A DNA stretch of 59,364 nucleotides, from the NCBI GenBank assembly GCA_026692845.1, contig JAPLNM010000030.1:1-59364 (forward strand). Reading direction: 5' to 3'. This stretch comes from Planctomycetota bacterium. GTDB taxonomy: Bacteria; Planctomycetota; Planctomycetia; Pirellulales; Pirellulaceae. The translations under genes were made by a program, and so were the position numbers. Shown in pieces: positions 1 to 59,364 of this stretch; the stretch's first letter is position 1; each line of letters begins with the position of its first letter. The notes beneath the pieces were generated by a model, which worked only from the letters and a program-made list of their open reading frames with translations, was not told where the DNA came from and did no database searches.

Positions 1-446
1 AGTATCCGCTGTTTTCCCGTTGCGACGGCTTCCAATACCCGTTCGATCGCGATGTCCTGATAGTAGCGGCCTTGAAAGTACCCCCCTTTGTCCTCGAAGG
101 GCACGGTCGCGAAGCGATCGCGCCATGCGTTGACCTTGGCAAAGGTCTTATTCCAAAGTTCTTCCGGGGACGGATAAGCGGCGATCTCTTGCTCGTACCC
201 CGTCTCCATGTCGATGGCGTAGATGCCGTGGCCGTTGGTGGAGTAGGTGTGTCGGATGGCGAGCTTGGTGTTTCGATATTCGAGCACATAGTCTGCCGTT
301 AAGGCTTTACCCCGCGTGCCATGTCCGTGGATGCGACCCAAAGTGATCGTATACTCCCGGCGGATACGACTCCCCTCGACGACACCCCATCCAGCCGCTT
401 GCAAGGCAGGATCGATCAACTCGGCTCGGGTCTCGGATTCGTTCAT
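1..446 (-). CDS. hsdR: Type I restriction enzyme R subunit, N-terminal part, nuclease motif missing (runs off window)
   Basis: Reading leftwards from ATG at 446, the frame stays open to the window edge (148 residues). It begins MNESETRAELIDPAL, continues with GVVEGSRIRREYTITLGRI and later FEDKGGYFQGRYYQDIAIERVLEA, the pattern of an HsdR N-terminus just before its helicase motifs. In family members as I remember them, TADYVLEYRNTKLA is followed by VIEAK and a QAKxYA motif, which supply the acidic-x-Lys catalytic residues and the Q motif. Here NTKLA is followed directly by IRHTYSTNGHGIYAIDMETG, so about 25 residues appear to be missing in frame. If so the product cannot cut DNA, although the helicase part outside the window may survive. 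It starts 6 bp after the HTH gene and probably shares its transcript. Family assignment is firm; the deletion is inferred from memory of homologues. Confidence 0.8.
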   Translation of the reverse strand, partial: MNESETRAELIDPALQAAGWGVVEGSRIRREYTITLGRIHGHGTRGKALTADYVLEYRNTKLAIRHTYSTNGHGIYAIDMETGYEQEIAAYPSPEELWNKTFAKVNAWRDRFATVPFEDKGGYFQGRYYQDIAIERVLEAVATGKQRI

Positions 447-452
447 GGGTGA

Positions 453-1019
453 CTACTGATGTTGCAAGCCGCGGGTGATCGTATCGATCAGTTCTGGATA
501 CCGTCGGCGTTGCCGTTCGGATTCGAGCCAGTTATTGATCGCCTCGACAACCTCAGCATTCCAGCTCTCTTCTGGTCGCAGAAGATTGTTCTCTACCAGC
601 CAGTAACTGACGGCGCACCACGCCCAGAGCGGTGCATGGTCCGTGAGGTGACATTCAGGTGGTGGGAAGCCACCTGGCCCACGGGTCCCGTTCATGTACT
701 GATGCACCAGTTGCCGAGTGCGTCCCATCCTTCTTGCTATCTCTGAGGCAGTGACAAGGTTGCATTCATCGACTCGCAAAACTTCGGCTCCGATGTCCGC
801 TTTACGAACATCATGGATCGCGCCGATAATCGCGTCTTCGAGTGACCCTGCCGATCGACTGAACGCGATGTACAGTCGACTGTGCTGCATGCTTAGAGTC
901 GCATCGTCACAACCCGCGCGAAACAAAGCGTCCTCGACGGTCGATGTCAGTTCGCTAACACCACCGACGATCAGGGCGAACTCATATTCCATCTCACAAG
1001 TTTGTGGGGTTGGGTTCAT
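453..1019 (-). CDS. HTH DNA-binding protein, antitoxin-like partner of a HicA-like gene
   Basis: A 188-residue protein. The N-terminal half resembles a HicB-like or small regulatory fold (YEFALIVGGV, then AGCDDATLSMQHSRLYIAFSR). The centre carries a helix-turn-helix, LVTASEIARRMGRTRQLVHQYMNG, followed by GPGGFPPP and a Trp-rich stretch (APLWAWCAVSYWL). I know this layout from proteins encoded directly after a small HicA-like toxin and often next to type I restriction genes. Here ATGA at 1019-1016 overlaps the stop of such a remnant, and hsdR starts 6 bp downstream. It looks intact, with no stop or frameshift. Its likely role is as antitoxin or repressor of the operon. The DNA-binding call is fairly secure, the partner role is inferred. 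Confidence 0.65.
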   Translation of the reverse strand: MNPTPQTCEMEYEFALIVGGVSELTSTVEDALFRAGCDDATLSMQHSRLYIAFSRSAGSLEDAIIGAIHDVRKADIGAEVLRVDECNLVTASEIARRMGRTRQLVHQYMNGTRGPGGFPPPECHLTDHAPLWAWCAVSYWLVENNLLRPEESWNAEVVEAINNWLESERQRRRYPELIDTITRGLQHQ

Positions 1020-1144
1020 TGGCGATCCACCACTTTTCGGATTTGCCGAGCGGGTCCATGGTAAAGTTCGGCTGTCCAGCCAAGGCCTTCCGCGTACTGG
1101 ATTGTTTTTTCAATCTCTGGCTTTGGATGCCTCGGTCTGCTCAT
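1016..1144 (-). pseudogene. HicA-like small toxin remnant, internally deleted
   Basis: A 42-codon frame, MSRPRHPKPEIEKTIQYAEG to QIRKVVDRQ, whose TGA overlaps the ATG of the HTH gene (ATGA). Its two ends match, from memory, the two ends of small HicA-like proteins of about 80 residues that precede this HTH family: start RHPKPEI..A..YAE..GW and end HARQLRRVVD. The middle of those proteins, with the Gly-x-x-His loop and a Cys-rich segment, is absent. I read it as an internally deleted toxin remnant. It is too short to be certain, but position, coupling and both termini agree. Confidence 0.5.
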
Positions 1145-1413
1145 CGACTCAATCCTAGTGTACGCTGTTGACAATTGTCAAGCAAACTCAGATTTTCCAC
1201 AAATTTACCGGAAACACCAGCCTTAACCTCGCAGGATGCTCCCTTTTCGCTTGGGTCTTCGAGCGAGGGACAAGCGGCAATCTCTTGCTCTTGCCCCGTC
1301 TCCAAGTTGATTGCGAAGTTACCTTGCCGGATACGACTACCCTCGACGACATCCCAGCCGACCGCTTGCAAGGCAGGATCGATCAATTCCGATCGGGTCT
1401 CGGATTCGTTCAT
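1141..1413 (-). pseudogene. Second hsdR 5' fragment, internally deleted
   Basis: From ATG at 1413 the frame reads MNESETRSELIDPALQAVGW, VVEGSRIR, then jumps to INLETGQEQEIAACPS and loses similarity. It is a diverged copy of the HsdR start at 446, where about 60 residues separate GSRIRR from METGYEQEIAAYPS. The rest (residues about 50-90) matches nothing I know. Its stop TGA (1143-1141) overlaps the ATG of the HicA-like remnant at 1144. It is best read as a leftover duplicate of the hsdR head rather than a working gene. An in-frame ATG at 1437 adds eight residues but has no family support. Confidence 0.55.
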
Positions 1414-1638
1414 GGCGTTTTGCGATAAAAGAAGCAAGTTGTTGCAAAATAGGGGTTTACGACGTGATGCTTGGCTCTGTTGCGGTTGTATTTAAAGGAA
1501 ATCTACGCCCAAAACGGGAGGTAACTACGGTATCTTGTTGATGTTTGGCTTAGATCCGTCAGATTGATTTTTCCGGATTCTAACGTTGCCGTAATGATCG
1601 ACGTTGCGGTCGCCACTTTCGGCTTCGTTCATCGAACT

Positions 1639-2418
1639 CTATTTCCTCCAGGCCTCTGGCACTTCAACCGCACCGAAAACGAGACCACTCTGCGTGTAGT
1701 GGAGTAGAGCTGGTATTTGGAAACGCACGTAAGCGCCGAACTTTCGTAACTCAATCTTGGAAATATCGAGATAACGGACGAATGTTGAATCAAATCTTCC
1801 CTTGGGGACGACGCACGCGAGTGTTTTTGTAAGCGACTCTGATTTGAAACCATAGCTTGCGATTTCACCGAAATTTTGTTGGGCGGCATAAACAACTAGT
1901 TCTTCACGGATTCCGATGAAGAACATCATATCTGGACGAACCATGTTTATCTGGCCGCCTGCGGATCGGTCAGTCACAACGGTTTTACCTGCAAACCATA
2001 GATTATGATCGTCGATATTATTCGCTTCGTACGTATACTCGTCTCCATTACCGCGGCGGAGTGAGACACGGTCCAGTGGCGTGATATCGGGCAACTTGGA
2101 AAGCGAACTCATCCGGGTTTGGAGCGATGCAGCTAAAGTCGAACGCGGACCGATAAGGGAGATAAGTTCCGTAATGAACTCCAATCGCGATAGAATTTTA
2201 AACTGACGTGGATCGTCGAGAGCAGAGGAGGGTGGATCGACTAGCCAACAACGCGCGACTGAATTCGTTTGATCATCCAGCACAGCGATTGTCCCGTACA
2301 TGACGGTTTTCTCAGCGGCATTCGCTCGAAGCTCCTGTTTCTTTTTCTTTATGCTGGTCTTGTGGTTCGAAATTGATGTGGACTTCATCGCAACGCTTGC
2401 GGTGATTGATCCATACAA
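1639..2418 (-). CDS. Hypothetical protein divergent from a TrlF-like ATPase
   Basis: A 259-residue frame that I do not recognise. The first 40 residues are basic (SIKKKKQELRANAAEK). The centre has charged segments such as LRRGNGDEYTYEANN, and the C-terminus is rich in aromatic and hydrophobic residues (KFGAYVRFQIPALLHYTQSG). There is no signal peptide and no clear membrane helix. Its listed start at 2418 overlaps the 5' end of the opposite ATPase gene by 13 bp, so the true start may be the Met at 2388 or a later one near MYGTIAVLDD. Base composition is lower in GC than the core genes, in keeping with an acquired island. Position suggests an accessory role alongside the ATPase, but nothing in the sequence proves this. 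Confidence 0.4.
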   Translation of the reverse strand: MYGSITASVAMKSTSISNHKTSIKKKKQELRANAAEKTVMYGTIAVLDDQTNSVARCWLVDPPSSALDDPRQFKILSRLEFITELISLIGPRSTLAASLQTRMSSLSKLPDITPLDRVSLRRGNGDEYTYEANNIDDHNLWFAGKTVVTDRSAGGQINMVRPDMMFFIGIREELVVYAAQQNFGEIASYGFKSESLTKTLACVVPKGRFDSTFVRYLDISKIELRKFGAYVRFQIPALLHYTQSGLVFGAVEVPEAWRK

Positions 2419-4514
2419 AAGATAATCTTTACTTCGTCCGAATGGTCGATGTAGTCGAAACGCGCAACCAGAAAAGTATTGACCTTTTCAATCTAAAGAA
2501 AACTTCGACCAACACTCTCCTTATCGAAAATGTAGCCAAAGCGATTGGCGGACACCCGAAGCCCTGCGTTTCTGGTAGCGACGGGCACTCAATAGACTCC
2601 TTCAAGACATGGCGCGCTGACACCGCCATGCGGAAAACCTGGATTAAAGCTGACCCTACTTTCGAAGGTCTTCGCCAAATTCTCTTTGAGCCGATTGCGC
2701 GCGTGCGGGTGCAAGAAACAAGTCCCGCCGCAGGCTATACCAAACCCTTCGTCAGCACGGTTTCTGTCGTGCGAGAGTTTTCGCCTTTCCCACCAAACCC
2801 GCAATATGAAAATCCTCGATTCGGTCAAGAGGTTGGGATTAATCTCAATAGCGACCTTGTCTGCGTCATCGGTGGGCGCGGAACGGGTAAAAGCTGCTTC
2901 GTGGATTACCTAGGCAAATCATTCGGTCCAGCCTCCAAAGCGTCACCCTACGTTCCGAGCGAGCATTTCAGATTTGTTTTTAACAAGGACCTGGAGAGCA
3001 CAACGACGCACCACGCCAAAGAGGGTGCGGAACTTCCCTTCGTGTATATCTCGCAAAATGAGGTAAAAACTAAAATCACAACTGGAACGGTGGGTGAAGA
3101 GATAAAGCAGATGCTTGGGGTTCAGGGCCTGTCCTTTGACCGCGACGTGGACACCAAAATCAGGAACGTCTTGTCAGAGGTCGAAAAAATTAAAACATGG
3201 TTCATGCAGACAGACGAGAAGGGCGAAACCATCTACGACCGAGAGAGAATTGATGTACAGATTGCTCGAAATCAGAGCCTACTGGATTCCATTACCACCG
3301 AGCAAAACAAGGAGAAGCTGGAACGATTCACAGCGAACGTATCCAAGATTACCGGAGCAAAGGACAAGACCCGTCGCCTTAGCGCCCTAAATGAGGAGTT
3401 GGAATCATTCAAAGCCGGCTTCGACCCTCAAGCCACTGCGGTTGATCCTAGCATTCCGGTTCTCGACATCACAGCGCAGCTTGAGGCCATCAGCCTTTTG
3501 ACGAAGCAGGCGGGCGCAGAAATTGTGGCTTGCGAAGCGGACAATACGAAGATTCGCGACGGCTTCGCTCTGGTTTACACAGGTGACCTTTCGGGCCTCT
3601 TGCAGAACGCCGAGTCCTATAGAAGCATGATCGAGAAGTTGAAAGCGAACCTCCTTATTATCAAGGAAAAGCGAAAGGAACTCGACGAGGCAGTAGCCAA
3701 ACGGGCAACCATCTCGAAGCTGATTGAGGCGGAGATCACGCGACAGAAGGATGCCATCGATTTCAGATGGAAGGCTATCCAACAGGGACAACCGGATTGG
3801 ACTCAGGAGCAGAAGGACCTGATGAAGAGAATCCTTGCTGATCGTCAAATTACCCTAGAAGGTCGGATAATTTTTGATGAGTTGGTGTTCCTCACGCGAT
3901 TGAAGAATGTCCTTAACCTTCGGTCGTTTCGTGCAACCGCGGAACTCACTATTGATGATCGAGTCCGGGAGGAGTTTAAAATTACCGATCCGGCATCGTT
4001 TCTAAACTTTATGCAAGACCGCCTGGATCAAATCGAGAGTGAAGCTTTTGTCTCGGGAGATATTGTGTCATTATTTTACGACGTCGCACAACGATCGGCA
4101 TTCCTTCGGGTCGAGCCAGTGATTAAATACGGAGGCCGCCCTCTCGATCGTCTCTCTGTCGGTCAGAAAGGAACGGTTTATCTCTGCCTCAAGCTGGCAA
4201 CCCAAGCGTTCACACAACCCTTGATTTTCGATCAGCCTGAGGATGACCTCGATAACGAGTTCATAATCGACGAACTGGTCGAAATCTTCCGCAGCATAAA
4301 AAAGTTTCGGCAGGTAATACTCGTAACGCACAACGCAAACCTAGTTGTGAATGCAGACGCCGAGCAAGTTGTCGTCGCTGAAAACACCAACGGAGTATTG
4401 AAATACACATCTGGAAGTTTGGAGGCCGAAGTGACAAACAAGGCGGTTCGCAGGATTCTTGAAGGGGGTGACGAGGCATTTTTGAAGCGCGAGCTTCGCT
4501 ATAACTTAAAATAG
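2406..4514 (+). CDS. TrlF-like AAA/SMC-type ATPase, N-terminally short PHP domain
   Basis: A 702-residue protein beginning at TTG 2406; the Met codon at 2442 is an alternative. Residues about 50-100 carry the end of a PHP phosphoesterase domain: SGSDGHSID, then TWIKADPTFEGLRQILFEP, a signature I know from TrlF-family proteins. A Walker A, GGRGTGKS, lies at about 156-163. A coiled, charged middle follows, then an ABC/SMC-like signature LSVGQKG, a Walker B LIFDQPEDDLD and a switch histidine in VTHNANL. In full-length TrlF proteins the PHP domain has roughly 200 more residues in front, including an N-terminal HIHT metal motif; here that DNA is occupied by the divergent gene. The ATPase looks complete, the PHP nuclease does not. 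Role inferred: nucleic-acid-related ATPase of a defence or repair type. Confidence 0.65.
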   Translation: MIHTKDNLYFVRMVDVVETRNQKSIDLFNLKKTSTNTLLIENVAKAIGGHPKPCVSGSDGHSIDSFKTWRADTAMRKTWIKADPTFEGLRQILFEPIARVRVQETSPAAGYTKPFVSTVSVVREFSPFPPNPQYENPRFGQEVGINLNSDLVCVIGGRGTGKSCFVDYLGKSFGPASKASPYVPSEHFRFVFNKDLESTTTHHAKEGAELPFVYISQNEVKTKITTGTVGEEIKQMLGVQGLSFDRDVDTKIRNVLSEVEKIKTWFMQTDEKGETIYDRERIDVQIARNQSLLDSITTEQNKEKLERFTANVSKITGAKDKTRRLSALNEELESFKAGFDPQATAVDPSIPVLDITAQLEAISLLTKQAGAEIVACEADNTKIRDGFALVYTGDLSGLLQNAESYRSMIEKLKANLLIIKEKRKELDEAVAKRATISKLIEAEITRQKDAIDFRWKAIQQGQPDWTQEQKDLMKRILADRQITLEGRIIFDELVFLTRLKNVLNLRSFRATAELTIDDRVREEFKITDPASFLNFMQDRLDQIESEAFVSGDIVSLFYDVAQRSAFLRVEPVIKYGGRPLDRLSVGQKGTVYLCLKLATQAFTQPLIFDQPEDDLDNEFIIDELVEIFRSIKKFRQVILVTHNANLVVNADAEQVVVAENTNGVLKYTSGSLEAEVTNKAVRRILEGGDEAFLKRELRYNLK

Positions 4515-4529
4515 CGAATCGCAATAATT

Positions 4530-5003
4530 ATGAAAACCGGCACCACCGAAAAAGGCCTCCAAACGCTCATCATGCGTTACCTGACCGGCGTCGATGGGCT
4601 TTCGCCCAGTGTCGCGGACCGGGTCGCCGAATTATCGCCGCTTGCAAGCGGCAGCGGCTGGATTGCTGGGTACGCAGGCTCTTACGACTGAGAGTATGCT
4701 GTGGATGTGGAACAGCTTTTAGCGTTTCTCCAAGCCACCCACCCGGACAAATATACCAAGCTCGGTATCGGCGACTCCAAGGATAAGAACGCCATGGCCT
4801 GCCAGAAGTTCTTTGTCCGCCAGCGAGGGGAGATTGCCCGGCGCGCCACGATTGAAAAAACTCGGGGTCTGTCCCCGAGTTTTTTCAATAGAGTAAGGAT
4901 CTCTACAAGATCGCTTTCGATGGGGGACGCTTTGGAGGACAAATTCGAAGCGCTAGACCAATGCTCTTCGGTCACTTGTAAAACTACCGACAGCATTCGT
5001 TGA
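4530..5003 (+). pseudogene. hsdR 5' remnant with nonsense codon, truncated at an inverted repeat
   Basis: The frame starts MKTGTTEKGLQTLIMRYLTG and runs to SGSGWIAGYAGSYD, where TGA at 4689-4691 stops it. The same frame continues as EYAVDVEQLLAFLQAT, then KFFVRQRGEIARR, the N-terminal pattern of another HsdR type. In relatives the residue at the stop is usually Arg, so a CGA to TGA change would explain it. Similarity ends at EIARR, immediately before the inverted repeat at 4851; downstream codons to 5003 are unrelated. It lies 15 bp behind the TrlF-like gene. A nonsense mutation plus loss of the rest of the gene makes it a pseudogene. Confidence 0.65.
4851..4889. terminator. Perfect 17-bp inverted repeat, terminator-like
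   Basis: The arms ATTGAAAAAACTCGGGG (4851-4867) and CCCCGAGTTTTTTCAAT (4873-4889) pair perfectly around the loop TCTGT. The GC-rich inner stem followed by six T on either strand would work as a bidirectional intrinsic terminator. It sits exactly where hsdR similarity ends, so it may also mark a recombination or insertion boundary. Confidence 0.65.
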
Positions 5004-5333
5004 GTGGGGGTGAGTAATGTCTCTGAAAAGCCAGACGGCCGACTTGCCACGTCGAGCCAGCTAGCTGACGAATCTTGGGCTCCGGTGGCTCAAGGCCACC
5101 TGGGGGCCCGAGTTCGGTCGATAAGTGCACTTGGCTCTTCTCCGTACTGGTGCTCCGCATCACTCTTGGCTCCGCATCGCCGTGCTCCCAGTCGTACTTG
5201 ATCGATCCCCCCCCGAGTCGTTCTTGGTCAAAGATGGGTTCGGTATTCTGAGCCCTTTCCAGGTACACGAGTAAATCCGACCTGAACCACAAACGGACGG
5301 GCGAGGGAAATGCGTCTTGTTTTTTGAGCGGCA
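4890..5333. other. Spacer without a supported gene
   Basis: No frame here shows family similarity or a convincing start. The open frames on both strands are low-complexity or Pro/Glu-rich (for example PPGGLEPPEPKI on the minus strand) and look like chance translation. A local palindrome-like stretch around 5080-5110 (GGTGGCTCAAGGCCACC) is the only structure seen. Confidence 0.4.
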
Positions 5334-6278
5334 GTGCTTGGCATGATACAATTTCATTGCGTTTTAGGAAGTGCGACCGAGCCACCGAGTGAGGAGCTAG
5401 CAACACATGCCACGTCGGTTACCGATATTTTTGTCATCGCTGATGATTTTCGGAATGTTCCAATTGGATTGTCAGCAACTTGCCCAATCCCCAAGGAGAT
5501 CACCAACAGCATCGGGATGAAGCTGGTGCTGATTCCAAAAGGGACATTCATGATGGGCTCGCCTGAGAGCGAGGAACGCCGTGTTGGGGGCGAAACCCAG
5601 CACGAAGTGACGATTAGCAAAGACTATTACCTAGGCGTGTATGAGGCTACTCAGGCACAGTACGAGAAGATGATGGGTAAGAATCCGAGTCGCTTTCAAG
5701 GTGACAATCTCAGAGGAGACAGCGTCAATCACCCTGTCGAACAGGTCTCGTGGGAAGATGCTGTCGAGTTCTGCAAGAAGCTTTCGGAATTGCCGGAGGA
5801 GAAGCACGCAGGTCGCATCTATCGCTTGCCGACCGAGGCGCAATGGGAATACGCTTGCCGCGCTGGCAGTAAGACGGCCTATGGTTTTGGAGAGGGTTCA
5901 AAATCACTGGGCGACTATGCTTGGTTTGGTCAGAACAGCAACCGTCAAACGCACCCCGTCGGAGAGAAGAAGTCAAACGCTTGGGGCCTATACGACATGC
6001 ACGGGAACGTCTGGGAGTGGTGCAGTGACTGGTACGGTCAATACCCTAAGGGTGCAGTGAGCGATCCAGTTGGACCACCACAGAAGGTCTCGAACCGCGT
6101 GTTCCGTGGCGGCAGTTGGTACGACCATTTCGAGTATTGTCGTTCGGCGCGCCGGCTCGGGTACTTCCCGTCGGGCCGCGACGACTTTGGTTTCCGCCTT
6201 GCCCTGATACCATCGGGAATCCCCAAGTCGCCGGAGGCGGGTGATGGAGAGGCTAGCCGAGCGAAGGCAGACCGATAG
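5334..6278 (+). CDS. Formylglycine-generating enzyme/SUMF1-like domain protein
   Basis: 314 residues. Residues about 55-295 form an FGE-sulfatase domain: ITNSIGMKLVLIPKGTFMMG, VSWEDAVEFCKKLS, YRLPTEAQWEYACRAG, GLYDMHGNVWEWCSDWY, RVFRGGSWYD and the closing FGFRLAL. This family contains enzymes that oxidise the active-site Cys of sulfatases and many relatives of unknown role. The catalytic Cys pair of true FGEs would sit in the C-terminal GGSW...C...R segment; here there is YCRSARRLGY with only one Cys, so sulfatase activation is not assured. No signal peptide is seen, and the first 50 residues are unlike the family, so the start is uncertain. A sulfatase is encoded at 22.6-24.2 kb but is not adjacent. 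Confidence 0.8.
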   Translation: MLGMIQFHCVLGSATEPPSEELATHATSVTDIFVIADDFRNVPIGLSATCPIPKEITNSIGMKLVLIPKGTFMMGSPESEERRVGGETQHEVTISKDYYLGVYEATQAQYEKMMGKNPSRFQGDNLRGDSVNHPVEQVSWEDAVEFCKKLSELPEEKHAGRIYRLPTEAQWEYACRAGSKTAYGFGEGSKSLGDYAWFGQNSNRQTHPVGEKKSNAWGLYDMHGNVWEWCSDWYGQYPKGAVSDPVGPPQKVSNRVFRGGSWYDHFEYCRSARRLGYFPSGRDDFGFRLALIPSGIPKSPEAGDGEASRAKADR

Positions 6279-6312
6279 CGAAGCGAGCGAGGGACATCTG
6301 TAGCCTTAAGTT

Positions 6313-6472
6313 ACGCCTCCGCCGGGCACGCCCGAATGGCGGCGAATTAGTGTAAACGGAAGTGAACAAGCACTCCGATGAGTGATGGAATGTCCTCGAT
6401 ATCGCCAAGTTTTTCACCGGACGGCTTGCGCCGTTCCGCTTCTAATTCAACGCCTCCGCCGGGCACGCCCGA
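6313..6472. repeat. Direct repeat pair, 23 bp, 137 bp apart
   Basis: A 23-bp stretch starting ACGCCTCCGCCGGGCACG occurs identically at 6313-6335 and 6450-6472. Shorter variants (ACGCCTCCGCTGCGCGTCGG and a relative) recur near 6589 and 6634. The intervening TTGCGCCGTTCCGCT also occurs beside the element ending at 20603. The spacer is a mosaic of short dispersed repeats. Confidence 0.6.
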
Positions 6473-6490
6473 CGGTAGGCTTTCTCTTTA

Positions 6491-6676
6491 ATGGTAGATC
6501 GATTGTCCTCAATCAATCCTGCTGAGGCGGAGCCGAGGCTTGGACGCGGCAGAGCGAACAGCCGTAAGACGCCTCCGCTGCGCGTCGGCAGGGAGCCATT
6601 GGGGACAATGGCTCTACACTGGAAGACGCCTCCGCTATGCGTCGGGCAGAGCCATTGGGGACAATGGCTCTACCAT
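6491..6676. mobile_element. MITE-like element, family B, copy 1
   Basis: Imperfect terminal inverted repeats: ATGGTAGATCGATTGTC at 6491-6507, and GACAATGGCTCTACCAT at 6660-6676, whose reverse complement is ATGGTAGAGCCATTGTC. Two internal palindromes of the form GAGCCATTGGGGACAATGGC lie near the right end. No coding capacity. The same termini bound the element at 32567-32703. Confidence 0.6.
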
Positions 6677-6725
6677 GACGCTCTACCATGACGCTCTACC
6701 ATGATGCTCTACCGTAATGCTCTAC
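6667..6725. repeat. 13-bp tandem repeat, about 4.5 copies
   Basis: The unit GCTCTACCATGAC occurs at 6667-6679 and 6680-6692, with small changes at 6693-6705 (GAT ending) and 6706-6718, and a 7-bp partial copy at 6719. The unit is the outer part of the family B right terminal repeat, so the array looks like slippage at an element end. It abuts the stop of the next gene. Confidence 0.7.
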
Positions 6726-8332
6726 AGGGGAAGAGGCCGGCGGTGCGCTTCGTCGAGGTGACTCTGTAGATCGGCCGATCTTGAAACCAACTCGGGGTGG
6801 CTCTTGGCAAGTCTCTCTAGAATCCTCTTGAACTTCTTTTTGGCTTTCTTGGCCTCGGGCGGCTTGGCGCGACGGTATACAGCAAACGCTTTGTTGAGAT
6901 CCTTGATCTCGGTTTGCCGATTGCCACGGTCCTCTAGGACCGAGACGATCTCCGCGACCATGAATGCCATCTTCAAGTGACCTGACGGATCGCCAGGTAT
7001 CGGTCGCGGGTCGCGGATCGTTGTCCATGCCGAGGTTATGCCATCATCCTGAGCTGCCTCCTTGCGATCGCTCTCTTGGGCTTTGAAGGTCGCTTCATAG
7101 GCCTGGTAACTTCCTTGCTCTTCCTCCCATTCCTCCTGCGATTCGTTCATGGAGAATGCGAATTCATCGTCGAGCTCCAGGTGATGGCCGTCGATGCTGC
7201 TAAAGCTCGTCCCAAACATTCCGTCGGCCATCAATGCACAGATCGGACAATCGCAGTCCCCCTGGTGACTGGTCGTCGCGACAGCGTCGATGCCTTCGAT
7301 TTGAACTCCATCTCCAATCGGTACCCTCCGGCGATCGCATTCGATGACAAAGTTTGGCGATGGTCCGCCTTCGTGTGGATTATTGAGCCAATTCTCTTTG
7401 ATCTGATCGAGGAATTCGACCAGTTCGGTCACGGCCGACTCACCGCGATTTGCCGCCTGCGTGCCTTGCTTGCTCTCAAGCCATTCCCAGCCCGCATCGA
7501 TCAGCTCGCGACAGAAATCAAAGTAGGTGCACATCTCCTGGCTTCCCATCGGTGCCGTCGGGTATCCTTGCCAGTCGTCGGGCGCTGCGATCATCGGCCC
7601 GCCGCTTTCGTACCGATTCCGTTGGCCTTCGGTTACCTCATTCGCCCAATGGATCGCGCCGTGAAGCATCTGCCGAGGGATTCTGCCACCTAGATCCACG
7701 CGCGGCGTCATCAGCCAGTCTTTGTGCGTTGCGACGGTCAAGGCATAGCGATCGCGCTGTGCGGTGCCTGCAGCGCACTTGGTCCACTCGTCGCTATGGA
7801 ATACCTCTAACGCTCTGCTTGCGACAAAGGTCAAGAACGCTTGGCCATAGAGGATCTCACGATCGACCATGGGCCTTTGGATCGGAGTCTGGCGAACTTC
7901 GTGCAGACTCTCAAACCTTGCGCCACTTTGGAGATCCCACCATGGTGGCAAGTGGATGTACAGTTCGCCCGTAAAGTCGCTATCGTCTGCTTGATCTAAG
8001 AGAAACTCCGAATCGCGATCGATCGCTTCGAACTGCCCGCCGGTGCTTAGGCGCTTGTTCTCGAAGTCGATCACGACCCAGGATTCGGCAGTCCGGATCG
8101 TCTCGAGCACCGATGCGCGATCGGTTTGCTCCATCGGCAAATCGCCGGTCGATTCGCACACGGCTGACGAACGGTACCGTGGCCAAACACTCAAGGCTTC
8201 TTGCCAGTTGGTCGGATCCTCCGAAATCAACGCGATGATCGTCAATACGGTATCCTCATCGAGCGATTCGGCAATCCAAGAGCTTGCGGAATCCAAAACC
8301 GCAAGTGTGATATCCTGATTTTCCTGATCCAT
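6722..8332 (-). CDS. Conserved-looking hypothetical protein with CxCxxC cluster
   Basis: 536 residues from ATG 8332, chosen because AGGGAGGAT lies 6 bases upstream; an upstream extension to 8470 has no such site. The protein is acidic and Trp-rich. A compact motif, GDCDCPICALMADG, followed by HHLELDDEFAFS, suggests a metal site in the last third. The C-terminal 100 residues are helical and basic (KKAKKKFKRILERLAKSHPE). There is no signal peptide or membrane helix, so it is probably cytoplasmic. I believe similar uncharacterised proteins occur in planctomycetes but cannot name a family. It ends next to the 13-bp tandem repeat. Confidence 0.65.
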   Translation of the reverse strand: MDQENQDITLAVLDSASSWIAESLDEDTVLTIIALISEDPTNWQEALSVWPRYRSSAVCESTGDLPMEQTDRASVLETIRTAESWVVIDFENKRLSTGGQFEAIDRDSEFLLDQADDSDFTGELYIHLPPWWDLQSGARFESLHEVRQTPIQRPMVDREILYGQAFLTFVASRALEVFHSDEWTKCAAGTAQRDRYALTVATHKDWLMTPRVDLGGRIPRQMLHGAIHWANEVTEGQRNRYESGGPMIAAPDDWQGYPTAPMGSQEMCTYFDFCRELIDAGWEWLESKQGTQAANRGESAVTELVEFLDQIKENWLNNPHEGGPSPNFVIECDRRRVPIGDGVQIEGIDAVATTSHQGDCDCPICALMADGMFGTSFSSIDGHHLELDDEFAFSMNESQEEWEEEQGSYQAYEATFKAQESDRKEAAQDDGITSAWTTIRDPRPIPGDPSGHLKMAFMVAEIVSVLEDRGNRQTEIKDLNKAFAVYRRAKPPEAKKAKKKFKRILERLAKSHPELVSRSADLQSHLDEAHRRPLPL

Positions 8333-8707
8333 TGAAATATCCTCCCTGGAATAGATAGGCACGGCACGGGTTTCCAACCTTGTTTGGAAACCACTCGTTG
8401 CCGTCGATTTTTGAATTATACCGAGGGAGTGCAAAAAACCCTTTTTTTGGTTCGAAATCGCGCAGTCCATTCGCGGTCGAAGAAGCCTTTGAGCTTTGTT
8501 TTGCTTGGTTTTCGAAGCCGGCTTGGGTGTCGAGTCGGTGTCCGGATTCGTTGGGTCAACGGGTCCGTTTTGTGTCAGATTCTAGATCGAAATTGGCTAT
8601 AAACGACTCAAGGGATGGTCGGTTCCTAAGAACCGACCATCCCCCGAGTACTCCCCCTGCCTCTCGTTCACAGCCTTCGCTGTACGCTTAATAAATCGAT
8701 GTTTGGA
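8333..8707. other. Intergenic region with one hairpin
   Basis: This holds the leader and promoter of the minus-strand gene ending at 6722, and the 3' side of the TolC-like gene. Apart from the hairpin at 8612-8643 I see no gene or repeat. Confidence 0.4.
8612..8643. terminator. Hairpin downstream of the TolC-like gene
   Basis: A perfect 14-bp stem, GGGATGGTCGGTTC (8612-8625) with GAACCGACCATCCC (8630-8643), loop CTAA. It stands about 65 bp beyond the stop of the minus-strand efflux gene. No long T run follows on either strand, so it is a terminator-like or 3'-stabilising hairpin rather than a clear intrinsic terminator. Confidence 0.55.
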
Positions 8708-10912
8708 TCAGGTTCCCCAGTTGAATTTAGGTGCGGGGGGGGCTTGTAGTTTTCTGCCGCTGGCTTTCTTTAGCGGGATCGCTTCGCTGGGCTCGACAGG
8801 TGCCGATTTCGCTGGCTCGTTGGCCGGATTGACCTGGGATGGAGCTACTGTTGGGATTGTGGATCGAGCCGTGGCAGCTTGGTTGGCGGTGCCTAGGTTT
8901 TGAGGAAGTTCACCGCGACTCGAGAGCGTCGGACGGCTTGCACCGGTTGCGACGGTCCGTGACGCAGAGCGTTCGCGGGTCCGTTCGGAGGAGTCCCAGT
9001 AGGCTTTTTCTGGCCAGAGTCCTTCTTCGAGGCTGATGTTGTTGTATTCGAGCAGCGAGCCTTTGAGCATGTGGACTTCGACAATCGACTTGTTGTATTC
9101 GGATAGTGCTCGGGCGTAGTTCCGACCCGCGTTGGCTCGGCTTTGCTGAGCCCGCAGGAGCAAGTCCATGATCTGCTCGGCACCGGCTTCTCCAGCGTTG
9201 AATTTTTCTTGGTAGAGTTTGACCCAGCGATCGGCTGCCGAGAGTGCTGCGAGCTGTTCGGTCATCTGGATGTAGTTGCTGTTGAGCTCTCGCAGGACTT
9301 GGCTGATCCGATGCGTCGCGGCGATCTCTTTTTCTTCGAGCAGAGCGTGGTCACGAGCAAGCGTCAACTGTTTGTTTCGCACGTCGTTGCTAGCGCGTCG
9401 GGCACCGATTGGATTCGGTAGGAAGTCCAATCGGACGGCGGCTTCTTGGAAATCACCACCGAGGAGTTCTTCCCAAGCACTCGGGGAGGGATTGGTCCGG
9501 GGTTCGGGTGGGAAAGGTCCGTTGCCACCCTTATCGATCAACGAGGAGCCTACGCCTACGTATCGGTAGATGAAGGACAAGTCGACGTTGGCGAGCATTT
9601 GGTTTTTGGCCGAGAGGAGTTCGAGTTCACGCTGCTTGATGATCCAGCGTTGGCGACGCAGATCGACGCTTCGGCTGAGCATTTCGTTGATCGATCCGTC
9701 GAAATCGAACTGTGCCATTCCGATGGCGGGTTTGTCCGAAGGGCGAACGAGTCGACCGTCGGAGCTGGCCCAACCCATCAGGATTCGCAGGGTCTGTTCG
9801 CGACCGAACAAGCCAGGGTCACCCCCGAGGGCTGCACCGCCGGCCAACGCCGCATCGAGTTGGGCTTGGAAGTCGTGGTAGGTGTACTTGGCTTGTGCTT
9901 CGGTCGTCCCGGCAGCACCCTTTTGAAGTTTCTCGTAGGCGATGTGATAGGCTTTGGCGGCACTGTCGCGAGCGACGCGAGCGTTTTCGACGTTCCAGTA
10001 GGATTGGTAAAGATCCCAGTAGGCGAATTCAACATCTCGGACGAGGTTGCGAACGCGTTCTTCGAAGTCGACAAGCGATAGGTCTTCGTTGATGCGAGCC
10101 AGTACGACGGGGATTCGGTTGACCGAGGTACCGCGACCGCGAAGCAGCGGATGTTGGACTTGGAATTCGAGGATCTGCGTGTAATCGCTCGGTACAGCGC
10201 GACCGGGTCCGGAAGTTTCGATGTTGTTGTAGCTATAGATCGATTGCGATCGGGCCGAGACGACCCCACCGGTTGCCATGCGTTTGGACAATGCCATTTG
10301 TCCGGTGCTATCGCGACCTCGGAAGGGGGTGGGATTGAACGGGTTGTTCTCACCGACATTGCGTGCGCGGTCGGTGTTGTTGTACGAGAAGAATGCCGAG
10401 AACTGAGCGTCGAATTCGCTCAGCGCGTCCTCGACACCTCCGACTTGGTTGGCCCGAGACGCACCGCGAGGAAGGACACGGTTTCCGTTTTGGTCGACAG
10501 CGATTTGCTGAGGACTCGTGGTCGTCGCGGCGATGGCAGGATCGTAGACCGAGCTTTGCTGTTGGCTCGGAGTCGATAAAATGTTCGCAGCGATGTCGAT
10601 ATTTTGACGCTGTGTACCAGGGATGGTACGGATGAGTTTGCTGTTGACCAATGCGTAGGAGACGCATTCTTCGAGGGTCAGGTCCAGGAACTCGTATTTT
10701 TGATTGTCGAGCGTCAGCGGTTCGAGCGCATGGGTCGCTTCGGGTGCTGGATCGATTTCCAGATCAGGGATTTCGATGTGCTGGGCGTGCTGGAGGTACT
10801 CGGCAAAATGCTCGCGGTCTCGGAGATAGAAAGGTTGGGTCGGGTGGCAACCGGCGAGCATGACGCTACCGATTTGCAATCCGATAAACCACTTGTGAAA
10901 GGTTCGTTTCAT
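8708..10912 (-). CDS. TolC-like outer-membrane efflux lipoprotein
   Basis: 734 residues from ATG 10912. The N-terminus is a lipoprotein signal (KRTFHKWFIGLQIG, lipobox LAGC, Cys 22), so the protein is exported and probably anchored in the outer membrane. The body is helical with long coiled segments and paired repeats typical of the outer-membrane factor family: FEERVRNLVRDVEFAYWDLYQSYWNVENARVARDSA in the first half and DRWVKLYQEKFNAGEAGAEQIMDLLLRAQQSRANAGRNYARALSEYNKSI in the second. Such proteins form the outer channel of type I secretion or RND/ABC efflux systems. No pump or adaptor gene is adjacent, so its partner is elsewhere. The C-terminal 80 residues are Pro/Ala/Ser-rich. An in-frame ATG at 10933 is a less likely start. 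It lies downstream of the sigma gene but behind that gene's terminator, so it needs its own promoter. Confidence 0.85.
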   Translation of the reverse strand: MKRTFHKWFIGLQIGSVMLAGCHPTQPFYLRDREHFAEYLQHAQHIEIPDLEIDPAPEATHALEPLTLDNQKYEFLDLTLEECVSYALVNSKLIRTIPGTQRQNIDIAANILSTPSQQQSSVYDPAIAATTTSPQQIAVDQNGNRVLPRGASRANQVGGVEDALSEFDAQFSAFFSYNNTDRARNVGENNPFNPTPFRGRDSTGQMALSKRMATGGVVSARSQSIYSYNNIETSGPGRAVPSDYTQILEFQVQHPLLRGRGTSVNRIPVVLARINEDLSLVDFEERVRNLVRDVEFAYWDLYQSYWNVENARVARDSAAKAYHIAYEKLQKGAAGTTEAQAKYTYHDFQAQLDAALAGGAALGGDPGLFGREQTLRILMGWASSDGRLVRPSDKPAIGMAQFDFDGSINEMLSRSVDLRRQRWIIKQRELELLSAKNQMLANVDLSFIYRYVGVGSSLIDKGGNGPFPPEPRTNPSPSAWEELLGGDFQEAAVRLDFLPNPIGARRASNDVRNKQLTLARDHALLEEKEIAATHRISQVLRELNSNYIQMTEQLAALSAADRWVKLYQEKFNAGEAGAEQIMDLLLRAQQSRANAGRNYARALSEYNKSIVEVHMLKGSLLEYNNISLEEGLWPEKAYWDSSERTRERSASRTVATGASRPTLSSRGELPQNLGTANQAATARSTIPTVAPSQVNPANEPAKSAPVEPSEAIPLKKASGRKLQAPPAPKFNWGT

Positions 10913-11131
10913 AAGCCGGGGGTTCCCATCCAACGTGTGTCAACGATTTGCCGAGGTACGGCGATCGAGCGCCGAGTAATCGACGAGTTGATCCTTTGGT
11001 GTTAGGCCCCCCTAACAAGCAGGTGTTGCACTTGCTTACCTAAGGTTATCGGCGGTGGTCCTGGTAAACTTTGACGATTACGGAAGGAATTCCGGATTGC
11101 TTTTGAGCTAGCAAAAGGTTGATATAAAAAG

Positions 11132-11166
11132 AAAACCCTGCCGAGGAGGGTCCTCGGCAGGGTTTT
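11132..11166. terminator. Strong intrinsic terminator of the sigma factor gene
   Basis: A 16-bp stem, AAAACCCTGCCGAGGA (11132-11147) with TCCTCGGCAGGGTTTT (11151-11166), loop GGG. Read on the minus strand it ends in TTTTCTTTTTA, so it should stop transcription of the sigma gene 40 bp after its stop codon. Confidence 0.85.
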
Positions 11167-11205
11167 TCTGATCAAGATGTACGTCACGAGGGTGACTATA
11201 GCTAG

Positions 11206-12774
11206 CTAATCTAGGAAGCCGACGAGTTCTTGAGAGCGGCTTGGCTGTTGAAGCTTTCGCACTGCTTTGGCTTCGATTTGACGGATACGTTCGCGCGTCA
11301 CTTTGAAGATGTGTCCGACTTCTTCGAGCGTGTAGCTGTATCCATCACCGAGACCGTAGCGGAGCTTGATGATTTCGCGTTCTCGGTAACTGAGCGTTTT
11401 GAGTACCGAGTTGATGCGATTTCTGAGCATTTCTTGGCCGGCACCGATGGCGGGGCTTTCGGCCGCGCCGTCGGGAAGCAGATCCCCGAACTGACTATCT
11501 TCACTGTTTCCGACTGGACGGTCGAGCGATATGGGATATCGGCTCATGGCAAGCACGCGTCGAGCTTCCTCGACGGTCGTTTCGGCGCGTCGTGCGGTTT
11601 CTTCGAGGGTCGGTTCGCGACCGAGTTCTTGGAGCAACTGGCGGGAGACGTTTCGGACTCTGGACATGGTTTCGACCATGTGGACAGGGATCCGAATCGT
11701 CCGGCTTTGGTCCGCGACAGCCCTTGTGATGGCTTGGCGGATCCACCATGTTGCATACGTACAGAACTTGAAACCGCGACGGTACTCGAATTTATCGACC
11801 GCCCGCATCAAACCGGCGTTTCCTTCTTGGATCAGGTCCAAGAAGCTCAGTCCGCGGTTGCGATACTTTTTGGCGATCGAGACGACCAATCGCAGGTTGC
11901 CTTCGCTGAGTTGCTTCTTTGCGTGTTGATACTCGGTGAAAACCTTTTTGACCATCATGACGCGGTTGCGCAATGAGGAGGGGGTTTCTTGGGTAGCAAC
12001 AAGAATTTGGCGGTATTCTCGGCGGAGCTGTGCGATTTGAGACGGAGCGACTTGGTGGGACTTGAGGGTCGCCAAGTCGTGTCTGATTTCGTCGACGCGA
12101 GCCGACAAGCGTTCGAGCACACCGATCATCGCTTCGATGCGTTGGGTGCGCAGGCCGAGTTCTTCGATGAGCCTTACGGCTTTTCGTCGTCGTCGTGCAA
12201 GGTGCACCCAAGCTTCGGTACGCTTCTTGGTTGGCAAGGAGCGGCTTAGCGCGTCGCGGTAATCTCGACGATTGCGTTTGAGCAGAACGTCCAGTGTTTT
12301 TAGATTGCTAGGTAGTCGACCTAGAATCTGTTCCTTTTCGAGCCGATCGGTCACAGAGACTTGGACCGTGCGATCGAAGGGTAGTTCCCCGGTGTGGACT
12401 CGGCGCAGGATCTTGTAGGCGTATTGGATGACGTAATCGCATTCGAGGAGTTTGGTTCGGAATCGTCGTCGGGTGACTTCGATTCTCTTGGCCAAACGGA
12501 TCTCTTCTTGGCGAGTGAGCAATGGGATTTCTCCCATCTGAGTCAAATACATCCTGACAGGATCATCCGACCAGGTCTCGACGTCGTCCATTCCTGAGAG
12601 CAAATCGTCTTCGCTCTCGAGTTGGACTTGGTCCTCGGGGACCACAACATCGACCACCGCATCGGTCAAATCATCGCCTTCTTCTTCAAGCGATAGTTTG
12701 TGCAATCCGTCCAAGTCATCAGCGCTGCGAGGCAAATCATCATCGAAATCCAACAGGCCGTCGAACAAGGTCAT
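11206..12774 (-). CDS. rpoD: RNA polymerase primary-type sigma-70 factor
   Basis: 522 residues. An acidic N-terminus (about 1-70) is followed by region 1.2 ([22 protein letters not shown]), a helical insertion, region 2 ([57 protein letters not shown]), region 3 ([14 protein letters not shown]) and region 4 ([16 protein letters not shown] ... [27 protein letters not shown]). The order and completeness of all regions mark a group 1 or 2 sigma factor directing -10/-35 promoter recognition. Planctomycetes often carry more than one RpoD-like gene, so this may be the housekeeping factor or a paralogue. It stands alone, with a hairpin in its leader (12856-12888) and a strong terminator behind it. 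Confidence 0.93.
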
Positions 12775-13916
12775 AATTCCTCAAACCACAAAATGAATGC
12801 AGGGTTAGAGAGTGGTTCGTGTCAGCAACGCGCCACAGACTACCGTGCGATGAGTGACCGGATCGGTTCTAGGATGAACCGATCGGTCCCGACAAGGCAA
12901 AGCAAGTGTAGCACCGAAGCTAGGACGAACTGGACTCCCGACGGAAATGGTAAATTTTTACGAATGGAGAGAGTGGATCGAGCCAACCTTGGCCGTCTGC
13001 GGACGATGAACCGGTACGCTGGTCGCTATTCCCACAAAAACTTTCATAGTAGTTCGATTTTTCTCGACTACCGAAAATTTCCCTAAGAATCTCAGCGGTT
13101 CGGAACACGACCTTTAAAAAACCTTCCGTGACGCCCGTAAGCTCCGCGGTGGATCCGGGGGGCAGCGAGAGCCGACCCGTCTGTCGATTCGTTTGCGCTC
13201 TAGGGGATGCTCATGCAGCTATGGATGCTGCACTTGGCACCTAGGACAAACTACCCCAATCGCGTTCTGCTTCGTCATTCCTTGGTCGTGTTCTGAAGTT
13301 GTAAGTCAGCCTAAGGATATGGACATCGGCTGGAACTTTGTTTGACTCGAACGACTAGGCAGATTCTATTGGCGTGATGGGGGGTAAGCGACAAATCACC
13401 TTGGAGCTTTTGGTCAACCGAATTGGTCGGAAAAAAATCCGGCGGCTCAGCGAACTGATGGCCGATGGATGATTCTCCGCAATGGGTTGACATTTGGCTC
13501 TGCAATTTTAACCACCCGAGTGCCTTGGTCTAGTAGACGGAATAAACATTCTTGACCAAACGGCTTGGCAAGACCCCTATGCGCAGTATCTTCGGCAGGG
13601 TCGATGTGATTTTTTGCGAGACTTTTCCGGATCGGCTCAAGAAATGTCGGAAGTCTCTTGTGCGATTCGAAGTCTTGAGGGCCGTTTCAAGAGGACCTTT
13701 GGACATTTTGGGTCCAGTATTTTGGGTCCAGTGGGATCATGGCGTCTTGCATGGAACCGACGTCTTTAGAATCCTTGCGGCGTTGAACCTTCTAGGGGGT
13801 AGTCGTCGTAGCATGCAGTAGTTTATCGTAAGTGAATTGTTCCCGAGGGATTTCGATCCTGCCTACTTCCAGTCCTTTCATCTAAGCCAAAGCTTTTCAG
13901 GGCTTTTTCAACCGCG
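12775..13916. other. 1.1-kb intergenic region, no gene recognised
   Basis: This separates the sigma gene from the plus-strand membrane operon, so promoters for both should lie here. Short frames (for example 13552-13821 plus and 13311-13505 minus) show no family similarity. A GC-rich stretch around 13128-13240 could fold locally, but I cannot match it to a known RNA. GGACATTTTGGGTCCAG-type short direct repeats occur near 13700-13735. Confidence 0.4.
12856..12888. promoter_or_regulatory. Leader hairpin upstream of the sigma factor gene
   Basis: GACCGGATCGGTTC (12856-12869) pairs with GAACCGATCGGTC (12876-12888), with one unpaired base and loop TAGGAT. It sits 82 bp before the start codon. It could be an operator or an mRNA leader structure; no function is known. 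Confidence 0.35.
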
Positions 13917-14462
13917 ATGCCTCAATATGCTTTTCGATGCGACTGCACAGCCACGATTCCAGTTGGGATAGCCCAGGCGGGAAGTTCGGTGCGATGCGAG
14001 CAATGTTCCAAGTTGATGGAGGTCCCTGGGACCAAGGTACTGCGGACCTTACCGGTCTTGGAGGAGGCAATCGCGTCGGTGCCCAAAGCTGGCTTTGCTC
14101 AGCGTTTTTTGCCGGCCCTGCTCTTGGCGATCGCTGCTTTGTCATTGACTACCGCAGCGATTCTGGCCAAGGAGCGATGGTTTTCGCCGATCGAGTTTGG
14201 GCATACCGAAGAGGAGTTCTTTGCGGCGTTTCGCGACGATGCGATTAAGGATCCTCCGGCGCGCGTTTGGGATCACTGGAAGTACTTGGTCGAGTCGGGA
14301 TTGCCGGTCCATCAGCCGCCGGACTATTTCGTGATCAATGAGTATTTCGAGAGGCGTAAGCCGTGGCTCATCGGCTCGTCGATCCTAGGTGCCTTGAGTT
14401 TGGGAATGTTTTTGGTTTTGACTTTTGGGCACTCCAAAAGTCGTACGGGTCCTACTGCCTGA
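13917..14462 (+). CDS. Two-helix membrane protein with N-terminal Cys ribbon
   Basis: 181 residues. The N-terminus has a short Cys pattern (FRCDCTATIP ... VRCEQCSKLMEVPG), like small zinc-ribbon domains that planctomycetes place before membrane segments. Two hydrophobic helices follow, at about 63-83 (LPALLLAIAALSLTTAAIL) and about 151-171. The loop between them (about 85 residues) is acidic and aromatic. It is the first gene of a three-gene set: its TGA at 14460-14462 overlaps the next ATG by one base. I do not recognise a family. It probably works with the following two proteins in the membrane. Confidence 0.65.
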   Translation: MPQYAFRCDCTATIPVGIAQAGSSVRCEQCSKLMEVPGTKVLRTLPVLEEAIASVPKAGFAQRFLPALLLAIAALSLTTAAILAKERWFSPIEFGHTEEEFFAAFRDDAIKDPPARVWDHWKYLVESGLPVHQPPDYFVINEYFERRKPWLIGSSILGALSLGMFLVLTFGHSKSRTGPTA

Positions 14463-15208
14463 TGCCCAGAATTCTTAGGATGACCGATCCGTCGCCGCAA
14501 CTTGCGCGTCCATCGAGCGGTCAGTGCAAACCGGCCTATCGCAAGTGGCTCCTCGGGCTTGCGCTTGTCCATCTTTTGGCAGTGATCGCCGAGCCATTGT
14601 TTTTCTATTCTCGCAGCGACGTCCAAGCCGGTCCGGAATTCCTAGCCCTGCGCCGAGGTCTAGGTCCGTACGTCGACTGGATGTACTTGGACCACGGCTA
14701 TTTCTTTTTCGCACCGAATCCTGGTCCGAGCCACTTGGTTGGGATTCGAGACCAATCGGTGGTGTTTCCGGATCGCAAGGAGCAGTGGCCTAGGCTTTTG
14801 TATCATCGCTACTTCATGCTTTCGGAGTTCTACAACAGCTCTTTTGCACCCACGGCATTGGACCCGCAGGACATGGCCGATCGACTGTTTGTCGAGCGAT
14901 GGGAAACGGATCGGCGCTTTTATCGAACGCTTCAGCGTTCGATTTCAAGGTCGGTCCGTGCGCGACTCGGCACGGGATTGGAGCAGGAGCGGGGGTTAGA
15001 CCAGGACCTAGAGTCGGACCAGGAGCTAGTTTTGGTGCGATTGGAACGTCCGTTGTTCGGCCCGCTCGAGGTCCTCTCGGGGGTCAAGCGTCTGGGGGAT
15101 TCACGCGATTTGATCGTCTTGCCCGAGGGACCAGCCGGTCCAGATCGGCCATCGGAAACGTCCGAGCCTGAGCCTGCGCGGGCGGCCCCGGTGGGAGCCT
15201 TCCCATGA
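14462..15208 (+). CDS. Membrane-anchored hypothetical protein of the HTTM operon
   Basis: 248 residues from ATG 14462, preferred over an earlier in-frame ATG at 14363 because it overlaps the previous stop by one base (TGATG). One hydrophobic helix (KWLLGLALVHLLAVIAEPLFFYS) at about 27-49 is followed by an exported-looking domain with DWMYLDHGYFFFAPNPGP and a basic helical part. The C-terminal 70 residues are Glu/Asp- and then Pro-rich. This arrangement, including FFAPNPG, is familiar from proteins encoded directly before HTTM proteins in planctomycetes. The 3' end overlaps the next gene by four bases (ATGA), suggesting coupled translation. Confidence 0.65.
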   Translation: MPRILRMTDPSPQLARPSSGQCKPAYRKWLLGLALVHLLAVIAEPLFFYSRSDVQAGPEFLALRRGLGPYVDWMYLDHGYFFFAPNPGPSHLVGIRDQSVVFPDRKEQWPRLLYHRYFMLSEFYNSSFAPTALDPQDMADRLFVERWETDRRFYRTLQRSISRSVRARLGTGLEQERGLDQDLESDQELVLVRLERPLFGPLEVLSGVKRLGDSRDLIVLPEGPAGPDRPSETSEPEPARAAPVGAFP

Positions 15209-16119
15209 GTGGATTGGGCATTGGTCGTTATGTTGTCGGTTGGACCAAGGAGTTTTGGGAATCCCTCGATGCGTTTTTCTTTCGGCCCTCGGATGCGGAG
15301 GTCTTGGCTTGGATCCGAATCGCGACCGGAGGGATGATCGCTTATATCCATTTGGTGTGGTTGCTGAGGCTTGAGAGTTTCTTTGGTCCGACAGCTCTGC
15401 TGGATTATGAGTCGCTCACGATGTTGCATCGCAACGTTTGGAAGTGGACGTATTTGGATGGACGCGAGTCGCTCTGGGTGGCTTGTGTCCATGAGATACT
15501 AGCCCTAGGAGCGGGGCTTGCTATGGCGCTTGGATTTTGGACACGCTGGGCGACACCTGCGGCTTGGTTTTTAACCTTGATGACGGCCCATCGATTGGCG
15601 CCGTTTCTTTTTGGGCTCGATCAGATTGTCTTGATGTTGGCGATGTATTTATCGGTATCGCGCTGTGGAGATCGCTGGAGTATCGACAAACGATTTGGTT
15701 TGGTCGGTGTCCAGACGAGCCATTGGCAAAACACGTTCGCTACGCGTTTGATCCAGTTGCATTTGTGCGTGATTTATTTTTTTGGTGGGCTAGGCAAAGC
15801 GCGTGGCTGGATGTGGTGGGATGGAACCGCTATGTGGTATGCAGCGGCATCCTATGAGTACCAGTCGCTCGATTGGACTTGGATTGGTCGGTATCCGACT
15901 TTGGGTTCGATATTGACCCACGGGACTTTGTTCTGGGAGATCGCCTATGCGGCTTTGGTCTGGCCGCGATTGACACGTCCCTGGGTTTTGGCGATCGCAT
16001 TTTTCGTCCATGCAGGGATCGCGTTGTTTATGGGGATGATTACTTTTGGCCTGATGATGCTCGTGGCGAATTTGGCTTTTGTGCCTCAGGCGGATCGTCG
16101 TTGCGAAACTTCGAGTTGA
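15205..16119 (+). CDS. HTTM domain membrane protein (vitamin K-dependent carboxylase-like)
   Basis: 304 residues with six or more hydrophobic helices. Typical features are the start FFFRPSDAEVLAWIRIATG, the segment LDYESLTMLHRNVWKW, helix pairs around HEILALGAGLAMALGFWTRWA, the signature HLCVIYFFGGLGKARGWMWWDGTAMWYAA, and a C-terminal FFVHAGIALFMGMITFGLMML. HTTM proteins share the membrane core of vitamin K-dependent gamma-carboxylase; bacterial members are of unknown substrate. Start overlaps the upstream stop (ATGA). The 3' end runs 80 bp into the convergent gene ending at 16040. Confidence 0.85.
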   Translation: MSGLGIGRYVVGWTKEFWESLDAFFFRPSDAEVLAWIRIATGGMIAYIHLVWLLRLESFFGPTALLDYESLTMLHRNVWKWTYLDGRESLWVACVHEILALGAGLAMALGFWTRWATPAAWFLTLMTAHRLAPFLFGLDQIVLMLAMYLSVSRCGDRWSIDKRFGLVGVQTSHWQNTFATRLIQLHLCVIYFFGGLGKARGWMWWDGTAMWYAAASYEYQSLDWTWIGRYPTLGSILTHGTLFWEIAYAALVWPRLTRPWVLAIAFFVHAGIALFMGMITFGLMMLVANLAFVPQADRRCETSS

Positions 16120-17299
16120 AGATCTTTGCATCGAACGGGTCGATGGGTTTGGTTTGCTTGTTAGCAGCCTTTTCTAGTTTGCGGATTTCCTCTTGAATCT
16201 CCATCAGTTCGCCCGCGTCGATGGCGACGGCGCCGGAACCGTTTTTGGGAGGTTTCGACAATTTTGGGGCCGCGACGATCGCTTGCTTGACATCCGAAGC
16301 GGGGTCTGGTTTCGCATAAACGGCAGCTTGAACCACAGGGCTAGATCCCGGAACCTGTGAGGCTGGAACCTGCGGGGCGAGTCCTTCGAGCGATTGGATC
16401 CACTTGGCGAGCTTTTCGAGGTGGTGTCGGTCTTCCTCGCGTTGGAGGTTGAAGCTTGCGTTGCGCTGGGCCCCGTGTGGGCGAGCGGCATAATTGAGCA
16501 GGTCGGATTGATCGGGCTGCGAGGAATCGACGAATCGAAGGAATTTTTCGAGGTTTCTCTCGTTGATCGAAGCGGCTTGTTCGCCCACGGGCTGAAAGAC
16601 TTGGAAGGTGTTTTTCGAGAGAATCCCGTGGCACCCGGATTGCCCACACCTGGAAACAACGATCGGGGTGATTTCCGTTTGGAAGCTTCTTCGAAGGTAT
16701 CCTGGAATGGTATGCACGGGGAACGAGGATTCGTTCAGCGTCGGCGAGCGTGGGATGATCGCGCTGGCTGTGACGACCGGTTCGGGCGGTTCGATCCCTT
16801 GCTGAGCCATCGCTCGGCGGACATTCTCATCGGCCATAAGGGCTTGCTTGAGTTGCAGGTCCAGTTGCTTGAATTTCGGATTGTCGGCAGCTTGTTTTTC
16901 CAGTTCCAAGTAATGCTCGATGGCTTGGTCGAGCATTCCGTTTTGGATGCACCATTGGGCAAGATGCCAGTGTTCACCGGTTCCCCATTTTCGTATCGCG
17001 CGGGTTTGGTATTTGTAAAGCGAGTCCATCGAAGGTCCGATGACCAAGATCTGTTTTTTGGCCAAGGTGACCTGTTTGCCTTTGTCCATGACGACCGTGA
17101 CCGAATCGGCCTGGGGTTTGACGAATCCTCGCAATACCGCTCCGTGCTGAAGCAACACGAATCCATCGCCATAGAAATTCAAGGCGGAGTTGGCTGCTGT
17201 TGGATTGGGCTGGGCAAACACACCCCTAGGTGCGATCGCCAGCAACCAAGATGCGACGAAGAAGTAAGCCAAGGCGCAGGTTGAAATTCGAGCGACCAT
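16040..17299 (-). CDS. Secreted protein with helical repeat and cytochrome-c-like CH motif
   Basis: 419 residues. A signal peptide (residues 1-30, ending GVFAQ) is followed by an SH3-like or beta segment (GDGFVLLQHGAVLRGFV ... VTVVMDKGKQVTLAKKQILVIGP). A TPR-like stretch comes next (GEHWHLAQWCIQNGMLDQAIEHYLELEKQA). A domain of about 110 residues then carries SRCGQSGCHG (Cys218, Cys223, His224), a widely spaced variant of the haem CxxCH motif common in planctomycete proteins. The C-terminus is Lys/Pro-rich. Its stop lies inside the 3' end of the convergent HTTM gene (80-bp overlap). A role in periplasmic electron transfer is possible but unproven, since the Cys spacing is four, not two. Confidence 0.7.
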   Translation of the reverse strand: MVARISTCALAYFFVASWLLAIAPRGVFAQPNPTAANSALNFYGDGFVLLQHGAVLRGFVKPQADSVTVVMDKGKQVTLAKKQILVIGPSMDSLYKYQTRAIRKWGTGEHWHLAQWCIQNGMLDQAIEHYLELEKQAADNPKFKQLDLQLKQALMADENVRRAMAQQGIEPPEPVVTASAIIPRSPTLNESSFPVHTIPGYLRRSFQTEITPIVVSRCGQSGCHGILSKNTFQVFQPVGEQAASINERNLEKFLRFVDSSQPDQSDLLNYAARPHGAQRNASFNLQREEDRHHLEKLAKWIQSLEGLAPQVPASQVPGSSPVVQAAVYAKPDPASDVKQAIVAAPKLSKPPKNGSGAVAIDAGELMEIQEEIRKLEKAANKQTKPIDPFDAKIFNSKFRNDDPPEAQKPNSPRASSGQK

Positions 17300-17604
17300 G
17301 GAAAGACGATGTCCCTGGGGATGAAAAACAAGTCGGTATCGAGCCGATTTCGAATCGATGGATCGAATCGATGGATCAGCGGGAAACTAGCATTTTCCCG
17401 AGGTCGATTGCAAGTCGGATCGTTCCGGGCAATGAGGAAAGTTGCTCAAGTTGTTCTTAAATGGTCAGGTTTTCCAGGCAACTTAGGGGGCCTGGGTGCC
17501 TTGGGTGCTATGAGCGATTTTTGCGATCAACTATACTGTAGATCCATGCTGCTCAGGCAGCGCAGGTTAGGAAGTACTCGGATGGACGCGGAATGGAGAA
17601 CACG
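17300..17604. other. Intergenic region, divergent promoters expected
   Basis: Between two divergent secreted-protein genes. No gene, repeat or strong hairpin was recognised. GAATCGATGGATCGAATCGATGG near 17350 is a short tandem duplication. Confidence 0.35.
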
Positions 17605-19485
17605 ATGAGTCAAAGATTCAGGGGGCTGGGATTAGGGGGATTGGGCAAGTTCGGGGCGCTGGTATTGGCGACCCAAGCGATCCTAGGCCCTTTAGACATG
17701 GCGATGGGCCAGGAGTCTGCCGCACCGCTGAGGGCAGTTCCTGAAGATCCTGCACTTTGGGACAGCGTCAATGCGTCGTTGGGTCAGTTGGATCCGACCA
17801 AGCTTCCGGATCTGGCCAGTTCCCGTTCGAATCTCGAGTCCCAGGTCGAACGACTGGAGCGGTATTTGGATTCCTCGCCCAGCCAAGGTCCGGCATGGAA
17901 GAGTTTTTTGCGCTGGGACACCCTCCGCAAGGAGCTTGCCCAAGCCGAACCGAACCCGGAGACCTTGAACGATTTGGAGAAGCGTTTTCGGCAAAATTAT
18001 TCGGGGTTGGAATACTCCCCATTCGTCGGGGTCAGGGAGGCACTGTCCAAGTATGTCCAAGAGTCGCGTGTCTCGCGCGATCCGGACACGACCATGCAAA
18101 TCCTTAAAAACCGCTTAAGCAAGCTTTCCGAGCGGATGCAGTTGCCCGATATGCGACGCGATCCGAAGGCGATGCATGATTTGGGGCAGGTCGTCACCTA
18201 CATGAAACAAGCCAACCAATCCCCGGCGCTTGTATCGAGTGTCTTGAACAGGTTCTCGCAGCCGAATATTCGCGCGATCGTATCGGACGATTTTTTGCGC
18301 AAGTCCTTCTCGCGACCGGTGGACCAAGCCAACCCGGTCAACGAGCTGATTTTGGGCACGACGATCGTCGGACAAAGCATTCTATGCGGTCAGGTTTCCC
18401 CGGTTTTGCTGAGCAATCCGAACCAAGCGACGATCCGACTGCTGATGAACGCCGACTTTGCCAGCCAGAACAAGGGATACAATCGGGGGGTGGTGCTCAA
18501 TACGACCGGTACGGCCGACGTAGCAGCTTGTGAAACCCTGACGCTAGGGGATGCAGGATTGATGTCCCTGGGGGACACCGGAGTCGATGCTCAATTGTCC
18601 ACCTCGATCCAGAGCATCGAGCACAAGCTAAAGATTGTCCGCAAGATTGCTGCCAAGCAGGCTTCGAAGAAAAAGCCGCAGGCCGATGCGATCGGTGAGG
18701 CACGCATGGAAAACCGGATCCGAACGGAGTTTCACCAGCAGCTTACCGATCAGCTTGCTGAAGCCAACAGCAAGCTTCGTCAAGCCATGGACTCGCCAGT
18801 CCTGGGACGACTCGGGGTGCCCAAGCCGCAGCGAGGTTCTTGGAGTCATCCCGAGCAGCTCGGATTGCACTGGAAGGTTCAGTCAGGCACCCAGCTTGCG
18901 TCGGATGCCCCCTGCCCTTTTCCTGCCGACGAATGCGGCTTAACCCTGCAAATCCACGAGACTTTGGCTGGCAATTTGCTTGACCCAGTCTTGGCCGGCC
19001 GGATCTTGCGAAGCGAGGAGATGGAAGGCTATGTGGCTCAATTCGGCGACCTGGCCAAGGGGATTCCCCGCAAGGAGCAAGACGGTCCCTGGGCGATCAC
19101 GCTCAATAGTTTTCGGCCCGTCGAGACGGTATTTGATGACAATCTGATCAAGTTCCGGGTGAGTACTTCGAGGCTCGAGCGCGAGGACCAGTCGCTGCCC
19201 AACACCGCAACGGTCGAGGCGGCTTACCAACTCGTCCAGGCCGACGGCACGGTCCAGCTTGTGCGCCAAGGTGAGCTTAATGTCGAATTTACCGGTAAGG
19301 TGCAACAGGGGACCCGAGGCGTCGTACTCCGTACATTCCTCAAAAACAAGTTTGAGCAATTGTTTCGCCAGGAGCTGTTCGATAGCCCTATCCGATGGTC
19401 CGATCGGCTTCCAGAGCAGTTCAAGAACTTGCAGTTGTGCGCTGTTGGAATCGACGATGGTTGGTTGCAATTGCAAATCCGATAA
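17605..19485 (+). CDS. Large exported hypothetical protein
   Basis: 626 residues from ATG 17605; an in-frame ATG lies four codons earlier at 17593. A hydrophobic N-terminus rich in Gly and Leu (GLGLGGLGKFGALVLATQAILG) ending near AMGQ looks like a signal peptide. The mature part is helical in its first half (DLASSRSNLESQVERLERYL). A middle domain holds a Cys (TADVAACETLTLGD), then comes a coiled segment (about 330-390). The last 150 residues are beta-rich with repeated strands. I recognise no family, though similar long secreted proteins are frequent in Pirellulales. It is followed 15 bp later by ybaB on the same strand, so the three genes to 20260 may share a transcript. Confidence 0.7.
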   Translation: MSQRFRGLGLGGLGKFGALVLATQAILGPLDMAMGQESAAPLRAVPEDPALWDSVNASLGQLDPTKLPDLASSRSNLESQVERLERYLDSSPSQGPAWKSFLRWDTLRKELAQAEPNPETLNDLEKRFRQNYSGLEYSPFVGVREALSKYVQESRVSRDPDTTMQILKNRLSKLSERMQLPDMRRDPKAMHDLGQVVTYMKQANQSPALVSSVLNRFSQPNIRAIVSDDFLRKSFSRPVDQANPVNELILGTTIVGQSILCGQVSPVLLSNPNQATIRLLMNADFASQNKGYNRGVVLNTTGTADVAACETLTLGDAGLMSLGDTGVDAQLSTSIQSIEHKLKIVRKIAAKQASKKKPQADAIGEARMENRIRTEFHQQLTDQLAEANSKLRQAMDSPVLGRLGVPKPQRGSWSHPEQLGLHWKVQSGTQLASDAPCPFPADECGLTLQIHETLAGNLLDPVLAGRILRSEEMEGYVAQFGDLAKGIPRKEQDGPWAITLNSFRPVETVFDDNLIKFRVSTSRLEREDQSLPNTATVEAAYQLVQADGTVQLVRQGELNVEFTGKVQQGTRGVVLRTFLKNKFEQLFRQELFDSPIRWSDRLPEQFKNLQLCAVGIDDGWLQLQIR

Positions 19486-19500
19486 CAGGAGCATAGGTGC

Positions 19501-19854
19501 ATGTTTAAGAACTTAGGAAACATCGCCAACTTGGTCAAATCGATCGGTCAGATGCCCGATCGGATGTCCAAGCTCAAGCAGCAGATGGAATCCAAACGGA
19601 TTTACGGGCAAGCTTGTGAGGGGGATCATCAAGTCAGGGTCGAAGTCAGCGGTCTGGGGTTGGTCCATGAGGTCGATATCTCCAGTTCGCTTTTGGCACC
19701 TGAGCACAAATCGCTCGTGCAGCGACTGACCCTCGATGCGATCAATCATGCGGTCACGCAGGCCAAGGCACTGCATGTCGAGGCGATCCGAGAGGCGACC
19801 CATGGGGTCGAGTTGCCAGGTTTGGAGAAGATCCTCGAGGAGATGGCCAAGTAG
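19501..19854 (+). CDS. ybaB: YbaB/EbfC nucleoid-associated protein
   Basis: 117 residues, the usual size. The N-terminal helix (KNLGNIANLVKSIGQMPDRMSKLKQQMESKRIYG) is followed by the beta part with VRVEVSGLGLVHEVDISSSLL, then two C-terminal helices ending PGLEKILEEMAK. Family members form dimers that bind DNA without strong sequence preference. In many bacteria ybaB lies between dnaX and recR; neither is here. Instead it follows a secreted-protein gene by 15 bp and precedes a small helical protein, so the usual recombination context has been lost. Confidence 0.85.
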   Translation: MFKNLGNIANLVKSIGQMPDRMSKLKQQMESKRIYGQACEGDHQVRVEVSGLGLVHEVDISSSLLAPEHKSLVQRLTLDAINHAVTQAKALHVEAIREATHGVELPGLEKILEEMAK

Positions 19855-19873
19855 AGCTTGGTCGAATCCGCGT

Positions 19874-19964
19874 CCTGGAAATCGAGTCCTGGAAATCGAG
19901 TCCTGGAAATCGAGTCCGGTAGCCCAGTTTGGAAAACCCAGTAGAGCAAACCCAGCAGAGCAAA
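19874..19964. repeat. Two 14-bp tandem repeat arrays
   Basis: Array 1: CCTGGAAATCGAGT three times in a row at 19874-19915. Array 2: CCCAGTAGAGCAAA then CCCAGCAGAGCAAA at 19937-19964. Both have a 14-bp period, so the spacer between ybaB and the next small gene varies in length without regard to frame. No palindrome is present. Confidence 0.75.
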
Positions 19965-20002
19965 CCCATTTCTTAGAAATTGAATCGGTGGAGACCAGTC
20001 CT

Positions 20003-20260
20003 ATGCCCATGGAGAATTTCTCTCGTTATCAGCAGTCGGTGATCAAGAACTTCTACAAGAACCGCGACGCGGTTTCGCTACAAAGAGCGCAGGAGTTGCT
20101 CACCGAGTTGTACCTAGCCGAAGGCAAGAAGCTTGAGAAAGCCTGGGACTCGATGTTCACGAACCTCGAGCGGATGGGAGTACCGGCCGATCAGCTAGAG
20201 CATTTGCGCAAAGAGCGCAATCCGGAATTGATCGCCAAGCTGATCGAGAAGATGCTTTAG
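20003..20260 (+). CDS. Small helical hypothetical protein following ybaB
   Basis: 85 residues from ATG 20003; a second Met codon at 20009 is possible. The sequence is almost wholly helical and charged (MENFSRYQQSVIKNFYKNRD ... QRAQELLTELYLAEGKKLEKAW ... LEHLRKERNPELIAKLIEKML). It resembles small conserved planctomycete and cyanobacterial proteins without a name. No membrane segment or Cys. Same strand as ybaB, separated by the 14-bp repeat arrays. Function unknown. Confidence 0.65.
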   Translation: MPMENFSRYQQSVIKNFYKNRDAVSLQRAQELLTELYLAEGKKLEKAWDSMFTNLERMGVPADQLEHLRKERNPELIAKLIEKML

Positions 20261-20263
20261 GAT

Positions 20264-20380
20264 CTACGACGCTACGTTTGGTCTTTGGTCGTGAGCCAAC
20301 CAGCGCGAGCGGTTGGGCGATTGCATAAGCCCCCTACGACGCTGCGTTTGGTCTTTGGTCGTGAGCCAACCAGCGCTAGC
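20264..20380. repeat. 47-bp direct repeat pair
   Basis: The stretch starting CTACGACGCTACGTTTGG occurs at 20264-20310 and again, with two base changes, at 20334-20380. The second copy abuts the left end of the family A element. Confidence 0.65.
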
Positions 20381-20603
20381 CCAATACCGTCAAATCGGGC
20401 AATCAAAGCGGAACGGCGCAAGCCGTCCGGTGAGTCTGAATATCCAATGGTTTCCTTAGTGTTCGAGCGTGGAACACGACACTTGACCCTTCACCGGAGG
20501 GCTTGCGCCCAACCGCTTTCAAAAACCCCTCGGCATGCGCCGAAAAGCAATCAAATCCAATCTTTCCTAAAATGATCCAAATGTCGATTTGACGGTATTG
20601 GGC
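20379..20603. mobile_element. MITE-like element, family A, copy 1
   Basis: 225 bp bounded by perfect 19-bp terminal inverted repeats: GCCCAATACCGTCAAATCG (20379-20397) and its complement at 20585-20603. No coding capacity. The inner sequence (CTTCACCGGAGGGCTTGCGC, CCCTCGGCATGCGCCGAAA) is shared with the copy at 24302-24555. It would need a transposase in trans; none is in the window. Confidence 0.8.
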
Positions 20604-20651
20604 TTGCGCCGTTCCGCTAAAACGGTGTCATTGGATCTAATGCCTAAGCTC

Positions 20652-22349
20652 TCACCCTGCTTTCCCACGGTAGATCCGCAGGGCTGGGCTTGGCAGGGAT
20701 GGCGTTGGGCAAGGGGTATCTTGGCTAGGTTGTTCGCTGAGAAATTCCTGGAGCAGATCGCTAGCGACATCCAGATCGCATCGGCTTTCTTTGTTGCTGT
20801 GGTTCGTCCAGTGGTTGGCACCCCAGCCGGCAAGCAGGACCGCATCGCCTGGACGGCTTGAGCGAATCGCAAGTTCGATAGCAGCGCGGCGGTTGGGAAC
20901 GATTTGGATAGCCGCTGGGCGTTCGCAGCCATCGAGGACTTGCCAGATAGCTTTTTGGCCGAATCGGAGACTTCGGCGGCTTTGGGTCAAGATAACGAAC
21001 GAGGCAGAGCGTTCCAGGACTCGGCCGTAGGCGGCGAGTTGTTCTGGGGTGGCAGCATCGGGGACTTCGGCCACGCAGGTCACAGGGGTTCCGTCTTTGG
21101 AGATCGAATGGAGTGCCACGGCGAGTCGATCGGGTTGGTCGGCCGCATCGACATAGACGGCTAGGTCTGAAGCGACCGGGACACGCTGCATACGGCCGGG
21201 AATACGTTGGAGTCGTTCGACACCGCAGACGGTTTCGTAGAGTTCCAGGCCGAGTGAATAGCCCACGGCGATCGCGCAGAGCATGTGGCGTGCGTTGTGG
21301 TCGCCGACGAGGGTGCTGGTAAGTGGAGCGACGGAGTTTCCGGCCGAGAGGATCATGGATTGTTCACCCTCAAGCGACTGCAAGCGACGTCCTTGGACGT
21401 CCGCATCGGCATCCAAACCGTATCGGATCGCTTCGGGGCAAGATCGCATGGCCCATCGATTCAAGCGTGCATCGTCTGCGTTGCACACGACGAGCCCATG
21501 ATCTTTAAGTTGACCGAGCAGTTGGCTCATCGCGTTTTCGATTCCACGGGCTTGGAGCGAATCGCAGCGTTGGGTTCGTCGCAGATTGGTAAACACCAGA
21601 ACGTCGAACTCCATGCCCGCCACGGCGTGGGACTGAAGCATATCGTTGGTGATTTCGAGGATAGCCGCAGGAGCTTTTTCGAGCACGCTTTGTTTTAGCC
21701 ATTCGGCAAGGCTCAGCGCATCGGCCGAGGATTCGGCCATCAATCCGGTTTGCTGGCCGGTCGAGCCACCGAGGCTGGTGTGGTAAGCGACCGATTTGCC
21801 GATCTTTTTGAGCATCGAAGCGATCAGCAGGCTCGCGGTGGTTTTTCCGTGGGTCCCTACGACGCCGATAGTAAGAATTTTGTTGCAAGGCGCACCGGCC
21901 AAGTGCATGGAGAGTTTCCCGAGGGCGTCATGGACATTCGGGACGATGCACTGCGGCAGCGAGGTGGGCAAGTACTGTTCGGTGAGGATTCCGACCGCGC
22001 CGTTGGCTTGGGCTTCGAGAACTTCTTTTTCCGGGGCGGCCCAGGGGTTCAGGCCAGCGGCAAAGACCCAATTTTGGAGCGTTGCATCGGGATGTTGATC
22101 GCAGGCCGAGCAGAGGATGTCATCGGCTCCAAGGATTTTCGCGTTTGGGAAAAGGGACTTAAGGCAGATCGATGAGTAGGAAGAAAAGTCCACTTGGCAA
22201 GGCCTCCGTGCATGAGCGAGTCGAGTCGAAAAGTTTCGGATTGGTCGAGAATCGAAGGCTAGCCGATCCATGGCTTGGCTCATTCGACGCTGCGAGTGCG
22301 ATGCGTTTAGCACCCTATCAACTTGTCCCAACCCGGGCCTATTCGTCAA
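20652..22349 (-). CDS. Mur ligase family protein, divergent MurE-like
   Basis: 565 residues. Three-domain Mur ligase layout: an N-terminal UDP-binding-like part (about 30-150), the central ATPase with P-loop VVGTHGKTTAS (about 164-173), EITNDMLQSHAV and DVLVFTNL, and the C-terminal domain with VGDHNARHMLCAIAVGYSLG and IPGRMQRV. MurE adds the third amino acid, usually diaminopimelate, to the peptidoglycan precursor in the cytoplasm. Here the C-terminal DNPR motif that recognises diaminopimelate reads QSRRS (ILTQSRRSLRFG), and the usual VDYAHTPD reads VDAADQPD. This is therefore a paralogue or an altered-specificity enzyme, not a standard MurE. It stands alone between two MITE-like elements. 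The start is uncertain; Met codons at residues 23 and 28 are alternatives. Confidence 0.8.
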   Translation of the reverse strand: MTNRPGLGQVDRVLNASHSQRRMSQAMDRLAFDSRPIRNFSTRLAHARRPCQVDFSSYSSICLKSLFPNAKILGADDILCSACDQHPDATLQNWVFAAGLNPWAAPEKEVLEAQANGAVGILTEQYLPTSLPQCIVPNVHDALGKLSMHLAGAPCNKILTIGVVGTHGKTTASLLIASMLKKIGKSVAYHTSLGGSTGQQTGLMAESSADALSLAEWLKQSVLEKAPAAILEITNDMLQSHAVAGMEFDVLVFTNLRRTQRCDSLQARGIENAMSQLLGQLKDHGLVVCNADDARLNRWAMRSCPEAIRYGLDADADVQGRRLQSLEGEQSMILSAGNSVAPLTSTLVGDHNARHMLCAIAVGYSLGLELYETVCGVERLQRIPGRMQRVPVASDLAVYVDAADQPDRLAVALHSISKDGTPVTCVAEVPDAATPEQLAAYGRVLERSASFVILTQSRRSLRFGQKAIWQVLDGCERPAAIQIVPNRRAAIELAIRSSRPGDAVLLAGWGANHWTNHSNKESRCDLDVASDLLQEFLSEQPSQDTPCPTPSLPSPALRIYRGKAG

Positions 22350-22515
22350 GTCGAATGTTGGAGTAGATTGCGCGAGTTTTTCAAAAGAGCGGACTTTATT
22401 TTTATGCTAGCAAATAATAGTGGGGTTACTGGTTGATTGTGCAGGCGGGGGATTATTCGCAGTGCAATAAAATTCGCTTCGCACCGATAGGGCTCTGTGG
22501 AGCTGACGCAATCCA

Positions 22516-22611
22516 GTGGGATAGGCTTCCAGCCTGTCCTGAGATACGTCACATCAAGTGCTCTCTGCCCAGCCGACGGAAACTACAGGACAGACTGGAA
22601 GTCTATCCCAC
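22516..22611. mobile_element. MITE-like element, family C
   Basis: 96 bp with 26-bp terminal inverted repeats differing at two positions: the left end (22516-22541) starts GTGGGATAGGCTTCCAGC, and the right end (22586-22611) reads, on the other strand, GTGGGATAGACTTCCAGT and so on. It lies just behind the sulfatase stop. I recall this motif as very common in Rhodopirellula-type genomes. Confidence 0.75.
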
Positions 22612-22630
22612 GGGTCACATCGAATCGGGT

Positions 22631-24217
22631 TCAACGATCCAGCTTGCCCGTCGGTTCGATCGCTCTGCCGTCTTGGTTCACAGGATATAGCGCTCGTTGA
22701 TCGAAGAGTTTTTCACGCATACGGATAAGCAGCTTGTCGCGCTCTTCGGGCCGAGTCCCGGCCAAATCGGTTTGCTCATAAGGGTCCGTGCTCAGATCAA
22801 ATAGCTGCATCCGAGGCGAGGATGGCTCGGGCAAGTAGTGGTAGATGAGTTTCCAATCCCCCTGTCGAAAGACGCTGAAATAATTGCTGCGATGGGGGGC
22901 GTGTGGGAAATGCATCAGGAATTCCCGTGGCTCTAGGAATGGCTTGCCCAATTGTTCGCTAGACGCGAAAGTATCTTTTAGCGAATTTCCGTCCACAACG
23001 TGACCGGATGGGATCTCGAGATCGACCAGCTCAGCGATGGTTGGAAAAAGATCGTAGATCGCTCCCCAACCTTTACGGATCTGACCCGATGGGATCGGCA
23101 ATCGGTCCTGCCACTGATTCTTGGCCGGTTTTGCCCAAGCGGCGATAAACGGCACCCGCATGCCTCCTTCGTAGTGCGATCCTTTCTTGCCTCGCAAGGG
23201 TGCAGAACTGGCCACCGCATGGGGGTCGCCCAAGGGTGCATCCGATCCGTTGTCTCCCAAGAAAAATACCAGTGTGTTTTCGGCGATACCTAACTCTTCA
23301 AAGCAATCGAGCATCTTGCCGAGCGAATCGTCCATCCCTTGGACCAACGATGCAAACGCTAAGGCTTGTTTGGGAAACTTGCCTGTAGGATCCTCGACCT
23401 CAAACCGAGGGTCGGATTGGAACGGCGCATGCACTGCGTAGTGGCAGAAGTTCAGGAAGAACGGTTTGCCTTGCTCGACGCACGCTTTGACATGCTTTTT
23501 GGCTTCGCGCGTAAGTGCCTCGGTCAGAAAAATCTCCTGGCCATGGTACGCATCTAAGCCCGGGACAGCATGAGTCGGCTTGGGACCATCGGCCCCGAAA
23601 CTCTTGGTTCCGTAGTAGCTACCTGGTTGGCCGATCGAGGAGCCACCGACATTGATGTCAAAGCCCAGGTTGAGAGGATCGCTGCCGAGACTCTCGCGGG
23701 GGCCAAAGTGCCCTTTGCCCACGTGGATCGTTCGATACCCGGCTTGTTGCATCAAGCGGGCCAAGGTGACGCTTGAGGCGTCGAGCCCTTTCCAGTTCCA
23801 GTCCGGCGGACCCGATGGGCCGCGATTGTTCGCGTCGGGATTGATCCATGTCGTCGTGCGATGCCGAGCGCTGTTCTGGCCAGTCATGAGCGAAATCCGC
23901 GACGGTGAGCAGACGCTCATCGCGTAGAATTCACTGATGCGAACCCCGAGCTTGGATAGCCGCTCCATGTTTGGCGTTTTGTACCATCGATTCAAAGGAT
24001 GCTCGACAGGAGTGCCGTCCTGGTCGATCAAAAACCGGACCGAGGTGTCCATGAGTCCCATGTCGTCGACCAGGACGATCATGATGTTGGGTTTCGAGTC
24101 CCCTTTCGAGCCCCCCTGGCCTGCCGCGTTTTCGGCCCTGCTAAGCGTCGCCGCAATCGCAATCAGCAGCAAGGCGCAGATCCGTGCAATTCTCAGCAGG
24201 TCTTGTAAGCTTTTCAT
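22631..24217 (-). CDS. Secreted sulfatase (formylglycine type)
   Basis: 528 residues. A signal peptide (about 1-28, hydrophobic ICALLLIAIAATLSRA) is followed by the N-terminal metal motif PNIMIVLVDDMG (Asp51, Asp52) and the active-site motif CSPSR at Cys103, the residue converted to formylglycine. Then come HVGKGHFG, HYAVHAPF and LGDNGSD, and a C-terminal subdomain ending in WKLIYHYLPEP and LFDLSTDPYEQTDL. It hydrolyses sulfate esters, probably of algal or other polysaccharides, in the periplasm. The set of motifs is complete. It is flanked by MITE-like elements on both sides, and no transporter or glycosidase is adjacent, so the substrate cannot be predicted. An FGE-like gene lies at 5.3 kb. 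Confidence 0.92.
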   Translation of the reverse strand: MKSLQDLLRIARICALLLIAIAATLSRAENAAGQGGSKGDSKPNIMIVLVDDMGLMDTSVRFLIDQDGTPVEHPLNRWYKTPNMERLSKLGVRISEFYAMSVCSPSRISLMTGQNSARHRTTTWINPDANNRGPSGPPDWNWKGLDASSVTLARLMQQAGYRTIHVGKGHFGPRESLGSDPLNLGFDINVGGSSIGQPGSYYGTKSFGADGPKPTHAVPGLDAYHGQEIFLTEALTREAKKHVKACVEQGKPFFLNFCHYAVHAPFQSDPRFEVEDPTGKFPKQALAFASLVQGMDDSLGKMLDCFEELGIAENTLVFFLGDNGSDAPLGDPHAVASSAPLRGKKGSHYEGGMRVPFIAAWAKPAKNQWQDRLPIPSGQIRKGWGAIYDLFPTIAELVDLEIPSGHVVDGNSLKDTFASSEQLGKPFLEPREFLMHFPHAPHRSNYFSVFRQGDWKLIYHYLPEPSSPRMQLFDLSTDPYEQTDLAGTRPEERDKLLIRMREKLFDQRALYPVNQDGRAIEPTGKLDR

Positions 24218-24301
24218 AAGAACTTGTATTTCGCGTTGTTCAACGATTTTTCTGCGAGCTGTCTTTTGCAGGTCCCAAGCCTCGGTGCTCTAGGCTCTAC
24301 G

Positions 24302-24555
24302 CCAATACCGTCAAATCGGGACATTGATGAAGTTGCATTTCCTGGTAATCGGCGAATGATAGCGGAGCAGCGCAAGCTGCCCGGTGAGTCTAAATATCCA
24401 GTGATTTCCTGAGTCTTCGAGCGTAGAACACTACACTTGACCCTTCACCGGAGGGCTTGCGCCCAACCGCTTTCAAAAACCCCTCGGCATGCGCCGAAAT
24501 ACATTCAAATCCAATCTTACTTAAAATGATCCAAATGTCGATTTGACGGTATTGG
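24302..24555. mobile_element. MITE-like element, family A, copy 2
   Basis: 254 bp with perfect 17-bp terminal inverted repeats CCAATACCGTCAAATCG (24302-24318) and its complement (24539-24555). The inner part matches copy 1 apart from about 29 extra bases near the left end. The flanks carry GCTCTAGGCTCTAC on the left and CTCTAGGCTCTAGG on the right, which could be target-site duplication or local repeats. Confidence 0.8.
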
Positions 24556-24583
24556 GCTCTAGGCTCTAGGCTCTACAGAGCGA

Positions 24584-27500
24584 TTATTGCGCAAGTTCGA
24601 TTCTGTGGGGCTCGGCACCTTCGATCCATCGGTAACGGCAGTCGACTTGGAGGTTTTCGACCGTTTGCGTTTGACCGTTTGGCCAAGTGATCTCGAGGCG
24701 ATCGAGCCGATCGGCTTGGCCGAGCCCTAGGTGCAGTAGCCGCTCGTTGGTTCCATAGAAACCGTCTCCGACGCTCGCTGCGCAGACCCATTGCTCTTGG
24801 CCCCGGGTCGCGCGGACGATCGCGCCGGTAGCATTGCGTTCGCAGCGCGTGCCGACGGGTTCGATTTGCACGTAGTGGTTGTTGCTGTTGGTGGAATTGG
24901 CAAGCAATGCGGTGGGTCGATCCAGGTGGGTCACGGCAAAATCGATCCGGCCGTCTCGATTGAAATCCAAGGCCGTCAGCGATCGGCCGACGTTATCGAC
25001 ATCAAAGTACTTGCCGGGGCTCGGGGTGCGTAGCCACTGAAATTTTCCTCGGGTGTTTTTGAGCACTTGCGGGGGCATTTGCCAGGGTTCCAAATAGTCG
25101 ATGTGTCCGTTGACGGCAAGGAAATCGAGCCAGCCGTCGTTGTCCAGATCGGTCAGTTGGCAGCCGAAGCTGAGCCATTCGAGGGTCGGCTCGCCGAGCT
25201 TGGCGAGCCGAGTCGCATCGCTGAACAAGCCGGGTTGGGTTTGTCGGTATAGGGTGCTGACCTCGTATCGAAAATTCGTGACGATCAGATCGAGCAGGCC
25301 ATCGCGGTTTTGGTCGCCACAGGCGATGCCCATCGACGCTTGAGCGCGACCCAGCAGATCGACCGCGACACCCGATCGGATCGCGCATTGTTGTAGTTCT
25401 TGAGTTTGATCGGATTGATCGGATTTAGGGGTGCTCAAAAGCAGGTGGTTCGGAGACACATCGTTTGCGAAAAAAACATCGTTGCCCGCTTTTTGATCGA
25501 GGTTGGTGATCAGTGCCCCGAGGGCATAACCATCGACCAGCGAGTCGAGCAGCTCGGAGTCGGCAAGTCTCCAGCTACCATCCCCTTGGTTCCACAGGAT
25601 GCGCGTCTTACCGGGAGGGAATCGTTTGGGATGGCAAAAGACCGATTCGGGGCTTGTAGGGGTCGGGCATGTGCGCGTCAGGAAGTCTTGTCCATCGATG
25701 TAGGCACACTGGACGATATCCGGGAGTGAATCTCCATTGAGGTCGGCAGCTTGGATGGCGCTGTTCCAAATCGATGGCGCGGTCGCTTGGGGCAATTCGA
25801 TGCGTTGGAAGGTTCCGTCCCCTTGGTTGCGGTAGCATTTGATTTCACCGATGTCGGCCAGGAGTAGATCGTCGAATCCGTCTTGGTCGAGGTCGGCCAC
25901 AGCGGTTCCTTGTCCGTACCCGATATCTCCCACGCATGCCAGATGTTCAACGGCGGTAAATCGTACCCCTTGTGTGGAACGGAACAGTTGCTTCGGCAGA
26001 TACTTTGGGGGTTGGCTCAAGGGTGAATCGCCGGCTTGCGAGTAGAAAAGATCGGGCCAGCCATCGTGGTCATAATCGATAGCAGAGACTCCTCCACCGA
26101 GACCTTCGAGGGTCATCCAATGCTTTCGGCCCTTGGATCCATTGTCGTACTGAGCGTCGAGTCCAAGGGACTTAGCGACATCATCGAGTCGAATGGCCAA
26201 GGATCCGTCGAGAGCCGAGGGGTTCGATGGCTCGGGAGCACCCAGCGATGCGGCTTGTTGATTCCCGGGCAAAGGCCAAGACTCCAGGGGCAGTTTCTCG
26301 AGGATCCCGGAGGCGTAGCTTTTGCCGCTTTGGAGTTCTTTTTGCAGTGCGATCAATCGTTGAGGGAACGGTTGATTGGATTGAGCCAGCGCGATGGCTT
26401 CCCATCCGAAGGCCAAGACTTGGTCGCCGAGTTCTTGGTAGAGTTTGGCGATCTCGAAGTACGCTTGCTCTTTAACAAGTCCACGTTGGATTTGGTTGGT
26501 AAGGTCTTTGATGCGGACGAGTTTTCCGGATTGATCACGCAGTTCTAGAGCCAGTTCGGGTTGTTGCAATTCCATCAGGCATTCCGAGAGCGACTGCATA
26601 GCGCCCAAGTGCCGGCGATCCAGCGAGATCGCTTCGCTGAAGCATCGTGCGGCCGAGTCGAATCGCGATTGGAGCATCCAGTAGCGGCCGGCGATGTACC
26701 AGTATTCCGGATGGCGCGCGTACCCTTCTGGTGGGCCTGCCTGGGTTGGGCCTGCCTGGGGTGGGCTTTGGAGCCAGTTGCCGACGGCTTGGATATCCCC
26801 GGTTTCCAAAAGGGATTCGCCGTACCAGATCCAGGGTTCGAGTTGATGGGGATGGGTTTGGGTCCATTGTTCTAAGCGATCGATGCATTCTTTCCAGCGG
26901 TCGGCAAAGAGCAGCAGTCGGACCTGTCCGAGTTGGCTCAATGGGTCATCGGGTGCGAACTGTTCGAAGGCAGTGCGCAGGGCTTCTTGATCTTTAGGGT
27001 CACGAAGGTCCACTAGACTCATCAGATCTGGGGTTTTGAAGTCTCCTAGGCGGATGATCCGATCGAGGACTTTTCCCGCATCGGAGCGACGGCCTTGAGC
27101 GTGCAGAACATCGACCAAGAGCCGCAGTGCTGGAACGGCCTTGGGGTATTGTTTCAACAGCCCTCGAAGTTTGGCCTCGGCACTGGGAAGATCCCCGGAT
27201 TGGGCGAGCCATTCGGAGAGCTGACCGGTCGCGGCCGGACCGGCCTTGGGGTCCCCCGGATCGATCTTGGAAATCAGCTCGATCGCCCCCGGGAGATTCT
27301 TCCGGGCGGCCATGATTTGCGCAGCGACGAAAAGTGCTGCAGTGGAGTTAGGCTGCTCGACCAGGAGTACTTTGGAGATAGCCCATGCTTCGTCAAGCTT
27401 GTTTTGAACTAGGAGCAATTCCGCGTTTTTTAAGCGTGTTTCAAAAGGTTCGCTCGCAGCGGATTGGGGCGCATCGGATTGGGTCGCAGCGGATTGGGTA

Positions 27501-27676
27501 GAAGAGGGCTTCGTAGAAAAGGGCTTCGTCGCAGCACCATCAGAAGCGGCTTTTGGAGTCTGGCTCGATGGATGTGGATCCTGGCGGTTGCATGCAATTG
27601 CTAAAGAAAGCAGCGCAAGGCCGGTGAGGCCCAGGTGGATCCAGTGCGTTGGCAAAGGGCGTTTGCTCATGGTCAT
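24584..27676 (-). CDS. Lipoprotein with TPR, FG-GAP/VCBS and UnbV-type domains
   Basis: 1030 residues from ATG 27676, which overlaps the epimerase stop by four bases (ATGA). A lipoprotein signal (LTGLALLSLAIACN) and a Ser/Thr/Pro/Ala linker are followed by about 400 residues of TPR-like helices (AEAKLRGLLKQYPKAVPALRLLVDVL and similar). A beta-propeller part has calcium-type FG-GAP loops (DYDHDGWPDLFY, DLDQDGFDDLLLADI, DLNGDSLPDIVQ, DLDNDGWLDFLAVNG, DFNRDGRIDFAV). The C-terminus is an ASPIC/UnbV domain (GAIVRATRGQEQWVCAASVGDGF ... LEITWPNGQTQTVENL). Such proteins sit at the cell surface and are abundant in planctomycetes and acidobacteria; their ligand is unknown. Coupling with the epimerase hints at a surface-glycan role. 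Confidence 0.85.
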   Translation of the reverse strand: MTMSKRPLPTHWIHLGLTGLALLSLAIACNRQDPHPSSQTPKAASDGAATKPFSTKPSSTQSAATQSDAPQSAASEPFETRLKNAELLLVQNKLDEAWAISKVLLVEQPNSTAALFVAAQIMAARKNLPGAIELISKIDPGDPKAGPAATGQLSEWLAQSGDLPSAEAKLRGLLKQYPKAVPALRLLVDVLHAQGRRSDAGKVLDRIIRLGDFKTPDLMSLVDLRDPKDQEALRTAFEQFAPDDPLSQLGQVRLLLFADRWKECIDRLEQWTQTHPHQLEPWIWYGESLLETGDIQAVGNWLQSPPQAGPTQAGPPEGYARHPEYWYIAGRYWMLQSRFDSAARCFSEAISLDRRHLGAMQSLSECLMELQQPELALELRDQSGKLVRIKDLTNQIQRGLVKEQAYFEIAKLYQELGDQVLAFGWEAIALAQSNQPFPQRLIALQKELQSGKSYASGILEKLPLESWPLPGNQQAASLGAPEPSNPSALDGSLAIRLDDVAKSLGLDAQYDNGSKGRKHWMTLEGLGGGVSAIDYDHDGWPDLFYSQAGDSPLSQPPKYLPKQLFRSTQGVRFTAVEHLACVGDIGYGQGTAVADLDQDGFDDLLLADIGEIKCYRNQGDGTFQRIELPQATAPSIWNSAIQAADLNGDSLPDIVQCAYIDGQDFLTRTCPTPTSPESVFCHPKRFPPGKTRILWNQGDGSWRLADSELLDSLVDGYALGALITNLDQKAGNDVFFANDVSPNHLLLSTPKSDQSDQTQELQQCAIRSGVAVDLLGRAQASMGIACGDQNRDGLLDLIVTNFRYEVSTLYRQTQPGLFSDATRLAKLGEPTLEWLSFGCQLTDLDNDGWLDFLAVNGHIDYLEPWQMPPQVLKNTRGKFQWLRTPSPGKYFDVDNVGRSLTALDFNRDGRIDFAVTHLDRPTALLANSTNSNNHYVQIEPVGTRCERNATGAIVRATRGQEQWVCAASVGDGFYGTNERLLHLGLGQADRLDRLEITWPNGQTQTVENLQVDCRYRWIEGAEPHRIELAQ

Positions 27677-28656
27677 CCGACGTTGCGTTGTTTGAAGTTC
27701 CATACATCGCGGATGATGTCGTCTAGAATATATCGGGGTGTGTATTCGATCGCTTTTTTCAGACGAGCTAGGTCAGGCACACGGCGTCGGATGTCTTCAA
27801 AGTTTTCGTCGTAGGCCTCGGCGTAGGATTGGAATTCGATGGAGGTTTCGGGATTGACGATCGAGATGACTTGTTTGGCGACATCGAGGATCGAGACCGG
27901 AGTGTCCGAACCGATATTGTAGATCCTGCCGTAGCATTGGGGTTGCTGCATGAGTTCTGTGACCGCATAGACCACATCGTTGACGTGAGCAAAGCATCTG
28001 GTTTGCTGGCCGTCGTCGTGGACCATAAGGGGCTTGCCCTGCATTGCGGATTCGATAAATCTCGGCAGGACCATGCCATAGGCACCCGATTGGCGTGGAC
28101 CGACGACGTTGAAGAATCGTCCGATGACGATTTTCATTTGGTGTTCGCGGACGCATGCCATGCATAGGAATTCGTCGATGGCTTTACTTGCTCCGTAACT
28201 CCATCGGGGTTTGGTCGTCGGGCCGAAAACCAGATCGTCGGTCTCGTTCCAAATCGCTTTAGGATTCTTTCCGTAGACTTCGCTCGTGCTGGCTAAGAAT
28301 AGGGGGATGGGTTTGCCAGCAAGATGATGGCGACGGAGTTCGTCCAGGAGCAGTTGTGTCGGATAGATGTTTCGGTGGATCGACTGGGTGGGTTGTTTGG
28401 CGATCAGAGCCACTCCAACGGCGGCAGCCAAGTGGTATACCGCCTCGACATCGTGGCAGGCTTCTTGCACGCAAGCGGCTTTGCCAAGGTCTGAGTTGAT
28501 CACACGAAGGTTGGGATTGGATTCCAGGTGTTCGAGGTTCCGGCGACTGCCGGTGCTGAAATCGTCGACCACGACGACCTGATCGCCGCGGTGAAGAAAA
28601 TGTTCGGTAAGGTGCGAGCCGATGAAGCCGCCACCGCCGGTAACTAAGATGCGCAT
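27673..28656 (-). CDS. NAD-dependent nucleotide-sugar epimerase/dehydratase
   Basis: 327 residues from ATG 28656; the start is placed directly before the Rossmann motif MRILVTGGGGFIGSHL. Other extended-SDR features: VVVDDFSTG, VYHLAAAVGV, LASTSEVYG, the catalytic SYGASKAIDE (YxxxK), GRFFNVVGPRQSG and VNDVVYAV. This points to UDP-glucose 4-epimerase or UDP-glucuronate decarboxylase-type enzymes acting on nucleotide sugars in the cytoplasm; the precise substrate cannot be told. The stop overlaps the start of the following lipoprotein gene by four bases, so the two are co-expressed. Confidence 0.85.
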   Translation of the reverse strand: MRILVTGGGGFIGSHLTEHFLHRGDQVVVVDDFSTGSRRNLEHLESNPNLRVINSDLGKAACVQEACHDVEAVYHLAAAVGVALIAKQPTQSIHRNIYPTQLLLDELRRHHLAGKPIPLFLASTSEVYGKNPKAIWNETDDLVFGPTTKPRWSYGASKAIDEFLCMACVREHQMKIVIGRFFNVVGPRQSGAYGMVLPRFIESAMQGKPLMVHDDGQQTRCFAHVNDVVYAVTELMQQPQCYGRIYNIGSDTPVSILDVAKQVISIVNPETSIEFQSYAEAYDENFEDIRRRVPDLARLKKAIEYTPRYILDDIIRDVWNFKQRNVG

Positions 28657-29036
28657 CGAGAGAATCCGAAGCCTGATGAAAAACTGCAAATGGGCCGAAT
28701 TGGCCATTGGTCCTATTGTAACGTCAGTCCCCTGTTTGCAACGGGAAAAGTCCCCTTATGGACCTGGGGTGTCAATCTGTGCGGAATTTGCGGCCTGTGC
28801 CGTTAAGGGATACGTCCTGAGGGGATTCGATTCAGGTCCAAAGCTTGGGATTACCGAAACCAAAAAAGAATGAGTTTAGGATGGCCGAAAGGGGCAAGGA
28901 TGCACGGGGGTTTCTCGAACTGCCGTCGATTCGGTACATTGATTCGGTACATTATTGGGAGGCGATGCGAGTCGCATTGCCCCCGAAGTCGAAACGCGCA
29001 AAGACCAACGCTAAGACCAACAAGGGAATGCTGGGT
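28657..29036. other. Divergent intergenic region
   Basis: This lies between the epimerase and the large TPR gene and should hold both promoters. An in-frame extension of the TPR gene up to 28845 is open but reads as charged sequence without family similarity. CGATTCGGTACATTGATTCGGTACATT near 28929 is a short direct repeat. Confidence 0.35.
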
Positions 29037-32000
29037 ATGGTAGATCACCTTAATCGAATTGCTTTGAGCAACGGCTTTGGGGGGCGAATCCCCCGCAGGA
29101 TGGTCGTGGCTGTGCTGGCCTCGTTGACTGTTTTCGGGACAATTTCGAACTTTGCCGAGTTGGGTTTAGCACAAAACCGCCAACCACCAGCCCGCCAAAC
29201 GCCCAACGCCGGCCAGCCTGGGAAACCCAATCCACAGCTTGGCAAGCCGGGTATTCAGCCACCTGGAGCCTCGAAACCTGCCGCACCGATTCGCAAAATG
29301 AGCGACGAGGAGAAACGCAAGGAGCGAGTCCGTGCGATGTTTGCCGACGCTGCCAACGCCCAAAACAATGGGGCTTATCCCTTGGCCCTCGAGCAATGGC
29401 AGAGGCTCATCAAGGAGTTCCCCAGCGACCCATTGGCATCGAGTGCCCGCTATTACTTGGGACTGTGCTATCAGGAGCAGTCGCCACCGGATTACTCCAA
29501 TGCGGTTGGATCGTTTCGCAAATCGCTTGAGGACAAGGATCTCAAGGAGCAGGAAGAGGCCTTGGTCAACCTCGGATGGTGCTTGGTTCAATTAGGGAGT
29601 GACCCTCAGAATGAGTCCAAAGGAGCCTTAGGAGAGGCGTCAAAGGTTTTCGCAACCTTTTTGGACAAATATCCCGATAGTCCATCGGCCGATCGAGCGA
29701 TTTTTTATGCTGGGGAAGCCGAATCGCGATTGGGCAATGCCGAAAAGGCAGTCGGTTTTTACAACCAATTAGCTCAGAACAAGAAGCTTACGAAGTCCCC
29801 GTTGGTTCCTGAAGCCCTTTTCGCTCTAGGGTTTTCTTATGAGGAACTCAAGCAACCGAAACTTGCTAGTGAGAACTACGAAGCGTTGCTTGCTGGGCAC
29901 GGCAAGCATCCCTTGGTTCGCGATGCGAATGTTCGATTAGGCGAAATTGCCTTGCAGTTGGACAAACCAGATCAAGCCGCTGCTAGGTACGAACAGGTGA
30001 TCGGATCCAAGGACTTCAAGAAAGCCCCCCTGGCCGATTACATTTATTCGAGGTACGCCTTCGCCTTGGCCAAGTCCGGGCAGTATGCGAAGTCCTCAGA
30101 GGCCTACAAGCAGTTGGCCTCGATGTTTCCAAATTCGAAATACGCTCAAAACGCGTCCCTGTCGATGGCCCAAGCCTTGATGAGGGACAAGAAGTATTCG
30201 CAGGCACAGGAAGCATTTAGGCAAGTGCTTATGTCGAAAGATTCCAAGGCGATTGAGGCGGCCCATTGGTTGTGCCAAATCGCGGTACTTCAGGACCGAA
30301 AAGATCAGGTCGTCCCCATCGCTCGCGAAGCATTGGAGTGGGCAACGCGGATCCCGCCAAAGGACTTGGCCCCTGGAACGAAAAGCCAGTTGGCGTTGCT
30401 CAAACTCGATTTGGCAGATGGCCTTTTCGCCACTGCCGAGGGCAAGGTCGAGGCAAGGAAGCTATTCGAGCAGATCGCCGTCGAATATGCCGACGAGCCG
30501 GTGTCTCCTCGGGCCACCTACAACGCGGCTTTTGCCGCGATGCAGATGGGAGATTTGCCAGAGGCATTGCGGTGGGCAGAGGCTTTTGAAACGCGATTCG
30601 CCGGCAGCGAGCTGATCCCGGACGTTGCGTATGTCCGCGCCGAATCCTTGCTGCAACGTGGCGAGCATCCGGCTGCTTCGGACGCCTTTGAAAAGCTCGT
30701 GCAAACGGCCAAGGACCACCCCTCGAAAACCAATTGGGAGTTGCGCGGAATCACTGCGCAGTATCTTGCAGGTCAACCCGAAAAAGCGCTGGTTCGAATC
30801 GAAGCGATCGTCAAGGAGAGCAAAGACCCATCGGTCCAGGCGGAGGCCAGATTCTTACAAGGGGCCTGTTTGCTCAAGCTCAGCAAGCCCGACGAGTCGA
30901 TCGCCGCTTTGGACCAATCGTTGCAACTCAGTTCGACTTGGGGGCAAGCCGACGAGGTGCTCTTGGTCTTGGCTCAGGCTTATGAGGCCAAGCAGGACAA
31001 AGCCAAGGCCAAAGAGGTCTTGGAACGCTTGCTCAAGGACTTTCCCAAGTCGCGGTTCAAGACCCAGGCGGAGTTTCGGCTCGGACAGCTTTCGGCCCAG
31101 GCCGGTAAAACACAGGAATCGATCGATTGGTACCAGCGAGTCATCGTCCAAAACACCGATACGAGCTTGCGAGATTTCGCCAAATTCGACACCGCCTACC
31201 TGCTGATTCAGCAGAATCAATATGCCAAGGCCCAGGAGTTGGTCCAGCAAGTCATCGATTCGACGAAGAACCCAGGCTTGGCTCAAGAAGCGATCGTGGC
31301 CAATGCGATTTGCTTGCGACAAACGGGAAAGCTTTCTGACTCGATCGGAGCCTTGACCAAGCTTATCGAACAGAACCCCACGAAGGGGGCGATGGTCAAG
31401 GCACTCTACGAGCTCGGTGTAGGCTGCGTGGCGGATCGTCAGTTCGAACGTGCTGTGGGGATGTTCGATCGGATCGAGAGAGAATTTCCCGCCTACGCAT
31501 TGATGGACCGAGTCCTCTTCGAGAGAGCTTGGGCTCAAAAGGAGCTCGGGCAACTCGAACAAGCCAACCTTTCGTTCCGATCCATTGCCGAGAAGTACCC
31601 CGAAAGCCCGGTGGCTGCCGAATCGTATTTTCATGTGGGTCAAGCGGAGTTTGACAACTCGAGCTTCGAGACGGCCGTCAAGGCCTATACGGTCGCAGCC
31701 AGCAAGTCGTCGAGCAAGGAGCTGCAGGAAAAGTCGCTCTACAAGATTGGATTGGCGTTGTACCAACAGAAGCAATATGAGGAATCGGCAAAACGATTCG
31801 CAAAGCAGTTGGCAGAATTCCCTAAGGGGGAGCTGGCATTGGATGCTCGGCTCATGGTCGCCGAGTGCGCCTACAAGCTTCAGCAGTATTCATCGGCGAT
31901 GATCCATTACGATTCGGCACGCAAAGCGATCGAAAGCGCGCAGGATCGCGCGGGGATCCAGGAGCAAGTTCAAGCGTTGGTTTATTTGCATGGGGCCCAG

Positions 32001-32510
32001 ACGGCCAGCGAGTTGAAAAAATGGGCCGACGTCGACGCTTGGGTCACGAAGATGGCTACGGTAGTTCCGGATTCGAATCTCTTGCCGATCGCGAGGTATG
32101 AACAAGCCGTCGCGTTGCAGAATTTGAAGAAGAACGACGAGGCCTTAAAGCTATTTGAGTCGATCGCCGAGGAGCAGCGAAACGAGCTTGGGGCTCGATC
32201 GAGGTTCATGGAAGGCGAGTTGTTTTTTGCGCAGCAGGATTATGCCAAGGCCGTGCAGGTATTTCAGAAGCTCATGTATGGATTCGGCGGGACGCAGGCT
32301 CCCGAGGAGATCAAGAATTGGCAGGCCAGGAGTGCTTACGAAGCAGGTCGCTGCTCGGAGGTTTTGATTGGGGATTTGACAGGCGAGCGGCGTCGAAAGG
32401 CCATCGATGCGGCTAAGAAGTATTATGAGTTCTTACTCAGCAACCACGGAGCACACGAGTTAGCTAAGCAATCGCAGGACCGGATCGATGAGCTAGCCAA
32501 GGGCCAGTAG
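29037..32510 (+). CDS. Very large exported TPR-repeat protein
   Basis: About 1157 residues from ATG 29037. This start is chosen because a signal-like segment follows (RRMVVAVLASLTVFGTISNFAELGLAQ). The frame is open back to 28845, and Met codons at 28881, 28965 and 29028 are alternatives. After a Pro-rich linker the whole protein is made of tetratricopeptide repeats of about 34-37 residues (for example YPLALEQWQRLIKEFPSDPLASSARYYLGLCY, EKAVGFYNQLAQ, KSSEAYKQLASMFPNSKYAQNASLSMAQAL, AKEVLERLLKDFPKSRFKTQAEFRLGQLS). More than 20 repeats resemble YbgF/BamD-type TPRs. It is likely a periplasmic scaffold for envelope protein complexes. It is a single gene, with no partner on the same strand until after the family B element. 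Confidence 0.8.
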   Translation: MVDHLNRIALSNGFGGRIPRRMVVAVLASLTVFGTISNFAELGLAQNRQPPARQTPNAGQPGKPNPQLGKPGIQPPGASKPAAPIRKMSDEEKRKERVRAMFADAANAQNNGAYPLALEQWQRLIKEFPSDPLASSARYYLGLCYQEQSPPDYSNAVGSFRKSLEDKDLKEQEEALVNLGWCLVQLGSDPQNESKGALGEASKVFATFLDKYPDSPSADRAIFYAGEAESRLGNAEKAVGFYNQLAQNKKLTKSPLVPEALFALGFSYEELKQPKLASENYEALLAGHGKHPLVRDANVRLGEIALQLDKPDQAAARYEQVIGSKDFKKAPLADYIYSRYAFALAKSGQYAKSSEAYKQLASMFPNSKYAQNASLSMAQALMRDKKYSQAQEAFRQVLMSKDSKAIEAAHWLCQIAVLQDRKDQVVPIAREALEWATRIPPKDLAPGTKSQLALLKLDLADGLFATAEGKVEARKLFEQIAVEYADEPVSPRATYNAAFAAMQMGDLPEALRWAEAFETRFAGSELIPDVAYVRAESLLQRGEHPAASDAFEKLVQTAKDHPSKTNWELRGITAQYLAGQPEKALVRIEAIVKESKDPSVQAEARFLQGACLLKLSKPDESIAALDQSLQLSSTWGQADEVLLVLAQAYEAKQDKAKAKEVLERLLKDFPKSRFKTQAEFRLGQLSAQAGKTQESIDWYQRVIVQNTDTSLRDFAKFDTAYLLIQQNQYAKAQELVQQVIDSTKNPGLAQEAIVANAICLRQTGKLSDSIGALTKLIEQNPTKGAMVKALYELGVGCVADRQFERAVGMFDRIEREFPAYALMDRVLFERAWAQKELGQLEQANLSFRSIAEKYPESPVAAESYFHVGQAEFDNSSFETAVKAYTVAASKSSSKELQEKSLYKIGLALYQQKQYEESAKRFAKQLAEFPKGELALDARLMVAECAYKLQQYSSAMIHYDSARKAIESAQDRAGIQEQVQALVYLHGAQTASELKKWADVDAWVTKMATVVPDSNLLPIARYEQAVALQNLKKNDEALKLFESIAEEQRNELGARSRFMEGELFFAQQDYAKAVQVFQKLMYGFGGTQAPEEIKNWQARSAYEAGRCSEVLIGDLTGERRRKAIDAAKKYYEFLLSNHGAHELAKQSQDRIDELAKGQ

Positions 32511-32566
32511 ATGGTCTAGCTAGCGGCTAGCCGGCTCGACGTTTTTCAAATCAGAGCAATTGTCCG

Positions 32567-32703
32567 ACATGGTAGAGCGATTGTCCCAATCGCTCCTTGG
32601 TCGTCGTAGACGACGGGTCTTTAGGCTTTTGTTTTAGGCTACCGAAGGCTGTTTCCTCGGCTTCGCCTCGGGGATGAACGATTCAGACAATCGTTCTACC
32701 ATG
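32567..32703. mobile_element. MITE-like element, family B, copy 2
   Basis: 137 bp with 18-bp terminal inverted repeats that differ at one position: CATGGTAGAGCGATTGTC (32567-32584), and GACAATCGTTCTACCATG (32686-32703), whose complement is CATGGTAGAACGATTGTC. An inner palindrome, GAGCGATTGTCCCAATCGCTC in part, lies at the left end. No coding capacity. Related to 6491-6676. Confidence 0.75.
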
Positions 32704-32771
32704 GGTTGCTTGGTTGCTTTCAGGCGCAACGGGGGCTACATTAGAGATCTGTACCCCCCCAGGAGACTCCA

Positions 32772-35093
32772 ATGAGGAATTCCCTCTGCGTTTGGCTCTT
32801 GTCGGTTTGGCTTTGCCAACCGGCCTACAGCCAATCACCCGCCCAATCGATCGACTTTGAACAGCATATCCGACCGCTCTTGGCCGAGCATTGCTTCGAA
32901 TGCCATTCGTCGGAATCCAAGACGCTCCAGGGTGGCCTTCGGCTCGACACCCCGAATCACATCCTTTCGGGGGGCGATAGCGGTCCAAGCTTGGTGGCCT
33001 CGAAACCCGACGAGAGTTTGTTGATACAAGCCATCCGGTACGACGATCCGGATTCTGCGATGCCGCCGGCTGGAAAGTTGTCTGCGGAGCTTATCGGCAA
33101 ACTTGAACTCTGGGTTCGATCCGGGGCGTCGATGCCCAGCGATGAGCAAGCCGCAAAGGTTCAGCGATCGATCGATATTGAGGCTGGTCGTGCGCACTGG
33201 TCGTTCGTAGCGACCAAGCCGATGTCGACCGAGTCGATCGATCCGGTAGGATTGCGAAGCCCGACGGTATCTATTGAAAATCGCATCGATCTACCGATCG
33301 TTGAGAAACTAATCCAAATCGATTTGGTCGCTTCGGCTCAAGCGGATCGAAGAACGCTGTTGCGGCGACTCAAGCTCGATCTTCTCGGATTGCTCCCCAG
33401 CGATGAGGAGGTTTCCTCGTTTGTTTCCGACCGCTCGGCCGATGCCTTCGAGCGCCGTATCGATGCGTATCTTGCCTCAGGGCACTACGGTGAGCGATGG
33501 GCACGTTACTGGCTCGATTTGGTTCGATATTGCGATACGATGGAAGAATGGACCGAGACGATCGGACCCTCGTATCCCTATCGCGATTGGGTGGTCGACG
33601 CATTCAATCGAGATTTACCTTACGATCGTTTCGTGCAGTTGCAACTTGCGGCCGATCGGATACCGGATGCACAGGCTAGCGATCGTGCGGCATTGGGGTT
33701 TCTCGGGCTTAGCCCATCGTATTGGAAGGAATTGCAGTTACCCGTTGAGATCATCAAGTCGATCGTATCGGACGAAGTCGAAGAGAGGGTCCATACCGTA
33801 TCGAGCACCTTCTTGGGTTTAAACCTTGCATGTGCGCGTTGCCACGACCACAAGTTTGATCCTTTGACCCACAGCGACTACTATGCGATCGCCGGAGTGC
33901 TATCGAACAGCAAGTCGACCGATGTGGCCTTGACCGAAGGGGTCGATGCGGCCCAGGTTGTCCAATCCCGCAAAACGGTCAAAACGCTCGAAGCCGAGCT
34001 TCAGAAGCTGACCAAGAGCGACAAGGAGGAGGACAAGATCAAGTCCCAAGAGATACTCCAAAAGATCGAACAAGCCAAGACGGTTGTCGGTTACGATTCC
34101 CTTCTGACTCCAGGAGTGCAGGATCTGCGACTGGAAGTTCGCCCCGCAGACGCAGCACACGGGAGCAAGATTGTTTTTGAACCGGAGCTTAAGGATTCGG
34201 CGATCGAGATCCGAGGGAATCCCAACAAGCTCGGAGTGAGTGTTCCGAGGCGATTCGTTTCGGTGTTGACCAAGGCTAGTTCGAACGTCGAGGGTTGGAC
34301 TCAGGGCAGTGGTCGTTTGGAGCTTGCCAAGTCGATCACCACCGACTCGCAGGATCTTGCCGCGCGCGTCCTAGTCAATCGGATTTGGAAGCACCATTTC
34401 GGTTGTGGATTGGTCGATACTCCAAGCGATTTTGGTCGACAAGGCCAGGCTCCAACGCATCCGGAGCTTCTGGACGATCTTGCGTATCGGTTCATCGAAC
34501 AGGGGTGGTCGATCAAGTGGTTGCATCGCGAAATCCTTCTGTCGGCTGCTTATCAGCGTCAGCATGAAATGCCGAAACCTCAGGATTCCGAAATGCGTTA
34601 CTACTCAACGTTTCCGAGTCGACCTTTGGACGTCGAAGCTTGGCGAGACAGTCTCTTGCAAGTGACCCAGGGATTGAGTTTTCAGATCGGCGGTCCATCG
34701 CAAGACCTCAGCAGCATGTCCAATGCGAGGCGAACCCTTTACGGACACGTCCGTCGTCGAGAAGTCTCCGACTTGCTTCGGCTATTCGATTTTCCTGATC
34801 CGCTTACCCACAGTCCAGCCCGGATCCCAACGATCACACCGTTGCAGCAATTGTATGTCCTTAACAGCCGTTTTGTGATCGAGCGAGCCGAAGCGCTCAT
34901 CGCGCGTTTGGATCGCGAGGGCATCGCCGATGTGCAAGAGAGGATCCGTTGCCTGCACCGTTGGCTTTATCAAAGAGAACCGACCCAGCGAGAATTCGCA
35001 AAAATAACCGAGTTCGTCAAAGACGCACCTGACCACTGGCAACTTCTGGCCCAAACACTTTTGGCCAGCAACGAATTCTATTTTTGGAATTGA
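32772..35093 (+). CDS. PSCyt1/DUF1549/DUF1553 planctomycete cytochrome protein
   Basis: 773 residues. A signal peptide (1-20) is followed by the planctomycete cytochrome C domain with haem motif CFECH at 41-45 and the usual LRLDTPNHILSGGDSGP and DPDSAMPPAGKLS. DUF1549 comes next (LLRRLKLDLLGLLPSDEEVSSF, YGERWARYWLDLVRYCDT, LNLACARCHDHKFDP with a second CxxCH). The C-terminal DUF1553 (LAARVLVNRIWKHHFGCGLVDTPSDFG, LHREILLSAAYQ) completes it. It is shorter than most relatives, which are near 1000 residues and have an inserted carbohydrate-binding or concanavalin-like domain. It always pairs with a DUF1501 protein, here 14 bp downstream. It is exported; the reaction is unknown, though such pairs sit in polysaccharide-related clusters. 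Confidence 0.93.
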   Translation: MRNSLCVWLLSVWLCQPAYSQSPAQSIDFEQHIRPLLAEHCFECHSSESKTLQGGLRLDTPNHILSGGDSGPSLVASKPDESLLIQAIRYDDPDSAMPPAGKLSAELIGKLELWVRSGASMPSDEQAAKVQRSIDIEAGRAHWSFVATKPMSTESIDPVGLRSPTVSIENRIDLPIVEKLIQIDLVASAQADRRTLLRRLKLDLLGLLPSDEEVSSFVSDRSADAFERRIDAYLASGHYGERWARYWLDLVRYCDTMEEWTETIGPSYPYRDWVVDAFNRDLPYDRFVQLQLAADRIPDAQASDRAALGFLGLSPSYWKELQLPVEIIKSIVSDEVEERVHTVSSTFLGLNLACARCHDHKFDPLTHSDYYAIAGVLSNSKSTDVALTEGVDAAQVVQSRKTVKTLEAELQKLTKSDKEEDKIKSQEILQKIEQAKTVVGYDSLLTPGVQDLRLEVRPADAAHGSKIVFEPELKDSAIEIRGNPNKLGVSVPRRFVSVLTKASSNVEGWTQGSGRLELAKSITTDSQDLAARVLVNRIWKHHFGCGLVDTPSDFGRQGQAPTHPELLDDLAYRFIEQGWSIKWLHREILLSAAYQRQHEMPKPQDSEMRYYSTFPSRPLDVEAWRDSLLQVTQGLSFQIGGPSQDLSSMSNARRTLYGHVRRREVSDLLRLFDFPDPLTHSPARIPTITPLQQLYVLNSRFVIERAEALIARLDREGIADVQERIRCLHRWLYQREPTQREFAKITEFVKDAPDHWQLLAQTLLASNEFYFWN

Positions 35094-35107
35094 AGGCAGA
35101 CCGGAAT

Positions 35108-36514
35108 ATGAGAATCTCAAAAGAGGGTGTTTCGTCGCTCCTGACGCGTCGTCAAGCGTTGGAATCTACGGGTGCTGGACTAGGAATGTTGGCTTTGGCA
35201 AATCTTTTGCCGCAGGCGACGGGTTCCACGACTGCCGACTCTGCTGCGCAGGGGGCAATGCTCGGGCATTTCGCTCCGAAGGCCAAGCGGATCATCCATC
35301 TGTTCATGAACGGCGGGCCGTTCCAGGGCGATCTGTTTGATCCGAAACCGGCGTTGAACAAATTTGCTGGACAGAAGCCCCCGGGGGCGGATTTGAGGAC
35401 CGAACGGCCCACAGGCGCGTTGATGCCCGTTCCGTTTGGATTTTGTCATCATGGCCAAAGCGGCTTGGAGATCAGCGAGCTGCTACCGTACACATCTCAG
35501 CTTGCCGATGAGTTGTGTGTCATCCGTTCGATGTACACCGACAACCCGAACCATGGGCCGGCATTGTTCATGATGAACAACGGTACGCTCACTCCGAACC
35601 GGCCAACGCTCGGTGCTTGGTTGTCCTACGGATTGGGCTCGGAAAACGCTAATCTTCCGGAGTTTATCTCGCTGTGTCCGGGCCGTCCTGTGCGATTCTC
35701 GGAGCTTTGGTCCAGTGGGTTTCTGCCAGCCAAGCATCAGGGGGTGTATGTCAATCATTCGAATTTGGATCCCAAGCAGATGATACCCTACTTGCAGAAC
35801 AACAAGTGGACTTCCGAGGCGCAGGCCAAGCAGTTGGATTTGCTGCGCGATCTGAATCAACAAAGCGACATTCAGGCAGGAGTCGACCCACAGCTTGAGT
35901 CTCGCATCCATGCCATGGAGACAGCGTTTCGGATGCAAATCGAGGCGGCCGACGCTTTCGACATCCAGAAAGAGTCCGTTTCGACGCGGGAGGCTTATGG
36001 CCATTCGCACTTCGCCAACGGGTGCTTGTTGGCTAGGCGGTTGGTGGAGCGAGGGGTACGCACCGTGCAGGTTTACTATGGCAATGGGCAACCTTGGGAT
36101 ACCCATGCGAACCACAACGAATCGACACGAACCTTGTGTGAGGACATCGACCGTCCGGTCGCGGCGCTGCTGAAGGATCTCAAGCAGCGTGGGATGCTCG
36201 AAGACACATTGGTGCTCTGGGGTGGTGAGTTCGGTAGGACCCCTACGACGGAGAATGCCGATGGACGCGACCACAATCCCTGGGGATTTAGCGTTTGGAT
36301 GGCAGGGGGTGGAGTGCGTGGCGGGATGGCTTATGGTGCCACCGATGATTTCGGTTTCCGAGCGATGCACGACAAGGTCCACATCCATGATCTTCATGCG
36401 ACGATTTTGCATTTGATGGGTCTAGACCATACCCGATTGACGTATCGCCACGCAGGTCGCGACTATCGATTGACAGATGTGGCGGGCAATGTAGTCAAGC
36501 CGATTCTTCGATGA
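35108..36514 (+). CDS. DUF1501 secreted protein (sulfatase-fold), Tat signal
   Basis: 468 residues from ATG 35108; an in-frame ATG at 35084 would overlap the previous gene. A twin-arginine signal (LLTRRQALESTGAGLGMLAL) is followed by AKRIIHLFMNGGPFQGDLFDPKP, a DUF1501 hallmark, then GFCHHGQSGLEISELLPY, NPNHGPALFMMNNG, GVRTVQVYYGNGQPWDTHANH, LVLWGGEFGRTPT and DRDHNPWGFSVWMAGGGV. The family shares the alkaline-phosphatase/sulfatase fold. It works with the preceding DUF1549/DUF1553 protein in the periplasm. Its last codons overlap the permease ATG (ATGA at 36511-36514). Confidence 0.93.
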   Translation: MRISKEGVSSLLTRRQALESTGAGLGMLALANLLPQATGSTTADSAAQGAMLGHFAPKAKRIIHLFMNGGPFQGDLFDPKPALNKFAGQKPPGADLRTERPTGALMPVPFGFCHHGQSGLEISELLPYTSQLADELCVIRSMYTDNPNHGPALFMMNNGTLTPNRPTLGAWLSYGLGSENANLPEFISLCPGRPVRFSELWSSGFLPAKHQGVYVNHSNLDPKQMIPYLQNNKWTSEAQAKQLDLLRDLNQQSDIQAGVDPQLESRIHAMETAFRMQIEAADAFDIQKESVSTREAYGHSHFANGCLLARRLVERGVRTVQVYYGNGQPWDTHANHNESTRTLCEDIDRPVAALLKDLKQRGMLEDTLVLWGGEFGRTPTTENADGRDHNPWGFSVWMAGGGVRGGMAYGATDDFGFRAMHDKVHIHDLHATILHLMGLDHTRLTYRHAGRDYRLTDVAGNVVKPILR

Positions 36515-37899
36515 GCGACGATCAGCAATCCGATCCGACACGGAGTGTTCGGCCAGCAGCCGCTGGCGAGCTGAATCGGGGGCTTGGGGTTTTCCAAGCC
36601 ACAGGACTGAACATTGCAAACATGGTGGGCATAGGGCCATTCATTACGATACCGGCCTTCCTTGCGGCCATGTCGGGTCCTCAAGCGATGATCGCATGGG
36701 TGCTCGCGGCGCTATTGGTTTTGTGCGATGGCTTGGTATGGAGCGAACTTGGGGCCGCGCTGCCTGGGAGCGGGGGGACCTATCATTTTCTCAAGCGGAT
36801 TTACGGCGGGTATCGATGGGGCAAGATCCTGCCGTTTCTGTTCATTTGGCAGTTCATGGTCAGCGGAGCGATGGAGATGGCTTCGGGGTATATCGGAGCG
36901 TTGAGTTATCTCGAATATGCCATGCCGAGTCTTGTCGAGGGATTTCGCGGGGTACCGGGAGGGACGCGTTGGATTGCCGTGCTAGCGGTGGTATTCATCA
37001 CGCTCCTTTTGTGCCGACGCATCGAGAGCATTGGATGGATTGCGATTTTGATGACCAGCGGAACGCTTTTGACTGTTGCGTTGGTGATTCTAAGCGGTTG
37101 GTGGTCCATGGAATGGTCGAAGATCACCTTTCCACAGAACGCTTTTCGGTTGGACGCAAAGTTTGCCTCGGGCCTAGGTGCCGCCATGCTGATCGCGATT
37201 TATGACTACTTGGGCTACTACAACGTATGCCATCTGGGAGACGAGGTTCGCGATCCGGCCAAGACGATACCGCGTGCGGTGATGGGTTCAGTGATCCTGA
37301 TCGCATTGATTTACATGACGATGAATCTGTGTATTATCGGGGTGGTTCCATGGCAACAAGCGATGGAGTCGAAAAACATAGCGGCGGACTTTATGGAGAC
37401 TCTTTACGGTAGGCCCTGGGCCGTTGCGTTCACCTGGTTGATCCTTTGGACGGCCGCGGCTTGCATGTTTTCGATCACACTTGGGTACTCCCGGATTCCG
37501 TTTGCTGCGGCCCGTCAGGGGGACTTTTTCGCGGTGTTTGGCAAGTTGCATCCTGAGGGAAAGTATCCATGGGTTTCGCTTTTGGCTTTGGGGGTACTGA
37601 CATCGCTGTTTTGTTTTTTGGAGCTCACGACCGTCATCAGCGCGGCCGTTTGCGTTCGGATTGTGGTGCAGTTTCTCGGACAGATCGTTGCGTTGCACAT
37701 CGTTCGAACAACACGTCCGGAAATCCACTTACCCTTTCGGATGTGGTTTTATCCGATCCCGAGTTTCATCGCAGCCGTCGGTTGGATATTCGTTTTGGTG
37801 ACGGCCGATCGGTATGCCTTGTTGATGAGTCTAGGGGTGGTCCTGTCGGGCCTGAGCGTGTACTTTTTTTCAAGGATGGCGACAACGAGCCAGCGGTAG
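36511..37899 (+). CDS. APC-family amino acid permease
   Basis: 462 residues, about 12 hydrophobic helices. The N-terminal motif GLGVFQATGLNIANMVGIGPFITIP is the typical first helix with its GxG break. It is followed by WSELGAALPGSGGTYHFLKRIYG and a conserved middle helix YDYLGYYNVCHLGDEVRDPAKTIPRA. This belongs to the APC superfamily, cation-coupled importers of amino acids or amines in the cytoplasmic membrane. ATG overlaps the stop of the DUF1501 gene, and the dehydratase follows 9 bp later, so it is part of one long transcript. The substrate is not evident; in this setting it may carry an organic acid or amine linked to the same pathway. Confidence 0.87.
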   Translation: MSDDQQSDPTRSVRPAAAGELNRGLGVFQATGLNIANMVGIGPFITIPAFLAAMSGPQAMIAWVLAALLVLCDGLVWSELGAALPGSGGTYHFLKRIYGGYRWGKILPFLFIWQFMVSGAMEMASGYIGALSYLEYAMPSLVEGFRGVPGGTRWIAVLAVVFITLLLCRRIESIGWIAILMTSGTLLTVALVILSGWWSMEWSKITFPQNAFRLDAKFASGLGAAMLIAIYDYLGYYNVCHLGDEVRDPAKTIPRAVMGSVILIALIYMTMNLCIIGVVPWQQAMESKNIAADFMETLYGRPWAVAFTWLILWTAAACMFSITLGYSRIPFAAARQGDFFAVFGKLHPEGKYPWVSLLALGVLTSLFCFLELTTVISAAVCVRIVVQFLGQIVALHIVRTTRPEIHLPFRMWFYPIPSFIAAVGWIFVLVTADRYALLMSLGVVLSGLSVYFFSRMATTSQR

Positions 37900-37908
37900 A
37901 GGCCATTC

Positions 37909-39087
37909 ATGAAAATAACTCGCATCGAAACGCTTGTCTGCCATGCCCGGATGCGCAACTGGGTATTCGTCAAAGTCCTGACCGATGAGCCGGGTTTGTT
38001 TGGCTGGGGCGAGGCGACGTTGGAATGGCACACCCGAGGCGTCGTCGGGGCCATTGAGGATTTGTCGCAACTGCTCCTCGGCGAAGATCCCACCCGTGTC
38101 GAGCATCTGTGGCAGATGATGTGGCGGCAGCATTTCTGGCACGGCCATGGAATCGTCCGATCGACTGCCATCGCCGGCATCGATATTGCGCTCTGGGACA
38201 TTATTGGAAAACTCCATGGGGTAGCCTGTCACAAGCTTTGGGGTGGGCCGGTCCGCGACCACATCCGCCTGTATTGCCATTTAGGAGGGGGTTCGATGGA
38301 GAGTTTTTATGAAACGCCGGTCGACAATGCGAAACGGTTTGCCGAGTTGGCTCAGCAAGCCGTTGCCGAAGGCTTCAGCGCATTTAAGTCCATGGCCGTC
38401 CCCTCGACCATGCCGATCGAAGGATTAAAGCCGATCAAAGCGGCCGAGGCGTGTGTGGCGGCGATGCGTCAAGCCGTCGGTTCCGACATCGACATCATGG
38501 TCGATTGCCATGCCCGACCGTCACCTGCCATGGGAATGCAGTTTGCCAAGGCCCTAGAACCCTACGGGCTTTATTTCTTGGAGGAACCGTGCTGGCCGGA
38601 AAGTATCGAAGGCCTTGCAGCGATCAACGCGGCGGTGACGACTCCGATTGCGACCGGTGAGCGGATGACGCACTTGGCGGCGTTTCGTGATCTGTTTGCT
38701 GCGCGGGGTTGTGAGATCTGCCAGTTGGACATCACGCACTGTGGAGGGTTCACCGAGGCGCGTCGCGTCGGTGCCTTGGCCGATGCCTACCGCATCGCGT
38801 TGGCCCCGCACAATCCGCAGGGGCCGGTCAGCACGGCGGCATCGATCGAGTTCGGTTTCTCGCAACCGAGCTACATCATTTGCGAGTCGGTTCACAACGA
38901 TGTTCCCTGGCGGCAGGAGGTCGTGCAAGAAGGGTTCCGGGTCGACAAGGCTACGCGCACTGTGACCCCAAATACCCAGCCCGGACTCGGGATCACGATC
39001 GATGAAGACCAGGTCCGAAAGCACCCGTTCCAACAGGAAATCTTGCAACGCGTGTTTCATCGCGACGGCAGTGTTGGCGATTGGTGA
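37909..39087 (+). CDS. Enolase-superfamily sugar-acid dehydratase (galactonate dehydratase-like)
   Basis: 392 residues. The N-terminal capping domain ([36 protein letters not shown]) is followed by a TIM barrel. Likely ligands and catalytic residues: Asp and His in [13 protein letters not shown], Glu in [11 protein letters not shown], Glu in ATGERM, and His in [10 protein letters not shown]. DCHxR and APHNPxGP resemble D-galactonate dehydratase (DgoD) and related mandelate-racemase-group acid-sugar dehydratases. The reaction would give a 2-keto-3-deoxy sugar acid. Neighbours (aldolase, MFS, FAH hydrolase, SDR) fit that product. Whether the substrate is galactonate, fuconate, rhamnonate or another acid sugar cannot be read from the motifs alone. 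Confidence 0.85.
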
Positions 39088-39123
39088 GAATCCTTCAACT
39101 CGACTACGATCGGAATTGCACCC

Positions 39124-40053
39124 ATGATCAAGCCCGCATTAAACTTGTTACACGGGGTCCTGCCGGTCCTGCACACACCACTGCATCAGGACGGTTCGAT
39201 CGACGTGCCGACGCTCGAACGTCAAATCGATTGGGCCTTTGAAGTAGGTGCTCATGGCGTGGTCGTCGCGATGGTCAGCGAAGTCTTGAGGCTCGGTTAC
39301 CACGGTCGCAAGGAACTGGCCACCCACGTGTGTCGGGCTGTACAAGGACGCGGATTTACGGTGATCAGTGTCGGGGCCGAGAGTGTGCGAGAAGCGTTGG
39401 ATTTCGCCCACCATGCCGAAGGGCTACGGGCAAGCGCGGTTATGGCGATTCCTCCGGTTTCGATTGCACTCGGTAGTGCCCAGACGGCCGGATACTTCGC
39501 TGCAATAGCCCGTGGGATTTCGATCCCGTTGGTTGTGCAGGACGCCTCGAGCTACGTCGGCGCCGCGATCGATCTGAGTGTTTATCTAAATCTGCTCGAC
39601 GAGTTCGGCCAGGAGCGAATCTTTTTCAAGCCGGAAGCCAGCCCGCTCGGACCGAATCTATCGAAACTGCGAGACGCAAGCCAAGGCAAAGCTCGCATCT
39701 TCGAAGGCTCCGGCGGTATCAATCTGGTCGACTGCTATCGTCGTGGGATTGTCGGTACGATGCCCGGTACCGATCTACTCGACGGGATCGTCGCCCTTTG
39801 GCACGCCTTGGAGATGGGCGATGATGAGCGTATCTATCAACTATCGCTTCCCATTGGTGCTCTGACGGCCTTGCAGCTTCAAGCCGGGCTCGACGGCTTC
39901 CTCGCCATCGAAAAGTACTTGCTCAAGAAGCGTGGACTCTTTCCCAATACGCTACAAGTCGAGCCTTATGGATGGCAACTCGATCCGGAGACATGCGCCG
40001 AGGTCGATCGATTGTTTGCATGGCTCGAGCGAAAACTCCTTGCGAGTCGATAG
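39124..40053 (+). CDS. DHDPS/NAL-family lyase (keto-deoxy sugar acid aldolase-like)
   Basis: 309 residues, TIM-barrel class I aldolase family. Start [43 protein letters not shown]; the Schiff-base lysine is probably in [11 protein letters not shown]. The Gly-rich C-terminal strand [24 protein letters not shown] is also typical. The usual YN-P segment of DHDPS, with its catalytic Tyr, is replaced by [10 protein letters not shown], so it is not a lysine-pathway enzyme. In this context it may cleave or dehydrate the 2-keto-3-deoxy product of the preceding dehydratase. Start ATG is 36 bp after that gene; the next gene begins 9 bp on. Confidence 0.82.
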
Positions 40054-40062
40054 GGGTTCTGC

Positions 40063-41352
40063 ATGTCCAGCGACTTGTCTGACGAGTTGGCTGTCCACCA
40101 AGGACGCTATCAGGTTTTGGCACTTCTGTGTCTTTCGGCAGCGATCGCCTATGTGCAGCGCGCTGCCCTGAGTGTCCCAGCCTCGGAGATCGCCGGCGAC
40201 TTGCAGTTCGCCGATTTGGCCCGCGATATGGGTTGGATTCAGTCGGCTTGGTATTTTTCCTACGGCTTGATGCAGATTCCCAGCGGCTGGCTTGCCGACC
40301 GGCTCGGAAGCCGTCGTGCTCTGGCAATCTTTTCCGTCGTGTGGTCGTTGGCCACGCTGTTGACGGCCTTTGCAACCGATTTCGTTTCGTTGCTGGTCAT
40401 GTGGAGTCTGATGGGGGCTGCTCAAGCCGGTGCGTTTCCCTGTGCGGCCAAGGCGCTAGGGCGGATCTTCCCGGAAACGGAGCGCGCGCGGGCCACCGGA
40501 CTGTTGGCCTCGGGAATGACCGTCGGCGGCGCGATCGCTCCGGTGATGACCGCGATGATCCTCCAATCCTTCACGGCTTGGGCCGATGCGTGGCATATCG
40601 ACCGCTGGAGGCTGTTGCTTGGGGCCTATGCCGTTCCTGGGATATTATGGACAGTGGCTTTTCTCGGTTTGATCTCGTTGCGAAAACTGCCCGCGGCGCA
40701 TCGGACGTCGGCTGCTGTCGCTCCGGTCGACTGGTCGCGGTTGTTGCGGAGTTGGCCTTTGGTGTTGCTTTGTGGGCAACAGTTTTTTCGAGCCGCTGGC
40801 ATGGTTTTTTTCATGACCTGGTTTCCAACGTTTCTGCAGAAAACGCGGGATGTGACGCTCGTCGGTTCAGGAGTCCTTACGACCGTCGCGGGAATCGGTG
40901 GAGTCGTCGGCAGTCTGACCGGCGGTTTTTTTTCGGATTGGCTCCTGCGGCGAACGGGCAACAAGCGGCTCAGCCGCCAGGGCATCGCCGTCGTCGGGAT
41001 GGGCCTCTGTTCGCTGCTGATTGTCGCTTCGTACTTTGTAAGGGATATCCAACAAAGCATCGCTTTGATCACGCTAGGCGCATTTTGCGCTACCTTTGGA
41101 GGGGTCAGCGGCTATACCGTGGCGATCAGTTTTGGTGGCCGTCAAGTCGCAACGGTATTTAGCACGATGAACATGTTCGGCAACCTCGGGGCGGCATTGT
41201 TTCCTTTGACGGCTGGTTGGCTTGTCGCCCAAACGGGCAACTGGAACTTGATCTTGTTTCTCTTTGCATTCGTGATGGCTATTGATGCGATTTGCTGGGC
41301 GTTTCTCAATCCACAAGGCACACTCTTCGGAGATGAACATGAAGGTCTTTAG
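40063..41352 (+). CDS. MFS transporter, anion:cation symporter (ACS) type
   Basis: 429 residues, 12 hydrophobic helices in two halves. The loop after helix 2 reads GWLADRLGSRRALAIFSVVWS, the major-facilitator signature. Other ACS features are the early YVQRAALSVPASEI and AQAGAFPCAAKALGRIFPETERARATG. Related ExuT/GarP-type proteins import hexuronates, galactonate or glucarate with protons. This agrees with the dehydratase and aldolase just upstream. The 3' end overlaps the next gene by 20 bp. Confidence 0.87.
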   Translation: MSSDLSDELAVHQGRYQVLALLCLSAAIAYVQRAALSVPASEIAGDLQFADLARDMGWIQSAWYFSYGLMQIPSGWLADRLGSRRALAIFSVVWSLATLLTAFATDFVSLLVMWSLMGAAQAGAFPCAAKALGRIFPETERARATGLLASGMTVGGAIAPVMTAMILQSFTAWADAWHIDRWRLLLGAYAVPGILWTVAFLGLISLRKLPAAHRTSAAVAPVDWSRLLRSWPLVLLCGQQFFRAAGMVFFMTWFPTFLQKTRDVTLVGSGVLTTVAGIGGVVGSLTGGFFSDWLLRRTGNKRLSRQGIAVVGMGLCSLLIVASYFVRDIQQSIALITLGAFCATFGGVSGYTVAISFGGRQVATVFSTMNMFGNLGAALFPLTAGWLVAQTGNWNLILFLFAFVMAIDAICWAFLNPQGTLFGDEHEGL

Positions 41353-42796
41353 AACTCCGCAATCACGATGCCGCGCGGCGATCTGTCGTTGCGATATAAC
41401 GCCTCCGATCGGTATCTACCATCGCATGTGGGGCGCTGCGCTGCACGATCGCGCGACGGGTGTTCACCAACCCTTGGAGGCAACGCTGCTGTGGCTCGAA
41501 CCGGCCGAGCCTGCCTTGGGCGATCCCCAGATCCTACTTGCGCTCGATCACTGCATTCTCGATGCACAGGAATTGCACAGCATCCGGCATTCGATTCATT
41601 CGGCAACCGATGTGGCCTATACCAACATCTTGGTCTCGATGTCGCACACCCACGGCGCCGGTTGGATGTCGCGGACTCGGAGCGACTTGCCCGGGGGAGA
41701 ACTGCTCGCCCCGTATCTGGATCAACTCGCCGTGCAGATGGCCGAGCTTGCTTGTCAGGCGCAACGCAAGGTGGTTGCGGCCACGATCGTCTATGGTACA
41801 GGTCGCTGCGATCTGGCCGCGCACAGGGACTACTTCGACGAGCAAGACCAGCGATTCGTTTGCGGCTTTAATCCCACAGGCCAAGCCGACGACACGCTCA
41901 TGCTTGCCCAGATCTCTGATGCCTCGGGCCACAAGCTCGCGACCGTGGTAAATTATGCCTGCCATCCCACGACGCTCGCCTGGGACAACACGTTGATCAG
42001 CCCGGATTGGGTCGGTGCGATGCGCGAGCTGATCGAGCGGGTCGACGGAGGATTATGCTTGTTTCTACAAGGCGCATCAGGAGATCTTGGACCACGCGAA
42101 GGCTTCGTCGGCGCTACGTCCATCGCCGAGCGCAACGGCCGACAAGTCGGTTACGCAGCGCTTTCGACACTGGCCGGATTGGCTCGTCCAGGAACCGAGT
42201 TCCGCTACTGCGGCTCGGTCCTTTCGGGTACCGCAATCGGCACCTGGAATCATGAACCGCTCTCGGACGAAGCATTGGTCCGACAGACCCTTTGGCGATG
42301 GGAGGAGCTTGTCGTCGATCTTCCCTATCGGCACGACCTGCCGACGATCGAACAGACGACCTTGCAGCGCGAGCACTGGCTTGCCGAGGAATCAAAAGCG
42401 CGCACGGCGAGCGATGAGCTACGTATCCGAGATTGCCGCGCCCAAGTCGAACAGTGCACGCGGCAATTGACTCGGTTAAACAATTTGGTTCCGGGGCGCT
42501 CGTACCCGTTGACGCTGCGGCTAGGAATCATGGGCGATGCTCTATGGATCTTCGTCCCGGGCGAGTTGTACCAAATCTTTCAACGCACCCTACGCGAACG
42601 CTTCGCTGGATATCCTGTCATCGTCGCGACGCTGACCAACGACTGGCAACCCGGCTACATCCCGCCTGCGAGCGTTTACGGCTACGAGATTTACCAAGAG
42701 GTCATCGCAGCGACGTCTCCTGGGTGTCTTGAATTATTGATCGAGACGATCACATGTCGCATGAAGGCCTGGCTGCATGCGGACAACAATTCCTAG
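41333..42796 (+). CDS. Neutral/alkaline ceramidase-like metallohydrolase
   Basis: 487 residues from ATG 41333 (ATG 41339 also possible), inside the 3' end of the MFS gene. The N-terminus AAICRCDITPPIGIYHRMWG is a recognised start of the neutral ceramidase N-terminal fold, followed by LVSMSHTHGAGW and NYACHPTTLAWDNTLISPDW, which supply candidate zinc-binding His residues, and FLQGASGDLGPREGF. Proteins of this group in planctomycetes are unstudied; the fold is an amidase, but the substrate in a sugar-acid cluster may be different. No signal peptide is evident, unlike secreted ceramidases. Last gene of the plus-strand block; the convergent E2 gene ends 33 bp away. Confidence 0.72.
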   Translation: MNMKVFRTPQSRCRAAICRCDITPPIGIYHRMWGAALHDRATGVHQPLEATLLWLEPAEPALGDPQILLALDHCILDAQELHSIRHSIHSATDVAYTNILVSMSHTHGAGWMSRTRSDLPGGELLAPYLDQLAVQMAELACQAQRKVVAATIVYGTGRCDLAAHRDYFDEQDQRFVCGFNPTGQADDTLMLAQISDASGHKLATVVNYACHPTTLAWDNTLISPDWVGAMRELIERVDGGLCLFLQGASGDLGPREGFVGATSIAERNGRQVGYAALSTLAGLARPGTEFRYCGSVLSGTAIGTWNHEPLSDEALVRQTLWRWEELVVDLPYRHDLPTIEQTTLQREHWLAEESKARTASDELRIRDCRAQVEQCTRQLTRLNNLVPGRSYPLTLRLGIMGDALWIFVPGELYQIFQRTLRERFAGYPVIVATLTNDWQPGYIPPASVYGYEIYQEVIAATSPGCLELLIETITCRMKAWLHADNNS

Positions 42797-42829
42797 TCGA
42801 TTTGAGGCCCACTCTCGCAGGCAACGGCT

Positions 42830-44164
42830 TCAACTTAACAATGCTGCCGATGGATTGGCGATGGCCTTGGCGATGTCCTGCAGGAAGCGGGCCGCAGGGG
42901 CGCCGTCGAGGACGCGGTGGTCGAAGCTCAGGCTCAGGGTGAGTTGATGCCGTGAGACGATGCCTCCGTCGTCGAGTACGACGGGTTCGCGGCGAATAGC
43001 CCCAAGACCTAGGATCGCAGTTTCCGGCATGTTGATGATTGGTGTGAAGGCATCGATCCCGAAAGCGCCCAGATTGGTGATGGTAAAGACGGATCCCTGC
43101 ATCTCGGCGGCCGTCAGCTTTCCTTCGCGTGCCTGACTGACGAGCTGGCTTGACCTTGCGGCCAGTTCGACCAGTGACAACGCTGCAGCGTTGCGAAGGA
43201 CCGCGACGAGCAGGCCATCGTCTGTGTCGACGGCCATACCGATGTGGACTTCGTTCTCGGCGGGCAACACGATCGCATCTTGGTCCCACCGACCGGCCAG
43301 CAGAGGATGGCGCCGAAGTGCCCCGACAACCAGCTTGGTGATGATGTCCTGATAGCTAGGGATCGGTGATTGACCGCTGGTGGTTTTGAACTGCTCTCGC
43401 AAGTTCACAAGATTCGCAGCATCGGCTTTTGTCGTCAGTGTGACGGGCACCGTTTGCTGTCGACTGGCGATCATTCGTTGTGCAATCACTTTACGACGGC
43501 TGCTCAACGGAATGCGTCGTCCTATGATGGGCGCACGACGCGCAGCAAGGACATCCTGTTCTCGAATACGGCCTCCTGCGCCGCTGCCTGTGACCTGCGT
43601 CCAATCCATGTTCAATTCATCGGCGACGCGTCGCGCTCTAGGGCTGGCGACCGGTGAGAGCGGACTCTGGAGCGGTTGTGAACTCGCACGTTCGATGTCT
43701 TGGGCAAGGATCCGCCCATTGCCCCCGGTGCCTGCGATCTGATCGAGAGCCACGCCGGCTTCTTTAGCCCTGCGTCGCACAGCAGGTCCCGCAACGGGCG
43801 TCATCGCGGCATCCTGGACGACGGTCTGTGTTGGAGGCAAAGGTAAGCGTTCTGCAAGCTCCTGAGTTTCTAAATCGATCGCCGATGTGTCCGGTGTTTC
43901 ACCCACAGGCAGCGCCTCGCCTTGCGCTACGAGATATCCGACAACGGTTCCGACTCGGACCACGCTGCCGGGCAGAGGGCCGTTCGCGGGGATTCGTAGG
44001 ATCCCTGCGTCGAGGGCTTCGATCTCCTGAATCGCCTTCTCTCCTTCCAGTTCGAACAGCGGATCACCTTGTCGAATCGTGTCGCCTTCCTGCTTCAACC
44101 AACGGGAGAAAACGCCTTCCTCCATCGACCAACCCAAACGCGGAATTGTGATTTCAACAGCCAT
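42830..44164 (-). CDS. 2-oxoacid dehydrogenase E2 acyltransferase with two subunit-binding domains
   Basis: 444 residues. The lipoyl domain (about 1-80) has its lysine at about 43 (ELEGEKAIQEIEA, where ETDKA is usual). A peripheral-subunit-binding domain lies at about 126-160 (AVRRRAKEAGVALDQIAGTGGNGRILAQDI). A second one follows at about 174-208 (RARRVADELNMDWTQVTGSGAGGRIREQDV). The catalytic domain carries the HRVLDG motif near the C-terminus. It transfers the acyl group from E1 to CoA in pyruvate, branched-chain or acetoin dehydrogenase complexes. Two binding domains in one chain are uncommon. It starts 2 bp after the fused E1 gene; no E3 gene is present in the window. Confidence 0.9.
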   Translation of the reverse strand: MAVEITIPRLGWSMEEGVFSRWLKQEGDTIRQGDPLFELEGEKAIQEIEALDAGILRIPANGPLPGSVVRVGTVVGYLVAQGEALPVGETPDTSAIDLETQELAERLPLPPTQTVVQDAAMTPVAGPAVRRRAKEAGVALDQIAGTGGNGRILAQDIERASSQPLQSPLSPVASPRARRVADELNMDWTQVTGSGAGGRIREQDVLAARRAPIIGRRIPLSSRRKVIAQRMIASRQQTVPVTLTTKADAANLVNLREQFKTTSGQSPIPSYQDIITKLVVGALRRHPLLAGRWDQDAIVLPAENEVHIGMAVDTDDGLLVAVLRNAAALSLVELAARSSQLVSQAREGKLTAAEMQGSVFTITNLGAFGIDAFTPIINMPETAILGLGAIRREPVVLDDGGIVSRHQLTLSLSFDHRVLDGAPAARFLQDIAKAIANPSAALLS

Positions 44165-44166
44165 GA

Positions 44167-46206
44167 TTACTCCTTGACCAACAGACGGATGGCCGCGGCG
44201 ATATCGGCGGCCGACGGCACCACAGCGGTTTCGAGCGACGGGCTGTAGGGTGTGGGCGTGAGGACTCCGGTTAAGCGACGAATCGGAGCGTCGAGATCAT
44301 TGAATCCCGCGTCCATGACCTGGGCTGCAATCTCGGCTGCGAACCCACACGGCGCTGGCGGTTCATCAACAATCAGTAGTCGGCCGGTCCTGGCGACCGA
44401 TTGGAGAATCGTGTCGATGTCGAGCGGCGAGATTGTGCGTGGGTCGATGACCTCCACCGAGATCCCTTCGCGATCGAGTTCCTCGCATACCGACAGGGTC
44501 AGATGCACCATACGGGCCAGAGCCACGACGGTAACGTTCTTCCCGACTCGGGCGATTGCCGCGCGACCGAATTCAATTTCGTAGTCTTCCGTTGGGACAT
44601 GGCATTTCAACGTCAGAATTTCGCGATGTTCCAAAAAGATCACTGGGTCGTCGGATCGCAGGGCATGTTTCATCAGCCCCTTGGCGTCGTAAGCGTTCGA
44701 CGGCACCACAACTCGCAGCCCCGGGACCTGAGCGTACATTGCGTAGTAACTGCCCGAATGATGCGTCGCCGCCGAGTGCCCGATGCCGATACAACCGCGC
44801 AGTAAGACCGGCATTTTCAAGCGGCCGCTCGACATGTACTGCATTTTGGCGATCTGATTCACGATCTCGCCGACGGAGTCCAGGATGAAGTCGGCAAACA
44901 TGAAGTCGACCACAGGCCGAGTTCCTGTCATTGCCGCACCGCCGGCGAGCCCCACGAAACCACGTTCGGAAATCGGCGTGTCACACAGTCGCTCCGGGCC
45001 GTAGAGTTGGTACAGTCCGGCTGTCGTGTTGAAGTTGCCGCCGCGAATTCCGATGCCTTCGCCCAGAACGAAGATCCGCGGATTGACGGCCATCTCCTCA
45101 GCAAGCGCCTCGTGGGTCGCTTGTGTGAAGCTGATTTTGCGAGCCTCCGAGTTCTTGTCCTGCGAGGATTCCACCTGTCGAACGATTGCGCGGACCGGTG
45201 AGTAAACATGCTCGGCGGCTGTCGATGCCTCTGGTAGCGGGCTGGATTCGGCAAACTGCCGTGCTTCTGCGACAAGTGTCGCAACTTCCGTCTCGATAGC
45301 CTGAATCTGCGTTTCAGCGATATTCAATTCGGTCAGCATTCGGTGACGTAGCGACGCTATTGGACAACGCTGCTTCCACTGCTCGACCTGTTCACGCGTT
45401 CGATAGCTAAAGTCGCCCATCCCTTCGGCGTGGGCTCGCGTGCGATACGTTTTGCATTCGATCAGCGTCGCTCCACCGCCGGAACGGGCTCGGGCCACTG
45501 CATCACGAGCGATCTCGGTCACAGCCAGAACATCGTTGCCGTCGACTTCGAATCCTGGCAGGCCGTAGTTGGCCGCTCGTCGACCTACATCGGGAATGCC
45601 GCTGGAATAAGCGAACGGAACTTCCGTGGCAAACTGATTGTTCTCGCAGACGAACAGCACGGGCAGTTTCCAGATCGCGGCCATATTCAGTCCTTCGTGA
45701 AACGCGCCATTGTTGACAGCACCATCCCCGAAAAATGCCACCGCAACGCAGCCGGATTTCATGAGCTTGGAACTGTATCCGCCGCCGCAGGCCTGCAGAA
45801 TGCAAGGACCAACGATGCCGCTGGTCCCCATCATGCCGATCTCCGGCGAGAACAGGTGCATCGACCCACCACGCCCGCGCGAACATCCCGTCGCGCGGCC
45901 AAAGAGTTCCGCGATCAATTCTCGCGGTGGCATGCCCTTAGCCAATGCATGACCATGTCCACGATGCGTTGAGAAAATCGGATCCTGTTGGGACAAGTGC
46001 GCACAGACACCTGTCGCAACGGCTTCTTGGCCAACATAAGTGTGACAGGCACCATGAATGAGTCCTCGCTGATGGCACCGCGCGAGTTCCTCCTCCGTCT
46101 GCCGAATAATTTGCATCGTTCGATACAGAGCCAATGCAGTCGGCGATGGGCAGTCGGCACTAGGAAAGCCCGTAGAATCGAGAGTGGGTGTCTTATGCTT
46201 GGTCAT
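44167..46206 (-). CDS. Fused alpha-beta E1 of a thiamine-dependent 2-oxoacid/acetoin dehydrogenase
   Basis: 679 residues: an E1 alpha domain (about 25-330) joined to an E1 beta domain (about 352-679). The alpha part contains GLIHGACHTYVGQEAVATG, HRGHGHALAKG, GRGGSMHLF and the thiamine diphosphate motif GDGAVNN ... CENN (about 160-190). The beta part contains ISFTQATHEALAEEMAVNPRIFVLGEGIG, TPISERGFVGLAGGAAMTGTRPVVDFMFADFI and VEVIDPRTISPLD. It decarboxylates a 2-oxoacid (or cleaves acetoin) and passes the acyl unit to E2. Fusion of the subunits occurs in some acetoin and branched-chain systems. It fits the pyruvate output expected from the sugar-acid pathway. Confidence 0.9.
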   Translation of the reverse strand: MTKHKTPTLDSTGFPSADCPSPTALALYRTMQIIRQTEEELARCHQRGLIHGACHTYVGQEAVATGVCAHLSQQDPIFSTHRGHGHALAKGMPPRELIAELFGRATGCSRGRGGSMHLFSPEIGMMGTSGIVGPCILQACGGGYSSKLMKSGCVAVAFFGDGAVNNGAFHEGLNMAAIWKLPVLFVCENNQFATEVPFAYSSGIPDVGRRAANYGLPGFEVDGNDVLAVTEIARDAVARARSGGGATLIECKTYRTRAHAEGMGDFSYRTREQVEQWKQRCPIASLRHRMLTELNIAETQIQAIETEVATLVAEARQFAESSPLPEASTAAEHVYSPVRAIVRQVESSQDKNSEARKISFTQATHEALAEEMAVNPRIFVLGEGIGIRGGNFNTTAGLYQLYGPERLCDTPISERGFVGLAGGAAMTGTRPVVDFMFADFILDSVGEIVNQIAKMQYMSSGRLKMPVLLRGCIGIGHSAATHHSGSYYAMYAQVPGLRVVVPSNAYDAKGLMKHALRSDDPVIFLEHREILTLKCHVPTEDYEIEFGRAAIARVGKNVTVVALARMVHLTLSVCEELDREGISVEVIDPRTISPLDIDTILQSVARTGRLLIVDEPPAPCGFAAEIAAQVMDAGFNDLDAPIRRLTGVLTPTPYSPSLETAVVPSAADIAAAIRLLVKE

Positions 46207-46311
46207 AGGATATTCCGTATTCTAGGGGGCAGCTTGAAATGCCCAGTGGATCTGAGTGATTTGTGGATTGAATCATGGCCAATTTTTTATCCAACTTCCC
46301 AACGTCGCTGC

Positions 46312-47130
46312 CTACTGCCAACTAGCCACTGGCCTGTCTTCATGCCCTGGCGTTCCGCCAGCGTTCATCGCCATGTTGCCACCATCCATGGGAATGATTG
46401 CACCGGTGATCCAGGTTGAGGCGTCGGAGGCGAGTAAAACAGCAAGCCCCATAATGTCATTGGGCTGACCAAGTCGTCCTGTGGGAATGCCATGAAGAAA
46501 ACGGCCCTCGAGTGTTGGGTCGGACTGCATTCTTGCTGTTAAACCTGGGTTGACCACTTGTGCTGGCGTTACGCAATTGACGCGGACTCCGCGATGGCTC
46601 CATTCGGTGCTCAATTCCCGAGTCATTTGTAGGACGGCTCCCATCGCCATGCTGTAGGCGATATGTCCTCGACCCAGGGCCGTGGAGCTAGCCAGCGATC
46701 CGATGTTCATGATCGAGCCGATGCCTTGCGCCAGCATGCGCCGGCCCGCTTCTTGGCACATAGCAAATCGGCCCACAACCAAATTCTGCAACACACGATT
46801 TAGATCCGTGATCGTCAACTCCTCAGGCTTGGCCAAGTGCCCATCACCGGCAATATTTCCCAAAAAATCGACTCGTCCAAACTGGCTATCGACCCGTTGA
46901 AACAGTTCAGCGATGGATTCAGGGCAGGACACATCGGTACTTGCCACCAGCGTTTTGCGTCCGAGTCCCTGTATTTGAGTTGCAGTGGCTTCTACCCCTG
47001 ATTGATTGCGATCCACCAAAACAAGATCCGCTCCGTGCTCGGCAAGCGCCACAGCGGTGGCTCGACCCAAACCTTGCGCAGCGCCGGACACGACGGCGAC
47101 TCGACCAGTCAGATCAAACAGTTTCATCAT
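46312..47130 (-). CDS. SDR-family oxidoreductase with catalytic Lys replaced by Met
   Basis: 272 residues from ATG 47130 (AAGAGA just upstream; ATG 47151 is also possible). Classical SDR: cofactor loop VVSGAAQGLGRATA, acidic LVLVDRN, NIAG, catalytic Ser in NIGSLASSTALG, then IAYSMAMGAVLQMTREL where YxxxK is expected. Tyr is present (residue 159) but the lysine position (163) is Met, codon ATG at 46644-46642. Also C-terminal ASTWITGAIIPMDGG. Related enzymes oxidise sugar acids or keto-deoxy acids, for example 2-keto-3-deoxy-fuconate 4-dehydrogenase. Loss of the lysine would normally disable hydride transfer. It lies between the E1 gene and the GxxExxY cassette. Confidence 0.85.
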   Translation of the reverse strand: MMKLFDLTGRVAVVSGAAQGLGRATAVALAEHGADLVLVDRNQSGVEATATQIQGLGRKTLVASTDVSCPESIAELFQRVDSQFGRVDFLGNIAGDGHLAKPEELTITDLNRVLQNLVVGRFAMCQEAGRRMLAQGIGSIMNIGSLASSTALGRGHIAYSMAMGAVLQMTRELSTEWSHRGVRVNCVTPAQVVNPGLTARMQSDPTLEGRFLHGIPTGRLGQPNDIMGLAVLLASDASTWITGAIIPMDGGNMAMNAGGTPGHEDRPVASWQ

Positions 47131-47153
47131 CGTCTCTTTCACGTTCCCCATAC

Positions 47154-47183
47154 TTTTCCCGTACTTACTTTTCCCGTACTTAC
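47154..47183. repeat. 15-bp tandem repeat beside hairpin D1
   Basis: The unit TTTTCCCGTACTTAC occurs twice, at 47154-47168 and 47169-47183, followed by a partial copy (TTTCCCC) running into the hairpin. It lies just upstream of the SDR start. Confidence 0.7.
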
Positions 47184-47190
47184 TTTCCCC

Positions 47191-47268
47191 ATCTGTGCTC
47201 CGGCTTTGCCATCTGTGCTATCGACTTCGGGAGGCAAATAGCACAGATGGCAAGGCCGGAGCACAGAT
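47191..47268. repeat. 78-bp long hairpin D1, left flank of the GxxExxY gene
   Basis: The arm at 47191-47221 (starting ATCTGTGCTCCGGCTTTG) pairs with 47238-47268 over 31 bp with a single G.T position; the loop is CGACTTCGGGAGGCAA. Five bases separate it from the GxxExxY stop codon. A near copy in the same orientation lies at 48124-48201. Confidence 0.9.
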
Positions 47269-47273
47269 AAAAG

Positions 47274-48074
47274 CTACTTCTTTGCGTACCTCAGTGCGGT
47301 TATCTGACATTCTTTGATGCCGAAGTTCGCAGCAACTCCCCAAGGGGTATTGAGCGTCTTCATGTGCGACAGTCCAAGGCTTTTGGCGAATTCGTTGCTC
47401 TCGAAGTGCGCCGTAACGGTTATCACGAACTTCCCTGCCACCACAATGCACTCCAGAGCACTTTCATGAACGACCTGTTTTTGAAAAATGGCCGGCGCGA
47501 TCGGCCGCACCGATACGTCGAGCTGACATAGCGATAGGGCCGTGAGCAGCAAACGCTCTGTGATCGGCAAGCTGTATCCTGTGCGATGCTCTGTGTAGAC
47601 CAAATGTAGCGCGTTGCGGATCGCGATCCCAACGTCACGGTCCGATCCTTCGATGTGGTTTGCCCAATAGGAAAAGTCCTCAGCAAGAGTCGTTTCGACT
47701 GGATCGAGGATTCGTCTTTCTACTTGTACGCGGTCGAGTCCCATGTTGACGAGGAGCCCCAAACGACTACGCCGGGCTCGCAAGTAGTCGAATAACTGCA
47801 ATGTTTCCGATGGTCCAATCGCTCTCGGTAACGCCTTGAGTTCGACGACGATCTCGTCCCAGCCCACAAAATCCGGGTAGAGCGTGTGCGCCCTCCGATC
47901 TCGGATCCGCAATTGCACCGGAGGTTTGCTTGCAATCGGTAGTCGCTGTTCATGGGTCCAAATCTCGAACGCACGCTGATAGGCCTCCTCGTTTCGCCCG
48001 AGTCCAACTTCATTTTGCACCGCAAAGAAGCCACCGATGAGTTGTTTGGTTTTTTCGACCAAAAAGTATTCCAT
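47274..48074 (-). CDS. GxxExxY protein, apparently two-domain
   Basis: 266 residues from ATG 48074; longer frames run back through the repeats and are not credible. The first half is a GxxExxY domain: IGGFFAVQNEVGLGRNEEAYQRAFE, with PD-(D/E)xK-like residues in LYPDFVGWDEIVVELKAL, then RLGLLVNMGLDRVQVERRI. The second half repeats the plan loosely: IAIRNALHLVYTEHRTGY, ALECIVVAGKFVITVTA, MKTLNTPWGVAANFGIKECQITALRY, without the catalytic-looking acidic-x-Lys. GxxExxY proteins are widespread, multicopy and of unknown function; a nuclease-like fold is suspected. The gene interrupts an otherwise collinear run of metabolic genes and is framed by hairpins D1 and D2, which suggests a mobile cassette. 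Confidence 0.8.
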   Translation of the reverse strand: MEYFLVEKTKQLIGGFFAVQNEVGLGRNEEAYQRAFEIWTHEQRLPIASKPPVQLRIRDRRAHTLYPDFVGWDEIVVELKALPRAIGPSETLQLFDYLRARRSRLGLLVNMGLDRVQVERRILDPVETTLAEDFSYWANHIEGSDRDVGIAIRNALHLVYTEHRTGYSLPITERLLLTALSLCQLDVSVRPIAPAIFQKQVVHESALECIVVAGKFVITVTAHFESNEFAKSLGLSHMKTLNTPWGVAANFGIKECQITALRYAKK

Positions 48075-48096
48075 TCTTATTTCTCCCACTTGTTTC

Positions 48097-48120
48097 CCCA
48101 TCTGCTTGCCCATCTGCTTG
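48097..48120. repeat. 12-bp tandem repeat beside hairpin D2
   Basis: The unit CCCATCTGCTTG occurs twice, 48097-48108 and 48109-48120, then merges into the hairpin arm as CCCATCTG. It lies in the leader of the GxxExxY gene, so copy number changes would alter the distance between promoter and start codon. Confidence 0.7.
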
Positions 48121-48123
48121 CCC

Positions 48124-48201
48124 ATCTGTGCTCCGGCTTTGCTATCTGTGCTATCGACTTCGGGAGGTGAGTAGCACAGATGGCAAGGCCGGAGCACAGA
48201 T
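48124..48201. repeat. 78-bp long hairpin D2, right flank of the GxxExxY gene
   Basis: The arms 48124-48154 and 48171-48201 pair over 31 bp; all three deviations are G.T pairs. Loop CGACTTCGGGAGGTGA differs from D1 at two bases. It is in the same orientation as D1, giving direct repeats around the gene. Further GAGCACAGA and ACACAGATAAG copies follow to about 48225. Confidence 0.9.
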
Positions 48202-48260
48202 ATGTTAAGGAGCACAGACACAGATAAGTCGGCGCGTGGATACGCAGAGGGAACAGACGG

Positions 48261-49541
48261 TTATTCATTGTCGGGACTCCAGCTTCTTAAGGCAGTTGCT
48301 GTGAGCAGGCTGCCGAAGATCAGAATTGCCGCCATCGACCAGAGTCCCATCAGTCCAAGTATGGAAGCTCCAAAGAAGCCGCCGATGTTGGCTACGGAGT
48401 TGATCAGCGCGATGCCCCCGGCGGCTGCAACTCCGGAAAGGAATACACCGGGTAGCGTCCAGAAAACAGGCAACATGCTCATCATGCCCGATTGAGCAAG
48501 ACACAACCCGACCATTGCAACTAGCGGAGTTGGCCCCCAGGCGACAATCGCCCATCCAATCGCCGCCGCTAAGGCCGAACCGGCTAGGTGCCAACGCCGT
48601 TCACCCGTTCGGTCGGAGCTAATTCCAACCAATGCCATGGCAATAATCGCACACAAATGCGGCAGCGCGGTGAGCAATCCGATCTGCACGTTGGTAGCAC
48701 CCTGGTATTGTTCTTTGATCAATGTCGGAAAGTAAGCACTTCCCGCATTGGTGCCGACGGCCACCGTAAAATAAATCGCAATCAGCAACCAGACGCGCGG
48801 CTGAAGCATCGCTTGCCAACGATCGGGCCCATGTTTCTCACGCCGGACACGATCTTCTTCGGCAAGATGATCGACCAACCAGCGACGTTGATCGTCGCGA
48901 AGCCATCGAGCGTCATGCGGAGAGTCCTGCAGATAAAACAAGACCGCGACACCTACCAAAGACGTCGGCAATCCTTCTAGCAGAAATAGCCATTGCCAAC
49001 CGTGCAAGCCGCTCAGGCCGTTGAAGTGATCCATGATCCAGCCTGATAACGGGTTGCCCAATACATTCGAAAGGCCTATGGCAAGCATGAAGAATGCAGT
49101 CATCTTGGCTCGCTGCCGATCGGGAAACCAGTAGCTCAGGTAGAGAATGATCCCTGGAAAAAAGCCGGCTTCCGCAATACCTAGCAGGATACGCAGCGCG
49201 TAGAACGTCCATAGGTCGCTAGCGAACATTGTTGCAGCCGAGACCAGTCCCCAAGTGATCATGATCCGCGCCATCCAGCGCCTTGCGCCAAACTTTTGCA
49301 TCAGCAGATTGCTAGGCACTTCGAAAAGAAGGTAGCCCAGGTAGAACATCCCAAAGCCGAGGTCAAACGCGGCTTTGCTCAGCCCTAGATCGTCCTGCAT
49401 CGCCAAACGCGCAAAGCCAACATTCGCCCGATCGAGTATATTCAGCACATACAGCAGGCATATGAATGGCACGATCCGCCAAGCAACCGTGCGAAGCGTC
49501 GAAGAAGGGAGTAGATCCTGATTTTCATTCATCTTTGCCAC
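48261..49541 (-). CDS. MFS transporter, ACS type
   Basis: 426 residues, 12 hydrophobic helices. YVLNILDRANVGFARLAMQDDLGLSKAAFDLGFGMFYLGYLLFEVPSNLLMQKFGARRWMARIMITWG and RILLGIAEAGFFPGIILYLSYWFPDRQRAK place it in the anion:cation symporter group, similar to phthalate, tartrate or hexuronate importers. AGGAGGAAA lies before both a GTG (49541) and an ATG (49532); either may be the start. It is the second ACS importer in the cluster (the other at 40.1 kb), here placed with the cyclase, FAH and oxidase genes. Confidence 0.87.
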   Translation of the reverse strand: MAKMNENQDLLPSSTLRTVAWRIVPFICLLYVLNILDRANVGFARLAMQDDLGLSKAAFDLGFGMFYLGYLLFEVPSNLLMQKFGARRWMARIMITWGLVSAATMFASDLWTFYALRILLGIAEAGFFPGIILYLSYWFPDRQRAKMTAFFMLAIGLSNVLGNPLSGWIMDHFNGLSGLHGWQWLFLLEGLPTSLVGVAVLFYLQDSPHDARWLRDDQRRWLVDHLAEEDRVRREKHGPDRWQAMLQPRVWLLIAIYFTVAVGTNAGSAYFPTLIKEQYQGATNVQIGLLTALPHLCAIIAMALVGISSDRTGERRWHLAGSALAAAIGWAIVAWGPTPLVAMVGLCLAQSGMMSMLPVFWTLPGVFLSGVAAAGGIALINSVANIGGFFGASILGLMGLWSMAAILIFGSLLTATALRSWSPDNE

Positions 49542-49559
49542 TTTCCTCCTGCCTACAGC

Positions 49560-51356
49560 CTAATACAAAACAATCGCTCGTCCCGGGCCGCCATGGCAGT
49601 CGCGTACTTTGACCGCGGCAAACATAAAATAGGCCCCAGTTCCTGGGATTTTGTCGATGTTTTCTAAAAACTCGACGCCGACCATCTCACGGCTACCGAG
49701 CGCCCAATAGGTCATCATCGCTCGCTTCGGATCCACACCACCTAGGTCGGGAGCGTCGCTGGCTACGCAGCGAATCCCTTTCGACTTGAGGTAGACGATC
49801 GCGTCGGGCCCAGGCGCAGGCCATCCTTCGGATTTGCCTTGCAAGGGCTCTAGCCACATGCGGGTATCGGCTGGTTGCGGTCGCAAATACTTGTCGTTGT
49901 AGCCCGTGTGAAAAATAACCACGTCACCAGATCGCAAGTCGCCCGCTTGTTGTTCAAAGGCCTTTACATGCTCGACAGTGATCTCGGGTGATGCAGGCCA
50001 TCGGACTGCCTGCGTCGATCCAACCAATGCACGAACGTCGATCACCCGCGCTTCGCCGCAAGTCCATTCGATAGGAACTTGTTCGGTCGTCATGATGTTC
50101 GACCCACGTTTTCCATACTTCTGTTCATACTCATCAAGCCATCCACGCACTTGCGGCGCGTAAGGAATCGGTTTGTCGTCTGCAGGAAGCGCATACGTTG
50201 GAGGTACCAGATGCGTTCCTGTCATCGAATCCATGAAATGGCCGTGATGCCACATGTCGAGATACTCCGAGTAGAGAAAATCGATCTTCAGATAGACCTG
50301 GCGATGATTACCCGTCTCGATGCCCGGTGAAGTCAACGGCAACTTCGGTGAAAGTGTTGGGGACAGATCGATGGCACGCTTGGTGCGACACGATTCAATG
50401 AGACGTTTTGGCAGTTCTCCACCGACGATCGAGAACGCGCGACCTTCGCTATAAGGCCCCAATTCATGCTTGGGTGCGAGCAAGCAGTAGAACGCACCGG
50501 TAGAAGGCAGCGCGCCGAGATTCGTCGCGCCTTCCGTCCAGATCATACCGAACTTGAGGCCGGCAAAATGCGTCGGTTCCGCCAAATCGGGAAGCGGTCC
50601 CATGCTAGCACTGTCGGTCCCGAGCGTGAGCACACCACGCTTACCAAGCATCTCCATGCAATCGGGATCCGGATCAGGATACCCAGGCGCCTTACGGTCG
50701 AGAACATCGGCAATGAAGCGGCGACCCTCTGGCAGCGGACGGTAGTATTGGTCGGAATAATCGCTGCGGAACAACACGACATCACCAAATCGAACTTGTC
50801 GATGTTGCGTTTCAAAACGCTCCACATGCTCGGGTCGAATCAGCGGACTTGTTCCCTTGGGAGCCTTGTCGAGAAGTTCACGAACATCGACGACACAAGC
50901 TTCGCCACCGAACTGCCATGGCTCGATCTTGTCGGTGTAAGCCAGTCCAAGCGGTCCTGACTTCTCTCGTTTGAGTTCCGGACGAGCTACCGAATGCGGC
51001 GGCACATCGAGTTGCGTTCCTGTATTGCCATCTATCAAAAGCGTGTCGATGTTGTAAGCCGATTCAGAGCCAATGGTCCGTGAGTGCACGAGAGCGAATC
51101 GCGGAAATGGGTGACTGGGCCAAGTACAGGGTAACTCCGGCGCGATGAGCAGCGAATGATCGACGAAGCGGTGCTCCTGAGCATTCGCAGTAAAGCAGTT
51201 TGCAGCAAAGGCCAGTGCAGCAACCATCCGAAGTATCCGAGGAAACGTTAAAAAAGCAGCAGGCACATTCCGTGTGCCGTCTGTCACCAAACAATCCATC
51301 TGGTTTTTTGTTGTGGCACGCGGAGTGCGCTTAATGCTTTGATGGACACGTTTCAT
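49560..51356 (-). CDS. Exported protein with two cyclase-family domains
   Basis: 598 residues. A hydrophobic stretch (about 42-60, ending FTANAQ) looks like a signal peptide, with a long preceding segment that may mean a later true start. Two copies of the cyclase (kynurenine-formamidase-like) fold follow: first FVDHSLLIAPELPCTWP ... TGTQLDVPPHS ... RFGDVVLFRSDYSDQYY ... GVLTLGTDSASMG, then AIDLSPTLSPKLPLTSPG ... MTGTHLVPPTYAL ... RSGDVVIFHTGYNDKYL ... GIRCVASDAPDLGG. The family's metal motif HxGTHxDxPxH is degraded in both (NTGTQLDVPPH, MTGTHLVPPTY). It starts within the FAH stop (ATGA), so it is translated with it. Possibly a lactone or amide hydrolase; activity uncertain. Confidence 0.78.
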   Translation of the reverse strand: MKRVHQSIKRTPRATTKNQMDCLVTDGTRNVPAAFLTFPRILRMVAALAFAANCFTANAQEHRFVDHSLLIAPELPCTWPSHPFPRFALVHSRTIGSESAYNIDTLLIDGNTGTQLDVPPHSVARPELKREKSGPLGLAYTDKIEPWQFGGEACVVDVRELLDKAPKGTSPLIRPEHVERFETQHRQVRFGDVVLFRSDYSDQYYRPLPEGRRFIADVLDRKAPGYPDPDPDCMEMLGKRGVLTLGTDSASMGPLPDLAEPTHFAGLKFGMIWTEGATNLGALPSTGAFYCLLAPKHELGPYSEGRAFSIVGGELPKRLIESCRTKRAIDLSPTLSPKLPLTSPGIETGNHRQVYLKIDFLYSEYLDMWHHGHFMDSMTGTHLVPPTYALPADDKPIPYAPQVRGWLDEYEQKYGKRGSNIMTTEQVPIEWTCGEARVIDVRALVGSTQAVRWPASPEITVEHVKAFEQQAGDLRSGDVVIFHTGYNDKYLRPQPADTRMWLEPLQGKSEGWPAPGPDAIVYLKSKGIRCVASDAPDLGGVDPKRAMMTYWALGSREMVGVEFLENIDKIPGTGAYFMFAAVKVRDCHGGPGRAIVLY

Positions 51357-52165
51357 CCGTTTTGTCCTTCTGCAATGACAGGGTTCGTCAGTTTACCAAG
51401 GCCGTCAATTTCGATCGTCACCGTGTCGCCCGGTTGCAGATATACAGGCGGTTTGCGCGCTGCTCCGACGCCGTGTGGCGTGCCGGTTAGGATCACCGTG
51501 CCCGGTGCCAATCGTGTGCTGCCACTTAGGAATTCGATCAAAGTTGGCACATCAAAAATCATGTCGTTGGTGTTCCAGTCCTGCATGGTCTGGCCATTGA
51601 GAATCGTACGAATGCCCAGTGAGTTCGGATTTGGAATCTCATCGACGGTTGTCAAACATGGGCCCAGTGGACAGAAAGTGGCGAACGTTTTGCCTCGGCA
51701 CCATTGCGTGCCACCGTACTTCATTTGCCAGTCGCGAGCGCTCACGTCGTTGGCACATGTGTAACCTAGGACGTAGCTTAGTGCATCGGCTTTCGAGACG
51801 TTGTAGCATTCGCGGCCGATCACCACCGCGAGTTCGCATTCGTAGTCGACAGCATCGCTCTTCAAATGACGCGGCAACACAATTGGCTCGCCGGGATGTT
51901 GCAGTGTGCCACTGTTTTTCATAAAGACGACCGGCCATTCGGGGATCGGCTGGTTGCCCTCGGCGGCGTGCTTTCGATAGTTGAGTCCAATGCAGATGAT
52001 GTCGCGCGGTTCGATGGGAGCTAGTATTTTCGCGACGGCAGCAGGTTGACCCGTGTCGGTCATTTCCCCGAAAATTTCTCCCGCAAGTCGCGTCGTGCGA
52101 CCATCGGCGTGAAGCTGCCCGTATTCTGTCTGGCCGGTCGCAGTTTGGTAACGGACGATCTTCAT
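51353..52165 (-). CDS. Fumarylacetoacetate hydrolase (FAH) family protein
   Basis: 270 residues from ATG 52165, set at MKIVRYQ, which is the family start. Core motifs: IICIGLNYRKHAAEGN, PVVFMKNSGTLQHPGEPIVLP, DYECELAVVIGR with metal-binding acidic residues, GYTCANDVSARDWQ, and LTGTPHGVGAARKPPVYLQPGD. Family members hydrolyse C-C bonds or decarboxylate diketo acids using Mg or Mn. 2,4-Diketo-3-deoxy-fuconate and -rhamnonate hydrolases belong here and give pyruvate plus lactate, which would suit the dehydratase and SDR genes in this cluster. The stop overlaps the next gene (ATGA). Confidence 0.88.
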   Translation of the reverse strand: MKIVRYQTATGQTEYGQLHADGRTTRLAGEIFGEMTDTGQPAAVAKILAPIEPRDIICIGLNYRKHAAEGNQPIPEWPVVFMKNSGTLQHPGEPIVLPRHLKSDAVDYECELAVVIGRECYNVSKADALSYVLGYTCANDVSARDWQMKYGGTQWCRGKTFATFCPLGPCLTTVDEIPNPNSLGIRTILNGQTMQDWNTNDMIFDVPTLIEFLSGSTRLAPGTVILTGTPHGVGAARKPPVYLQPGDTVTIEIDGLGKLTNPVIAEGQNG

Positions 52166-52250
52166 GATTTTGCTCCGAATGATTCTTTTTTGATAATGTT
52201 GCGTAACGAGGCAGGCGTGCAACGAGCGCCGTCGGCCAACGCTATTTGAC

Positions 52251-53906
52251 TCAAGATTTTAATGCCGTTGATGTTTCGGTACACCGAGTGTGCCTACTTG
52301 TTTGGATTTGGAGTCTCTCTGAGGCCTGGCGGGTGATTTTCTCGAACAAGTCCGCGTTTCCGGGCTGCTTGAGATCGATGTCGAAGGTCGGGATCATTTG
52401 CCTCATACGCGCTTGTCCTTCGGCGCTGCTGAGCAGATCAGGCAGGCAGGCCTGGACGATTTCCAGCGCGATGTCCACCGAGACCGATGCGCCTGGGGAG
52501 GCACCCAGCAGCGCCGCGAGCGAGCGGTCGACGGTGGAGAACACCTCCGTTCCGAAATACACCGCGCCGCGATCTGCTTTCTTGATGGCCTGAACGCGGA
52601 TTCCCGCTTGGACGAGTCGCCAGTGTTCGGAGCGGGCGTTGGGATAGTACTCACGCAGGGCCTGCATGCGATCCTCCATGTTTTGCAGTCCCTGGGTGAC
52701 CAGATATCGCACCAGCGACCAGTTGCGCACGCCCGTACGAAGCAGCGAGGTCCAATTGTTCATGCGAATGGACAAAGGCAGATCGCTCCATCCCCCGGAA
52801 TGCTTAAGGAACCGTGTTGTCCACGATGCAAACGGGCCAAAGAGAAGCTGTCGCTTTCCATGCAGTCGCCTTAGGTCCAGATGCGCTGAGCCGAGGCTCG
52901 GCGAGGATGGCGGCGTGGCGCCATAGACTTTGGCTTCGTGCTGCGCGCAGATCGCGGGCTCATCGCACACGAGCCACTGGCCGCCGATGGGAAAGCCGCC
53001 CAAGCCGGCGACCTCCGCGAGTCGGGTCGTTTGCAGCAACGGCAAACTGCCACCCCCCGCGCCGACGAATACGAATCTCGCGCGTTGTTCTCGCACTTGC
53101 CCCGTAGCGACGCAGCGCAGTCCAAGCTGCCAGTGGCCCTCGCCGCGGCGCAGCCGCGTCACCTTCCAACCCGTCGCGACACCACAGTGCTCTTGCTCTG
53201 CGAGCCAGCCGCAGAGTCGGCGCGCGAGCCGACCAAAATCGACCTCAGTGCCATCACCTACCGTCGCTGCAACTGGGCCGGCAACGCGGCCTTGCATCAC
53301 AAGCGGCGCCCAGTCGTGAATGACGGTTGCGTCGGTGCTCAGTTGCATGCCGCGAAAGAAATGATGGTCCATCATCGCCGCGTGCCGAGCCTGCAGGAAT
53401 TCCACATCGTCAGCCCCCTTGACAAAGCACAGATGCGGAACGGCGTGAATGAAGCCTGTCGGGTCGCCCACGACGCCTGCGGCGGCCATGGCTCCCCAGA
53501 ACTGCTTCGAGTGCTCAAATTGTTCGAAGATGCGCAGTGCCCTTGCAATCGGGACGCGACCCTCGGAGTCACGGCTCGGAGTGTAGCTCATCTCACACAC
53601 ACCGGCGTGCCCGGTCCCCGCGTTGTTCCAGCCGTCGGAGGCTTCCTGCGCAAGCTCGGACGCGACCTCGACGATCTGAACTCGAAGTCGCGGATCAAGC
53701 CGCTTGAGCATCACCGCCAATGTCGACGACATGATCCCACTACCGACAAGCACGACATCCGGAGCGTCAATAATTCGAGACTCGACACCGATGGCTTGAG
53801 CGGCTGGCGCTTGGTTGTTGCAAGCGGTCCCGATTTGCGCGTTCGCATCGGCATCGGCAGGTTCTCGGAGCATGCCATCAGGCAAGTCAATTATTTTGGG
53901 ATTCAT
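52251..53906 (-). CDS. mqo: Malate:quinone oxidoreductase
   Basis: 551 residues; ATG 53906 is preceded by GGAGGGAAT. The first 45 residues are an extra extension. Then comes the FAD motif VVLVGSGIMSSTLAVMLKRLDP, followed by VEVASELAQEASDGWNNAGTGHAG, GDPTGFIHAVPHLCFVKG, FVFVGAGGGSLPLLQ and the C-terminal LLGASPGASVSVDIALEIVQACLP. These are typical of Mqo, which oxidises malate to oxaloacetate at the membrane and feeds quinone. It is divergent from none of its neighbours: same strand as FAH (85 bp downstream) and the hydroxyacid dehydrogenase upstream. A relative that oxidises another 2-hydroxy acid, such as lactate, is conceivable in this setting. Confidence 0.88.
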   Translation of the reverse strand: MNPKIIDLPDGMLREPADADANAQIGTACNNQAPAAQAIGVESRIIDAPDVVLVGSGIMSSTLAVMLKRLDPRLRVQIVEVASELAQEASDGWNNAGTGHAGVCEMSYTPSRDSEGRVPIARALRIFEQFEHSKQFWGAMAAAGVVGDPTGFIHAVPHLCFVKGADDVEFLQARHAAMMDHHFFRGMQLSTDATVIHDWAPLVMQGRVAGPVAATVGDGTEVDFGRLARRLCGWLAEQEHCGVATGWKVTRLRRGEGHWQLGLRCVATGQVREQRARFVFVGAGGGSLPLLQTTRLAEVAGLGGFPIGGQWLVCDEPAICAQHEAKVYGATPPSSPSLGSAHLDLRRLHGKRQLLFGPFASWTTRFLKHSGGWSDLPLSIRMNNWTSLLRTGVRNWSLVRYLVTQGLQNMEDRMQALREYYPNARSEHWRLVQAGIRVQAIKKADRGAVYFGTEVFSTVDRSLAALLGASPGASVSVDIALEIVQACLPDLLSSAEGQARMRQMIPTFDIDLKQPGNADLFEKITRQASERLQIQTSRHTRCTETSTALKS

Positions 53907-53997
53907 CCCATTCCCTCCAAGTGAGCAACGATTGATTGACTGTAGGACGGTCTTTCGATGCCGTCGATTGGCCTTAAGGCCGCCAGGAAAGGCCGAA

Positions 53998-54954
53998 TTA
54001 CTTGTTCACCACGTTAGGCAGCGGTTCGCCTCGCAATGCCATGACCGCGATGTGGGCCGCTGTTTCACGCAGCGTCCGTACCGACTTTGGGCTCGCCGAG
54101 GCGATGTGCGAAGCGACGATGACATTGGGCAGCGAACGCAGGGGACTGTCGGTCGGTATCGGCTCGGGGTCGCTGACATCAATCGCAGCCCCGGCCAGAT
54201 GTCCAGATTGCAGCGCGGCGACAAGGGCCGCCGTCTCGACAAGATCGCCCCGAGCCAAGTTGATGAGCACGGATCCAGGCTTCATCCTGGCGATGGAGGT
54301 CGTGTTGAGAAGCTTTTTCGTTTGGGGAGTTGAAGGACAGTGCAGCGTCACGATGTCCGACTGCGCCAAAAGGTCATCCAGCGAGACCGGTTCGCAACCG
54401 GAATTTCGAACGACCTCGGGTGGAACGAAAGCGTCGAATACCAGCCTCCGACCTTTGAACGGGGCCAGTCGTGCTGCGACTTCACGGCCGATGCGACCGA
54501 AGCCGACGATCCCCACGGTTTGATCGCGCAGGGTTCGCAATTGATCAAGCGGTGTAGCCAGCCCCCATTTTCCGTCGCGAACATGCAGCGTGTTCGGAAC
54601 CACTTGTCGTGTCGTGCCCAGTAGGAATGCGAGCGTATGATCGGCGACCTCATCGATGCAGTAATCGGGGATGTTGCATACCGGAATCCCGCGAGCCTTG
54701 GCCGCTTCGAGGTCCACGTTGTCGACCCCAATGCCGTAGCGGACGATCACCTTCGCCCGCTGCATGCGGGCGATCACTTGCGCATCGACTTTTGCAAACT
54801 GCGTGATGACCGCATCGGCATCGGCCACCAAAGTCATCAATTCCGATCCGGATTTCCCCTTGTCTGGGGCAACGATTTCATGCCCCAGCGGCCTGAGTAT
54901 GCCCTCTTCGATATCGAGACTCGGAAACGCGTAGTCAGTGATAGCAATTTTCAT
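53998..54954 (-). CDS. D-2-hydroxyacid dehydrogenase (CtBP/phosphoglycerate dehydrogenase type)
   Basis: 318 residues from ATG 54954 (MKIAITDY); a longer frame to 54996 crosses into the promoter. NAD-binding motif VGIVGFGRIGREVAARL, catalytic Arg in LINLARGDLVET, Glu in DVSDPEPIP, His in VIVASHIASASP. N-terminal IVRYGIGVDNVDLEAAKARGIPVCNIPDYCIDEVADHTLAFLL is typical of the C-terminal-binding-protein subgroup. It reduces a 2-oxo acid or oxidises a 2-hydroxy acid with NAD. First gene of the minus-strand block, divergent from the FadR-type regulator. Confidence 0.88.
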   Translation of the reverse strand: MKIAITDYAFPSLDIEEGILRPLGHEIVAPDKGKSGSELMTLVADADAVITQFAKVDAQVIARMQRAKVIVRYGIGVDNVDLEAAKARGIPVCNIPDYCIDEVADHTLAFLLGTTRQVVPNTLHVRDGKWGLATPLDQLRTLRDQTVGIVGFGRIGREVAARLAPFKGRRLVFDAFVPPEVVRNSGCEPVSLDDLLAQSDIVTLHCPSTPQTKKLLNTTSIARMKPGSVLINLARGDLVETAALVAALQSGHLAGAAIDVSDPEPIPTDSPLRSLPNVIVASHIASASPKSVRTLRETAAHIAVMALRGEPLPNVVNK

Positions 54955-55014
54955 TTGGAAATTTCCGAAGAGAACTCGGCGCAGACCGAGCGGCAAACTC
55001 TTAACAAAAAAGGA

Positions 55015-55025
55015 TTGTCTGATAA
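55015..55025. promoter_or_regulatory. Candidate GntR/FadR-type operator
   Basis: TTGTCTGATAA is an imperfect palindrome of the TTGTC-N-GACAA kind used by FCD-group GntR regulators. It lies in the 195-bp region between the divergent dehydrogenase and regulator genes, 61 bp before the dehydrogenase start. A single site without experimental support. Confidence 0.4.
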
Positions 55026-55149
55026 TCTAATCATTGGGCTCAGGGTTTGTCAATTCCCCCGGCGGAAACTCACAAGCAGGGAGGATCTCTACGAGATCGT
55101 AGGCGGCAGCTCGACGGCCCGGAAAGTCCGTCCCACAAAGAAAAACATC

Positions 55150-55824
55150 ATGACCGAAATCATCGAAAAGTCCAAGCTTCGCGACGTCGTTGCCGATCGC
55201 CTCAAGACCTTCATTCTGGAAGGCAATCTCAAATCCGGAGACCGCTTACCAACGGAGTCTGAGCTAGCAACGCGATTCGGTATAAGCCGACTGAGTCTGC
55301 GCGAGGCAACCAAGTCGCTGGAGTTTCTCGGCATCGTCCAGGCCCGGCCGGGGCGCGGATTGACCGTCGGCAGTGTGAACATGGACCGGGTTACTGAATA
55401 CCTCGGATTCCATCCGGCGATGCACGAGGTTTCTGCCGAAGAACTCATCGACACGCGAGTGCTTATCGAAGCGGGCGTTCTAGCGCATGTCGCCAGACGC
55501 ATGAAGCAGGATGAGTCGCTTTACAACCATCTAAACGCGATCAATGCCCAACTGCGCCAGGCTGGCAGCATGTCTCGCTGGGTGAAATTGGATATTGCGT
55601 TTCATCGCGAGCTGATCAGCGCCAGCGGACTTTCGCCACTGATGGCCTTTACCGACGTACTGGCTGTCTTCTTTCGTCGGTTCCGCGAAAGTGTGAGGAA
55701 GGCCGAATGGTCTAGTGGCATCGAGAGTCATCAAAGGGTCATTGACGCACTGAAGGCCGGTCGTGTTCAGGAAGCCGACAAGGAGTTGCGAACGCACATC
55801 GAGAGCCACAGGGAGCGAATCTGA
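55150..55824 (+). CDS. FadR/GntR-family transcriptional regulator (FCD type)
   Basis: 224 residues from ATG 55150, where the family start lies; the frame is open far upstream but antisense to the dehydrogenase gene. The winged HTH reads KLRDVVADRLKTFILEGNLKSGDRLPTESELATRFGISRLSLREATKSLEFLGIVQARPGRGLTV. The helical FCD effector domain follows (about 95-220) with metal or ligand residues in DIAFHRELISASG and SHQRVIDALKAG. FCD regulators respond to sugar acids, keto acids or lactate. Divergent position at the head of the minus-strand block suggests it represses that block and perhaps itself until an acid-sugar intermediate binds. Confidence 0.9.
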   Translation: MTEIIEKSKLRDVVADRLKTFILEGNLKSGDRLPTESELATRFGISRLSLREATKSLEFLGIVQARPGRGLTVGSVNMDRVTEYLGFHPAMHEVSAEELIDTRVLIEAGVLAHVARRMKQDESLYNHLNAINAQLRQAGSMSRWVKLDIAFHRELISASGLSPLMAFTDVLAVFFRRFRESVRKAEWSSGIESHQRVIDALKAGRVQEADKELRTHIESHRERI

Positions 55825-55964
55825 TAAGATCGGCCAAAATGAGGGTAAGCGCGCGCATTTTTCGACCCATTCGTAAAAGTTCTTTATCGACTGCCACAAA
55901 CGCAGCGACAAAAAGGACCGTCGAAGTACCAAAATCGAGATGGAAATCGGTGATGACCATCGGG

Positions 55965-57809
55965 TTAGTTGGTCCACTTCCAGTTTCGAATCTCTGGCAT
56001 ATCAAGTCCATACTCGCGGATATAAGTGTAATGTTCTTGAAGTTTATCCGTCAGTTGCTGCTTCAAGGCCGTTCCGCTATCGCCCGTTTGAGGCAAGCGG
56101 TCGATGGTGTCCATCACAAGATGAAAGCGGTCGAGATCATTCAGTACGGTCATGTCGAAAGTCGTGGTGATCGTTCCTTCTTCCTTGTAGCCGCGTACAT
56201 GCATGTTGTCGTGATTGGTTCGACGATAGGTCAGTTGATGAACCAGTGACGGATAGCCATGAAACGCGAATATGATGGGCTTGTTGCGTGTGAACAGAGC
56301 ATCGAAGTTCTCATCGCTCAGTCCGTGTGGATGTTCGGATGCCGGTTGCAATTTCATCAGGTCAACAACGTTCACGACTCGAACTTTCAGTTCTGGCATG
56401 TGTTTACGCAGGATCGAAACGGCTGCCAAGGTTTCAAGCGTCGGCACGTCCCCACAGCAAGCCATGACTACATCGGGTTCAGAGTCGCCATCGTTGCTCG
56501 CCCAATGCCATTTGCCGATGCCTGCGGTACAGTGTTTGAGGGCTTCATCCATCGACAGCCACTGAGGCGCCTTGTATTTGCCTGCAATGACGACATTTAC
56601 ATAGTTCCGACTGCGCAGGCAGTGATCCCAAACCGACAGCAGGCAGTTCGCATCGGGCGGTAAATAGATTCGCACAATCGACGCTTTTTTGTTTGCGACA
56701 TGGTCGATGAAGCCTGGGTCTTGATGGGTGAAACCATTGTGGGCCTGCTGCCAAACGTGTGAAGCAAGAAGATAATTTAGCGATGCAATCTTTTTGCGCC
56801 ATGGAATACCCGCTGTGACTTTGAGCCACTTGGCATGCTGGTTGAACATCGAATCGATGATGTGAATGAAAGCTTCGTAGCTGTTGAAGAGCCCGTGCCT
56901 TCCGGTCAGCAGATAGCCTTCGAGCCAACCTTCGCACTGATGCTCGCTTAGCATTTCCATGACTTGGCCATCACTGTTCAGAAACTCGTCGTTGTCTTGC
57001 GTGCGAGCTTCCCATTGCCGATTCGTCACTTCAAAGACAGCGTTCAGTCGATTGGACAGAGTTTCATCAGGACCGAAGATGCGAAAGTTCCTTTGTTGTC
57101 GATTCTGTTTCGCGACGTCGCGAAAGAACTCCCCTAAAACGCGCGTATCGGCGGTTTCAACGCTACCGGGAGCGGGAACATCGACCGCGTATTTTCGAAA
57201 GTCCGGCATAAGAAGATCTTTCAGTAGCAATCCACCATTGGCATGGGGATTTGCTCCCATCCGCCGCTCGCCGACAGGAGCCAATTCAGCGAGTTCTTCA
57301 AGCAGTCGCCCGCTCTCATCGAAAAGCTCTTCTGGCCGGTAGCTTTTCAGCCAATCTTCGAGAAGTTCTAGATGTCCTGGGTGATCGTTGTCGATTTGCA
57401 ATGGGACTTGATGCGCTCGGAATGTCCCTTCGATTTGAAGGCCATCGACGAATTTTGGTCCCGTCCAACCCTTCGGTGAATTCAGCACGATCATCGGCCA
57501 TTGCGGTCTCGTTGCATCATTGTTCTCGCGTGCATTGGATTGAATCTCTCCAATGCTCTCAATCACCTGATCCATAACCTGCGCCATCCGTATGCCATGG
57601 ACCACGCGATGGCCAACAGCGGCAATGGACGGTAAGCCAACTTGATCGTCGAGCCATCGAACCAGGAAATCAGTCGCAGCCCCAAAACACGCCGCGTCGA
57701 TCGTTCGGCCGCCACGCTGGTCTTTAAGCGAGTCATGAAATTCGAACGTCGTGTCGTTGAGACCAATTCGATCAATCGTTCCCATTAAAGTGCGAATGGG
57801 CGGTTCCAT
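55965..57809 (-). pseudogene. In-frame chimera: acetate kinase fragment + phosphoketolase C-terminal two thirds
   Basis: 614 codons. Residues 1 to about 73 ([18 protein letters not shown] ... [11 protein letters not shown]) are an internal acetate-kinase segment without the N-terminal NxGSSSLK nucleotide motif. From about 74 ([22 protein letters not shown]) the sequence is phosphoketolase: [127 protein letters not shown] and the end [11 protein letters not shown]. About 250 N-terminal residues of phosphoketolase, with the GDGEAETG thiamine site, are gone. The two enzymes normally act in sequence (xylulose-5-P to acetyl-P to acetate). The frame is intact, but neither activity should survive. 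The 5' end overlaps the Csp-like gene by 25 bp. Confidence 0.85.
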
Positions 57810-58192
57810 CGCTCGTCATATTTCATTTTTTCACATTCCGTGGCGCAAGCATCGCAAGCTTTGGCGCAGGCTACACAAGCTGCCGACGCAAGCGTGCAAG
57901 ACCTCGCAATAATCTGTGTCGATAGACTGCAAAACTCCTGGCAGCTCATTGCTATTGCTGCGCAGGCTGCATGGTCTTTGTGGCCCTGAGACAAATGCGT
58001 CATGCAATAATTGACAATTTCATTGCACTTCGCTTCGCAATTCTGGCAGGCTTCGAGACACGCCGCATGCGTTTTGTCCAAACCGCCTGCGGTTTTCGAT
58101 GAGGCCTCCTTTTCCTGTCCTTGCATAACTCCAGCGAAAACGCCAGCGGCCGCAGCTACACCAGCCGAAGCCAGTATTGTACGTCGATCCAT
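57785..58192 (-). CDS. Four-helix Cys-rich copper-storage-like protein (DUF326/Csp), C-terminus lost
   Basis: 135 residues. A twin-arginine-like signal ([21 protein letters not shown]) suggests export, as in Csp1. Then come helices with regularly spaced Cys: [65 protein letters not shown]. The family binds many Cu(I) ions inside a four-helix bundle. After CEKM the protein ends [12 protein letters not shown]; relatives have another helix of 20-25 residues with three or four Cys. The last codons read through the acetate-kinase fragment in another frame, so the C-terminus was probably lost in the same deletion. Confidence 0.75.
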
Positions 58193-58571
58193 GTGAATGC
58201 TCCTTGAAGTGATTCCCCGCGATAGCGAGGTGACCTGCCGAGGGATACCGATGTTAGTAGACCTCGATGAGTCTTTTCTAAAAAGTAGTGTTGCGAGTTC
58301 GTAGCGGCCATTGAGCGATTAACCAAAGCATCATGGCGGATTCGACTGTTGCATTCAAGTCTTTGTGTCATGATTTGAACGATGCTGGTCACACGAAAAC
58401 AACCCAGGACATCCAATAGGTTCAGTGGTCGTCATTGGGGTGGTTGCAACCACCATATTCGAATGGCGAAATCGGCGATTGGAGCGGAGTCCGCGATTTG
58501 GATAATTGGAAATAGAACGGTACGCACCGAGTACTCAAGACAAATGGATCTCCGAAAAAGAGGAAGAAATC
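58193..58571. other. Divergent intergenic region
   Basis: Promoters for the Csp-like gene and dps should be here. No gene, hairpin or repeat was recognised. The frame of dps is open to 58506, but that extension is unlike the family. Confidence 0.35.
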
Positions 58572-59093
58572 ATGATGAAAACGGAAGCGCTTATTGATGA
58601 GGCAACAGAAATGTACGCCACCCAGAACGATGTTTCACTCGATCATCGAATGAACTTGAATCGACTGATGAACCAGAGACTGGCAACGGCCATTGATCTG
58701 CAGATGCAAATGAAGCAGGCACATTGGAACGTTAAAGGTCCAAGCTTCATTGCGTTGCACGAGTTATTTGATAAGGCCCATGAAGAGGTCGAGGGATATG
58801 TCGATACGATCGCCGAACGAATCGTGCAGTTCGGTGGGATCGCTTTTGGTACGGTGCGTAGCAGCGCAGCGTCCACAGAGCTTGCGGACTATCCGACCAC
58901 AATCTCTGACGGTTCTGCCCATGTCGAAGCCGTCGCGCGTGCACTCTCGACATTTGGTAGCGAGGTGCGCAACATGATTTGCGAAGCGAACGCGTTGGAA
59001 GACGCAGGAACCGCAGACCTATTCACTGAGATTTCACGTGGAATCGATAAGATGTTGTGGTTCGTCGAAGCCCACTCGCAAGCTGCCAATTGA
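58572..59093 (+). CDS. dps: Dps-family ferritin-like DNA-protection protein
   Basis: 173 residues from ATG 58572, with AGAGGAAG upstream; ATG 58575 is also possible. Ferritin-like helices with the Dps ferroxidase residues: LQMQMKQAHWNVKGPSFIALHELFDKAHEEVEGYVDTIAERIVQFGG (His and Asp/Glu of the inter-subunit iron site), then TADLFTEISRGIDKMLWFVEAHSQ. Dps forms dodecamers that oxidise and store iron using peroxide and protect DNA under stress. Divergent from the Csp-like gene; both concern metal stress, but no shared regulator is seen. Confidence 0.92.
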   Translation: MMKTEALIDEATEMYATQNDVSLDHRMNLNRLMNQRLATAIDLQMQMKQAHWNVKGPSFIALHELFDKAHEEVEGYVDTIAERIVQFGGIAFGTVRSSAASTELADYPTTISDGSAHVEAVARALSTFGSEVRNMICEANALEDAGTADLFTEISRGIDKMLWFVEAHSQAAN

Positions 59094-59364
59094 GTTGAAT
59101 CTCGTATACGGAACCGACAAATGAAATGTATACCCACCTTGGTCCTGAATGTCGGATCAAGTGGGCGATTCGGTGAAATCATCGACAATCCAAACAGCCT
59201 TGCATGCGGTTGATTCCCCTGCGAGGAGCGAGCAAATCGTGCTCGTGCTCAGTGCAACGGTGCTCGTGCTCGTAATCGAATCGAGGCAATCATGACGCAA
59301 TACCGTTTCGGCTGAGATCGACTTGTCTTTGATCGATCTCGAATCAAGACTCGTACGGATTGTC
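59094..59364. other. Window end, no gene recognised
   Basis: Only a short repeat, GTGCTCGTGCTC (59239-59250 and again near 59261), is visible. Confidence 0.3.

Follow-up and report, generated by a model that had tools for sequence, protein, structure and literature searches.

Among described systems, the intervening sequences (IVSs) of 23S rRNA come closest in anatomy to the locus analysed here. The accessible part of PMC4990558 describes the Coxiella IVS as a 444-nt insertion with an S23 open reading frame (ORF) and a 28-bp terminal stem, which is cut by RNase III, and treats the mobility of such sequences as suspected but unproven. REPtrons and TIRtrons, as presented in the available portion of PMC3733652, resemble the locus in that a gene is framed by inverted repeats which also occur as gene-less copies in spacers, but the protein there is a Y1/HUH transposase, whereas here it belongs to the PD-(D/E)XK superfamily and the arms are arrays of short words. 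Spacer repeats built from 7-nt tandem words are reported from Xanthomonas and Nostoc, often as convergent pairs in Xanthomonas (PMC4692102, in its accessible sections), and from Beggiatoaceae, where the word is TAACTGA (PMC4679880, likewise). The GxxExxY protein family is mentioned in the available text of PMC8934634 in connection with a cas4-like gene beside a reverse transcriptase, and the literature searched, which covered few subscription papers and few bioRxiv preprints, gives no function for it. Titles and abstract openings on four-helix or S23 genes, heptamers, inverted-repeat elements and planctomycete repeats contain no report of a link between a gene and a word array.

The window, that is, the whole stretch of 59,364 nt that was analysed, comes from a Planctomycetota bacterium of the Pirellulaceae (contig JAPLNM010000030.1). 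The element lies in an operon of MFS, SDR, E1 and E2 genes, upstream of which are genes for a cyclase and an FAA hydrolase; all are on the minus strand. The first-pass annotation of this DNA had described the flanking MFS, SDR, E1 and E2 genes as collinear on that strand, and the identities of the neighbours were checked and agree. The features at the junction are the following:

48261–49541, minus strand: MFS transporter gene, the 5'-side neighbour (PF07690)
48124–48201, no strand assigned: hairpin 5' of the gene (inner arm 48124–48153, outer arm 48172–48201)
48097–48128, no strand assigned: tandem array of a 12-nt unit, 2.7 copies, growing from the hairpin end
47274–48074, minus strand: GxxExxY gene, 266 aa from ATG (MEYFLVEK...), above cut-off for TIGR04256 and PF13366
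47700–48074, minus strand: N-terminal domain with intact PD-(D/E)XK residues (GxxExxY, D, ExK, QxxxY), from invariant columns
47274–47666, minus strand: C-terminal half, a probable degenerate second PDDEXK_3 domain, from a weak collinear match
47191–47268, no strand assigned: hairpin 3' of the gene (inner arm 47238–47268, outer arm 47191–47221)
47151–47190, no strand assigned: tandem array of a 15-nt unit, 2.7 copies, between the hairpin and the SDR start
46312–47151, minus strand: SDR gene, the 3'-side neighbour (PF13561)
47238–48153, minus strand: proposed core element (inner arm, gene, inner arm; the outer arms would be extra)

The 3'-side hairpin has arms of 31 nt that are 97% complementary, and the 5'-side hairpin has arms of 30 nt with 93% complementarity; both run in the same direction and share 94% identity across 85 nt. 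Six arm pairs of at least 20 nt, allowing no more than 2 mismatches and loops of 3–60 nt, were found in the whole window, two of them being the gene-flanking hairpins, and eight Markov-1 controls of the whole window yielded none at these settings. The hairpins, the gene and the short tandem arrays are confirmed as real and in excess of chance. Complementarity, controls and profile scores agree with the earlier description of two hairpins of shared orientation enclosing a GxxExxY gene, and the arrays of 15-bp and 12-bp units named there were recovered at the copy numbers listed. The 12-nt array was not seen at the corresponding place in four orthologous loci (L012–L015, see below); L015 carries arrays of different units, 10 nt and 21 nt, at that place, from which it appears that slippage at the hairpin ends continues. 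Rfam returned only generic miRNA-type hairpin matches for the window, every one under its gathering score. Elsewhere in the window, two more long hairpins with different arms and loops of 56–57 nt lie in intergenic spacers (20414–20510 and 22516–22611), and two hairpins with short loops and arms of at least 20 nt occur at 4847–4893 and 8606–8649.

When the genome of origin (5.24 Mb in 182 contigs, 96% complete) was searched on both strands, the hairpin was found only at its two gene-flanking places in the window. The objection that such hairpins are scattered at random in spacers therefore fails.

The strand on which the stems would be read as RNA deserves attention. The first-pass annotation stated that every deviation from pairing is a G.T pair, which holds for the plus strand; on the minus strand, which is the operon strand, the alignment places C.A pairs there. 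The operon transcript has the sequence of the minus strand, and the accompanying argument that G.T pairing preserves the stem in operon RNA is therefore not supported. Folding of this strand is nevertheless strong, at −59.7 kcal/mol (z −13.0) and −50.3 kcal/mol (z −9.7) for the two hairpins. The plus strand of the two hairpins folds at −61.3 and −62.5 kcal/mol. Across ten hairpins from five genomes, 92% of cells stay paired, 14 of 31 pairs are invariant and only 2 changed on both sides; covariation in this set is not above that of shuffles and gives an RNA stem in the window no support. Compensatory changes thus give no proof of such a stem. Concerted evolution of the two hairpins was considered and rejected, because their identity within a genome (77–95%) is not clearly above that between genomes (69–97%). 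In L012, the two hairpins (2240–2330 and 3154–3250) have loops that are mutually reverse complement, so one of them has apparently been flipped.

The window protein scores 88.2 bits against TIGR04256 (cut-off 35) and 83.3 bits against PF13366 (cut-off 22); in-frame starts farther upstream are possible. Its N-terminal domain keeps the residues that are invariant across 24 family members, the window protein included, among them G, G, E, Y, D, E-x-K and Q-x3-Y. With these residues of the PD-(D/E)XK superfamily in place, the protein is a predicted nuclease, and the QxxxY motif together with the PD-(D/E)XK core fits the pattern of Cas4/RecB-type nucleases. The C-terminal half aligns collinearly with positions 5–108 of 117 of PDDEXK_3 at E 0.011 (E 0.0062 in L014), both below cut-off, and hhalign gives E 0.0037 with a probability of only 8.9%; two domains have probably been fused in this protein, the second of them degenerate. 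The ratio dN/dS is 0.06–0.30 for the whole gene over all ten pairs of five orthologues and 0.05–0.36 for the separate halves, low in both; these values indicate purifying selection on the gene, whose catalytic residues are preserved. PADLOC returned a weak Csx10-like match for the window (E 0.0044) and weak Cas4-like matches for a relative, L025 (E 0.006–0.018). An AlphaFold model built from the five orthologues had a mean pLDDT of 39 and was discarded, and a search of solved structures gave a single match that is not credible (E 0.5).

Comparison with relatives clarifies how the gene came to its place. Four orthologues on genome contigs (L012–L015) share 84–93% protein identity, and the order MFS, hairpin, gene, hairpin, SDR is the same in these and the window, although in L014 and L015 the 5' hairpin is partly truncated. 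Sixteen regions from the genus were fetched by SDR similarity, of which three are the contigs of L012, L013 and L015. Adjacent MFS and SDR genes without the GxxExxY gene occur in 5 of the 16 (L075, L077, L078, L079 and L080), where the gap between the MFS and SDR matches is 14 nt in L075 and L077, 25 nt in L079 and about 150 nt in L078 and L080; one region is a contig-end piece (L076), and seven (L081–L087) have no MFS match, some of them ending near the SDR gene. The junction of L078 holds a different hairpin, gene-less and with ACAGATT words. The first-pass proposal of a cassette set between the MFS and SDR genes is upheld by five filled loci against five collinear empty junctions, and the gene is not universal at this place.

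In a tree of MFS plus SDR for ten loci, the five filled loci fall on one side with a FastTree support of 0.990 and an IQ-TREE ultrafast bootstrap of only 67%, which leaves room for loss. Given five filled loci and five empty collinear operons, the simplest reading is one insertion in one clade, and the element is best read as having been inserted once between MFS and SDR there. We consider it probable that gene and hairpins together make up a single compact element of the GxxExxY kind, bounded by inverted repeats, which entered this junction once in an ancestor of the clade and has been kept since. The junction and its surroundings hold other repeats as well. The MFS–SDR spacer of L080 contains another short palindromic repeat of the ACGGACTGGAAGTCCGT type, as if the junction collected hairpins, and upstream of SDR in L081, L082 and L084 there are inverted pairs of GTACGAGTACGAG-like word arrays, another type of word-array hairpin.

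A different account of the same conservation is that this is a regulated functional gene, for example a defence or DNA-repair nuclease, with the hairpins as processing or attenuation signals of its own mRNA and the presence and absence pattern a product of ordinary loss and transfer. Purifying selection in both halves, strong folding and the retention of hairpins in all five orthologues, partial truncation in two of them included, are consistent with this account. It appears rather improbable to us, as it leaves unexplained the matching of arms within each element, the arms-only copies and the separate cargo with its own word length, all described below, and as PADLOC gave only the weak matches mentioned above for a defence role.

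The wider family was surveyed with an arm test, which takes the best local inverted match between 300 nt upstream and 300 nt downstream of a gene and sets its score against the 99% point obtained with mononucleotide-shuffled versions of the upstream segment. The test covered the best-scoring loci of each search and 40 lower-scoring listed loci, rather than all matches. Inverted arms, of which ACCACAGAGACACAGAGCACACAGAG ... CTCTGTGTCCTCTGTGTCTCTGTGGT is an example, flank 87 of 91 planctomycete GxxExxY loci (100 examined, 9 contig-edge loci dropped). These comprise 28/28 of the top 30 loci of the order (2 edge loci dropped), 22/25 of the top 30 of the phylum (5 dropped; misses L104, L112 and L117) and 37/38 of the 40 lower-scoring loci of the order (2 dropped; miss L301). 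In the single control family used, ParE toxins of the same order, none of 24 loci passed (30 examined, 6 dropped). A first run with slightly different thresholds had given 23/25 and 24/28. The association of repeats with a nuclease-like gene, which the earlier reading had proposed for this locus, thus holds in a wider form, with inverted arms tied to the GxxExxY family, members of which score above cut-off in 102 of 196 genomes of the order searched.

Among plasmid loci of other phyla, 5 of 7 passed (7 read of 8 records matched), the failures being L212 from Treponema and L213 from Fusobacteria; L214 from Persicobacter passed weakly, with a score of 15 that 3 of 200 of its own shuffles reached. 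Plasmid-borne GxxExxY genes lie beside radA in Bacteroides finegoldii, between fabD and fabG in Sphingomonas, and also occur in Bernardetia. Two IMG/VR loci, found by a profile scan after a single-protein scan gave none, both passed, and a phage search at E 1e-5 gave no match. At a stricter score of 16, the counts for order top, phylum, order lower and plasmids are 28/28, 22/25, 34/38 and 4/7. The median score is 24, 25 and 23 for arms of one element and 13, 12 and 11 for arms of different elements; 34%, 27% and 9% of mismatched pairs score at least 16, because spelling is shared among elements.

The arms consist of about three words of 8–10 nt. Of 84 planctomycete GxxExxY arms scoring at least 16, 75 have their best self-lag at 8–10 nt and 2 have it at 7 nt. 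Fifty elements (53 scored, 3 below 16) measure 422–672 nt, with a median of 472 nt; their ends read A-CCAC, and no target-site duplication beyond that of mismatched flanks was found in these 50, a set to which the window copy does not belong. The words have the polarity A[gene]a in 56 of 100 GxxExxY loci and the reverse in 1, while 15 have no arm of that spelling and 28 have one arm only or other arrangements. Insertion sequences and MITEs have terminal inverted repeats, and internally deleted copies of them occur. The elements described here differ from them in carrying no transposase, in the target-site duplication not being found and in an arm spelling that varies by element. The 23S rRNA IVSs, in the available part of PMC4990558, likewise measure about 440 nt, hold a single ORF and end in terminal inverted repeats of about 28 bp. 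At the loci examined, however, GxxExxY elements lie between protein genes, encode a nuclease-like ORF and have arms of 8–10-nt words. The window copy follows this pattern, lying between MFS and SDR and not in a 23S rRNA helix, and its ORF is GxxExxY and not an S23 four-helix bundle.

Within the family, the window copy is unusual. Its inner arms read CACAGAT..CACAGAT before the gene and ATCTGTG..ATCTGTG after it, so inverted arms with CAC-GA words face the gene in the family polarity. Instead of three words at a period of 8–10 nt, each arm has two words 20 nt apart, with a self-match of 0.90 at lag 20 and 0.10 at lag 10, which makes the window a divergent relative by word period. Perhaps its arm is a variant with an unrecognisable middle word. 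Each end is doubled into an outer and an inner arm, and this may be a trace of tandem copies. The nearest likeness is found in Gemmatirosa, where a full hairpin stands on either side of a frame-broken gene. The appearance of the locus is that of a domesticated, or at the least long-kept, element and not of an active one; we read the window copy as an old, selected member of the GxxExxY elements. The same genome has a second GxxExxY gene (L005) located among CACAGAG arms and a third (L006) that starts 50 nt from a contig end, with no arms seen. As a clean empty site for the second element, L256 was rejected: the left arm is common and the sequence then diverges. In L255 and L256, the common left arm stands directly after the same stop codon and is followed by divergence, as would be seen if recombination had taken place at the arm.

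Gene-less forms were followed at one site and in one genome. In one family, 43 genomes were searched at pyrH–frr, 41 had an frr match and 30 loci were read and classed by eye. An intact element is present in 2 of the 30 (L178, L207), a truncated gene in 1 (L195) and arms-only shells in 4 (L183, L184, L185, L187); short-loop hairpins of the window polarity stand in 3 (L199, L200, L205), single-arm or faded relics in 5 (L188, L189, L190, L198, L206), other hairpins in 5 (L179, L191, L201–L203) and short or plain spacers in 10. The site is polymorphic, with gene and arms, truncated gene, arms only, or none. In 800 kb of one genome, read as two 400-kb blocks of which the second was chosen to include a known element, there are 26 three-word arms, whereas each block, when shuffled once and when reversed once as controls, gave none. 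Eighteen of the 26 form nine A..A' pairs; one pair encloses the GxxExxY gene, and the arms of the other eight, 33–195 nt apart, are too close for it.

Such copies suit a reading in which a host-dependent, gene-less hairpin family of MITE or REP-like kind is primary, and the GxxExxY and four-helix genes are passengers that settled in hairpins or were captured by them. The eight gene-less pairs against one gene-bearing pair in the 800 kb, the short-loop hairpins at pyrH–frr and the gene-less hairpin at the MFS–SDR junction of L078 all point in that direction. The shells may also arise by gene decay, as the truncated gene in L195 and the shells in L183–L187 suggest, and the dependence of word length on cargo (7 nt or 8–10 nt, see below) is not what would be expected of passengers in a common hairpin pool. 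We therefore hold this reading to be unlikely. The hairpin ends, the gene-less copies and the target-site duplication not found would also suit a REP/RAYT-type system, in which single-stranded hairpins are moved in trans by a Y1 (HUH) transposase. The first-pass annotation drew this likeness, and it survives as an analogy; by anatomy, the 23S rRNA IVS with S23 is closer. As an explanation it is highly improbable: the linked protein is PD-(D/E)XK, a Pfam search of the element's own gene gives only PDDEXK_3 and no Y1/HUH tyrosine transposase, the arms consist of word arrays ending in CCAC and are not hairpins of the GTAG type, and two places in 5.24 Mb do not make a high-copy hairpin.

Returning to the compact element as the preferred reading, a second cargo shows that its architecture is not tied to the nuclease. 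S23-like four-helix-bundle genes score above cut-off in 70 of 117 genomes of the order searched, and 26 of 28 of their loci in the order pass the arm test (30 examined, 2 dropped), 24 of 28 at score 16. In the order, all 24 arms scoring at least 16 have a best self-lag of 7 nt. On plasmids, arms were found in 10 of 10 loci read (30 records matched), from cyanobacteria (8), Gemmatirosa and Azospirillum, with lag 7 in 8 of 10. Cargo and word length are coupled, with 7 nt for four-helix genes versus 8–10 nt for GxxExxY genes. Since four-helix elements have no nuclease, the nuclease is not needed for this architecture. The build of the 23S rRNA IVSs recurs in the S23-like genes that lie outside rRNA. 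The Xanthomonas, Nostoc and Beggiatoaceae heptamers share the 7-nt word, but the accessible sections of PMC4692102 and PMC4679880 name no linked gene family, and the four-helix link comes from other genomes. One S23-like member resembles Avd (E 2.2e-11), which the available part of PMC10053308 describes as essential to the retrohoming of diversity-generating retroelements; owing to this resemblance, a reverse-transcription route is possible for the four-helix cargo. On three cyanobacterial plasmids (L327, L333, L331), four-helix genes with inverted arms lie within CRISPR operons, in two cases with 7-nt words at a cas6/cas4 junction and in the third, where the best lag is 8, between Cmr2 and Cmr3 of a type III-B system.

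Both cargoes also show a directional preference. Orientation was judged by the longest nearby ORF rather than by gene models, and only neighbour pairs of the same direction were counted. On this basis, GxxExxY genes run in the same versus the opposite direction at 49:9 (100 examined; 9 edge, 3 not assignable and 30 mixed loci outside the ratio), four-helix genes at 20:1 (30 examined; 2 edge, 7 mixed outside) and ParE controls at 5:5 (30 examined; 6 edge, 14 mixed outside). GxxExxY genes thus tend to run with the transcription of their neighbours.

We read the GxxExxY elements as IVS-like elements outside rRNA, whose movement and excision from RNA we infer. In the transcript, the arms would pair into a stem like that of the 23S rRNA IVSs, which RNase III could cut; an insert with such a stem would be tolerated inside operons in one orientation, and the observed bias in orientation would follow from this. 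At the DNA level, the word array may serve as the binding site of the element's own protein. The GxxExxY protein, as a Cas4/RecB-like nuclease, would nick or cut at the array, and repair would then copy the whole element or the arms alone.

A broader proposal is offered tentatively, as it may well not hold. The loci would belong to a phylum-spanning class of transposase-less selfish elements of about 0.45 kb, each pairing one small protein, predicted to be either a Cas4/RecB-like GxxExxY nuclease or an S23/Avd-like four-helix bundle, with its own inverted word array, and word length would follow the protein. The 23S rRNA IVSs would then be the branch that lives in rRNA, and gene-less remains of such elements would make up many of the tandem-word and hairpin repeats in bacterial spacers that lack an explanation.

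The pairing of cargo and word length offers a direct candidate substrate for the GxxExxY and S23-like proteins. It would connect the long-puzzling 23S rRNA IVSs with a far wider set of operon insertions, and it may account for orphan repeats that have been reported. If these elements move, their movement happens without a known transposase of their own.
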